Source of the DNA: a virus
Length of the DNA: 34,593 nucleotides
IMG/VR virus record: IMGVR_UViG_3300021964_000244
Location: 1-34,593 of that record
Strand: one strand, 5' to 3'
Below are positions 1 through 34,593 of this stretch, piece after piece. The notes below the pieces were generated by a model. The model did not search any database and had not been told where the DNA came from. It saw only the letters and a list, made by a program, of their open reading frames with translations. Within the stretch, counting starts at the first letter, position 1, and every line of letters starts with the position of its first letter. The position numbers were made by a program, and so were the translations under genes.

Positions 1-87
1 AGACAAGCATTAAGAGATATTACTAACGGATTAACTACAGTAGCAGATGTTGAAGCTGTGGTATTCCCAGAGAAACCAGAGGCATAA
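1..87 (+). CDS. Tail fibre assembly chaperone-like protein, 3' end only
   Basis: The window opens inside a reading frame that runs from base 1 to a TAA at 85-87, giving 28 residues that end in FPEKPEA. It is nearly identical to the C-terminus of the complete 73-residue gene at 34136-34357, which resembles phage tail-fibre assembly chaperones (Phage_tail_APC type, with the typical YRQ.LRDI motif). It lies two bases before a receptor-binding protein gene, the same arrangement as at the other end of the window. Identity as a paralogue is seen directly; the chaperone role is inferred from family resemblance and position. Confidence 0.75.
   Translation, partial: RQALRDITNGLTTVADVEAVVFPEKPEA
1..87 (+). 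repeat. Copy 1 of 87-base repeat (chaperone 3' end)
   Basis: By hand alignment this segment matches 34271-34357 at about 81 of 87 bases, including one identical run of more than 30 bases near the stop codon. The partner copy lies at the other end of the window. Downstream sequence of the two copies differs in base composition although both encode related fibres. Confidence 0.85.
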
Positions 88-88
88 T

Positions 89-946
89 ATGAGCTATATC
101 GGTAGAGGAACAGAAAGCATATCCAATGTAGAGGTACTCGATAACTTAACATTTGATGGTTCAGCAAGTTACACCTTACAGAAATCATCAACTAACTTTG
201 TACCCTCGTCAGCTAATAACTTATTAATTAGTATTAGTGGTGTCGTACAGCAAGGGAACTTTAGTGTCAGTGGTAGTACAATTACCTTTGATACCACAGT
301 ATCTGCAAGTGATACTTGTGATTGGATATTACATTATGGTACAGGGTTAATAACGACTGTGGCAGACGGAGCGATTACAGAAGCGAAGTTAGGTAGTAAT
401 GCTGTTACCAATGCAAAGATTACAGATGGAACAATAGCTAATGCTAAATTAGCAAACTCATCAATTACTCTTAATGGAAGTGCAGTATCATTAGGTGGTA
501 GTGCTACTATTGGTGGTGGAAAAGTTTTACAATTTGTAAATGGAGTTTATTCAACTGAAACTGCTATAACATCTTCAACTCTTGCTGATACAGGAATGAG
601 TCTTAGTATTACTCCAACATCTTCTAGTTCTAAGATTTTTGTAATATTTCAGTGTATGGCAAGAATTACGAGAAGTAGTAATGCAGAAGTAGGTGCTAAA
701 TTCAAATTATTAAGAGGTACTTTAAGTAGGTGGGATGCACCCCCACAAACTTTTTATATGGGAGCAGGAGGTTCGTCATGGGTAGAACACGCCTCTAGTC
801 AAGTGTTCACATATTATGATGCACCCGCAACAACTTCATCTATTACTTATAAATTACAAGGTGCAACTAATGGTTCTGGACATACTTTAAAAGCACAAGC
901 ATCAAATGCTCAATCACAAATGACACTAATGGAGATAGAAGTATAA
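89..946 (+). CDS. Tail fibre / receptor-binding protein (MSYIGRG type)
   Basis: This 285-residue protein starts at the ATG at 89, one base after the previous stop; an in-frame ATG at 47 lies inside the upstream gene and is less likely. Residues 1-90 form an anchor-like domain (MSYIG, later VSGSTITF) also seen in the proteins starting at 32427 and 34358. Next comes a linker with ITNAKL-type repeats (AVTNAKITDGTIANAKLANSS), typical of phage fibre shafts. A C-terminal beta-rich domain ends in LMEIEV and resembles the end of the next protein. It is probably a tail fibre that binds the host surface. The fibre class is well supported; the receptor is unknown. Confidence 0.8.
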   Translation: MSYIGRGTESISNVEVLDNLTFDGSASYTLQKSSTNFVPSSANNLLISISGVVQQGNFSVSGSTITFDTTVSASDTCDWILHYGTGLITTVADGAITEAKLGSNAVTNAKITDGTIANAKLANSSITLNGSAVSLGGSATIGGGKVLQFVNGVYSTETAITSSTLADTGMSLSITPTSSSSKIFVIFQCMARITRSSNAEVGAKFKLLRGTLSRWDAPPQTFYMGAGGSSWVEHASSQVFTYYDAPATTSSITYKLQGATNGSGHTLKAQASNAQSQMTLMEIEV

Positions 947-1428
947 TGGCGTTAATCAGATTAAATAATCAATCAATCAGTTCTGTTACTGCTTTGCCTA
1001 GTGGCATTGATACAGGGAAAGTTTTACAAGTGCTTCAAGTAACATCATCGACAAGTATCAATAGTTCAAGTAATAGCTATACAGATATTTTAACATTAAA
1101 TTTCACACCTAGTGCAACATCTTCTAAAGTATATTTAATGGTTACTTGTCCGACAAGAAAAAGAGATTCATCAACTGGAGATAATTCTCTTGGTATTAGA
1201 ATAACAAAAGATGGGAGTAATCTTGTTGATTTTGGAAGATATATTGCTTGGAATAATAATCAAGATCCATACGCACAAGAAACAGCAAGTATGAATTATT
1301 TAGACAGTCCAAATACAACTTCTCAACTAACTTATGTGATGCAATTTAGAAGCATGAATGCTGGTGGAGTTAATGTTAATCATGACATTTCATTTTCATC
1401 ACTTACAGCTATGGAAATAGCGGGATAA
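946..1428 (+). CDS. Short tail fibre / tip protein
   Basis: This 160-residue protein overlaps the previous stop by one base (TAATG), so translation is probably coupled. It has a short N-terminal segment (MALIRLNNQSISSV), then GKVLQV and a beta-rich domain with SSKVYLMV and a terminal TAMEIAG. The C-terminal two thirds parallel the last domain of the upstream fibre (SSKIFVIF ... TLMEIEV), so the pair share a tip domain seen in many marine phage fibre genes. It could be a second receptor-binding protein or a tip subunit of the first. Confidence 0.65.
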   Translation: MALIRLNNQSISSVTALPSGIDTGKVLQVLQVTSSTSINSSSNSYTDILTLNFTPSATSSKVYLMVTCPTRKRDSSTGDNSLGIRITKDGSNLVDFGRYIAWNNNQDPYAQETASMNYLDSPNTTSQLTYVMQFRSMNAGGVNVNHDISFSSLTAMEIAG

Positions 1429-1446
1429 ATTTAAAAGGAGAAAACA

Positions 1447-1812
1447 ATGACAGACATAGCAACAGCAATACAATCTCTCAACAAAAAGGGTAACGTAAAC
1501 CACGAGTTTGTTGTTAGAGGTGAGCCAACTAACGAAGCAGAATACAACAGTAATGTTGATTATGTTTCTGGTGCAGATGCTAATGGTACTGCTATCTTTT
1601 CTGATACTAAGGCTTATACATGGTCTGAAGTAAGTGCTGAGAAAGCATTACTCCAAACTGAGTATGACAACAATGAGTATCAAAGAGATAGAGCCAGTGC
1701 TTATCCGTCAATCCAAGACCAGTTAGATATGCAATACTGGGATAGTGTTAATGGCACAACAACTTGGAGTGATAAGATAGCTGAAGTAAAAACAACATAT
1801 CCTAAAGGCTAA
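1447..1812 (+). CDS. Tail-fibre-associated chaperone-like protein
   Basis: This 121-residue protein has a good ribosome site (AAAGGAG) seven bases before the ATG. It is acidic and mostly helical in its second half. It contains YPSIQDQLDMQYWDSV and a C-terminal WSDKIAEVKTTYPKG, a pattern common in small phage genes directly after tail fibres and related to tail-assembly chaperone families. It closes the fibre cassette and is followed by TAATG coupling to the membrane genes. The chaperone role is inferred from family style and position. Confidence 0.6.
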   Translation: MTDIATAIQSLNKKGNVNHEFVVRGEPTNEAEYNSNVDYVSGADANGTAIFSDTKAYTWSEVSAEKALLQTEYDNNEYQRDRASAYPSIQDQLDMQYWDSVNGTTTWSDKIAEVKTTYPKG

Positions 1813-2024
1813 TGAACATAGACAGTAAAACCATAGGCATCATCATGGCGATAGCAGTACAATCTGTATCGCTTGTATGGTTTATATCTAAGATGGATAG
1901 CAGAATAGCTAACAATGAAAGAGATATGACTAGAATTATGGAGATGCACAAAGACTACGATAAGATGCGTAAACAACTTGATAGAATATCTTGGCTATTA
2001 GACCAAGACGCCCAAGCAAAATAA
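1812..2024 (+). CDS. Small membrane protein with coiled coil (lysis region)
   Basis: This 70-residue protein has one N-terminal transmembrane helix (about residues 7-25, GIIMAIAVQSVSLVWFI). A charged amphipathic helix rich in D, R, M and K follows. It starts with a one-base overlap (TAATG) on the preceding gene. One membrane span plus a coiled coil, next to holin-like genes, suggests a lysis accessory (spanin- or holin-like) role, but no signature is specific. Confidence 0.6.
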   Translation: MNIDSKTIGIIMAIAVQSVSLVWFISKMDSRIANNERDMTRIMEMHKDYDKMRKQLDRISWLLDQDAQAK

Positions 2025-2025
2025 A

Positions 2026-2232
2026 ATGACTATGAGTAGTGAGCAGAAACTAGCTAGGATAGAAGAAAAGCTAGATTCAATGCACAAGGATCTCACAAAA
2101 AGCCAATTAGATATAGAAGAATTAAAAAAAAGAATGAATATGGGAGCTGGTGGAATTAAAGCAATAGCAATATTTGGTAGTATTTTAATAGGAATTAGTC
2201 TATTTATTACTAAACTCTTAGGAATAAGATGA
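2026..2232 (+). CDS. XhlA-like holin/haemolysin-type membrane protein
   Basis: This 68-residue protein has an N-terminal coiled coil (about 5-40, ARIEEKLDSMHKDL) and a C-terminal transmembrane helix (about 45-64, KAIAIFGSILIGISLFI). This is the layout of the XhlA family, membrane proteins that take part in phage lysis. It mirrors the previous gene, whose span is N-terminal. An ATGA overlap couples it to the next gene. Topology is read directly; the family call is by resemblance. Confidence 0.6.
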   Translation: MTMSSEQKLARIEEKLDSMHKDLTKSQLDIEELKKRMNMGAGGIKAIAIFGSILIGISLFITKLLGIR

Positions 2233-2435
2233 AGGTATTGTTAATAATGTTTTTTTGCATACAAGATCCTTTATTAGAATTACAAAATACCTGTTTAATG
2301 GAATATACCAATAAACAATTTAACTCAGTTAATGAATGTGTTAATGAAGTTAATAAAATTAAATCTGAATTTGAGTATCTTCCTGATCTTTATATAACAG
2401 GATTTTGCACAAGTAAAAGTATACAAAACACATAA
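2229..2435 (+). CDS. Small secreted/membrane cysteine-containing protein
   Basis: This 68-residue protein overlaps the previous gene by four bases (ATGA). It begins with a short hydrophobic stretch (MKVLLIMFF) and has four cysteines in spaced positions (CIQDP, NTC, NECV, FCTS). Similar small cysteine proteins follow holin-like genes in other marine phages, usually unannotated. It may be exported and disulphide-bonded. Function unknown. Confidence 0.5.
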   Translation: MKVLLIMFFCIQDPLLELQNTCLMEYTNKQFNSVNECVNEVNKIKSEFEYLPDLYITGFCTSKSIQNT

Positions 2436-2454
2436 AATCAAATAAATTTATTTC

Positions 2455-3159
2455 GTGTCAAAGCGAATATTAGTGATATCGGATTGTCATTTTCCATATC
2501 ATCACGAATCATTGTTTCCTTTTTTAAGGAAATTAAATAAACAATACAAACCAGATACAGTCGTTCACATAGGAGATGAAATGGATTGGCATAGTATTAA
2601 TGTCAGCCATGTTATTAATCCAGACTTACCTTCACCAGCTGATGAATTACTTGGTGGAAGGTCTTTGTGTCAGCAGTTGGAGAAAATATTTCCTAAGATG
2701 ACTTTATTAGAAAGTAATCATGGCTCTATGATTTTAAGAAGGGCCATGGCAAAAGGCATGTCTAAATTCTTTATTAAAGATTATAATGAAATATTAGAAG
2801 TAGGCAAAGGATGGCAATGGAAAGAAAAGCATATTATAGAAACAGAGAAAGGTAAGATTTTATTCGCACATCAGTTTTGTAGAGATATAGCAAAAGCTGT
2901 TAGAGAGAGTGCAATGTCTTGTGTACAAGGACACTTTCATACAGTTTCTGAAATTAAATATGTTGCAAATGATTTCCATTTAAATTGGGGTATGAGTACT
3001 GGATGTTTAGTAGATAAGAAGTCATTGGCAATGGCATATATGAAAGTAAATTTGTCTAAGCCAGTTTTGTCTTGTGGAGTTATTACAGAAGGTATACCTT
3101 ACATTGTTCCTATGGTTCTAAATTCTAACGGATCATGGGATAATAATATATATTTATAA
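2455..3159 (+). CDS. Calcineurin-like metallophosphoesterase
   Basis: This 234-residue protein starts at GTG with no clear ribosome site. It shows the metallophosphoesterase metal-binding set: D10 and H12 in SDCHFP, G40-D41 with D44 in GDEMDW, N88-H89 in ESNHGS, H139 in FAHQ and H160/H162 in GHFHT. The usual GNHE box reads SNHG. The fold hydrolyses phosphodiesters or monoesters using two metal ions. Such genes are common in marine phages without a known substrate. It lies between small lysis-region genes and the three-TM holin, so a role in lysis, nucleotide processing or defence evasion cannot be separated. Confidence 0.85.
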   Translation: MSKRILVISDCHFPYHHESLFPFLRKLNKQYKPDTVVHIGDEMDWHSINVSHVINPDLPSPADELLGGRSLCQQLEKIFPKMTLLESNHGSMILRRAMAKGMSKFFIKDYNEILEVGKGWQWKEKHIIETEKGKILFAHQFCRDIAKAVRESAMSCVQGHFHTVSEIKYVANDFHLNWGMSTGCLVDKKSLAMAYMKVNLSKPVLSCGVITEGIPYIVPMVLNSNGSWDNNIYL

Positions 3160-3169
3160 GGAGAATATT

Positions 3170-3283
3170 ATGAAAGATATTATGTCAAAATGTATAGATC
3201 AATGGAATAAGTTAAACAATAATGCAAAGATATTTGTGTGTGCTTTAGCTGTTCTAATAATCTATGGAATAATATTTGGATGA
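3170..3283 (+). CDS. 37-residue single-TM protein
   Basis: A strong ribosome site (AAGGAG) precedes an ATG at 3170. The 37 residues contain a charged N-terminal half (KCIDQWNKLNNNAK) and a single transmembrane helix (IFVCALAVLIIYGIIFG) running to the stop. The stop overlaps the next start as ATGA, the coupling used elsewhere in this operon. Its place directly before a three-TM holin suggests a holin partner or antiholin; this is inference. Confidence 0.65.
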   Translation: MKDIMSKCIDQWNKLNNNAKIFVCALAVLIIYGIIFG

Positions 3284-3681
3284 TTAATTTACTAGGTGCG
3301 TTAGGTCCTATTGCTAAGATTGCATTAGGTGTTGTTGATAAGTCAGTTAGTGATAAGGATTTGAAAGAGAAGTTAAAGGCTGAGATTTCACAACAACTAC
3401 TAACTAACGATAGTAAAGAACTACAAGCAGCAGCATCTATTATTCAAACAGAAGCTGGAAGTAAGCATTGGCTTACTGCAACATGGCGACCAGCCCTGAT
3501 GTGGATCTGTATCATAGTAATTTTTAATAATTACATATTGATGCCATTCGCTAATATCATTTTCGGTACATCCATAGAGCTGTCTATACCTGATCCTATG
3601 TGGAATCTTCTAACAATTGGTGTTGGAGGGTATATTGCTGGTAGATCAGGTGAAAAGATAGCTGAGAACTGGAAAAAATAG
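3280..3681 (+). CDS. Three-TM holin (GTA_holin_3TM type)
   Basis: The ATG at 3280 overlaps the preceding stop (ATGA), giving 133 residues; a start at 3238 would run through the small TM gene and is rejected. The protein has an N-terminal amphipathic helix (LLGALGPIAKIALGVVDK), a charged middle, then WLTATWRPALMW, a span over IIVIFNNYILMPF and a last span in LLTIGVGGYIAGRSGEK. These are hallmarks of the three-TM holins of gene transfer agents and phages, which permeabilise the inner membrane at lysis. It is the last gene of the rightward operon and is followed by a hairpin terminator. Confidence 0.8.
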   Translation: MINLLGALGPIAKIALGVVDKSVSDKDLKEKLKAEISQQLLTNDSKELQAAASIIQTEAGSKHWLTATWRPALMWICIIVIFNNYILMPFANIIFGTSIELSIPDPMWNLLTIGVGGYIAGRSGEKIAENWKK

Positions 3682-3693
3682 GCTTTTAAAGCT

Positions 3694-3726
3694 CATACAG
3701 GGGGTATTTATATGTTCCCCTGTATG
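3694..3726. terminator. Bidirectional hairpin terminator between convergent operons
   Basis: A perfect 10-bp stem (3694-3703 with 3717-3726, CATACAGGGG paired to CCCCTGTATG) has a 13-base loop. On the plus strand a T-rich stretch (about 3735-3741) follows shortly after. On the minus strand short T-runs follow the stem. It sits exactly between the last rightward gene (ends 3681) and the last leftward gene (ends 3740). Confidence 0.8.
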
Positions 3727-3739
3727 ATTAAGTGTCTTT

Positions 3740-4162
3740 TTAAAAAGGGATATCTGTAGAATCGTCATCTAAAGATTTTAAGACTTTAGTATCTACAGGA
3801 GTACCTTTGTTAGATGAACCCTCTGGTTTGCCTATCATTTTTAACATACCTTTGAATTTAGCTACAACTATCTCGGTAGTATATTTAGTTACTCCGTCTT
3901 GTTCATACTTTCTGGTTTCGATTTGACCTTCAATATATAAAGTCTGACCTTTCTTACAGTATTTTTCTACTGTGTCGGCAATCATAGGATCAAACACAAC
4001 TACATTATGCCATTGTGTTTTTTCTGTGGTTTCACCATCTTTGTTTTTGAATCTTTCGTTAGTAGCTAGATTGAGTCTAGCAAACTTAGATTCGGTTGAT
4101 GTTATTTTGATCTCTGGATCAGCACCCAGATTTCCAAGTAGTATTGCTTTATTGATTGTCAT
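3740..4162 (-). CDS. ssb: Single-stranded DNA-binding protein
   Basis: This 140-residue protein has the bacterial SSB OB-fold pattern: NKAILLGNLGADPEI at the N-terminus, LATNERF, the WHNVVVFD strand, and YCKKGQTLYIEGQIETRKYEQDG. It ends in the acidic tip DDDSTDIPF, the tail that recruits partner proteins in this family. A ribosome site (AGGAG) lies before the ATG. It coats single-stranded DNA during replication and recombination. It is the last gene of the leftward operon, downstream of annealase and exonuclease genes that act on the same substrate. Confidence 0.95.
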   Translation of the reverse strand: MTINKAILLGNLGADPEIKITSTESKFARLNLATNERFKNKDGETTEKTQWHNVVVFDPMIADTVEKYCKKGQTLYIEGQIETRKYEQDGVTKYTTEIVVAKFKGMLKMIGKPEGSSNKGTPVDTKVLKSLDDDSTDIPF

Positions 4163-4164
4163 AT

Positions 4165-4377
4165 TTATCTCCTATCTTTTTTAAGATGTTTGTCTGGCAT
4201 TTTAGTTATATCCATAAAATATCTTTTATCATCAGAATCTTCCAAAACCATTCTAATTTGATGTTCATTTACATGTATTATTTCTCTTACTTGAGGTTTT
4301 AGTTCTAAATTTTTAATAAATTCAGGATCATCAAGATATTCAAATATACGAATAAATAAAATATGGAATGAGTTCAT
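4165..4377 (-). CDS. Hypothetical protein
   Basis: This 70-residue protein begins MNSFHILFIRIFEYLDD. I prefer the ATG at 4377 to an in-frame start at 4428 because AAGGAG stands six bases before it. The sequence is mixed-charge with a strand-rich middle (REIIHVNEHQIRMVLED) and a basic C-terminus (HLKKDRR). It lies two bases before ssb and is probably co-transcribed with it. I do not recognise a family. Confidence 0.6.
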   Translation of the reverse strand: MNSFHILFIRIFEYLDDPEFIKNLELKPQVREIIHVNEHQIRMVLEDSDDKRYFMDITKMPDKHLKKDRR

Positions 4378-4394
4378 ATTTATCTCCTTTCTTA

Positions 4395-4604
4395 CTATCG
4401 TAAATCGTCGTGTCGCTCTCTGACACATTCATCAATCACACTATCTAAATATGATCTACCAAGAAATGTTAAATACATTAGCTTTTTGTACCAAGGGATT
4501 CCTTTGTAAATATTATGACATACTTCGTAATGATTTTCACCATCATAATTTTCTACCAAAGATATACATATATCGTGGTAGCACATATCAGGCATTGTTT
4601 TCAT
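4395..4604 (-). CDS. Hypothetical protein
   Basis: This 69-residue protein has a good ribosome site (GAAAGGA) before its ATG. It contains three cysteines and several histidines in the N-terminal half (MCYHDIC, YEVCHNIY), a short hydrophobic stretch (LMYLTFLG) and a charged C-terminus. A metal-binding role is possible but not shown. It overlaps the zinc-ribbon gene by 17 bases. Function unknown. Confidence 0.55.
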   Translation of the reverse strand: MKTMPDMCYHDICISLVENYDGENHYEVCHNIYKGIPWYKKLMYLTFLGRSYLDSVIDECVRERHDDLR

Positions 4605-4746
4605 TGTTTTCCTTTCTATTATAACAAACTATACATTTGTATTCTGTTTTATTTTTTATCATCATAGCTCTCGTATATTTTTTGTTACAAGTAATACAAA
4701 ACTCAATAATAAAACTTTCGTCTATTAGTTCTGTAACATGATTCAT
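4588..4746 (-). CDS. Small zinc-ribbon-like protein
   Basis: Read from the ATG at 4746 this is a 52-residue protein with two CxxC knuckles (CITC and CIVC) separated by about 20 residues that include KKYTRAMM. This is the layout of a minimal zinc ribbon, likely to bind DNA, RNA or protein. A TTG start at 4830 would add 28 residues, but that stretch contains overlapping inverted repeats better explained as an untranslated leader, and neither start has a clear ribosome site. It lies in the recombination operon between the annealase and ssb. Confidence 0.55.
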   Translation of the reverse strand: MNHVTELIDESFIIEFCITCNKKYTRAMMIKNKTEYKCIVCYNRKENNENNA

Positions 4747-4757
4747 TTTCAGTTTAA

Positions 4758-4805
4758 GGGAGTGGTGAAGATGACCACTTTGGATTAAGAAGGACACCAC
4801 TCCCC
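4758..4805 (-). promoter_or_regulatory. Leader element with competing hairpins
   Basis: A perfect 10-bp inverted repeat (4758-4767 with 4795-4804), extended by a possible G-U pair on the minus strand, encloses 27 bases. Within that loop a second ACCACT (4774-4779) can pair with the same AGTGGT (4761-4766) that the longer stem uses. The two hairpins exclude each other. The element lies about 12 bases upstream of the preferred ATG of the zinc-ribbon gene and just after the annealase stop. The layout fits an attenuator or translational switch. The pairing is seen directly; regulation is inference. Confidence 0.45.
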
Positions 4806-4835
4806 AGTTAGAACACTCCTTCTCATCCAACTGTT

Positions 4836-5297
4836 TTAGGATATCTTGGTTACTTTATCAGTACCAATACCTAAATCTTTTTTGACTTGTTCAACATACT
4901 TACTGTTTTCGAACAAGCCTAAAAATACATCTGCTGACATACCTAGATGACTAAAAGCTTTTGTTAAAGCATCAGTCATTACTTTCTTACCAGCTTCGTC
5001 ATCTAATTTACCTTTTGAATTTTTTAAAGGTAGTAATGAACATACTGGGCCATAGCAGTTATCTTTGTTTGAAGTCCATACTTTAACTTCTGCTGAAATG
5101 TATTCATCAGCATAATGATACTTAACATCATAACCCCAACCTTGTCCTACTGGACCAAAGATTTCGGTCATTTTGCCAATTTGATACATAGGATCAATGC
5201 TTGTAAAACCACGACCAAAAGTTACTTCTTTAGTAAATCTTGGATCAGTTACTTTGATACGATCCCATATAGCTTTATTATTGTTTTGTTCGGTCAT
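4836..5297 (-). CDS. Rad52/Erf-superfamily-like ssDNA annealing protein
   Basis: This 153-residue protein has the pattern of short phage annealases: KVTDPRFTKEV, then GRGFTSIDPMYQIGKMTEIFGPVGQGWGYDV, and a helical DEAGKKVMTDALTKAFSHLGMSADVFLG near the C-terminus. Such proteins pair complementary single strands. Its ribosome site is AAAGGA and its start overlaps the upstream gene by four bases. A YqaJ-type exonuclease one gene upstream and SSB downstream form the usual exonuclease-annealase-SSB set. The exact subfamily (Erf, Sak or another) cannot be set without profile search. Confidence 0.7.
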   Translation of the reverse strand: MTEQNNNKAIWDRIKVTDPRFTKEVTFGRGFTSIDPMYQIGKMTEIFGPVGQGWGYDVKYHYADEYISAEVKVWTSNKDNCYGPVCSLLPLKNSKGKLDDEAGKKVMTDALTKAFSHLGMSADVFLGLFENSKYVEQVKKDLGIGTDKVTKIS

Positions 5298-5605
5298 TTA
5301 AACATCCTTTCAATGTTGTCTTTATGTACCCATACAATAACATTTCTGTTATTAGTATTTTTTCTTCTCATATCAGAATCTACAATAACATTATTCTTAG
5401 ACAATTCTGTAATTCTAGCTCTAATACTGATTAGATTTTCTTTTAAATAGATAGCTACTTCATCACCTGTCATACCTAATACAAAATACTTTAATAAATC
5501 TTCTATCTTGTACATAAGCTTAGCTTTTCTATAGATATCTATTTTTTTAGCTGATTCTTTACTAGTAGTTTTATTAGTATAACCAGCTGTATTTGGATAA
5601 GTCAT
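5294..5605 (-). CDS. Winged-helix DNA-binding protein
   Basis: This 103-residue protein has a very strong ribosome site (GAGGAG). After a polar N-terminus, residues about 45-97 read as a winged helix: TGDEVAIYLKENLISIRARITELSKNNVIVDSD followed by a basic wing (RRKNTNN) and a strand (NVIVWVHK). The helix-turn-helix resembles small phage proteins found beside recombination genes. It overlaps both neighbours by four bases (ATGA). It may regulate the operon or assist replication. Confidence 0.65.
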   Translation of the reverse strand: MTYPNTAGYTNKTTSKESAKKIDIYRKAKLMYKIEDLLKYFVLGMTGDEVAIYLKENLISIRARITELSKNNVIVDSDMRRKNTNNRNVIVWVHKDNIERMFK

Positions 5606-6249
5606 TTTATCTCCTCTATTAAATATTGTGTTTTACGTTTCTTTTGATAATCCTCATACCAATCATGGTGAGGTATTGTTTTATCACTGATACATAAATA
5701 CAAATACTTTTCTGCTAATACTAGATCAGCAATATATTTATCATCTCTATCTACCTTAAAAATATGATGATTCATATTCCCAGAAAATATTGATAGATAT
5801 GATTGACTGAAGTCTAATACATTCATGTAATGTTGTAACTGACCATAGTATTTTTGTACCTGATCTGTTACAGGTTTAAAAGGATTAGTATGCTTAGCTT
5901 CAAAGATAGCTTCTTCGCCAGCTCTATCTCCTTTTTCATTTGAATGAATTAGTCCGTCTACTCTAGCATGAGCATATGGTTTATCTGGATCAGTCCATAT
6001 ACTATTAGAAGTATGAACTGGTAATCCAGTTACTTTAGTAAACCATATTCGGTTTAGTTCTTCGGTTGCTATACCCATTTGCACAGGTAATACATCAGAT
6101 AGATCAGTAGTTACTTCATTGATCTTATCTTCGACAATCTTACGCCATTCGGCATAAGTACCTAGAACAATATTGTTAGCATCACTGCCACCAATAGTTT
6201 TTAAGACCTTAAATTCTGTAGTCTTTTCTTGTGTTTGTAGTCCTTCCAT
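5602..6249 (-). CDS. YqaJ-like recombination exonuclease (PD-(D/E)XK)
   Basis: This 215-residue protein carries the YqaJ/lambda-exo nuclease motifs in order: IGGSD (19-23), GIATEE (59-64), ARVDG with D98, the core E117-A-K119 in IFEAKH, and YYGQLQHYM with Q137 and H140. The enzyme digests one strand of duplex DNA 5' to 3' to leave tails for the annealase encoded two genes downstream. Its start lies inside the previous gene (49-base overlap) after an AAGGGG site. Family length (about 200 residues) is normal. Nuclease assignment is strong. Confidence 0.88.
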   Translation of the reverse strand: MEGLQTQEKTTEFKVLKTIGGSDANNIVLGTYAEWRKIVEDKINEVTTDLSDVLPVQMGIATEELNRIWFTKVTGLPVHTSNSIWTDPDKPYAHARVDGLIHSNEKGDRAGEEAIFEAKHTNPFKPVTDQVQKYYGQLQHYMNVLDFSQSYLSIFSGNMNHHIFKVDRDDKYIADLVLAEKYLYLCISDKTIPHHDWYEDYQKKRKTQYLIEEIK

Positions 6250-6491
6250 TCTTCTATTTCCCCTTTATATTTTGCATATAACAATTCAGCTTGATAATAT
6301 ACAATTTTGTTTTCGGCTACTTTTTTTGAATTATATAAATAATCAAACCATTTAGCTTTATTATAGTCTAAATATTTGTAACCTAATTTAGTAATAAACT
6401 CTCTTTTCTTTTGCTTACGTTCCATTGGAGAAAGTTTATTATCTTCTAGTTGTTTAGCTAGTTTCTGAAAAATGTCATTGATATTCTTCAT
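6201..6491 (-). CDS. Hypothetical helical protein
   Basis: This 96-residue, very lysine-rich protein (FQKLAKQLEDNKLSPMERKQKKREF, then AKWFDYLYNSKK and a basic C-terminus) looks wholly helical. An AAGGA site stands nine bases before its ATG. Its last 49 bases overlap the exonuclease gene, so the two are probably co-translated. A nucleic-acid-binding accessory role to the nuclease is possible. I do not recognise a family. Confidence 0.6.
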   Translation of the reverse strand: MKNINDIFQKLAKQLEDNKLSPMERKQKKREFITKLGYKYLDYNKAKWFDYLYNSKKVAENKIVYYQAELLYAKYKGEIEEWKDYKHKKRLQNLRS

Positions 6492-6660
6492 TAATTAAAT
6501 CCTTCCAGTTATCAAAAACAGCTTTATTTACATCTTCATGTAAAACTTTTAAATTACCTACATGGATTTCGGTAGGAGAACCGATATTTTTATTAATATT
6601 ATTAATCTCATCTTTTGTTAATGAGATATATAATTTCTTATTTTGATATACTATTCTCAT
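6475..6660 (-). CDS. Hypothetical protein
   Basis: This 61-residue protein (MRIVYQNKKLYISLTKDEINNI ...) has a GAGG ribosome site. It overlaps the regulator gene upstream by 23 bases and the helical protein downstream by 17. The first half looks like beta strands, the second like one acidic helix (VNKAVFDNWKDLINEEY). No motif is recognised. Confidence 0.55.
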   Translation of the reverse strand: MRIVYQNKKLYISLTKDEINNINKNIGSPTEIHVGNLKVLHEDVNKAVFDNWKDLINEEYQ

Positions 6661-6883
6661 CTTTCCTCAATTCTAATATAATATCACAATCTAGTGCATC
6701 AGCCCAGCAACAAAACAAATAGCCACTCGGTTTTCTAATACCGACTTCCCATTTTGATACTAAGCCTTTAGCTACTCCTAGAATATCATCTAGATTAGCT
6801 TGTGTTATTCCTTTTCTATTTCTAGCTTCTACGAATTGAGGAATTATTTTAGTAAAAAATCTTTTGCCTAAAGCATATTCCAT
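6638..6883 (-). CDS. XRE/Cro-CI type DNA-binding regulator
   Basis: Read from the ATG at 6883 this is an 81-residue protein; a TTG at 6889 would add two residues, and neither start has a clear ribosome site. The central part (about 18-62) is an XRE helix-turn-helix: ARNRKGITQANLDDILGVAKGLVSKWEVGIRKPS followed by WADALDC. It is one of two likely transcription factors here (the other is at 5294-5605). It is the first gene after the structured RNA block and lies about 30 bases downstream of that block's last hairpin. Whether it is a repressor of early genes or a Cro-like switch is not shown. Confidence 0.8.
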   Translation of the reverse strand: MEYALGKRFFTKIIPQFVEARNRKGITQANLDDILGVAKGLVSKWEVGIRKPSGYLFCCWADALDCDIILELRKDENSISK

Positions 6884-6911
6884 ATCCAAGAAGTAATGTT
6901 TTTTTATACGA

Positions 6912-6952
6912 AAGGCAAGGATGATATCTCATTACGGCAACTACCTTGCCTT
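6912..6952 (-). terminator. 3' hairpin of the RNA block, possible terminator/switch
   Basis: AAGGCAAGG (6952-6944) pairs over 9 bp with CCTTGCCTT (6920-6912), followed on the minus strand by a short T-run and then CGTATA. A competing 5-bp hairpin, GGCAA (6950-6946) with TTGCC (6940-6936), uses the same left arm. The position, at the end of the structured block and just before the regulator gene, suits a weak or conditional terminator. The T-tract is short, so efficiency is uncertain. Confidence 0.45.
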
Positions 6953-7450
6953 AGGTATATTTATTGATCTACGAAAAGACTCCTAGTCTTTATCTTTTGC
7001 ATAAAATAGATCAATTTTATTTATTCAATCACCATTTAGGGTTTCCCCTTCACTATCAACTTGGTCCATGAATAAAACTCAATTCACTAAAGGCGTGGGA
7101 TTATTTTATCACCCACAAGCTTTCGACTACAGATAGAATTTCGCTCTATGTCTACTTACAACCACCCTTGAGTACCTCAGGCATTTGCCCATACTTCATC
7201 TTAGGTGTACCTTACGCCTCTGTTGAAACGTTATTCGGTCAGCCTGAAAGGGAGAGCTACTCCCTAACGTGAAACTTTGAGGATGTGCAGATCGGCACTA
7301 TCATATCTGCATTAGTAGAGATCAAGCTACTTATACCGACATCCTCTCGCTCAGCGAAACTTGTAGGTAGTTTTAGGAAAAACAGATATTCTCATGTTTA
7401 TATATCCCTCGGCACTACCTGAGCCTAAAGAATTACCAACGGGCAATTCT
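6912..7450 (-). ncRNA. Candidate large structured non-coding RNA
   Basis: The stretch between the DUF932-like gene and the XRE gene has no credible reading frame and is visibly more G+C-rich than its neighbours. On the minus strand it folds into a chain of helices, 5' to 3'. (a) 9-bp hairpin 7450-7429. (b) AGGTAGT 7420-7414 with 7371-7365, interleaved with TTTAGG 7429-7424 and 7377-7372 (pseudoknot-like, sharing one base with (a)). (c) 7359-7354 with 7350-7345. (d) Branched stem 7346-7339 with 7286-7279, holding two inner hairpins. (e) 7270-7265 with 7233-7228, holding GGGAG/CTCCC. (f) 7219-7214 with 7184-7179. (g) 7173-7168 with 7082-7077, enclosing further hairpins. (h) 7076-7069 with 7027-7020, capped by AGGG-GAAA-CCCT. 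(i) 7015-7007 with 6971-6963, holding a 7-bp stem. Several stems need G-U pairs available only on the minus strand. It resembles large ornate phage RNAs such as GOLLD in style, but I cannot assign a family. Confidence 0.65.
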
Positions 7451-7457
7451 AAACTTA

Positions 7458-8270
7458 TTAATTTAATACTTTCATACCAGCAATCTTGCGTTGTCTATCA
7501 TATACAGTATTGATAGATGCACTTGGGTAATGTGTTGCCCAGTGTGTCCATGCTTGATATGCACTAAATAAATTCTTACCATATCTATTAGAGTATGAAT
7601 CATATTGGTCAAGTATATATTTCTTACATTGTTGATTTACATGACTTTTATCTCTATGTGTTGGTTGGAAACATAATCTATTTGTTTCTAAATCAATATC
7701 GATATCAGTAATTACTGTTTTAGACCATTTATCCATATATCTTGTTACATCATGCAAATTATTTAATTGTTTTGCATCTGTACCTAATACAAGTTCTTTC
7801 TTACTACTATGTCTTTTAGAAATATGTATATCCCATAGGTTATGACCTAAGCCATTAGTACATATTTCATAAACATAACTAATAATTAATATAAATGATC
7901 TTGTGCCATTTAAACTATTAAACATAGATGCTTTGAGCATGATACGGCTATCTTTAAATGGTTCTTGATATTTAGGTAATGTAAAATCATATCTGATTAC
8001 AGTACCATCTGGAGCTGATTTAGATTGTACAATCATACCATCAGTATCAAAATGCTTATCCAAATAAGTTACTGTTTTTACTAAACATTCTTCATTTGTA
8101 AGCACTTGATACGATTGTTTTTGTACAGATAATAATTGATCTGTATCAGCATTTCTTAGTTGTTTATAACCCTTAATAAGTTCACCTTGCTGGTTATAAA
8201 TAGGCATTTCTTCAACAGGGAAAAATAATTGTGAGTTGATTTCCCTTTGAGATTGTATTACATGGTCCAT
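7458..8270 (-). CDS. DUF932-like phage/plasmid protein
   Basis: This 270-residue protein begins at an ATG with an AAAGGA site. Its layout matches the DUF932 / TIGR03299 group: an N-terminal region with LSVQKQSYQVLTNEE, a strand-rich middle (MLKASMFNSLNGTRSFILIISYVYEICTNGLGHN), and a C-terminal helical part with NLFSAYQAWTHWATHYPS. The family is common in phages and plasmids near recombination and replication genes, but its activity is not established. It ends eight bases before the structured RNA block. The family call is by pattern. Confidence 0.65.
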   Translation of the reverse strand: MDHVIQSQREINSQLFFPVEEMPIYNQQGELIKGYKQLRNADTDQLLSVQKQSYQVLTNEECLVKTVTYLDKHFDTDGMIVQSKSAPDGTVIRYDFTLPKYQEPFKDSRIMLKASMFNSLNGTRSFILIISYVYEICTNGLGHNLWDIHISKRHSSKKELVLGTDAKQLNNLHDVTRYMDKWSKTVITDIDIDLETNRLCFQPTHRDKSHVNQQCKKYILDQYDSYSNRYGKNLFSAYQAWTHWATHYPSASINTVYDRQRKIAGMKVLN

Positions 8271-8297
8271 ATACGAGTCCTTTCCTCTCTTATAGAG

Positions 8298-8549
8298 CTA
8301 GATGGTAGTTAATGGGTTATCATCTAGCTCAGCATAATTGATATCAATTGCGATATCACATTCTTTAATAATCTTATCTACAAATGAAATAGCTAGATCC
8401 AAGTTTTGACCTTGTACTATTTTTGATTTGCTAACAGAACTTAAAAGTACATATGCTTCTTTTAACTTCTCACGATCATTTTCAAGAGATTCGGTTTGTG
8501 ATTCCAATTCTTCTTGTTTTTCTTGATACATAGCTTTAACTTTTCCCAT
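8298..8549 (-). CDS. Coiled-coil hypothetical protein
   Basis: This 83-residue protein has a strong AAAGGAG site. The first half is an uninterrupted charged helix (QEKQEELESQTESLENDREKLKEAYVLL), very likely a coiled coil. The second half (DLAISFVDKIIKECDIAIDINYAELDDN) is a shorter helix plus acidic tail. It belongs to a cluster of small helical proteins at the start of the leftward operon, which in phages often holds host-takeover genes. No function can be given. Confidence 0.6.
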   Translation of the reverse strand: MGKVKAMYQEKQEELESQTESLENDREKLKEAYVLLSSVSKSKIVQGQNLDLAISFVDKIIKECDIAIDINYAELDDNPLTTI

Positions 8550-8721
8550 CTATTATCTCCTTTAATTCGATTTTAGCTTGTAATTGTAGTAGTTTTCTTT
8601 CTACTCTAGCTAGTCTTTCATTGAATTTCTTATCAACTTCTATTTGAGATTTCTGAAAATCAATGTTTTTAACAAGAACATTATGTATTTTCTCGTTAAT
8701 ATTCTTTTGTTCTAAGTCCAT
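8536..8721 (-). CDS. Coiled-coil hypothetical protein
   Basis: This 61-residue protein is helical throughout (FQKSQIEVDKKFNERLARVERKLLQLQAKIELKEII), with heptad-like leucine and isoleucine spacing. It has an AAGGAG site and overlaps the next gene by 14 bases. Pairing with the coiled coil encoded downstream is plausible given the overlap, but not shown. Confidence 0.55.
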   Translation of the reverse strand: MDLEQKNINEKIHNVLVKNIDFQKSQIEVDKKFNERLARVERKLLQLQAKIELKEIIDGKS

Positions 8722-9068
8722 GATACTTCTCCTTCCTCTTTGATTTCTTGTTCAAATTTCTTATCATGTTCAAACTTATTGAACTTCGGTTCATCTATGT
8801 TTCCATATACTGCACCAGTTCTGGCATCATATACATAACCTTCTGGTGATATATGAAATACTCTTTTGGTTACACCAAATGCTTCTGCACGATTCATTTG
8901 CTGTTCCATTTTATTAACCCTATATAAATTCAACATAGTTTCTGAATATCTAGGATTAATTGCATTATGATAGTACCATACGGCTCTATCTTTTGCATAT
9001 TTGTATACTACTGTTGTAGCTACTGCTTTAGCAACTTTTGGTGCTAATTTTAAAGTCCATTTAATCAT
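8712..9068 (-). CDS. Hypothetical basic protein
   Basis: This 118-residue protein starts with a basic amphipathic segment (MIKWTLKLAPKVAKAVATTVVYKYAKDRAVWYY), which could touch membrane or nucleic acid. Its middle resembles a short beta-hairpin (RVFHISPEGYVYDARTGAVYG) and the tail is acidic. It abuts the upstream gene with no spacer and has an AAAGGA site. No family recognised. Confidence 0.55.
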   Translation of the reverse strand: MIKWTLKLAPKVAKAVATTVVYKYAKDRAVWYYHNAINPRYSETMLNLYRVNKMEQQMNRAEAFGVTKRVFHISPEGYVYDARTGAVYGNIDEPKFNKFEHDKKFEQEIKEEGEVSWT

Positions 9069-9311
9069 TTACTTTGTCCTTTCTACAAATGGGAACACTA
9101 AATCCCCTTCTTTTTCAATCATTTTTGACTTAATGATTTCAAATTCATCTTCTTTTTGGATTGCGTGTTCTATTAGTTTGATAAAATCAGTAACCCATTT
9201 ATGATAATGATCTACTGTTTTTAAATCCATGCCTTCGTTATTATGTTTTAATTCATATTCTACGGCTTGGAATGCTTTTAGCTGTTCAGCTAATCTCTCT
9301 TTACTAGTCAT
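9069..9311 (-). CDS. Hypothetical helical protein
   Basis: This 80-residue, charged helical protein (MTSKERLAEQLKAFQAVEYELKHN ... HYHKWVTDFIKLIEHAIQKEDEFEII) has a GGAAAGGA site and overlaps the 38-residue membrane protein upstream by eight bases. It resembles many small early phage proteins of unknown role. Confidence 0.55.
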   Translation of the reverse strand: MTSKERLAEQLKAFQAVEYELKHNNEGMDLKTVDHYHKWVTDFIKLIEHAIQKEDEFEIIKSKMIEKEGDLVFPFVERTK

Positions 9312-9420
9312 ATAAGTTCCTTTCCAATATCGGTTTTATGACATGAACTTCTAGTATTGCATAACTAGCTCCAGTCCACATTCCCAATAATAGCATATAT
9401 ATCATATGTGTAGTAATCAT
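9304..9420 (-). CDS. 38-residue single-TM protein
   Basis: An ATG at 9420 preceded by a strong AAAGGAG site opens a 38-residue frame. Residues about 5-24 (HMIYMLLLGMWTGASYAILE) form one hydrophobic helix, followed by a charged tail (KPILERNLYD). Its stop overlaps the next gene's start by eight bases, the tight packing seen through this operon. The ribosome site, coupling and single span support a real gene. Its role is unknown. Confidence 0.6.
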   Translation of the reverse strand: MITTHMIYMLLLGMWTGASYAILEVHVIKPILERNLYD

Positions 9421-9479
9421 TTTAATTTACTCCTTTCGGTTTAAGTTATGGCGAGCGGATGCGAGCCGACTTTTTTTTT

Positions 9480-9520
9480 CTGGATTGCTATCCAGAACCA
9501 AAGGGGTTTATCCCCTTTGG
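9480..9520. terminator. Two tandem hairpins downstream of the first leftward gene
   Basis: CTGGAT/ATCCAG (9480-9485 with 9490-9495, 4-base loop) and CCAAAGGGG/CCCCTTTGG (9498-9506 with 9512-9520, 5-base loop) are both perfect. They lie between the 178-residue gene and the 38-residue TM gene. On the minus strand no T-run follows; instead there is a run of nine A. They may act as an attenuator, processing site or 3' stabiliser rather than a simple terminator. Confidence 0.5.
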
Positions 9521-9548
9521 AATAAATGTTATTAATTAAGAATTAATG

Positions 9549-10085
9549 TTATTCAATGATTGCTGGTATAACTTCGCTACCTTCAATAATTGCTGGTAAT
9601 TCTTGGTTATGTTTGGCTAACCATTCTTTACCTTTGTTATTGATATCATTGAGTTTTTCAAGGTTTTTAACTTTACCTGATGAATATGGAACATACTTTT
9701 CAATATGTACCTCATAGAAATCAAGAGTAGCCTGTCTTTTGATCTCTAAATATTCAAGGGTATAAGCCATTCTCTCAACAGACCATTCAATTTTTGATAA
9801 TTGCTGAGCATAGGTTTCTTGACCTTGAAATGATGCTTGAACTGAGTTGATATTTGAGCCATTGATATCTTTAAGTCTTTGATATTCAACAGCTTTTTTA
9901 TCCATTAGAGTTTTTTGATTATTAATTCTGTAATCTAAACGTCTAATCTCTGATCCTAGTTCGCATTTAGTATTGAACAAATCATCAAATTGTAACATAT
10001 CACGATACATAGTATTGAGTGATGCTTGAGTATTAGTTCTAGCAGTTGCTAAGATTTCAGTTTCTTTTTGTTCTATTGTAGTCAT
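9549..10085 (-). CDS. Hypothetical coiled-coil early protein
   Basis: This 178-residue protein is the first gene of the leftward operon and has an AGGAG site. It is largely helical, with long charged stretches (EIRRLDYRINNQKTLMDKKAVEYQRLKDI and WSVERMAYTLEYLEIKRQATLDFYE). The C-terminus carries two copies of PAIIE separated by GSEVI. First position after the control region suggests early, high expression. No family recognised. Confidence 0.6.
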   Translation of the reverse strand: MTTIEQKETEILATARTNTQASLNTMYRDMLQFDDLFNTKCELGSEIRRLDYRINNQKTLMDKKAVEYQRLKDINGSNINSVQASFQGQETYAQQLSKIEWSVERMAYTLEYLEIKRQATLDFYEVHIEKYVPYSSGKVKNLEKLNDINNKGKEWLAKHNQELPAIIEGSEVIPAIIE

Positions 10086-10484
10086 TTTTAGTTCTCCTAT
10101 TTAAGATATTATAATTTATATTTATTATATATTTTATAATATTGTTATATGGTGTTATCTCCATGATAACGCCTTGATGACCACTGAAACTAAAAAAAAG
10201 AATAATGCAAATGTTGCCTTTGAGGCGACATATTGTTGTGTCAGAAACGCTGGGGTTGGGGCCCTAGCGTAATAACGAATGCCATCGACAATCTGTCCAT
10301 TTGTATTATTGTTTTTTCTTAGTTTTTTGAGCTAGGTTCTAAAGGATTTAAGATATCCTTTACGAGATAAGTGGGGGTTTGGGGGTTGTGTACCCCCAAC
10401 GAAATATGCAGTGTATTCAGATAGATATTGAATGTCTACATTTTTTACTTGACAGTCTTTTTTCTTATCTATAACTAACAAGAG
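10086..10484. other. Divergent control region with five hairpins
   Basis: No gene is seen in these 399 bases. An almost pure A/T tract (about 10095-10150) is followed by hairpins at 10151-10173 (9 bp), 10211-10231 (9 bp), 10248-10269 (8 bp), 10341-10361 (7 bp) and 10379-10399 (7 bp, TTGGGGG/CCCCCAA). G-runs are frequent at 10251-10261 and 10372-10385. It separates leftward early genes from rightward packaging genes, so it must hold divergent promoters. It is also a natural place for a replication origin or packaging site. The hairpins are seen directly; the roles are inferred. Confidence 0.6.
10449..10475 (+). promoter_or_regulatory. Sigma-70-type promoter for the rightward late genes
   Basis: A perfect TTGACA -35 box (10449-10454) is followed after 15 bases by TATAAC (10470-10475). 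The spacer is slightly short; ATAACT one base later would give 16. Transcription would begin about 10481-10485, at or next to the GTG start of the small terminase gene. As no phage RNA polymerase is visible, host-type promoters like this are expected. Confidence 0.6.
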
Positions 10485-10898
10485 GTGTCTACGCAAGAAA
10501 CTAATCTCACAGACAAAGAAAGCACAGCCACAAAGAAGTATGGTCTAACACCGAAACAAGTAAGGTTGGTAGATACACTCGTAGCTACAGGATGTAGCAT
10601 CAAAGAAGCATCAATAAAGGCTGGATACTCAACGAAAGATGGTGGTAGAGTACAGGCATCACGAACACTACGATCAGCAAAGGTACAGAGATACATGATG
10701 GATCAGTGTGCGAGAACATTAGGGCTAGGTGCTGTGGTTGCGTCAAACAAACTAGTCCATTTAGCTGGTAGTGCCAAGAGCGAGTATGTTCAATTAGAAG
10801 CATCAAGAGATGTACTTGACAGGGTAGGTTTACGCACCCCAGACAAGGTACAACACAGCGTAGAAGGACAACTGAAGATCAACATTGATCTGTCATAG
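10485..10898 (+). CDS. Terminase small subunit-like protein
   Basis: This 137-residue protein starts at GTG; no ATG lies upstream of the conserved part. Residues about 20-65 read as the DNA-binding helix-turn-helix of small terminases: LTPKQVRLVDTLVATGCSIKEASIKAGYS followed by ASRTLRSAKVQRYM. The C-terminal half has LEASRDVLDRVGLRTPDKVQHSVEG, also typical. Small terminases recognise the packaging site and load the large subunit, encoded six genes downstream. The predicted transcription start lies at the GTG, so the message may be leaderless. Confidence 0.75.
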   Translation: MSTQETNLTDKESTATKKYGLTPKQVRLVDTLVATGCSIKEASIKAGYSTKDGGRVQASRTLRSAKVQRYMMDQCARTLGLGAVVASNKLVHLAGSAKSEYVQLEASRDVLDRVGLRTPDKVQHSVEGQLKINIDLS

Positions 10899-10994
10899 TT
10901 TGAAACGCAGACAACAGCGTTAGGTTCACAACTGAGGGGGGTGGGGTTAAAAACTGCTTGATTCAGTAGTGAACAGGTGTTAAACAAACATTAG

Positions 10995-11171
10995 ATGTCA
11001 AAAAGGTACTTCAACATAGTCCAGATATTAAATTGGAGTAGAGAAGAACAGGTTAAATATAAAGTTTGTTCGGTTAAAGACTGTAAAGAATGGGGGAGTT
11101 TCGGTGTTAATGAAAATAGTAGGTATTATTTCCTATGTGGTAAACATTATCCAAAGGAAAAAACAGCCTAG
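10995..11171 (+). CDS. Small zinc-binding protein
   Basis: A 58-residue frame opens at the ATG at 10995. It has CxxxxC (VCSVKDC) and, 17 residues on, CxxH (LCGKHYP), with a conserved-looking GSFGV between them. This C-C/C-H layout with an aromatic strand before the second pair matches a group of tiny zinc-knuckle proteins found in many phages near terminase genes. No strong ribosome site is seen. Role unknown; DNA or protein binding is possible. Confidence 0.6.
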   Translation: MSKRYFNIVQILNWSREEQVKYKVCSVKDCKEWGSFGVNENSRYYFLCGKHYPKEKTA

Positions 11172-11193
11172 CAAAGATGAACACGAGGTTTAT

Positions 11194-11355
11194 CTAGCCT
11201 CTGATAGATACTGAGATAGGGAATCTTCCGTCTTTTTGATAGCAAAGATAGGCATAGTTCCAATCTTCGCCATATTCTGCCTTGCAGAACTGGATAATTC
11301 CTTCATTCAGATGTACAGAAGGCTTTTTAAAAATATTTTTTAATAAATTAAGCAT
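11194..11355 (-). CDS. Small protein on the opposite strand
   Basis: A 53-residue frame reads leftward inside the otherwise rightward region: MLNLLKNIFKKPSV, then IIQFCKAEYGEDWNYAYLCYQKDGRFP. It has a balanced protein-like composition with aromatic clusters and resembles small phage proteins with a YG.DW..AY motif. No clear ribosome site precedes the ATG at 11355. It occupies most of a gap with no rightward gene. Moderately supported; could be a leftover early gene or an insertion. Confidence 0.45.
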   Translation of the reverse strand: MLNLLKNIFKKPSVHLNEGIIQFCKAEYGEDWNYAYLCYQKDGRFPISVSIRG

Positions 11356-11612
11356 TTGTTATAGATAATTAATGAAGAAGTAGCAAAAGAACTAGTACTA
11401 TCTTAGCAAAGCTCCTATGTTATTAATAGATAACTGTCAATGGACAGTTTATGTGAATTGTTTATCTTAAAAAATTAATTATATTCCTGATACAACGCTG
11501 CAAACAAAGGAACTCACAGTAGTTCTAGCTTGTCAGGTTATGACATGGCGTTCATCCAGCTGGATATTTACTTGCAGTTTTGAAATAATTTTTGTAGAAA
11601 GGACATATGGTT
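11356..11612. other. Intergenic region with hairpin and palindrome
   Basis: No gene is seen. A 7-bp hairpin AACTGTC-AATG-GACAGTT lies at 11432-11449. A 12-base perfect palindrome ATCCAGCTGGAT lies at 11554-11565 and could be an operator. A weak promoter-like pair, TTGTTT (11458-11463) and TATATT (11480-11485) with a 16-base spacer, lies between them. The region ends in the AAAGGA site of the next gene. Confidence 0.35.
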
Positions 11613-11831
11613 ATGACACCGTCAGAAAAGAAAGCTAATGATTTACGCAAAGAAAATAAGTTATTAGCTAAACAAAACTTTGAATTAGGACAACGAGTTC
11701 AGTTCTTACTTGAAAGATTAGAGATTAAGAATGAACAGTTATTCCAATTTAGAACTGAAATGCTGAACAAAACAGTTGATGAGTTCATTCAATTTAAAAC
11801 AAATATAATGGAGAGTAAACCAAATGCCTAA
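11613..11831 (+). CDS. Coiled-coil hypothetical protein
   Basis: Read from the ATG at 11613 this is 72 residues; an ATG six bases upstream (11607) is possible but sits only three bases from the AAAGGA site, while 11613 has a nine-base spacing. The protein is one long helix (SEKKANDLRKENKLLAKQNFELGQRVQFLLERLEIKNEQL) with leucine-zipper-like spacing. It overlaps the next gene by eight bases. It starts the packaging gene cluster. Function unknown. Confidence 0.6.
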   Translation: MTPSEKKANDLRKENKLLAKQNFELGQRVQFLLERLEIKNEQLFQFRTEMLNKTVDEFIQFKTNIMESKPNA

Positions 11832-11940
11832 AGTAGGAAACAAAACATACGCATACAACGCTGCTGGGATGAGAGCCGCTAAGAAAGAAGCTATCAAAAA
11901 GGGTGTAAAGATGTCTATGAAAAAAACAAAGAAAAAATAA
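11824..11940 (+). CDS. 38-residue highly basic protein
   Basis: A GGAGAG site lies about eight bases before the ATG. The product is almost half lysine, alanine and arginine (NAAGMRAAKKEAIKKGVK, then a run ending MKKTKKK). It is the first of three small basic proteins in a row, each coupled to the next by a one-base TAATG overlap. Such peptides precede the terminase gene in several T7-like marine phages. They could bind DNA or neutralise charge in the head. Function is not established. Confidence 0.6.
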   Translation: MPKVGNKTYAYNAAGMRAAKKEAIKKGVKMSMKKTKKK

Positions 11941-12077
11941 TGCCAAGCAAAGGTCTTTACGCTAATATTAATGCTAGAAAGAAAGCTGGCACTTCTCGTA
12001 GTAAGAAAAAATCAACAATATCAGATAAAGCATATCAGAATATGAAAGCTGGGTTTCCTAAAAAGAAATCTAAATAA
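11940..12077 (+). CDS. 45-residue highly basic protein (GLYANI type)
   Basis: Coupled to its neighbours by TAATG overlaps at both ends. It opens MPSKGLYANINARKKAG, a motif that recurs in small phage proteins (GLYANIxAK-type), followed by SRSKKKS and a basic C-terminus (FPKKKSK). Net charge is strongly positive. It is probably a structural or DNA-associated peptide; no activity is known to me. Confidence 0.65.
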   Translation: MPSKGLYANINARKKAGTSRSKKKSTISDKAYQNMKAGFPKKKSK

Positions 12078-12319
12078 TGGTTGCTAAGAAGTATCAGAAT
12101 CCTGAAGGTGGTTTAAATGCTGCTGGAAGGGCATACTTCAAGAATAAAGAAGGTGCTAATTTAAAAGCACCTGTTACTGGTAAAGTTAAACGAGGATCAA
12201 AAGCTGCGAAAAGAAGAAAGTCATTCTGTGCTAGAATGGGTGGAATGAAAGGTCCAATGAAAGATTCTAAAGGTAGACCAACAAGAAAAGCTTTAGCTTT
12301 AAGGAAATGGAAGTGTTGA
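12077..12319 (+). CDS. Basic protein of the DUF6321-like family
   Basis: This 80-residue protein has the compact pattern GGLNAAGRAYF, GANLKAPVTG, then KRRKSFCARMGGMKGPMKD and the C-terminus RKALALRKWKC. This set is well conserved among phage proteins labelled DUF6321. It is strongly basic with two cysteines. Its stop overlaps the next start (TGATG). Position directly before terminase genes and charge suggest a DNA-associated or head role, but none is established. Confidence 0.7.
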   Translation: MVAKKYQNPEGGLNAAGRAYFKNKEGANLKAPVTGKVKRGSKAAKRRKSFCARMGGMKGPMKDSKGRPTRKALALRKWKC

Positions 12320-12564
12320 TGACAGAAATCATTAGACCAAAAGACTTTGATCCTATTGATGCAGAAGTAGATTTAGAAAATCGAAAACAATTCCCTCTAT
12401 CATTTCAAGATAGACAAAGATTAAGAAAGATTGTTAAGAAAGTTCATCTTAAATTTTTACCAGAGGAGTTCTTAACAAACAAAGAAGCTGATAAAATGAT
12501 TGAAGCATTAGGACCAAGTGTTAGAGAGAAGTTACTGATTGAGCATATTGCAAAAGTCAAGTAA
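12319..12564 (+). CDS. Hypothetical protein before large terminase
   Basis: I chose the ATG at 12319, which overlaps the previous stop as TGATG, over an upstream in-frame ATG at 12307 that would overlap by 13 bases. The 81-residue product is helical and charged (FQDRQRLRKIVKKVHLKFLPEEFLTNKEADKMIEALG). It couples to the terminase gene by TAATG. The arrangement suggests a packaging-related role; the family is not recognised. Confidence 0.6.
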   Translation: MTEIIRPKDFDPIDAEVDLENRKQFPLSFQDRQRLRKIVKKVHLKFLPEEFLTNKEADKMIEALGPSVREKLLIEHIAKVK

Positions 12565-14078
12565 TGGAATTTAATTATAAGCCAGATGGACAAACACTTA
12601 GAAGCTTTCTTAAATCAAGCGATTTCTTTAGAGGACTTCGAGGACCAGTTGGAAGTGGTAAGTCAGTTGCTTGCTGTATTGAAATATTTAGAAGGGCATT
12701 ACAGCAAAACAAAGGAACTGATGGAAGAAGAAAATCTCGCTGGGCTGTTATCAGGAACACGAACCCTCAATTAAAAACAACAACAATTAAAACATGGCTG
12801 GATTGGTTTCCAGAAAATACATTCGGGCCCTTTAGATGGTCAGTTCCCTATACTCACAACATTACTATTGGAGATGCAGACTTAGAAGTTATCTTTCTAG
12901 CTCTTGATAGACCAGAAGATGTAAAGAAACTACTGTCTTTAGAACTAACAGGAGTATGGGTAAACGAAGCAAGAGAATTACCTAAGAGTATTATTGATGC
13001 TTGTACTATGCGTGTGGGTAGATACCCATCAATGCGTGATGGTGGTGCATCATGGTACGGAGTTATTGCTGATACCAACGCACCTGAAGAAGATCATTGG
13101 TGGGCAGTCATGGCTGGTGATGTACCAGTACCAGATCATATATCTAGAGAAGAAGCATTGATGTTGGTTAAGCCAGATAACTGGAGTTTTCACACACAAC
13201 CTTCTGCTTTAGTAGAAAAAAAGAATGATAAGGGCGAATTGACTGGATATGATCGTAATCCTTTATGTGAAAATAAAAAATATATTACAGATGCTTATTA
13301 TGAGAACATAGTTAAGGGTAAAACAAAGGGATGGATTGATGTTTATGTTATGAATAAACTAGGTTCATTAGAAGAAGGAAAGCCTGTCTATCCTAGTTGG
13401 ACTGAAGATATGCATTTAAGCAAAGAGCAAATTACACCATTTCCTACTGATGTATTTATTGGAATAGACTTTGGATTAACACCAGCAGCAGTCTTTGGAC
13501 AGAAGCTAACTAGTGGAAGATGGGTAATTTTACAGGAGTTAGTTTGTTTTGATATGGGTATTGTTAGATTTACAGAGTTATTAAAACACGAGATAGCAAA
13601 AACCTACAAAGGATTGACAATAGATATCTATGGAGATCCAGCTGGAGATTTCAGAGTACAGACAGATGAAGCTACTCCGTTCCAGATTATGCGATCACAA
13701 GGAATCAAGGCTAGACCAGCTCCAAGTAATGACGTTTCTCTGCGTATAGAGGCTGTAGAAACGGCATTGAGTAGGTTAGTAGAAGGCAAGGCTGGTTTTT
13801 TATTAAACCCTAGCTGTGTGAACCTTAAAAAAGGTTTTAATGGTGGATACCATTACAGAAGAATACAGACTTCAGGAGATCGTTATGACGAAAAGCCTAA
13901 TAAAAATAAATATTCTCATGTACATGACGCTTTACAGTATATGTTAATGGGAGCTGGAGAAGGTAAACAGCTAACAGTAGGTATTTCTACGCCTTCAGCT
14001 GTAGTCAAAACAAGAGGTTGGAATATCTTTGATAAGAAGAAAAAGAAATCAGTATGGGAAAACAGACAGAATTTTTAG
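12564..14078 (+). CDS. terL: Terminase large subunit
   Basis: This 504-residue protein has the packaging ATPase set: Walker A GPVGSGKS (27-34), Walker B VWVNEA (131-136) with catalytic E135. It also has an RNase H-fold nuclease with acidic residues D302 (IGIDFGL), D358 (YGDPAGD) and D455 (HVHDALQYM). It drives DNA into the procapsid through the portal and cuts the concatemer. Length and motif order match T7-like and related podovirus terminases. The start is coupled to the gene before it by TAATG. Confidence 0.95.
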   Translation: MEFNYKPDGQTLRSFLKSSDFFRGLRGPVGSGKSVACCIEIFRRALQQNKGTDGRRKSRWAVIRNTNPQLKTTTIKTWLDWFPENTFGPFRWSVPYTHNITIGDADLEVIFLALDRPEDVKKLLSLELTGVWVNEARELPKSIIDACTMRVGRYPSMRDGGASWYGVIADTNAPEEDHWWAVMAGDVPVPDHISREEALMLVKPDNWSFHTQPSALVEKKNDKGELTGYDRNPLCENKKYITDAYYENIVKGKTKGWIDVYVMNKLGSLEEGKPVYPSWTEDMHLSKEQITPFPTDVFIGIDFGLTPAAVFGQKLTSGRWVILQELVCFDMGIVRFTELLKHEIAKTYKGLTIDIYGDPAGDFRVQTDEATPFQIMRSQGIKARPAPSNDVSLRIEAVETALSRLVEGKAGFLLNPSCVNLKKGFNGGYHYRRIQTSGDRYDEKPNKNKYSHVHDALQYMLMGAGEGKQLTVGISTPSAVVKTRGWNIFDKKKKKSVWENRQNF

Positions 14079-14467
14079 TATATTTTTTTGAAAACGAGGA
14101 TGGGCATAAACATACTCGAAAATTCAAGAAAGGTTATAAGCATTGTGGGGTAATTGGTTATGACGTTACGACCAAACATTGGATTATTATTGAATATATT
14201 TTTGGGCAACTATTAGTGGAAACAATTACAGATCAGACAGCAGATGCTTTCTTTCGTATGATTAGAATGAAGAATGGAGTAGTTTTAAAAGGTGAGATGA
14301 AACATAAAAGAACTGGCTTTCCTAGCTTTATGGGTTCATGGATAAAAGAACATAGCTGTGTGAGTTACGTTCAACGATTAATTGGTTATAATAAATGGTG
14401 GATCTTTACACCTTATCAGTTATATTGTGCGTTGAAAAAAGATGGATATTCTGAGATAGATTTATAA
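14054..14467 (+). CDS. Possible permuted papain-like (NlpC/P60-like) protein
   Basis: This 137-residue protein overlaps the terminase gene by 25 bases. The first half is beta-rich with a His (KHWIIIEYIFG); the second contains HSCVSYVQRLIG then WWIFTPYQLYCALKK. A cysteine at the start of a helix after a strand carrying His, and a TP.QLY helix, recall permuted papain-like phage and bacterial proteins. If active it could be a peptidase or amidase; the third catalytic residue is not clear. The fold call is inference. Confidence 0.45.
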   Translation: MGKQTEFLVYFFENEDGHKHTRKFKKGYKHCGVIGYDVTTKHWIIIEYIFGQLLVETITDQTADAFFRMIRMKNGVVLKGEMKHKRTGFPSFMGSWIKEHSCVSYVQRLIGYNKWWIFTPYQLYCALKKDGYSEIDL

Positions 14468-14470
14468 TTC

Positions 14471-14695
14471 ATGGGAAATTTATTTGGATCTACAAAATAT
14501 AAAGAAACTCCAGCTGACAAAGCATTAAGAGAAGATATTGAAAGAAAGCAAGCTGAAGAAGAAGCAATTAAAGCTGAAGCTGAAGCAGCTGAAAAAAAGA
14601 AAAAGAAAAGAATAGCTAAAGGTATGTTAGGTAGTAGAACTTTATTTTCTAAGTCAGGTAGGCAAGGATTTTTTAGAGATGGAGAACAAATTTGA
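14471..14695 (+). CDS. Charged coiled-coil protein
   Basis: This 74-residue protein starts MGNLFGSTKYKETPADKAL, continues as a highly charged helix of E, A and K, and ends in a glycine-rich basic tail (AKGMLGSRTLFSKSGRQGFF). The layout of short hydrophobic head, coiled coil and GSRTLFS-type tail is common for small proteins between terminase and portal genes in podoviruses. Role unknown. Confidence 0.6.
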   Translation: MGNLFGSTKYKETPADKALREDIERKQAEEEAIKAEAEAAEKKKKKRIAKGMLGSRTLFSKSGRQGFFRDGEQI

Positions 14696-15453
14696 GTAGC
14701 GAAGGTGGATCAGCATCTAAAGCAAAAGCTGACAACAAAGCAAAACAAACTGCATTAGAAGCAGATAAGTATGCTAAAGAAAAATTAGGAATTAGAACAA
14801 CAGTAGCTGGACCAATAAAGGGAGCTAGCACAAGCCCTACTGGATTCTTTTCAACAAAAGTTGAAAATCAAATGTATGGTAGCGAATATCAAAAAGCAAG
14901 AAATCAATACCTAGCATCTCAAGGTTTAGGAACAATGCAAAAGAATGGATCATTTACTACTGGAGTACAAACAGATAAAGGTTTAACATTTACATCAGAA
15001 GCTAATAGAGCATATCAAGCAACAAGGAATGTAGGAATACCTTTATCAAGACAGATGTATGATTCTCAACAAAGATTTACACAAATAGCTGGAGCATTAG
15101 CAACAGGACTTAGTGGTATGCCTTCATTTTTTTCAGCAGCTTACTATGCGAGTAAAAGACCATATAGCCAATATGTTGGAGATTATATGTCAGGTGCAAA
15201 AAAAGATTTGGCAGATCAAACAATTACATCAAGCACAACTCAAAAAACAATAGATATTAGAGATACACCTAAAGTAGCAAATGATTTTGATGCAGCTGCT
15301 AGAGGTGATGAAAAAGCTTTAAAGAGAATACAGACCTTAGCTAAAAGTGGCGAAGGTGGAAGTCCTAATAGAAAGTTCTTAGTATCTTCAGCAAAAACAT
15401 TTCTAGGTAAAATGAAATCTGGAGATTTAGATTCAGGATATACTACTTTCTAA
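14692..15453 (+). CDS. Putative structural protein with TTG start
   Basis: This 253-residue protein opens at a TTG that overlaps the preceding TGA; a GGAG site lies seven bases upstream, which supports the rare start. It is low in hydrophobic core, rich in K, A, S and T, with aromatic patches (SFFSAAYYASKRPYSQYVGDYMSG). Between terminase and portal, it may be a head or portal accessory protein. No family recognised. Confidence 0.6.
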   Translation: MSSEGGSASKAKADNKAKQTALEADKYAKEKLGIRTTVAGPIKGASTSPTGFFSTKVENQMYGSEYQKARNQYLASQGLGTMQKNGSFTTGVQTDKGLTFTSEANRAYQATRNVGIPLSRQMYDSQQRFTQIAGALATGLSGMPSFFSAAYYASKRPYSQYVGDYMSGAKKDLADQTITSSTTQKTIDIRDTPKVANDFDAAARGDEKALKRIQTLAKSGEGGSPNRKFLVSSAKTFLGKMKSGDLDSGYTTF

Positions 15454-15454
15454 T

Positions 15455-17050
15455 ATGCCATATATTGATTCCCCAAAAAATGATGAACCATACTCAGGGA
15501 ACGATCCTAGAGTAGCTTCTTTTATTAAAAAATTTAGAGATTCTGAATATATCTTTGACCATTGGAAAGACAAATATGAGGAAGCGTATGAATATACAAT
15601 GCCTCAAAGAGAATCCTTTTATGAAGAAACTATTGGAGAAAGAAGAACAGATAAGATATTTGACGAAACAGCTGTAGTAGGAATACAAGAATTTGCATCA
15701 AGATTACAAGCTGGAATGGTTCCAACTTATGGTCGTTGGGCAAACTTTGAAGCTGGTTCTGAAATACCAGAAGAAGCAATACCACAAGTTAATGAACAGT
15801 TAGATGCTATTACTGAATATGTATTTGAAGTATTAGGTGGATCTAACTTCAATCAAGAAGTACATGAATCATTTATGGACTTGGCTATTGGAACTGCTGT
15901 TCTATTAGTAGAAGAAGGAGATAGTCTTAATCCTATAAATTTCCAAGCGATACCTTTACCAAGAGTTATGCTTAATAATGGACCTGATAATAAAGTTGAT
16001 ACAGTCTTTAGAACTAGATACATGAATTATAATCAGATATTAACAGCATATCCTAAAGCTGAAATGTCTCCAGAAATGATGAAGAAAATTTCTGATGACG
16101 GAGATAGTAAAGCTAAAATAGTAGAAGGTGTATTTAAATTATACGATAAGCCTAATGAAGAAAGATATAAATACTGTGTTGTTTGTATGGGTATGCAAGA
16201 AATGATTTATGAAAAAGAACTTAAAGGAAGTGGATCAAATCCTTACATTGTATACAGATGGAACAAAGCTTCAGGAGAAGTTTATGGTCGTGGTCCAGTT
16301 TTTAATGCAATGGCTGCAATTAAAACTACAAACTTAACAGTAGAGCTAATCTTACAAAATGCTCAAATGAGTATATCTGGAATATATACTTTTGAAGATG
16401 ATGGAGTAATAAACCCAGAAAATATTGCACTACAGCCCGGAAGTCTAATCCCTGTCGCACCAAACAGCAGAGGATTACAGGCACTACCAGCTGCTGGTAG
16501 ATTTGATGTAGCTCAATTAATCTTAGGAGATATGAGAGCAAATATTAAAAAGGCTTTATACATGGAAACATTAGGTAGACCAGAAGGTACACCTATGTCA
16601 GCTACTGAAGTAGCAGAAAGAATGTCTGATCTATCACGACAAATAGGATCATCATTCGGAAGATTACAATCAGAGTTTGTAACACCCTTACTAAGAAGGG
16701 TAATTAGAATATTAACTAAACAAGGTAAAATACAAATACCTACAGTTAATAATAGAGAAGTAAAAGTAGTGTCTACTTCACCATTATCACAAGCACAGCA
16801 CCAACAAGATATTGCTGATGTTATGAGATTCTCTGAAATACTGGGTACTACATTTGGTCCAGATATGTTAAACATGGTAGTTAAACAAGACGAAATAGCT
16901 AGGTATCTTGTAGACAAAATGAACTTACCTGAAAAGTTAATTAGAAGCCCAGAAGAACAGCAAGAAATGGTTTCCCAGTTGCAAAGACAACAACAACAGG
17001 CTAATATGCAACCAAATGAGTTGGCAGAACCTACAGAACAAAACATCTAA
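15455..17050 (+). CDS. Head-tail connector / portal protein
   Basis: This 531-residue protein matches the T7 gp8-type portal family (Head_tail_con). It shows WKDKYEEAYEYTMPQRESF near the N-terminus, QEFASRLQAGMVPTYGRW, a central NPYIVYRWNKASGEVYGRGPV, and PMSATEVAERMSDLSRQIGSSFGRLQSEFVTPLL before a glutamine-rich C-terminus. Twelve copies form the ring through which DNA enters and leaves the head. Length agrees with the family. It overlaps the next gene by 35 bases. Confidence 0.92.
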   Translation: MPYIDSPKNDEPYSGNDPRVASFIKKFRDSEYIFDHWKDKYEEAYEYTMPQRESFYEETIGERRTDKIFDETAVVGIQEFASRLQAGMVPTYGRWANFEAGSEIPEEAIPQVNEQLDAITEYVFEVLGGSNFNQEVHESFMDLAIGTAVLLVEEGDSLNPINFQAIPLPRVMLNNGPDNKVDTVFRTRYMNYNQILTAYPKAEMSPEMMKKISDDGDSKAKIVEGVFKLYDKPNEERYKYCVVCMGMQEMIYEKELKGSGSNPYIVYRWNKASGEVYGRGPVFNAMAAIKTTNLTVELILQNAQMSISGIYTFEDDGVINPENIALQPGSLIPVAPNSRGLQALPAAGRFDVAQLILGDMRANIKKALYMETLGRPEGTPMSATEVAERMSDLSRQIGSSFGRLQSEFVTPLLRRVIRILTKQGKIQIPTVNNREVKVVSTSPLSQAQHQQDIADVMRFSEILGTTFGPDMLNMVVKQDEIARYLVDKMNLPEKLIRSPEEQQEMVSQLQRQQQQANMQPNELAEPTEQNI

Positions 17051-17261
17051 TAAAGCAGAATCTAAAGAAATAGATCAAATATTTACCTCTGTATTTAATC
17101 AAGTAAATGGAAAAAAAGTTATTGAGTATTTAGAATCAATAACTATAAATAGCGTATGTTCACCACAAGCGACAGATTCGACATTGTGGCATTTAGAAGG
17201 ACAAAGGTATTTATTACACATTATAAAAAATAAAATAAAACGAGGTAATACTAATGAGTGA
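17016..17261 (+). CDS. Bbp19-like small protein
   Basis: This 81-residue protein has the pattern FTSVFNQVNGKKVIEYLESI and, near the C-terminus, TLWHLEGQRYLLHIIKNKI, which parallels the Bbp19-like phage domain (F..vF....G..vL..L ... eG.R.l...I). It sits between portal and scaffold, the usual place for this family. It overlaps both neighbours (35 and 8 bases). Function in head assembly is presumed from location only. Confidence 0.65.
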   Translation: MSWQNLQNKTSNKAESKEIDQIFTSVFNQVNGKKVIEYLESITINSVCSPQATDSTLWHLEGQRYLLHIIKNKIKRGNTNE

Positions 17262-17997
17262 AGATCAAGTAAATGAAAATACAGAAACATCTACGGAAGA
17301 ATCTAGTAGTGATATTCCTTCATATGTTCCAGAAAAGTTTTGGAATAAAGATTTAAATGAAGTAAACGTAGAAGAACTAGGTGCATCTTACAAAGCACTA
17401 GAGAAAAGATTAGGTCAAAGAACTGAAGAATTAGCTGGTAGTATCAGAGAAGAAGTACTAGCTGATATCAAAGGTCAAGCACCAGAATCATATGAAATAC
17501 AATTACCAGAACTACCAGATGGAGTTCAAATAGATGTTGATCCAGATCAACCTTTATTACAATGGTGGCAAGAAACAGCTAGATCAAAAGGATTAAGCAA
17601 TGAAGATTTCAACAAAGGAATAGAAGCTTTTGTACAAAATGAAATATCTGGATTACCTGATAGAGAATCTCAAATAAATTTATTAGGTGAGAATGCTAAT
17701 CAAAGAATAGAATCAGCTGATTTATGGGCTAAAAAGAATTTAACTGAAAGTAGCTATGAAGCTATATCTAATTTAGCTAGTACAGCTGATGGAGTTAGAG
17801 CTATTGAAGAAATAATGAAGCTTAATAAAGATGCTCCTATACCAAGTACTGAAACAAAAATAGACGTATCTCTTGATCCTTTAGATTTAAGATCAATGAT
17901 GAATGATGAAAGGTATTGGAAAGATGGAGCAAAAGATCCAGCATACATCAAAAAAGTTACAGACCTCTACGAAAAGTACAGTAGTAGGAAAGTTTAA
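17254..17997 (+). CDS. Capsid assembly scaffolding protein
   Basis: This 247-residue, very acidic protein begins with an E/S/T-rich disordered region, then YVPEKFWNKDLNEVNVEELGASYKALEKRLGQR, typical of T7-like scaffolds. A helical middle and a C-terminus with MMNDERYWKDGAKDPAYIKKVTDLYEKY complete it. It guides coat assembly and is lost on maturation. Position directly before the major capsid gene supports the call. Confidence 0.85.
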   Translation: MSEDQVNENTETSTEESSSDIPSYVPEKFWNKDLNEVNVEELGASYKALEKRLGQRTEELAGSIREEVLADIKGQAPESYEIQLPELPDGVQIDVDPDQPLLQWWQETARSKGLSNEDFNKGIEAFVQNEISGLPDRESQINLLGENANQRIESADLWAKKNLTESSYEAISNLASTADGVRAIEEIMKLNKDAPIPSTETKIDVSLDPLDLRSMMNDERYWKDGAKDPAYIKKVTDLYEKYSSRKV

Positions 17998-18223
17998 ACT
18001 AAAAAAAGTTAAAGTCATATGGAGAGATGCGATAAGCTATGCCATATGGCTTGATCCAGAAGAAGCTATAAAATTTAAACCAGCTTTAAATACTACAGAG
18101 GGTTTATTATTAGTAAAAAATAAAGACTCTTGTATTGTCGCTATGTCCTATAACGATACAGATATAGGCGATTTAACAGTCATACCTACAGAAAATATCA
18201 AATCATTTAAATTTGTGCGTTGA
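17924..18223 (+). CDS. Small hypothetical protein before capsid gene
   Basis: The conserved-looking part begins near 18010 (KKVKVIWRDAISYAIWLDPEEA) and runs to KSFKFVR. It matches a style of small phage protein (VKVxWxDA ... LLVxxxD.IxxA.S ... IPxxxI) found near structural genes. There is no start codon near the conserved part; the nearest in-frame ATG is 17924, with others at 17906 and 17903, all inside the scaffold gene. I list 17924 as most likely. The N-terminal 25 residues are therefore uncertain. Confidence 0.5.
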   Translation: MEQKIQHTSKKLQTSTKSTVVGKFKLKKVKVIWRDAISYAIWLDPEEAIKFKPALNTTEGLLLVKNKDSCIVAMSYNDTDIGDLTVIPTENIKSFKFVR

Positions 18224-18355
18224 ACTCATTAGTTATTTATGTAACTGATTAGCTATAAGACCTCAGATGGCATTAGGATCGCCCTGTATTGGATAACGAT
18301 TGCTTCCAAAAGAGATAATCTTTTTACATAAACTAACTAACTCAAAGGAGAAAAA

Positions 18356-19204
18356 ATGAGTGCATCTATAAATAATGCTTTTATTACCCAGTTTGAAGCT
18401 GAGGTACATATGGCATACCAAAGAATGGGTAGTAAGCTCAAGAATTTAATCCGTACTGTTAATGGTGTATCAGGTGAATCTGTTAAGTTCCAAAAAGTAG
18501 GAACAGGAGAAGCAACAACTAAAGCTAGACACGCTGAGGTTGTAGCAATGAACATTTCTCACACAAACGTAACAGCAACACTTGCTGATTACTATGCATC
18601 TGACTATGTGGATAAATTAGACGAGCTTAAGACTAACATTGACGAAAGAGCTGTAATTGCTAACAATGCAGCTTACGCTTTAGGTCGTAAGACTGATAGC
18701 ATCATTACAACAGCTATGGAATCTGCTACACAAGTAGCAAACAACGCTGGTGCTAATGGAGCAACAAGTCTTGCTACAGACATGAATGTTGATAAGTTCA
18801 AAGACATGCAAGCGTTATTTGGGAACAATGATGTTCCTGATGACGACCAAAGATATTGGGCTATTGGTCCAAATCAATGGGGTGATTTGCTTTCAGAAGA
18901 TAACTGGGTAAACCTAGACTATATTGGTCCTTCTCAATTACCTTTTGCTGGTATGAATTATACTGCGAAAAGATTCTTAGGATTCTTAACATTCGTACAC
19001 TCAGGATTAGAAAGCTCTGGTTCAACTGACAGACATACTGTTGCATGGCATAAGTCATCAATGGGATTAGGTGTAGGTTCAGAAGTAAGAACTGAAGTAA
19101 ACTACATTCCTGAGAAGGTAGCACATCTATTAACATCATACTTATCTATGGGATCAGTTCTTATTGATACCAATGGTATTCGTATCCAGAAGTGTGCAGA
19201 ATAA
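18356..19204 (+). CDS. Major capsid protein
   Basis: This 282-residue protein follows a strong ribosome site (AAAGGAG). It opens MSASINNAFITQFEAEVHMAYQRMGSKLKNLIRTV, continues with GEATTKARHAEV and ADYYASDYVDKLDELKT, and has the C-terminal EVNYIPEKVAHLLTSYLSMGSVLIDTNGI. This agrees with the phage capsid family of T7-like marine podoviruses (HK97-type fold). Codon quality and ribosome site suggest the highest expression of the late operon. It is preceded by 132 non-coding bases and followed by a small gene and a terminator hairpin. Confidence 0.9.
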   Translation: MSASINNAFITQFEAEVHMAYQRMGSKLKNLIRTVNGVSGESVKFQKVGTGEATTKARHAEVVAMNISHTNVTATLADYYASDYVDKLDELKTNIDERAVIANNAAYALGRKTDSIITTAMESATQVANNAGANGATSLATDMNVDKFKDMQALFGNNDVPDDDQRYWAIGPNQWGDLLSEDNWVNLDYIGPSQLPFAGMNYTAKRFLGFLTFVHSGLESSGSTDRHTVAWHKSSMGLGVGSEVRTEVNYIPEKVAHLLTSYLSMGSVLIDTNGIRIQKCAE

Positions 19205-19215
19205 GGAGTAATTAA

Positions 19216-19464
19216 ATGGCATATGAAATCTCAAATCCGTTAAAAAAAGCAACTCAAATGGGTGATACTAATTCTTTATGGTATTACACAGATGGTGATG
19301 CAATTACCCTTATTGATGATGCTGATTATTTTATATTAGCAAATGAGGAGCTAACTGCTGGTGATGTTATTATTGTAAATAGTGGTGGAGCAAACGCCGT
19401 TGTAGATATTTTAATTGTATCTGCTTCGTCATCTTCTACTGTAACTACAGCATTACTTGCTTAA
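19216..19464 (+). CDS. Capsid-associated small protein
   Basis: This 82-residue protein lies 11 bases after the capsid gene with its own AAGGAG site. It begins MAYEISNPLKKATQMGDTNSLWYY and has a beta-rich body (DADYFILANEELTAGDVIIVNSGGANAVVDILIV). Small beta proteins with this opening and a ...GD.I.V... strand follow capsid genes in many podoviruses and are taken as decoration or head-fibre proteins. That role is inferred. Confidence 0.6.
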   Translation: MAYEISNPLKKATQMGDTNSLWYYTDGDAITLIDDADYFILANEELTAGDVIIVNSGGANAVVDILIVSASSSSTVTTALLA

Positions 19465-19476
19465 TAATAAAAATTG

Positions 19477-19496
19477 GTGGGGGAGCAATCCCCCAC
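19477..19496 (+). terminator. Hairpin terminator after the capsid cluster
   Basis: GTGGGGGA (19477-19484) pairs with TCCCCCAC (19489-19496) around a GCAA (GNRA) tetraloop, a very stable stem. An A/T-rich stretch follows but lacks a long T-run, so termination is probably partial. T7 has its main terminator at the matching place, directly after the capsid gene, which fits stronger capsid expression than tail expression. Confidence 0.65.
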
Positions 19497-19516
19497 TAAA
19501 TAATTAAGGATAAAAA

Positions 19517-20314
19517 ATGGCAATAGGTATAGCAGCAAAATTAGCACAAAAATTACTCAAAAATAAAAGTCTGAAAAAGGCTATTAATATAACTACAAAA
19601 CAAAAAAACAAATTAAAAGAAGCAGTAAAAGTAAATACAAAAAAAGTAACTGGATCTGCGGCAGCAGCAACTGTTGCTAGTAAAGCAAAACCAGTTATTG
19701 ACAAAACAAAAGAAGTTTCAAAAAAAGTAGTAGAAAAAACAAAACCAGTATTAGAAAAAACTAAAAAAGTAGCAAAAGATACAAAAACTAAAGTTAGTGC
19801 TGGAATTAGTGCTGGAGTAACAGCAACAAAAAAAGCAGCAAAGAATACAACTGAAAAAGTTAAATCATTAAATAAAGATAAAATCATTGATGCTGTAGGT
19901 GGACCATTAGAAAAAGGAGAACTGGGTGCTATAGCTGTTGGTGGTGCGGTTGGATTAGGTGTATCAGCAGCATTAAATTCATCTATGTTAAAATCTTCTA
20001 CACCTAAGGAATCAGAATATACAGTAAATAGATTAAGAGATGGTAGGTTTAGTACAACATTTAAAGATAAGAATGCTAATGCAGTATTTTCTGCACAGCA
20101 ATTAACAGCTAAAGAAATTGATGATGTTAGAACTAAATTAGCAATACTTGATAGTATAGTGTTATCAAATGATCCTACAAAAAGAAGGCAAGAGTTTATA
20201 GAAACAGCTTCTTATTTAGCTACTAAATATAAAATATCAAACATTAGTGGTAATAATTTATCCTTAATTATACCAAATGTTGAAGGTGGAGTACAAAGAG
20301 TAAAAAGAAGTTAA
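19517..20314 (+). CDS. Lysine/alanine-rich histone H1-like virion protein
   Basis: This 265-residue protein has an AAGGA site. Residues about 1-130 are Lys/Ala/Thr/Val-rich with repeated K.K.VVEKTKPVLEKTKKVAKDT units, like histone H1 tails. A glycine/alanine hydrophobic stretch follows (GELGAIAVGGAVGLGVSAAL), then a more ordered C-terminal domain (YTVNRLRDGRFSTTF ... LSLIIPNVEGGVQRVKRS). It lies between capsid and tail-tube genes. It may bind packaged DNA or act as an internal head protein. Composition is seen; the role is inferred. Confidence 0.6.
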   Translation: MAIGIAAKLAQKLLKNKSLKKAINITTKQKNKLKEAVKVNTKKVTGSAAAATVASKAKPVIDKTKEVSKKVVEKTKPVLEKTKKVAKDTKTKVSAGISAGVTATKKAAKNTTEKVKSLNKDKIIDAVGGPLEKGELGAIAVGGAVGLGVSAALNSSMLKSSTPKESEYTVNRLRDGRFSTTFKDKNANAVFSAQQLTAKEIDDVRTKLAILDSIVLSNDPTKRRQEFIETASYLATKYKISNISGNNLSLIIPNVEGGVQRVKRS

Positions 20315-20923
20315 ATGGCTGTAACTAAAGTAGATATAGCGTCAAGAGCTTTAGTTTTAGTAGGAGCTAATCCAATATCCTCTTTTACTGATAACTCAAC
20401 TGAAGCTTTAATTACAAACACTATTTATGAAGAAGTAGTGGAATCTACTCTAGCAGAATCTCATTGGAGATTTGCTATGGGCCAGAAAGAACTATCTTTA
20501 TTAGCTGATGCACCAACATCAAGATATGAATATGCATATCAAATGCCGACTGATCCAGCTGTTATAACAATTATGACAGTTACTAATAATGACAATCCTA
20601 TTCCTTATGCAAGGTATGAAGATAAAATTTATTTAAATGGATATGGTTCTGAAAGTAAAGTTTATATGGATTATGTATTTAGACAAGATGAATCTTTATT
20701 TCCTACATATTTTAGATTGGCTTTAATATACAAGTTAGCTAGTGCTTATGGTGGAGCATTAGGTAGAGATGCTGATATTATTAATTCTTACGAAACTAAA
20801 GCAGAAAGACAATTAATTAAAGCTAGAAATATTGCTTCTCAAGAAACTACATCTAAGAAGTTAAATACTACAAGATTTATAGCTGAAAGAAGGAGCAGTC
20901 GAAGTGGGCTTGTTAATTATTAA
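20315..20923 (+). CDS. Tail tubular protein A (T7 gp11-like)
   Basis: This 202-residue protein has the gp11-type opening VDIASRALVLVGANPISSF, the YEEVVESTLAESHWRFA segment, YEYAYQMPTDPAVI and the C-terminal FRLALIYKLASAYGGALGRDADIINSYE. In T7-like phages this protein forms the ring linking portal to tail nozzle. Length is normal for the family. It abuts the previous stop and couples to the next gene by a TAATG overlap. Confidence 0.88.
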   Translation: MAVTKVDIASRALVLVGANPISSFTDNSTEALITNTIYEEVVESTLAESHWRFAMGQKELSLLADAPTSRYEYAYQMPTDPAVITIMTVTNNDNPIPYARYEDKIYLNGYGSESKVYMDYVFRQDESLFPTYFRLALIYKLASAYGGALGRDADIINSYETKAERQLIKARNIASQETTSKKLNTTRFIAERRSSRSGLVNY

Positions 20924-23142
20924 TGCCAAGAAAAGTAAGACAAGTATTTACGAACTTCTCAGCTGGTGAGCTAAACCCTTTACTTAACGCTAGAACAGAC
21001 GCTAAAGCATATTTTGAAGGTGCTAGGCAATGTAAAAACTGGTATCTATTAGATGAAGGTGGCGTTATGCGTAGACCTTCTACTAAATTTAATAATGAAT
21101 TACCAGCAGAAGCTAGAATAATCCCTTTTATATTTGCGGAAGATGAAGTAGCTATTTTTGCTTTATCTAATAATAGATTAGATGTTTATGATTATAATGG
21201 TGATGTTATTCAGTCTAACATTACAAGTAATTGTAATTGGACTACCTCTCAATTGTTTGAACTTAGTTATGCTCAGTTTGCTGATACAGTTTTTATATGT
21301 AATAGAAACAATCCCATAATACAAATTAAAAGAGTAAGTGCTACTAACTTTACAGTTTCTTTATATGAATTTGAATTAGATGAAGATGTAGTAGTATCAG
21401 GTGCATACAAGACTCATGCTCCATTTTACAAGTATGCTGAGGCTGGAGTAACAGTTACATTATCTACTGATGCTACTGGTACAGGTAGAACTATTACAGT
21501 ATCTTCAGCAATATGGACTAGCGATTATGTAGGTCATTATTTAAAAGTAGATGATAAACAAATTAAGATTACAGCATATAACTCTGCTACTGAATTAGAA
21601 GGAACTATTATTGAAGCTGGAATATCTGGTGTTGGGCCACACGCTAATTGGGAAGAAGAACTAATATCTGCTGTTAGAGGATATCCTCAAGCAGTTACAT
21701 TCCATGATAATAGATTATGGTTTGGTGGAGTTAGAGATAATCCTTCTTCTGTAATCGCATCAGAAATTGGTGGTTATTTTAATTTTGATTTAGGAACAGG
21801 ATTAGCTAATGAAGCTATTAATGTTAATATTACAGCTGATACTGTTAATGAAATAAGACATTTAATATCAGGTAGAAATTTACAAATATTTACAGATTCT
21901 GGAGAATATTATGTTCCTCAAGGTAATGATAGTGCTATAACACCAGCTACTATATCTTTTTTAAGACAAACACCTTATGGATGTAATAGAGCTAAACCAA
22001 CACCATTTGACGGAGCAACAATATTTTCTTCTAAAAATGGAAAATCTATTCGTGAGTATGTTTACTCTGATTTAGAACAAGCATATAAATCTAATAGTAT
22101 ATCTGTTTTGTCTAGTCAGTTAATAGATAATCCAAAACAAATAACTATGATGACTGGTAATGAAGAAAGACCAGAACAGTTCGCTTATTTTCTAAATAGT
22201 GGAAATAATTTAAATGGGCAAATAGCTGTGTTTCATAGTATTAGAGATGAAAAGATTGCTGGTTGGACTATTTGGAATACCAAAACAAATGATAATTTTC
22301 ATAGCATTACATCTGTTAATGAGTTTTTATTTGTAGTTACTAAAAGAATACTACCTTCTGGAACTAAGTATCTATTAGAAAAATTTAGCAATGATGATTC
22401 TAATACACTAGATTGTTCTACTACTACTACAGTATATCAAAAAGGTACGCCTTTAGTTAATGGAGCTAGCCAAAGTGGTAGCACACTAACAACTGACGGA
22501 TTTACAACAGCTCCGAGTATACAAGAAACATTTACTATTGATGGAGATTCTACTGTTTATACAATTCAAGCTGTTACAAATACAAATGTAAATGAATACA
22601 GCATACAGCTAGATCAGTCTTTAGCAGTTAGTCCAGCTGATAATGCAGTAATAACAATAGTTAAAGGATTCGTTCATACAGTAAATTCTATCTATGAACC
22701 TACTAATGAAATAGAAGCTGTATATGGAAATGGTGCGTTGGGTTCTTATGAAATTGATAGTAATAATAGAATTACGTTAGTTAATGCTCCACAACCTACT
22801 GGGGTTAATGTAGGATTTAACTTTACGCCTATATTAGAAACTATGCCTATTGATAAAGAAATTGATACTGGACCATTGACAGGACAGCCAAGAAGGATTA
22901 ATAAAGCTATAATAGATATTTCAGGTGGATTAGATGTAAATATGAAAGCTTCAGATTTAACCTCAAAAGAATTAATAATTCAACAAGCTGATTTTAACAT
23001 AGGAGAAGATTTATCTTCAGTAGCTGGTAAAAAAGAATTTTCATTCTTGGGTTATAGTAAGTCGCCAACAATTACAATTTCACAAACAAGTCCTTTACCC
23101 TTAAAGGTATTAGGATTGGCAATGGAGATACAGTTCTCATAA
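20923..23142 (+). CDS. Tail tubular protein B / nozzle (T7 gp12-like)
   Basis: This 739-residue protein opens VRQVFTNFSAGELNPLLNARTDAKAYFEGARQCKNWYLLDEGGVMRRPSTKF, the diagnostic start of podovirus nozzle proteins. A long beta-rich body follows, with AVTFHDNRLWFGG and LISGRNLQIFTDSGEYYV in the middle. It forms the tubular nozzle through which DNA leaves. Length and order after gp11 match T7-like tails. Confidence 0.92.
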   Translation: MPRKVRQVFTNFSAGELNPLLNARTDAKAYFEGARQCKNWYLLDEGGVMRRPSTKFNNELPAEARIIPFIFAEDEVAIFALSNNRLDVYDYNGDVIQSNITSNCNWTTSQLFELSYAQFADTVFICNRNNPIIQIKRVSATNFTVSLYEFELDEDVVVSGAYKTHAPFYKYAEAGVTVTLSTDATGTGRTITVSSAIWTSDYVGHYLKVDDKQIKITAYNSATELEGTIIEAGISGVGPHANWEEELISAVRGYPQAVTFHDNRLWFGGVRDNPSSVIASEIGGYFNFDLGTGLANEAINVNITADTVNEIRHLISGRNLQIFTDSGEYYVPQGNDSAITPATISFLRQTPYGCNRAKPTPFDGATIFSSKNGKSIREYVYSDLEQAYKSNSISVLSSQLIDNPKQITMMTGNEERPEQFAYFLNSGNNLNGQIAVFHSIRDEKIAGWTIWNTKTNDNFHSITSVNEFLFVVTKRILPSGTKYLLEKFSNDDSNTLDCSTTTTVYQKGTPLVNGASQSGSTLTTDGFTTAPSIQETFTIDGDSTVYTIQAVTNTNVNEYSIQLDQSLAVSPADNAVITIVKGFVHTVNSIYEPTNEIEAVYGNGALGSYEIDSNNRITLVNAPQPTGVNVGFNFTPILETMPIDKEIDTGPLTGQPRRINKAIIDISGGLDVNMKASDLTSKELIIQQADFNIGEDLSSVAGKKEFSFLGYSKSPTITISQTSPLPLKVLGLAMEIQFS

Positions 23143-23594
23143 TGCAAATTAGTGCTTCAACATTAATGTTAATGTCAGCTGGTGTATCAGCTGTAGGTAC
23201 TATTTCTTCTATGAGATCGCAACAAGCGGCTCTTAATAGAGAAAATTACAGACTAGAAACAGAATCTAAAATGGCCGCACTAGCAGCAGCACAAGAAGAA
23301 AATGCAAGAAATCAATATGCTCAAAAAGAATTAGCTAACAATTTAGCTTATCAATCAATAGCTGGATATGCAGATAATAGTATGTCTTTCTTAAATATGA
23401 ATAAACAAGTAATTCAGAATAGAAACAAAGATATATCAGATATTAGATTAATGGGAAAATCTGTTGATCTAAAATACAGACAAATGGCATTTGAAAATCA
23501 AGCTAGAATGGAAGCAGTAACCTTTGGTGGTTATACTTCTGCTATTGCTGGATTAGTAGGTGGTTATGGAGATTATAAATATTATAAAACATAA
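23142..23594 (+). CDS. Internal virion protein B-like (T7 gp14-like)
   Basis: This 150-residue protein is helical and alanine-rich with hydrophobic ends: STLMLMSAGVSAVGTISS at the start and VTFGGYTSAIAGLVGGYGDY at the end. Between them is a long polar helix (NRENYRLETESKMAALAAAQEENARNQ). This is the layout of gp14-type ejection proteins that insert into the outer membrane during infection. It is coupled by TAATG on both sides. Confidence 0.75.
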   Translation: MQISASTLMLMSAGVSAVGTISSMRSQQAALNRENYRLETESKMAALAAAQEENARNQYAQKELANNLAYQSIAGYADNSMSFLNMNKQVIQNRNKDISDIRLMGKSVDLKYRQMAFENQARMEAVTFGGYTSAIAGLVGGYGDYKYYKT

Positions 23595-25744
23595 TGGCAT
23601 TAACTTCAGGAGATAAACAAAAACAAAGTACAGTCAGCTCTATTCAAAGCAGAATGGGAGTTGTTGATACTTATTCAGGTGATGGTGGATTAGCTTTAGC
23701 AGCACAAGGAGCTAGTAAAGTATTAAGTGCTTTTGGAGAAAGACAAGCTAACATTGAAGAAGTAGCTTGGAAAACTGATTTTAAATTAAAATCAAGACAA
23801 ACATTAACTGAGCTTTCAAGAGTACATTATGATGATCCAGATGGATTTACAAAAGCAACTGATTCTTATATCAGCACATTAGTAAACGAAGCTCCGACTA
23901 GATTTAAAAACTATGCAAAAGAATTTACTGGAAATATAGCATTTCAATATGGAGATCAAATTTGGCAAGAAGCCAAAGCTCAAAAAGATATTGTAGACTT
24001 AGCTAACTTTGCAACTAATCATAAAGAATTTATAGCATTTAGAGAAGAAGCTATTATGAAAATGAATCCAAATGAAATGCAATCATATTGGACAGAAAGC
24101 TTACTTCCTGAAATGTCAGATAGTGTTATTGATTACGAAAAAGTTTATAATTCTTATCCAGCTAGCATTCAACAACAATTAGCTAATCAACTAGGAACAC
24201 CAGATGAGTTTCGTAAATCTTTATCTATAGGTTTTGAAACTACAAGATTAATTAGTCAAGCTACATTTAATTTACAAAATGCACAGGCAATAGATACAGC
24301 TGTAATACAACAAGCTGGTAAAATACCAGAAGGATATAAAACTGAAGTTTCTAAAGTAATGGAACAGTTAAATAGTTGGGGTAAAAACTATATAGATAAT
24401 CCAGAACATGATGAAACAGCTGGAGCTGAAGTTTATAAAGATACTGACAGAATTGATAGAGAAGGAATATTAAAAGATGTTCAATTAGAAATTGATAAAT
24501 GGAATCAAGCAAATGAAGCTAATGTTAAAAAACAACAAATAGTATTAAGTCAAGATAAAGAAGAAAGTGTAATACAAACAATAGCTTTAATAGAAGATGG
24601 ATATGTTTATCCAGATGAAGAACTTAGAGTAATAGCTCAAAATATTGGTGCTAACGAAGATCAATTAGATCGTTTATTAGATGCTAATACTAAAATGAAA
24701 ATCATTAAAGATGTAAGTAGTAATATATCATCATTTACTCAAGAAGAAGAAAGTGGCGAATATATGGTTAGTTCTAAGTTAAGTGGGTTTGAAATAGATC
24801 AAGAACTAGCAAATAAAACAAGATATTTAAATGATATGGGTATTGAGATTACTAAAGATGAGTTAATGCAAGAAGCAATGAACCAACAAATGTTTGAAGT
24901 TATCAATACTATAGCACCAGAGATTGGTAGAAATGTATATAACAATATGGATTTAAGTAGTGTTTTAGATGACGGAACAATTAATGATAATTTACTATTA
25001 ACATCATTATTAAACATATCTAAGGTTTATGGTGCAGTTCCAGAAAGAATAGATACTTATTTTGCTAGTGCAGATACGTTTAATTTTGAACAATCAGATG
25101 ATAGAAAACAGTTAAGAATAATGTCTGAGTTTGCTAATAATTTAAATCTAACAAAAGGAAGAAAATTGTCATTTAAAAATGACAAAGCAAATGAGCTGTT
25201 TCCACAATTACTTGAATTACATAAAGAGTTAAGTAAGGTAAAAAGGCTAGATGACAAGTTAGCTGACCTTACAGAAAAACAATTAAACGATCTAAACATA
25301 GATACGCATGAACAAGAAAAGCTTGTAATTGAAAATTGGTATTCTCAAATAAATCCAGACACAACTACTTTAGATGAAAAGCTAAATAAGATAGATGATG
25401 TTATGCAAGAAAGTAATATTGATTGGAATAAATTAACTATGGACTTTGTAGAAGATGCACAAGAAGATGGCCCTTGGTGGGGGTTTGGTTTTGCAGATAC
25501 TGATTTAATGACTGGTAATAATGAATTTAATATAATGTACAGAGATAAAGATTTAGAACCTTCATTTAATTTTGTAGTACAAGAGATTGAATCACAAATT
25601 AAATTAAGAATAGCAAGCTCTTTTAATAACAAAAATTTTCTATCTACTATGACTGAAGATTCTATTAAGAAAGCTTATAAAGAACAATTACCTTATATCT
25701 TAAATACAGTTAGATTAATGGGTTATGGATATGATGAGAATTAA
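23594..25744 (+). CDS. Internal virion protein C-like (T7 gp15-like)
   Basis: This 716-residue protein is mostly helical. It has GDGGLALAAQGASKVLSAFGERQANIEEVAWKTDF near the N-terminus and long stretches without transmembrane segments. In T7-like phages gp15 forms the periplasmic tube during DNA ejection. Order (after gp14-like, before two large proteins) supports the call more than sequence motifs do. Close to the T7 gp15 length. Confidence 0.75.
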   Translation: MALTSGDKQKQSTVSSIQSRMGVVDTYSGDGGLALAAQGASKVLSAFGERQANIEEVAWKTDFKLKSRQTLTELSRVHYDDPDGFTKATDSYISTLVNEAPTRFKNYAKEFTGNIAFQYGDQIWQEAKAQKDIVDLANFATNHKEFIAFREEAIMKMNPNEMQSYWTESLLPEMSDSVIDYEKVYNSYPASIQQQLANQLGTPDEFRKSLSIGFETTRLISQATFNLQNAQAIDTAVIQQAGKIPEGYKTEVSKVMEQLNSWGKNYIDNPEHDETAGAEVYKDTDRIDREGILKDVQLEIDKWNQANEANVKKQQIVLSQDKEESVIQTIALIEDGYVYPDEELRVIAQNIGANEDQLDRLLDANTKMKIIKDVSSNISSFTQEEESGEYMVSSKLSGFEIDQELANKTRYLNDMGIEITKDELMQEAMNQQMFEVINTIAPEIGRNVYNNMDLSSVLDDGTINDNLLLTSLLNISKVYGAVPERIDTYFASADTFNFEQSDDRKQLRIMSEFANNLNLTKGRKLSFKNDKANELFPQLLELHKELSKVKRLDDKLADLTEKQLNDLNIDTHEQEKLVIENWYSQINPDTTTLDEKLNKIDDVMQESNIDWNKLTMDFVEDAQEDGPWWGFGFADTDLMTGNNEFNIMYRDKDLEPSFNFVVQEIESQIKLRIASSFNNKNFLSTMTEDSIKKAYKEQLPYILNTVRLMGYGYDEN

Positions 25745-27294
25745 TGCCTGAACTAGTTAAATATCCTATGTTTAAAACATACATGGAAAAAGGTATGTCA
25801 GAAGATGCAATTAAATCTGATGCTACTATGACTATTATCAGAAGAGGACTAAACATGAATGATGGAGAAAGAGCAGCACTTGGAATTAGTTCTGATTTTT
25901 TTACAGCTGAAAACATACTAGGTCTTTGGGATAATAAAAGAGTTAGATTCGATTATGATGAAAGTAGCGTAGGAGATCCAACTTATAGAATATCATTAGA
26001 CTTAGATGGTGATGGTATATTTATGGCTTTAAATAATCCGAATAATCCAAATCTAGGATTTAAGCCTCAATTAAATAGAGAGCTTAGTTCTTCTCTTAGT
26101 TTAGAAGGCGTTAGAGCAGAGTTTCAAAATAATGCTTGGCAGAAATGGAAAAAAGATAATATCCAAGCAAATGTATTTTTTCAAAGTTATGGATTTTTAA
26201 AACCTGAAGAACAGCCATTAGTAATGAATACTTTAAAAGGTATGTTTAATTTAATTTATAATGGATACAATAAAGGTAAAAATGGAATAGAAGATTTAGG
26301 TAGATTATTTAATGATATTGAATGGTTACCTGATGTTAATATTGACATGAATACTGTAGAAAGACAATTACAGGAAAATCAAGTTAATTTTATAACTTAT
26401 CAAAAACAAAAACAATCTGGTGAATTTATAGATACAAGAGCTAGCAAATTCTCAGGGAAAGAAGAAACAAGCATGGGATTTGAAACTACAGCAACTAACT
26501 TATTAATGGATACTATTACTAAACAAGAAGGTGGATTCTATGCACAGGCATATGATTCTGGTTTTACAGGAGATAGAAATAAAACATTTACTACAGGATC
26601 TAGAGGTGTTGGTGGTGGTTTAATTCAAATGGCAGCTGAAGGAAGTAAATTACAAAAAGCTGAATATGACTTAATGATGTCAGAAAAAGGAGATCCTACA
26701 ATTGGTACTGGGTTATCACTAAAAGATGAAACAGTTAAAGCTGAATTAACAAAACTTGGTTATAACATTGACAAGTTATTAACAGGTGAAGAATTAATAA
26801 CTAGAGAACACAATAATATTGTTATGATGAAAATGCTAGATGATAAGCTAGCTATGGTAGAGCAAATAACTGGAATTGATAATTTAGCAACAAACCAAAA
26901 TGCTTATTTAGCTGTAGCGTTAGTTAAGTTAGCTTATAATAGCAATACTTGGATTGGTCCTAGATTCCAAAAAGCTTTAAAGAATTATTTAGAAACTGGT
27001 GATATGAAATATATTGGTAATTTTGGAAGTTATAAAGAAGGCTCAAATGAGTTTTATTCTAATTTAAAAGGAAATATAAAAGACTTAAAAGGTTATGAAC
27101 CATCATTATTAAATGAGTTATGGAATGACGCTGAAGGTCAGGCATATGGTGGTTATGGTGGTTTTAGAACTATGATGGAAGATGTAGCTGGTTTTATATC
27201 AGCTTGGTCGCAAGGACAACAAACATACTTCCCTGATTTAGTACAAGATAAAGCTGCACAGATTTACAAAAAAGAAAAGTCGTATTTAGATTAA
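25744..27294 (+). CDS. Virion protein with GH24 (T4-lysozyme-like) domain
   Basis: This 516-residue protein has an N-terminal region without recognised motifs (1-250) and a C-terminal lysozyme-like domain. The T4-lysozyme triad can be read as E262 (KQEGGFYAQAYD), D271 nine residues on as in T4, and T319 in PTIGTG. The domain continues with LLTGEELITREHN and NAYLAVALVKLAYNSN, matching the rest of GH24. In T4 the D-to-T distance is six; here it is 48, so about 42 residues are inserted. It probably cuts peptidoglycan during DNA entry, replacing the transglycosylase of T7 gp16. Confidence 0.75.
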   Translation: MPELVKYPMFKTYMEKGMSEDAIKSDATMTIIRRGLNMNDGERAALGISSDFFTAENILGLWDNKRVRFDYDESSVGDPTYRISLDLDGDGIFMALNNPNNPNLGFKPQLNRELSSSLSLEGVRAEFQNNAWQKWKKDNIQANVFFQSYGFLKPEEQPLVMNTLKGMFNLIYNGYNKGKNGIEDLGRLFNDIEWLPDVNIDMNTVERQLQENQVNFITYQKQKQSGEFIDTRASKFSGKEETSMGFETTATNLLMDTITKQEGGFYAQAYDSGFTGDRNKTFTTGSRGVGGGLIQMAAEGSKLQKAEYDLMMSEKGDPTIGTGLSLKDETVKAELTKLGYNIDKLLTGEELITREHNNIVMMKMLDDKLAMVEQITGIDNLATNQNAYLAVALVKLAYNSNTWIGPRFQKALKNYLETGDMKYIGNFGSYKEGSNEFYSNLKGNIKDLKGYEPSLLNELWNDAEGQAYGGYGGFRTMMEDVAGFISAWSQGQQTYFPDLVQDKAAQIYKKEKSYLD

Positions 27295-27297
27295 AGT

Positions 27298-30200
27298 ATG
27301 GGCGACGTATCTACATTAGGTGATGTTAGCCAACTAAAACCAATAATTAATGGTAGACCAGATCCAACTGAGCCTATTAATTATTTCCAAGATATAAGAG
27401 ATGTTGGAGCTGGTTGGGTTGATGAAAATATATTTGGGATAGGATTTAAATATATTGTTGATTCTAGCGTTGCAAAAGATAACACAGAATTTGTTACTGA
27501 TCCTAATTATAACATATTTCAAGATTTTCAAGTTAAAGGTTTAGAACCGTATATTGGTAACTTCTTACATAGTAAGAGTGCAAAGCATACAGCAAGATTA
27601 ATTGCTGATTTCAAAACAGATAGTAAAAAACAAAATGGATCACCAGCCTATATTGTTGGTAGAATATTAGGTGGATTAACAGATCCGTCTAGTTTGTTTA
27701 TGTTTACAAAAGCTGGTCGTTTTATGATGACTGGAAGTAGATTAATGAGATCAGGTAAAGTAGGTAGTATGATTACTACTGAAGAAGCAATCAAACAAGG
27801 GATTAGTCCTACAAGGACATTTGAAGAAGGGGTATTAATTTCTGCAAGTGGTTTCTTATTGCCAGCTTTATTCCCAGCTATAAATAACAAAATTGCTGGT
27901 AAGTCGTTTGATGATATGGCTAATAAGTTAGATGACTTTGATAACCACTATGGAATTAAAAACGTAGGTGGTGGTGTCTATAAAGACAAATCAGTAGGTG
28001 CTGCCGATATCGGAATAGGTCCAAGAACAGAAGCAGAATGGATTAAAGCTAATCAAATTCAACCTACTGGGTTAGGTTATTTAGGAGAGAAGTCTGGTTT
28101 CACACCATTGTTAAGAGTGTTAGACAAAGGTGGATTAGAAGAACAAGACTTTATAACTTCGGTATTAGAAAATCCTTTGCTTACTAGAGGTAATTATGAA
28201 GGTGTAGCTTCAAGTCCTACTATAGAAAGAAAGATTAAATCTCGTCATTATATGGTTAAAATTAGTGATGATGCAGTAATGAATGAATACAATGCTTATT
28301 TAAAAAGACATGGTAAGCAAGCTCAGAATATTGTTGAAAGCACATTAAATACTAAATTCTTTAGAGATGGATTAATGTCGCCTAGAGAATTTTCTGCTGC
28401 TGTTACTAAAGCAAAATTAAATCCAGACTTAGCTGTAGAGCCTGAAGTTAGAGCAGCTGCTAAACATGTAGAAGATTTATTTTATGCTCCATTAGGTAAG
28501 GAATATCAAGAAGCTGGTATTTCTATTGCATGGCATAAGTACCAAATAGATAGAGTTGGTATGTTTATTAAACAAATGGATGGTAGCATAAAAGGTAGAA
28601 AACCTGTTAGTGATCCTAAAAAAATACAAAAATTAGAAAACCTTATTGTTTTAGAAAGAAAGCTTAAAGCTAAATTAAAATTAATGGAAACAAAAGGTAT
28701 TCATTTAAGAAAGAATTATATTAACCCTCTTTATAAAAGAGATGCTATTGATGCTAATCCAGATTTATTTAAAAGCATTATGAGAGAAGAATTAGAAAAG
28801 ATTGCTAAAAAGAATCCTACTTTATTAAGACAAAGCAACAATATGACAGAAGAAGAAGTTGAGGCTTGGATGGGTGGTGTTGGATACCACAAAGATGTTA
28901 TAGATGATATTATTGAATCTTTTATGCAATATCAGCCTACTCTTAGATTAAGACAAATTGATGATGTTCTTAACGAAATGCCAGAAGAAGCATTAGGAGA
29001 AGTTAATAAAATATCTAGTAGATTTTTAGGTAGAGATTTAGATATAGATTATACAAAGTTAATGGAAAATGGGTTTATGGAAGATGATATCATGCTGTTA
29101 CAAAGACATTACTTTAATCAGGTAGTTCCTGATATTGAAGTTACAAAAGTGTTTGGTGATCCTATGGGATATGGTACTCGTTGGTCAAAAGATGGAAATT
29201 ACCAACAAGGAATAATACAAATAACAGATGATATGTTAAGGAAGAATAATAAATATGATACATACTATAATCAAAGATTTGATTACAATGCTAGACCATT
29301 ATCAGATTTCTTAACAAAACAACAAATTAAAAACCTTACAGATTTAGATGCAAGTATTCATTTAATTAGAGGAACATATGGTTTGGCTGAAGATCCTAAC
29401 AGAACATTTAGCAGAGGTTTAAGAATGATGAAATTATACAATGCTACTACTATGCTAACTGGTATTGCACAAGTAGTAGACACAGCTAGATTAGTTATGA
29501 TTAATGGATTAACCAAAACATTTAAAGTACAAACTGAAATGTTCCAAAGTGGTATGGCTAAAGAAATATTAAAGATGTCTAAGAACTCCACACAATTAGG
29601 TGGTGAAGCATTAGATATGATTGATAGTTCTAGAGCAATGGGTATGTATGGAATGGAAGATGCTTTTGGTGTATTTAATAAAATGGAAAGGGGAATGAGC
29701 AAAGTAGGTAATGTTTATTTTACTTTTCTTAATGCAAGTAACCCTTGGAATGCCTCAGTAAAAACTATGGCTGGATTCTTTAATGGTACTAGAATTATTG
29801 AAAATGTAGAAAGAATAGCTACAGGAAAAAGTATTTCTAAGCTCAATAGAGCTAGATTAAACTTTTTGGGAATAGACGATATTACTGCTAGAGAAATATA
29901 TAAACAATATCAAAAGCATGGAGTAGGTAAAAATGGAAAAATATCTACAAAAGCAGATGGTAATGATTTTAAACATATGCGTGTAGCTAATAGTGATGCA
30001 TGGGATGATACTCCAGAAGCTCGTAAAGCTGCTGAAATATATCATCAAGGATTATCTAAGCAAGTTAATGTAGATATTGTAACACCAAGTAAAGGTGATG
30101 TTCCATTATGGGCTAATACAGAATTAGGTGGTGCTTTATCACAATTTAAAAAATTTGGTGCTGCAGCAACACAAAGAATGTTAATGCGTGGATTACAAGA

Positions 30201-30654
30201 AAAAGACATGAATTTTATGCAAGGTGTCTTGCTATTAATGGGTGCTGGAATGATGGTAGATGCGTTTAGACAAAAACAATTTAACAGAGATTATAGTAAA
30301 AAACCATTTGGTCAAAAGCTAGTAGATGGTTTTGATAGATCAGGCCTAGGTGGTATCTTTTCTGATATTAACAATTCAATAGAAAGATTAGGTAATAATC
30401 AGATAGGATTAAGACCATTATTGAATGGTAAAAAACCTTATGGAACTTACAAAGATTTATTAAATAATCCTATTCCTGACATATTAGGACCAACTGCTAG
30501 TCAAATTGCAAATATAGCAGACATTATGTGGACATGGGGTACAGGTAAATACAATCATCACACAGCAAGGAATGTGCGTAGACTAGTACCATTCCAGAAT
30601 GTATGGTTTTTGGATTCAGTATACGACAAACTAGAACAGAAAGTATTAAGATAA
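27298..30654 (+). CDS. Large internal virion / ejection protein (gp16-like)
   Basis: This 1118-residue protein is the largest in the window and lies where T7 gp16 lies. It is helical and charged with a hydrophobic stretch around residues 180-195 (LISASGFLLPALFPA). I see no transglycosylase or lysozyme motif; that activity is in the gene before. The C-terminal region includes LNASNPWNASVKTMAGFFNGTRIIENVERI and ends with GTGKYNHHTARNVRRLVPFQNVWFLDSVYD, similar in style to large podovirus ejection proteins. Role: DNA ejection channel. Confidence 0.75.
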   Translation: MGDVSTLGDVSQLKPIINGRPDPTEPINYFQDIRDVGAGWVDENIFGIGFKYIVDSSVAKDNTEFVTDPNYNIFQDFQVKGLEPYIGNFLHSKSAKHTARLIADFKTDSKKQNGSPAYIVGRILGGLTDPSSLFMFTKAGRFMMTGSRLMRSGKVGSMITTEEAIKQGISPTRTFEEGVLISASGFLLPALFPAINNKIAGKSFDDMANKLDDFDNHYGIKNVGGGVYKDKSVGAADIGIGPRTEAEWIKANQIQPTGLGYLGEKSGFTPLLRVLDKGGLEEQDFITSVLENPLLTRGNYEGVASSPTIERKIKSRHYMVKISDDAVMNEYNAYLKRHGKQAQNIVESTLNTKFFRDGLMSPREFSAAVTKAKLNPDLAVEPEVRAAAKHVEDLFYAPLGKEYQEAGISIAWHKYQIDRVGMFIKQMDGSIKGRKPVSDPKKIQKLENLIVLERKLKAKLKLMETKGIHLRKNYINPLYKRDAIDANPDLFKSIMREELEKIAKKNPTLLRQSNNMTEEEVEAWMGGVGYHKDVIDDIIESFMQYQPTLRLRQIDDVLNEMPEEALGEVNKISSRFLGRDLDIDYTKLMENGFMEDDIMLLQRHYFNQVVPDIEVTKVFGDPMGYGTRWSKDGNYQQGIIQITDDMLRKNNKYDTYYNQRFDYNARPLSDFLTKQQIKNLTDLDASIHLIRGTYGLAEDPNRTFSRGLRMMKLYNATTMLTGIAQVVDTARLVMINGLTKTFKVQTEMFQSGMAKEILKMSKNSTQLGGEALDMIDSSRAMGMYGMEDAFGVFNKMERGMSKVGNVYFTFLNASNPWNASVKTMAGFFNGTRIIENVERIATGKSISKLNRARLNFLGIDDITAREIYKQYQKHGVGKNGKISTKADGNDFKHMRVANSDAWDDTPEARKAAEIYHQGLSKQVNVDIVTPSKGDVPLWANTELGGALSQFKKFGAAATQRMLMRGLQEKDMNFMQGVLLLMGAGMMVDAFRQKQFNRDYSKKPFGQKLVDGFDRSGLGGIFSDINNSIERLGNNQIGLRPLLNGKKPYGTYKDLLNNPIPDILGPTASQIANIADIMWTWGTGKYNHHTARNVRRLVPFQNVWFLDSVYDKLEQKVLR

Positions 30655-30655
30655 A

Positions 30656-32080
30656 ATGGCAATAACTATATCAGATGTATCACCTAGAATACAATATACA
30701 GCTACGTCTGGTCAAACATCTTTTAGTGTTCCATTTGAATTTTTTGCTGATAGTGATTTAGTAGTAGAAAAAACAGCAATAGCTACTGGACTAGTTACTA
30801 CTTTAACTTTAGCTGCAAATCCTTCTACTGCATTACAATACTCTGTTAGTGGTGCTGGAGTTACTGGTGGTGGATCAATTACACTAGGTGGTGGAGCTAC
30901 TATTAATGATAAATATACCATTACTAGAAACTTACCAATATCCAGAAGTACTGATTTTGCTACCACTGGTACATTTCCTATTGAATCTTTAAACACAGAA
31001 TTAGACAAAATTATTGCAATGATGCAACAACAAAGTGTAGATATTAATCTATCTCCTAGAGCATCTTCTACAACATCTACTGCATTTGGATTAACATTTC
31101 CTGAACTAGTAGCGAATAAAATACTTTCAGTTAATAGTAGTGGAGATGGTTTATTATTTTCCCAAGAAATTGGTAATTATAAAGGTAATTGGGGTACTGC
31201 TACTCCATATGTGCAAAGAGATTTAGTTAAAGATACTAGTAATGGGAACATATATATTATTAATACAGCTCACACTTCTAGTGGTTCTCAGCCATTATCT
31301 AGTAATGCCAATAGTTCTTATTATGATTTAATAGTAGATGCAGCTTCGGCTACTAGCTCAGCTAGTGCGGCGGCATCATCTGCAACGGCTGCTGCATCAT
31401 CTGCAACAGCTTCTGCAAGTTCAGCAACAGACGCTCAGACTGCACAAACTGCTGCTGAGTTAGCTGAAACTAATGCTGAAACAGCTCAAACAGCTGCGGA
31501 AACAGCTAGAACTGGAGCTGAAACAGCTGAAACAAATGCTGGAATAAGCGAAACTAATGCTGCATCTTCAGCATCAACAGCTTCTACTCAAGCAACAAAT
31601 TCTGCTAATAGTGCTAGTGCATCTGCAACATCAGCAAGTGCATCTGCAACATCAGCTACTGCATCTGCAAATTCAGCAACTGCTGCTGCTACATCAGAAA
31701 GCAATGCTTCAACGTCTGCTAGTACAGCAACCACACAAGCAAGTAATGCTTCGACATCTGCTAGTGCTGCTGCAACATCTGCAACGAATGCAAGTAATGC
31801 ACAGACTGCTGCTGAAACTGCTCAAAGTGCCGCTGAAACTGCACAGGCTGCTGCTGAAGCTGCCGCTGATAATTTTGATGATACATACTTAGGTGCTAAA
31901 GCATCTGATCCCACAGTAGACAATGACGGAGATGCTTTGACAGCTGGAGATTTATACTTTAATACAACAAGTAATGTACTTAAATATTATGATGGATCTA
32001 CATGGAACAGTATTGAAGCTGTTGATACCAGTGGATTTGCAACGAAAGGATTTGCGACAGCTATGTCTATCGCATTATAA
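30656..32080 (+). CDS. Tail fibre with T7-type N-terminus and Ala/Ser/Thr shaft
   Basis: This 474-residue protein has three parts. Residues 1-145 match the T7 fibre attachment domain (RIQYTATSGQTSFSVPFEFFADSDLVV ... YTITRNLPISRSTDF ... LNTELDKIIAMMQQQ). Residues about 229-405 are almost wholly A, S, T, N, E and Q in heptad-like units (AETAQTAAETA, SASATSASASATSAT), a coiled or triple-stranded shaft. The C-terminus has GDLYFNTTSNVLKYYDGSTWNSI. It is short for a fibre and has no large tip domain, so it may be a stalk onto which the downstream proteins fit. Confidence 0.85.
   Translation: MAITISDVSPRIQYTATSGQTSFSVPFEFFADSDLVVEKTAIATGLVTTLTLAANPSTALQYSVSGAGVTGGGSITLGGGATINDKYTITRNLPISRSTDFATTGTFPIESLNTELDKIIAMMQQQSVDINLSPRASSTTSTAFGLTFPELVANKILSVNSSGDGLLFSQEIGNYKGNWGTATPYVQRDLVKDTSNGNIYIINTAHTSSGSQPLSSNANSSYYDLIVDAASATSSASAAASSATAAASSATASASSATDAQTAQTAAELAETNAETAQTAAETARTGAETAETNAGISETNAASSASTASTQATNSANSASASATSASASATSATASANSATAAATSESNASTSASTATTQASNASTSASAAATSATNASNAQTAAETAQSAAETAQAAAEAAADNFDDTYLGAKASDPTVDNDGDALTAGDLYFNTTSNVLKYYDGSTWNSIEAVDTSGFATKGFATAMSIAL
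31342..31875 (+). repeat. Low-complexity repeat coding the fibre shaft
   Basis: GCA/GCT, TCA/TCT, ACA and GAA codons recur in imperfect units such as GCATCTGCAACATCAGC. At protein level this is the Ala/Ser/Thr-rich region of the fibre. Units repeat well enough at DNA level that slippage or recombination could change shaft length. A different-frame reading of this DNA gives a false Leu/His/Gln-rich frame. Confidence 0.7.
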
Positions 32081-32091
32081 AGGAGAAATAA

Positions 32092-32427
32092 ATGGCACAA
32101 GACTTTGAAAGATCATATGCAAGTTCAATCTCAAACTCATCTGGTTCACCTACGACACTAGTTACATCTAACAGTGATGATGCAATCGTTTCTATTAGAT
32201 GTGTGAATAAATACACAACAGCAGTTAATGTAACTGTTTTAATTAGTTCTGGTGGAACAGATTATTATGTGATTAAAGATGCACCTTTACCTTTAGGTGG
32301 ATCGTTAGAACTGATAGATTCTGGGAGTAAGATTGTCATACAGAGTGCAGATGTCGTTAAAGCCTATGCTGATACAGCTAGTGCGGTAGACGTTCTTGTA
32401 TCTTATGTAGACGCAATTAGTACATAA
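32092..32427 (+). CDS. Small beta-sandwich fibre-associated protein
   Basis: This 111-residue protein has a strong AAAGGAG site. It is beta-rich with VSIRCVNKYTTAVNVTVLISSGGTDYYVIKDAPLPLGGSLELIDSGSKIVIQSADVV. This matches a group of small phage beta proteins seen near fibre genes. It couples to the next fibre by TAATG. Possible collar, adaptor or fibre accessory; the exact role is unknown. Confidence 0.6.
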   Translation: MAQDFERSYASSISNSSGSPTTLVTSNSDDAIVSIRCVNKYTTAVNVTVLISSGGTDYYVIKDAPLPLGGSLELIDSGSKIVIQSADVVKAYADTASAVDVLVSYVDAIST

Positions 32428-33254
32428 TGGCATATATTGGAGTACAACCTACAGATACTTATCTAAGTATTGCTTCCCAACAGATTACTGGTACAGGAAG
32501 TGCTACTTATACTTTAGATTATTCTGTATCTAATGAAGAAGATGTAGCTGTCTTTGTCAATAACGTCAGACAGAACGTATCTAGTTATACAGTATCAGGC
32601 GACCAACTAACACTAGGGGGAACTATCTCTGCTAGTGATGAGTGTTGGGTATTATTTTTAGGAAGAACAGTCGGCACAAAGACTCCAGCAGTCGGTTCTG
32701 TTACTAATGATATGTTAGCTGGTTCTATTGCTACTTCTAAGTTAGCTGACGGAAGTACCTTTGCGACTACTAATGGTATTACCGAAGCAGACCAATGGAG
32801 ATTAAATACAAATTTTTCAGCTACTGGAAGTGACGATTATTTTACAACAAATTTAGAAAGAATTGATACTGATAGTGGAGGTTATTTTGGAACAGGAATG
32901 ACAGAGAGCGGTGGTGTTTTTACTTTTCCAAGTACAGGTTATTGGTTAGTTATGTATAATTTTTCAGTGGCATATGTTGATAATCTACAAGCATACATAA
33001 ATGGTAATTTAGATGTTTCTACTGATGGTGGCTCTACTTATAGTAGAGGTGCTAGAGGATTTACTTCAATAGATTATAATACTGAGGGTGCACCCAACAG
33101 TAGTTCCTTTTGTATGATTTTATTAGACGTAACATCAACAGCAAATATCAAAGTAAAATTTGGAGGAAATGCACAAGCGACTAACGCAACTTTTAGAGGT
33201 CAGACTGACTACAATACAACAACTATGACATTTATTAGATTAGGAGATACGTAA
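32427..33254 (+). CDS. Receptor-binding tail fibre (MAYIG type)
   Basis: This 275-residue protein shares the N-terminal domain of the proteins at 89 and 34358: MAYIGVQPTD, VSGDQLTLGG, ISASDECWVLFLG. A linker (VTNDMLAGSIATSKLADGS) follows. The C-terminal 150 residues form a beta-rich domain (FPSTGYWLVMYNFSVAYVDNLQ ... TTTMTFIRLGD) like small lectin-type tips. It is probably a receptor-binding protein. Confidence 0.75.
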   Translation: MAYIGVQPTDTYLSIASQQITGTGSATYTLDYSVSNEEDVAVFVNNVRQNVSSYTVSGDQLTLGGTISASDECWVLFLGRTVGTKTPAVGSVTNDMLAGSIATSKLADGSTFATTNGITEADQWRLNTNFSATGSDDYFTTNLERIDTDSGGYFGTGMTESGGVFTFPSTGYWLVMYNFSVAYVDNLQAYINGNLDVSTDGGSTYSRGARGFTSIDYNTEGAPNSSSFCMILLDVTSTANIKVKFGGNAQATNATFRGQTDYNTTTMTFIRLGDT

Positions 33255-33255
33255 A

Positions 33256-33531
33256 ATGCGACCAGAAACTTTAGAAGATTATTTAGTATCTTTACATACA
33301 GGACAATGGTTTGGATTTGGTGGTAATGAAAAAGTTTACGCAAACCTAATCATTCACGATAGTTCAAAAACAAAACCTACAGAACAAGAATGTATTGACG
33401 GATTAGCACAGTTACAAGCAGACTATGACCAAGCAATCATTGATAAAGAAAACAAGAAAGCATCTGCTAAACAAAAACTCCAAGACTTAGGATTAACAGT
33501 AGATGAAATTAAGGAGGCATTTGGTATCTAA
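33256..33531 (+). CDS. Small fibre-partner protein
   Basis: This 91-residue protein opens MRPETLEDYLVSLHTGQWFGFGGNEKVYANLIIHD, continues with KPTEQECIDGLAQLQADYDQAI and ends in a charged helix and LTVDEIKEAFGI. Similar small proteins follow fibres in marine phages and are taken as assembly chaperones. It starts one base after the fibre stop and couples to the next gene by TAATG. Role inferred. Confidence 0.55.
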   Translation: MRPETLEDYLVSLHTGQWFGFGGNEKVYANLIIHDSSKTKPTEQECIDGLAQLQADYDQAIIDKENKKASAKQKLQDLGLTVDEIKEAFGI

Positions 33532-33914
33532 TGGCTATATCTAAAATACAAGCAGAGAGTATGAACCTTGCAGACACCTATGCGTTTACTGGTAGTGTGA
33601 GTGGTACAGAAACATTACAAGCATGGGTAAACTTTAATGGAACAGGAACAGTAGCTATTAGAGATAGTGGGAATGTGACTAGTATTACGGATAATGGTAC
33701 TGGCGATTACACAGTAAACTTTACGAATGCGATGCCTGATGCGAATTATTCTATTGTTGGTTCTTCTGGTGGTGCGGGAGGTACTTCATCTGGTGCTGTT
33801 TATTTAAATGACCAAGCAACTGCAAGAACCACCGCTTTATGTCGCTTAGCACTGGTAAGTACTGCGGGTAGCCTTGTTGATACTCCGCAAATTAACGTTG
33901 CAATATTCAGATAG
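33531..33914 (+). CDS. Fibre tip-type protein (AWVNFNGTG domain)
   Basis: This 127-residue protein is a single beta-rich domain with TLQAWVNFNGTGTVAIRDSGNVTSITDNGTGDYTVNFTNAMPDANYSIV and the C-terminal QINVAIFR. This sequence type is common at the C-termini of marine phage tail fibres, where it lies at the tip. Here it stands nearly alone, with only a 30-residue N-terminal segment. It may be a minimal receptor-binding protein or a detached tip that trims a larger fibre. Confidence 0.65.
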   Translation: MAISKIQAESMNLADTYAFTGSVSGTETLQAWVNFNGTGTVAIRDSGNVTSITDNGTGDYTVNFTNAMPDANYSIVGSSGGAGGTSSGAVYLNDQATARTTALCRLALVSTAGSLVDTPQINVAIFR

Positions 33915-33923
33915 GAAAAAATT

Positions 33924-34139
33924 ATGGATAAAAGAATAATATATAAAAACACAGACGGAAGCATAGGAATAATCATTCCCGCTAACTGTGGCTTAACTGT
34001 TGAAGAAATTGCAAGAAAAGATGTACCAACAGGATTAGCTTATAAGATTGTAGATGTATCTGAAGTACCAAGTGATAGAGAATTTAGAAATGCTTGGACT
34101 ATTGATGATAGTGAACTAACAGATGGAGTAGGTGAATGA
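33924..34139 (+). CDS. Small fibre-associated protein (MDKRIIY type)
   Basis: This 71-residue protein has a weak GGAAAAA site. It contains IIIPANCGLTVEEIARKDVPTG, YKIVDVSEVPSDREFRNAWTID and a short acidic end. This pattern is frequent in small phage genes beside fibre-assembly genes. It overlaps the next gene by four bases (ATGA). A chaperone or adaptor role is likely but not shown. Confidence 0.55.
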   Translation: MDKRIIYKNTDGSIGIIIPANCGLTVEEIARKDVPTGLAYKIVDVSEVPSDREFRNAWTIDDSELTDGVGE

Positions 34140-34357
34140 TTACAGTAGATAATACAAAAGCATTTGAAATATCAATGAATAATCTAAGAATAAAAAGAAA
34201 CTCACTACTAGCTCAAACAGATTACTTAGCCTTGTCTGACCAAACTATGACTGCTGAAATGACAGCATACAGACAATCATTAAGAGATATTACTAACGGA
34301 TTATCGACAGTAGCAGAAGTAGAAGCTGTGGTATTCCCAGAGAAACCAGAGGCATAG
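34136..34357 (+). CDS. Tail fibre assembly chaperone-like protein (Phage_tail_APC type)
   Basis: This complete 73-residue protein has ISMNNLRIKRNSLLAQTDYLALSDQ and YRQSLRDITNGLSTVAEVEAVVFPEKPEA, the R...R...L...TDY ... YR..LRDI layout of phage tail-assembly chaperones. The last 87 bases match the partial copy at the start of the window. It ends directly before another MAYIG fibre. It probably helps fold or assemble the adjacent fibre. Confidence 0.7.
   Translation: MITVDNTKAFEISMNNLRIKRNSLLAQTDYLALSDQTMTAEMTAYRQSLRDITNGLSTVAEVEAVVFPEKPEA
34271..34357 (+). repeat. Copy 2 of 87-base repeat (chaperone 3' end)
   Basis: Matches 1-87 at about 81 of 87 bases by hand alignment. Most differences cluster in two short patches and at the stop codon (TAG here, TAA there). 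The high DNA identity, rather than protein-only similarity, suggests recent duplication or gene conversion between cassettes. Confidence 0.85.
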
Positions 34358-34593
34358 ATGGCATACATAGGAAGAACCCCGCAAACTGGCGCATATCAAC
34401 TTATTGATGATATCTCAGGTTCATTCAACGGTTCACTAACAAGTTTCACCCTACAGTCAGGCGGGCAAAACGTGGTGGTTGAGAATGAGCAATCGCTCAT
34501 CATCAGTATTTCCGCGGTTGTCCAGTACCCGAATTCCGCGTACACTGTGAGCGGTAGCACGATAACATTCACCAGTGCCCCCCTCTCAAGCGA
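34358..34593 (+). CDS. Tail fibre (MAYIGR type), 5' part only
   Basis: The frame opens at the ATG directly after the chaperone stop and runs off the window after 78 residues. MAYIGRTPQTG ... YTVSGSTITFTSAPLSS parallels the starts of the fibres at 89 and 32427. By hand count, about 49% of the last 213 bases are G or C, far above the AT-rich remainder, and codons such as GTG, CTC and GCG are used freely. That points to recent acquisition from another phage or a chimeric contig end. Confidence 0.75.
   Translation, partial: MAYIGRTPQTGAYQLIDDISGSFNGSLTSFTLQSGGQNVVVENEQSLIISISAVVQYPNSAYTVSGSTITFTSAPLSS

Follow-up and report, generated by a model that had tools for sequence, protein, structure and literature searches.

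Comparison with related phages indicated that the untranslated gap between a DUF932 gene and a small HTH regulator gene in a small marine phage holds a chain of six RNA modules, each predicted to fold independently, in the order A-B-manA-C1-C2-D. The central module was identified as a divergent relative of the manA RNA, a candidate riboswitch, and its flanking modules recur on the same strand in many other orders. Among the readings of function, an RNA that acts independently of the adjacent gene appears the most likely, and we hold it with slightly better than even confidence.

The window, i.e., the whole stretch of DNA analyzed, comprises the 34,593 bases of a record from an uncultured virus (IMG/VR IMGVR_UViG_3300021964_000244). 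Its head and tail genes are of the podovirus type, and its portal resembles those of the Pelagibacter phage EXVC031P Hodr (56% identical), which by this protein was the nearest cultured phage found, and of other marine podophages. The minus-strand genes at approximately 10.1 to 3.7 kb include those for a DUF932 protein, a small HTH regulator, and RecE/YqaJ-like and other exonucleases; thus, the term "early operon" used in the initial annotation is a fair inference. The RNA block lies between the DUF932 and HTH genes and is co-directional with both. The features are as follows.

7458 to 8270, minus strand: upstream gene, DUF932 protein, phrog_1221, 270 aa
7363 to 7456, minus strand: module A, starting with AAGTTT, an 8-bp hairpin (7449-7430) plus a helix (7420-7414/7371-7365), 19 loci
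7278 to 7362, minus strand: module B, starting with AAGTTTC, a small hairpin followed by an 8-bp closing stem that encloses two hairpins, 22 loci
7080 to 7277, minus strand: manA-type module, with outer stem P0 (7273-7269/7087-7083), P1 hairpin, closing stem (7244-7242/7094-7092), and arms P2 to P5
7085 to 7265, minus strand: exact span aligned to the Rfam manA model (RF01745)
7018 to 7074, minus strand: module C1, a UAUUCA...UGAAUA stem that encloses a GAAA-capped stem, also in L166 and L183
6966 to 7015, minus strand: module C2, a GAUCUA...UAGAUC stem, also in L135 and L224
6910 to 6958, minus strand: module D, a AAGGCAAGG...CCUUGCCUU hairpin directly upstream of the HTH start codon, 18 loci
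6638 to 6883, minus strand: downstream gene, small HTH_3 regulator of about 81 aa, ATG at 6883
5602 to 6249, minus strand: RecE/YqaJ-like recombination exonuclease, further down the operon, a possible agent of module exchange

A second structured gap in the same operon (9312-9548, minus strand) contains a strong CCAAAGGGG hairpin, then another hairpin after which come an A-run and a short ORF; it is 85 to 90% conserved in relatives. The gap at 10086-10480, also conserved in relatives, has highly stable hairpins on either strand (z as low as -5.7) and is probably a divergent promoter/terminator region.

Structure and family of the RNA block

The initial annotation had described about 540 gene-free bases, and this was borne out: 7457-6890 contains 14 to 20 stops in each minus-strand frame, and no open stretch exceeds 44 codons. 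Its central proposal, a structured noncoding RNA with many helices on the minus strand (6910-7456), finds support in the covariation seen across many homologues. The three outcomes named as refuting it, namely, no covariation, absence from relatives, and a conserved protein frame, were each checked, and none refuted a structured RNA; the comparison of related phages gave compensatory changes above those in shuffled controls in the core and in modules A and B. The claim of a G+C-rich block held for the middle (approximately 0.37 to 0.45 at 7000-7500), while elsewhere the G+C content was not raised. The minus-strand sense was upheld, with abundant G-U pairs in the covarying helices that the plus strand would turn into A-C and one G-U pair that was invariant in 40 of 40 sequences (alignment A2, columns 90/101).

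Folding energy alone was insufficient to establish the structure. The minimum-energy fold of the block was -161.7 kcal/mol on the minus strand (z of -3.3) and -141.9 kcal/mol on the plus strand (z of -3.7), and sliding-window z values averaged -2.2 inside the block versus -1.7 outside, with similar values common in the coding regions of this genome. We therefore rejected the z-scores as proof of a structured RNA, and the case rests on homologues. Such values, unremarkable against the genome background, speak for chance folding of AT-rich intergenic DNA, but this explanation is already refuted by comparative sequence data, i.e., by covariation far above both the shuffled and the slid controls and by an Rfam match with an E value of 2e-8.

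Scanning of the minus strand with the Rfam models, which the initial annotation had proposed and which we ran at a relaxed threshold, gave one credible match, the manA RNA RF01745. The match at 7265-7085 covers the model at full length (positions 1 to 192) with 38.3 bits and an E value of 2.1e-8 for the block and 3.9e-8 in a 1-kb scan, and the earlier inability to match the block to a family is thereby superseded. As the gathering score of RF01745 is 55.2 bits, the window core is a divergent manA relative and not a curated member; relatives of the same type scored 28 to 42 bits, and model positions 1 to 192 were also matched at full length in six more window-type loci. No other credible Rfam family was found in the window, and the same held, manA aside, for an Rfam scan of seven array-bearing loci.

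The manA core elements present in the window are UGACUGAAUAA, a hairpin, and UAAGGU, plus a 3' hairpin with AAUCC. The core pattern TGACYGAATAA...TAAGGTR occurred in at least 120 IMG/VR stretches, and RF01745 scores over 33 viral records graded from 195 to about 25 bits. The window-type pattern TATGGRCAAATGYCTGAGG was found in 92 stretches, 63 of them distinct by flanking sequence. A reciprocal covariance model (R1), built on 26 window-type sequences, recovered bridging manA RNAs in L112 (E of 7e-9), L097 (1.7e-6), and L035 (1.1e-5), and RF01745 gave 59.5 bits for L112 and 122 bits for L035. With the cultured cyanophages P-SSM7 and P-RSM4 the R1 result was marginal (E of about 0.02 to 0.03). 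Neither RF01745 nor R1 found manA in Hodr, and three query sequences of the window-type RNA found no DNA relatives in 50,697 phage records. Of seven matches to TATGGRCAAATGYCTGAGG in bacterial genomes, the four examined (L240, L242, L243, and L244) were rejected as chance, as they were without the manA core and the model aligned just 22 nt in each. Tandem manA copies in one record were observed in L038 (two, about 190 nt apart) and in G029.

The pairing of the core was strongly supported by compensatory change. In an alignment of 59 sequences, 16 of the 26 pairs predicted by RNAalifold showed two-sided changes, and the closing stem of the four-armed junction was compensated by G-C, U-A, C-G, and A-U types. 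A hand-written structure of 39 pairs, tested on 40 close homologues, had 102 two-sided compensatory cells versus 32.0 +/- 6.5 in shuffles (0 of 500 as high); 96.5% of its cells were paired, versus 34 to 49% when it was slid by 1 to 3 columns, and the energy fold of the window core agrees with it. The unpaired loops of the core were conserved, and near-invariant loops were found in two arms, UGACYGAAYAA...UAAGGU and GUAUGGRCAAAUGYCUGAGG. P1, the closing stem, and the four arms follow one another in the window RNA as they do in manA, the core UGACYGAAUAA...UAAGGU is common to both, and both occur in marine phages. However, besides its subthreshold score, the window RNA has GGC/GCC in place of the GGGAG/CUCCC closing stem of the Rfam model, an outer stem P0 that falls outside the model helices, and the second of the two arms above, which is new; it is also part of an array whose other modules are new.

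No Rfam match was obtained for modules A, B, C1, C2, and D. Five pairs were changed on both sides in module A versus 1.5 expected, and 29 cells were altered on both sides in module B versus 9.8 expected (0 of 500 shuffles in each case). Module D showed 2 compensated pairs among 10 sequences, and 16 of 500 shuffles were equally high. For C1 and C2, the comparisons comprised three or four sequences each: in C1 an outer U-A pair is replaced by C-G in L166 and GGG-GAAA-CCC by GGC-GUAA-GCC in L183, and in C2 a U-A pair is replaced by C-G in L224. Compensatory change thus gives good support to A and B and moderate support to D, while for C1 and C2 the support is thin. Modules A (7425-7411) and D (6952-6935) share GGC-(U)AAGGUAGU-GCC on the minus strand, which is possibly a duplicated motif or a competing hairpin.

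Most of the stems named in the initial annotation are real. The hairpin 7450-7429 and the helix 7420-7414/7371-7365 both covary (3 and 2 pairs altered on both sides, respectively), the short hairpin 7359-7345 belongs to module B, the stem 7219-7179 lies inside the manA core with its strongly covarying pairing, and the GAAA-capped stem 7049-7038 is the inner stem of C1 for which L183 carries the exchange described above. The proposed interleaved pseudoknot, in contrast, was rejected: among 10 homologues, several had its second helix (7429-7424/7377-7372) disrupted and none showed a compensatory change in it, and conservation of CCTAAAAC persisted even without its pairing partner. A role of the block as a terminator was likewise rejected, since no terminator-like site was found at 6600-9500 of the window.

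Module orders and neighboring genes

The modules occur in many combinations, always in the same sense. A profile search with 14 module seeds over approximately 1.67 Mb of fetched loci gave 129 non-core module matches, and all 129 were on the strand of the core (on the majority strand where the core was absent). They recur in about 57 IMG/VR loci and 28 different orders, where the module definitions and boundaries are our own, some arrays end at contig ends, and all loci are metagenome contigs. With M for the manA core, the window reads A-B-M-C1-C2-D, and other orders were A-M-D (L009), A-B-M-D (L002), A-B-M-J-D (L008), A-B-M-G-J-D (L006), M-B-I (L131), M-B-K-D (L134), L-M-C2-E-I (L135), B-M-C1 (L166), M-H-L (L168), and the coreless B-A-E-I (L219). 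Ten different modules were seen directly after the core. Module B lies ahead of the core in some phages, behind it in L131, L134, and L194, and ahead of A in L219, which indicates rearrangement beyond mere deletion. An (A/G)AGTT start was found for A, B, and C1 in nearly all contexts and for the core in 20 of 43, while C2 and D were without it; thus, the seam is a tendency and not a rule. When L163 (4713-4844) was compared with L135 and L168, module L varied in length by an additional internal insertion of about 45 nt, so that the modules themselves lengthen and shorten.

The constant strand and the many orders point to phages assembling folded RNA parts in varying combinations. A mosaic distribution, a common AAGTTT start in several modules, and the presence of two or more intergenic module sites in single genomes (L167, L183, and L199) would also be expected if the modules were small selfish intergenic repeats that move as DNA hairpins and whose RNA fold is incidental. 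We regard this as very improbable, because mobile palindromes would not give a bias of 129 of 129 to one strand, and the compensatory changes with G-U pairs in the RNA sense and the conserved unpaired loops of the core also speak against it. More tentatively, and with less than even confidence, we propose a combinatorial RNA locus in small marine phages, in which at least 12 folded cassettes in one orientation, with AAGUUU seams and an optional manA-type core, would be reshuffled between genomes. The modules would be swapped by recombination at these short seams, plausibly through the phage RecE-like system, given that such a nuclease is encoded about 1 kb away.

The linkage between RNA and genes was found to be loose by comparison of loci, with neighboring genes that are not conserved. 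Relatives of the HTH gene were found in at least 80 viral loci, many of them without the RNA upstream. At 86 to 98% identity, most HTH loci had modules upstream, and no module was found upstream in 26 HTH loci at 63 to 79% identity (L258 to L283); in the 25 of these in which the upstream ORF was resolved, it stops 18 to 20 nt before the HTH start, with no RNA between. In four contigs of this set, those with L046, L168, L183, and L150, manA is found approximately 2.6 to 3.2 kb downstream of HTH on the same strand. In L031 the RNA precedes the DUF932 gene (45% identical) instead, while a divergent phage, L149 (HTH 61%, DUF932-like 20%), has the same DUF932-manA-HTH order as the window. At 2838-3746 (minus strand) of L159, a homing-endonuclease-like gene (phrog_5046, HNH endonuclease) immediately precedes a manA RNA of the window type.

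These loci bear on the possibility that manA is a cis-regulatory leader, i.e., a riboswitch-like or protein-binding element that controls the next gene (here HTH), with the other modules as insulation. Weinberg et al. (2010, PMC2864571) classed manA as likely cis-regulatory; in the broader set of manA loci the downstream gene was co-directional in 78 of 90, and many window-type copies end 20 to 40 nt before a strong Shine-Dalgarno sequence and ATG. However, T-runs and a new promoter come after some copies (L133, L138, L142, and L144) and other genes after others, in the window the core is separated from HTH by variable modules over as much as about 200 nt, and the 25 HTH genes without RNA upstream argue against a dedicated HTH leader. 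In HTH loci with module D, 27 nt separate its end from the HTH start; as D invariably adjoins HTH in these loci, at least this module may act in cis. Taken together, we consider a leader function of manA rather unlikely, though it is the most substantial of the alternatives.

Promoters and candidate functions

The cyanophage-type copies (L010 to L129) differ from the window type in usually having their own promoter. Of 76 copies, 67 had a near-consensus sigma-70 promoter (TTGACA/TATAAT, at least 10/12) in the 60 nt ahead of them, versus 0 to 3 in controls, and the -35 box is often within the loop of the terminator of the upstream gene (GAGGGTTGACACCCTCTTTTTTT). Only 6 of 56 window-type copies had a good promoter at their edge, and the window block itself has just a weak 9/12 site at 7475-7446. 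Same-strand tRNA genes occurred within 400 nt of manA in 11 of 92 cases, and tRNA genes (Asn, Gly, and Thr) follow manA by 5 to 19 nt on the same strand in L015, L036, L054, L078, L118, L125, and L075. In annotated cultured cyanophages (L226 to L237), manA directly follows gp23 or a capsid/vertex gene in 5 of 12 and pstS in 2 of 12; the genes after manA are unrelated to each other, and in P-TIM68 the gene after it is on the opposite strand. Several of these annotations place small "hypothetical proteins" over the manA RNA.

The promoter-RNA-gene layout of cyanophages fits a gene-independent RNA, a leader, and a transcript-level element. For a leader, the unrelated downstream genes, the tRNA genes, and the opposite-strand gene in P-TIM68 are difficult to reconcile. 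A transcript-level element, acting in put-like processive antitermination or in protection or processing of the operon mRNA, would make the next gene irrelevant, and it agrees with an RNA that is always sense to the transcript, mostly in co-directional operons, that in cyanophages begins at a promoter, often one with its -35 box inside a terminator loop, and that precedes genes or tRNAs of many kinds. Nevertheless, no terminators were found at 6600-9500 of the window, and the put RNAs of phage HK022 are much smaller than the block; we judge this reading improbable but still a serious alternative.

The gene-independent reading is favored because HTH genes occur without the RNA, manA lies 2.6 to 3.2 kb away in some contigs, the order is changed in L031, cyanophage copies have their own promoters, and tRNAs lie downstream. 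Against it stand the co-directional genes (78 of 90), the Shine-Dalgarno sequence and ATG 20 to 40 nt further on, the order in L149, and the promoters in just 6 of 56 window-type copies. For a gene-independent RNA, the window block would be transcribed by read-through from the DUF932 gene, and each module would fold on its own. The manA module would then be no dedicated leader but a free-standing, trans-acting, or protein- or ligand-binding RNA, in which short closing stems and four arms present the two near-invariant loops as the likely binding surface. The flanking modules may be passive or auxiliary structural units that provide shielding, spacing, or processing sites and that would be exchanged between phages by the recombination proposed above.

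Comparison with known RNAs and implications

The manA RNA itself is already known. It was described as a motif and candidate riboswitch (PMC2864571) and was seen again in S-CREM1, with wcaG about 370 nt from manA (PMC9964418); text searches found no functional study of it in the literature covered. The known motif is a potential 5' UTR of sugar, nucleotide, chaperone, and photosynthesis genes, whereas the window RNA lies between DUF932 and HTH and has no metabolic neighbor, although gene neighborhood provides no structural criterion for family membership. The wcaG RNA (RF01761) is likewise a marine phage RNA and had no match in the window.

A likeness to GOLLD and ROOL, which are single large oligomer-forming RNAs (PMC12286853), extends to the block being a large phage-associated noncoding RNA. 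The window block differs in that its modules are separable and form a chain, here within a phage record of 34.6 kb. The initial annotation had asked for Rfam scans for these families and for group I and II introns, and we found no match to GOLLD, ROOL, or either intron group up to an E value of 10 at 6905-7457. One ornate RNA of the GOLLD/ROOL type was therefore rejected, the modules also occurring separately and reordered elsewhere. The manA-type core resembles a tRNA cloverleaf in its four arms and in a closing stem that directly abuts the 3'-most arm, but it has no conserved CCA end and its loops are unlike those of tRNA; ARAGORN detected no tRNA or tmRNA, and this identity was rejected.

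As judged from the sequence comparisons, the new elements are a divergent manA subfamily, its putative outer stem P0, five new modules with covariation, and a one-strand mosaic of many orders. As far as we could find, the modular array around manA is undescribed. Since 2010 manA has been an orphan candidate riboswitch, and a second, divergent subfamily with strong covariation is now available. Because the RNA persists next to changing neighbors, and the cyanophage form comes with a promoter of its own, the question shifts from which gene is regulated to what the RNA does for the phage. If the array is transcribed as a unit, the different orders amount to natural swap experiments on RNA modules. 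A combinatorial locus, if it exists, would be an RNA counterpart of gene-cassette arrays, by which phages would vary composite noncoding RNAs, perhaps directed against changing hosts or defenses.
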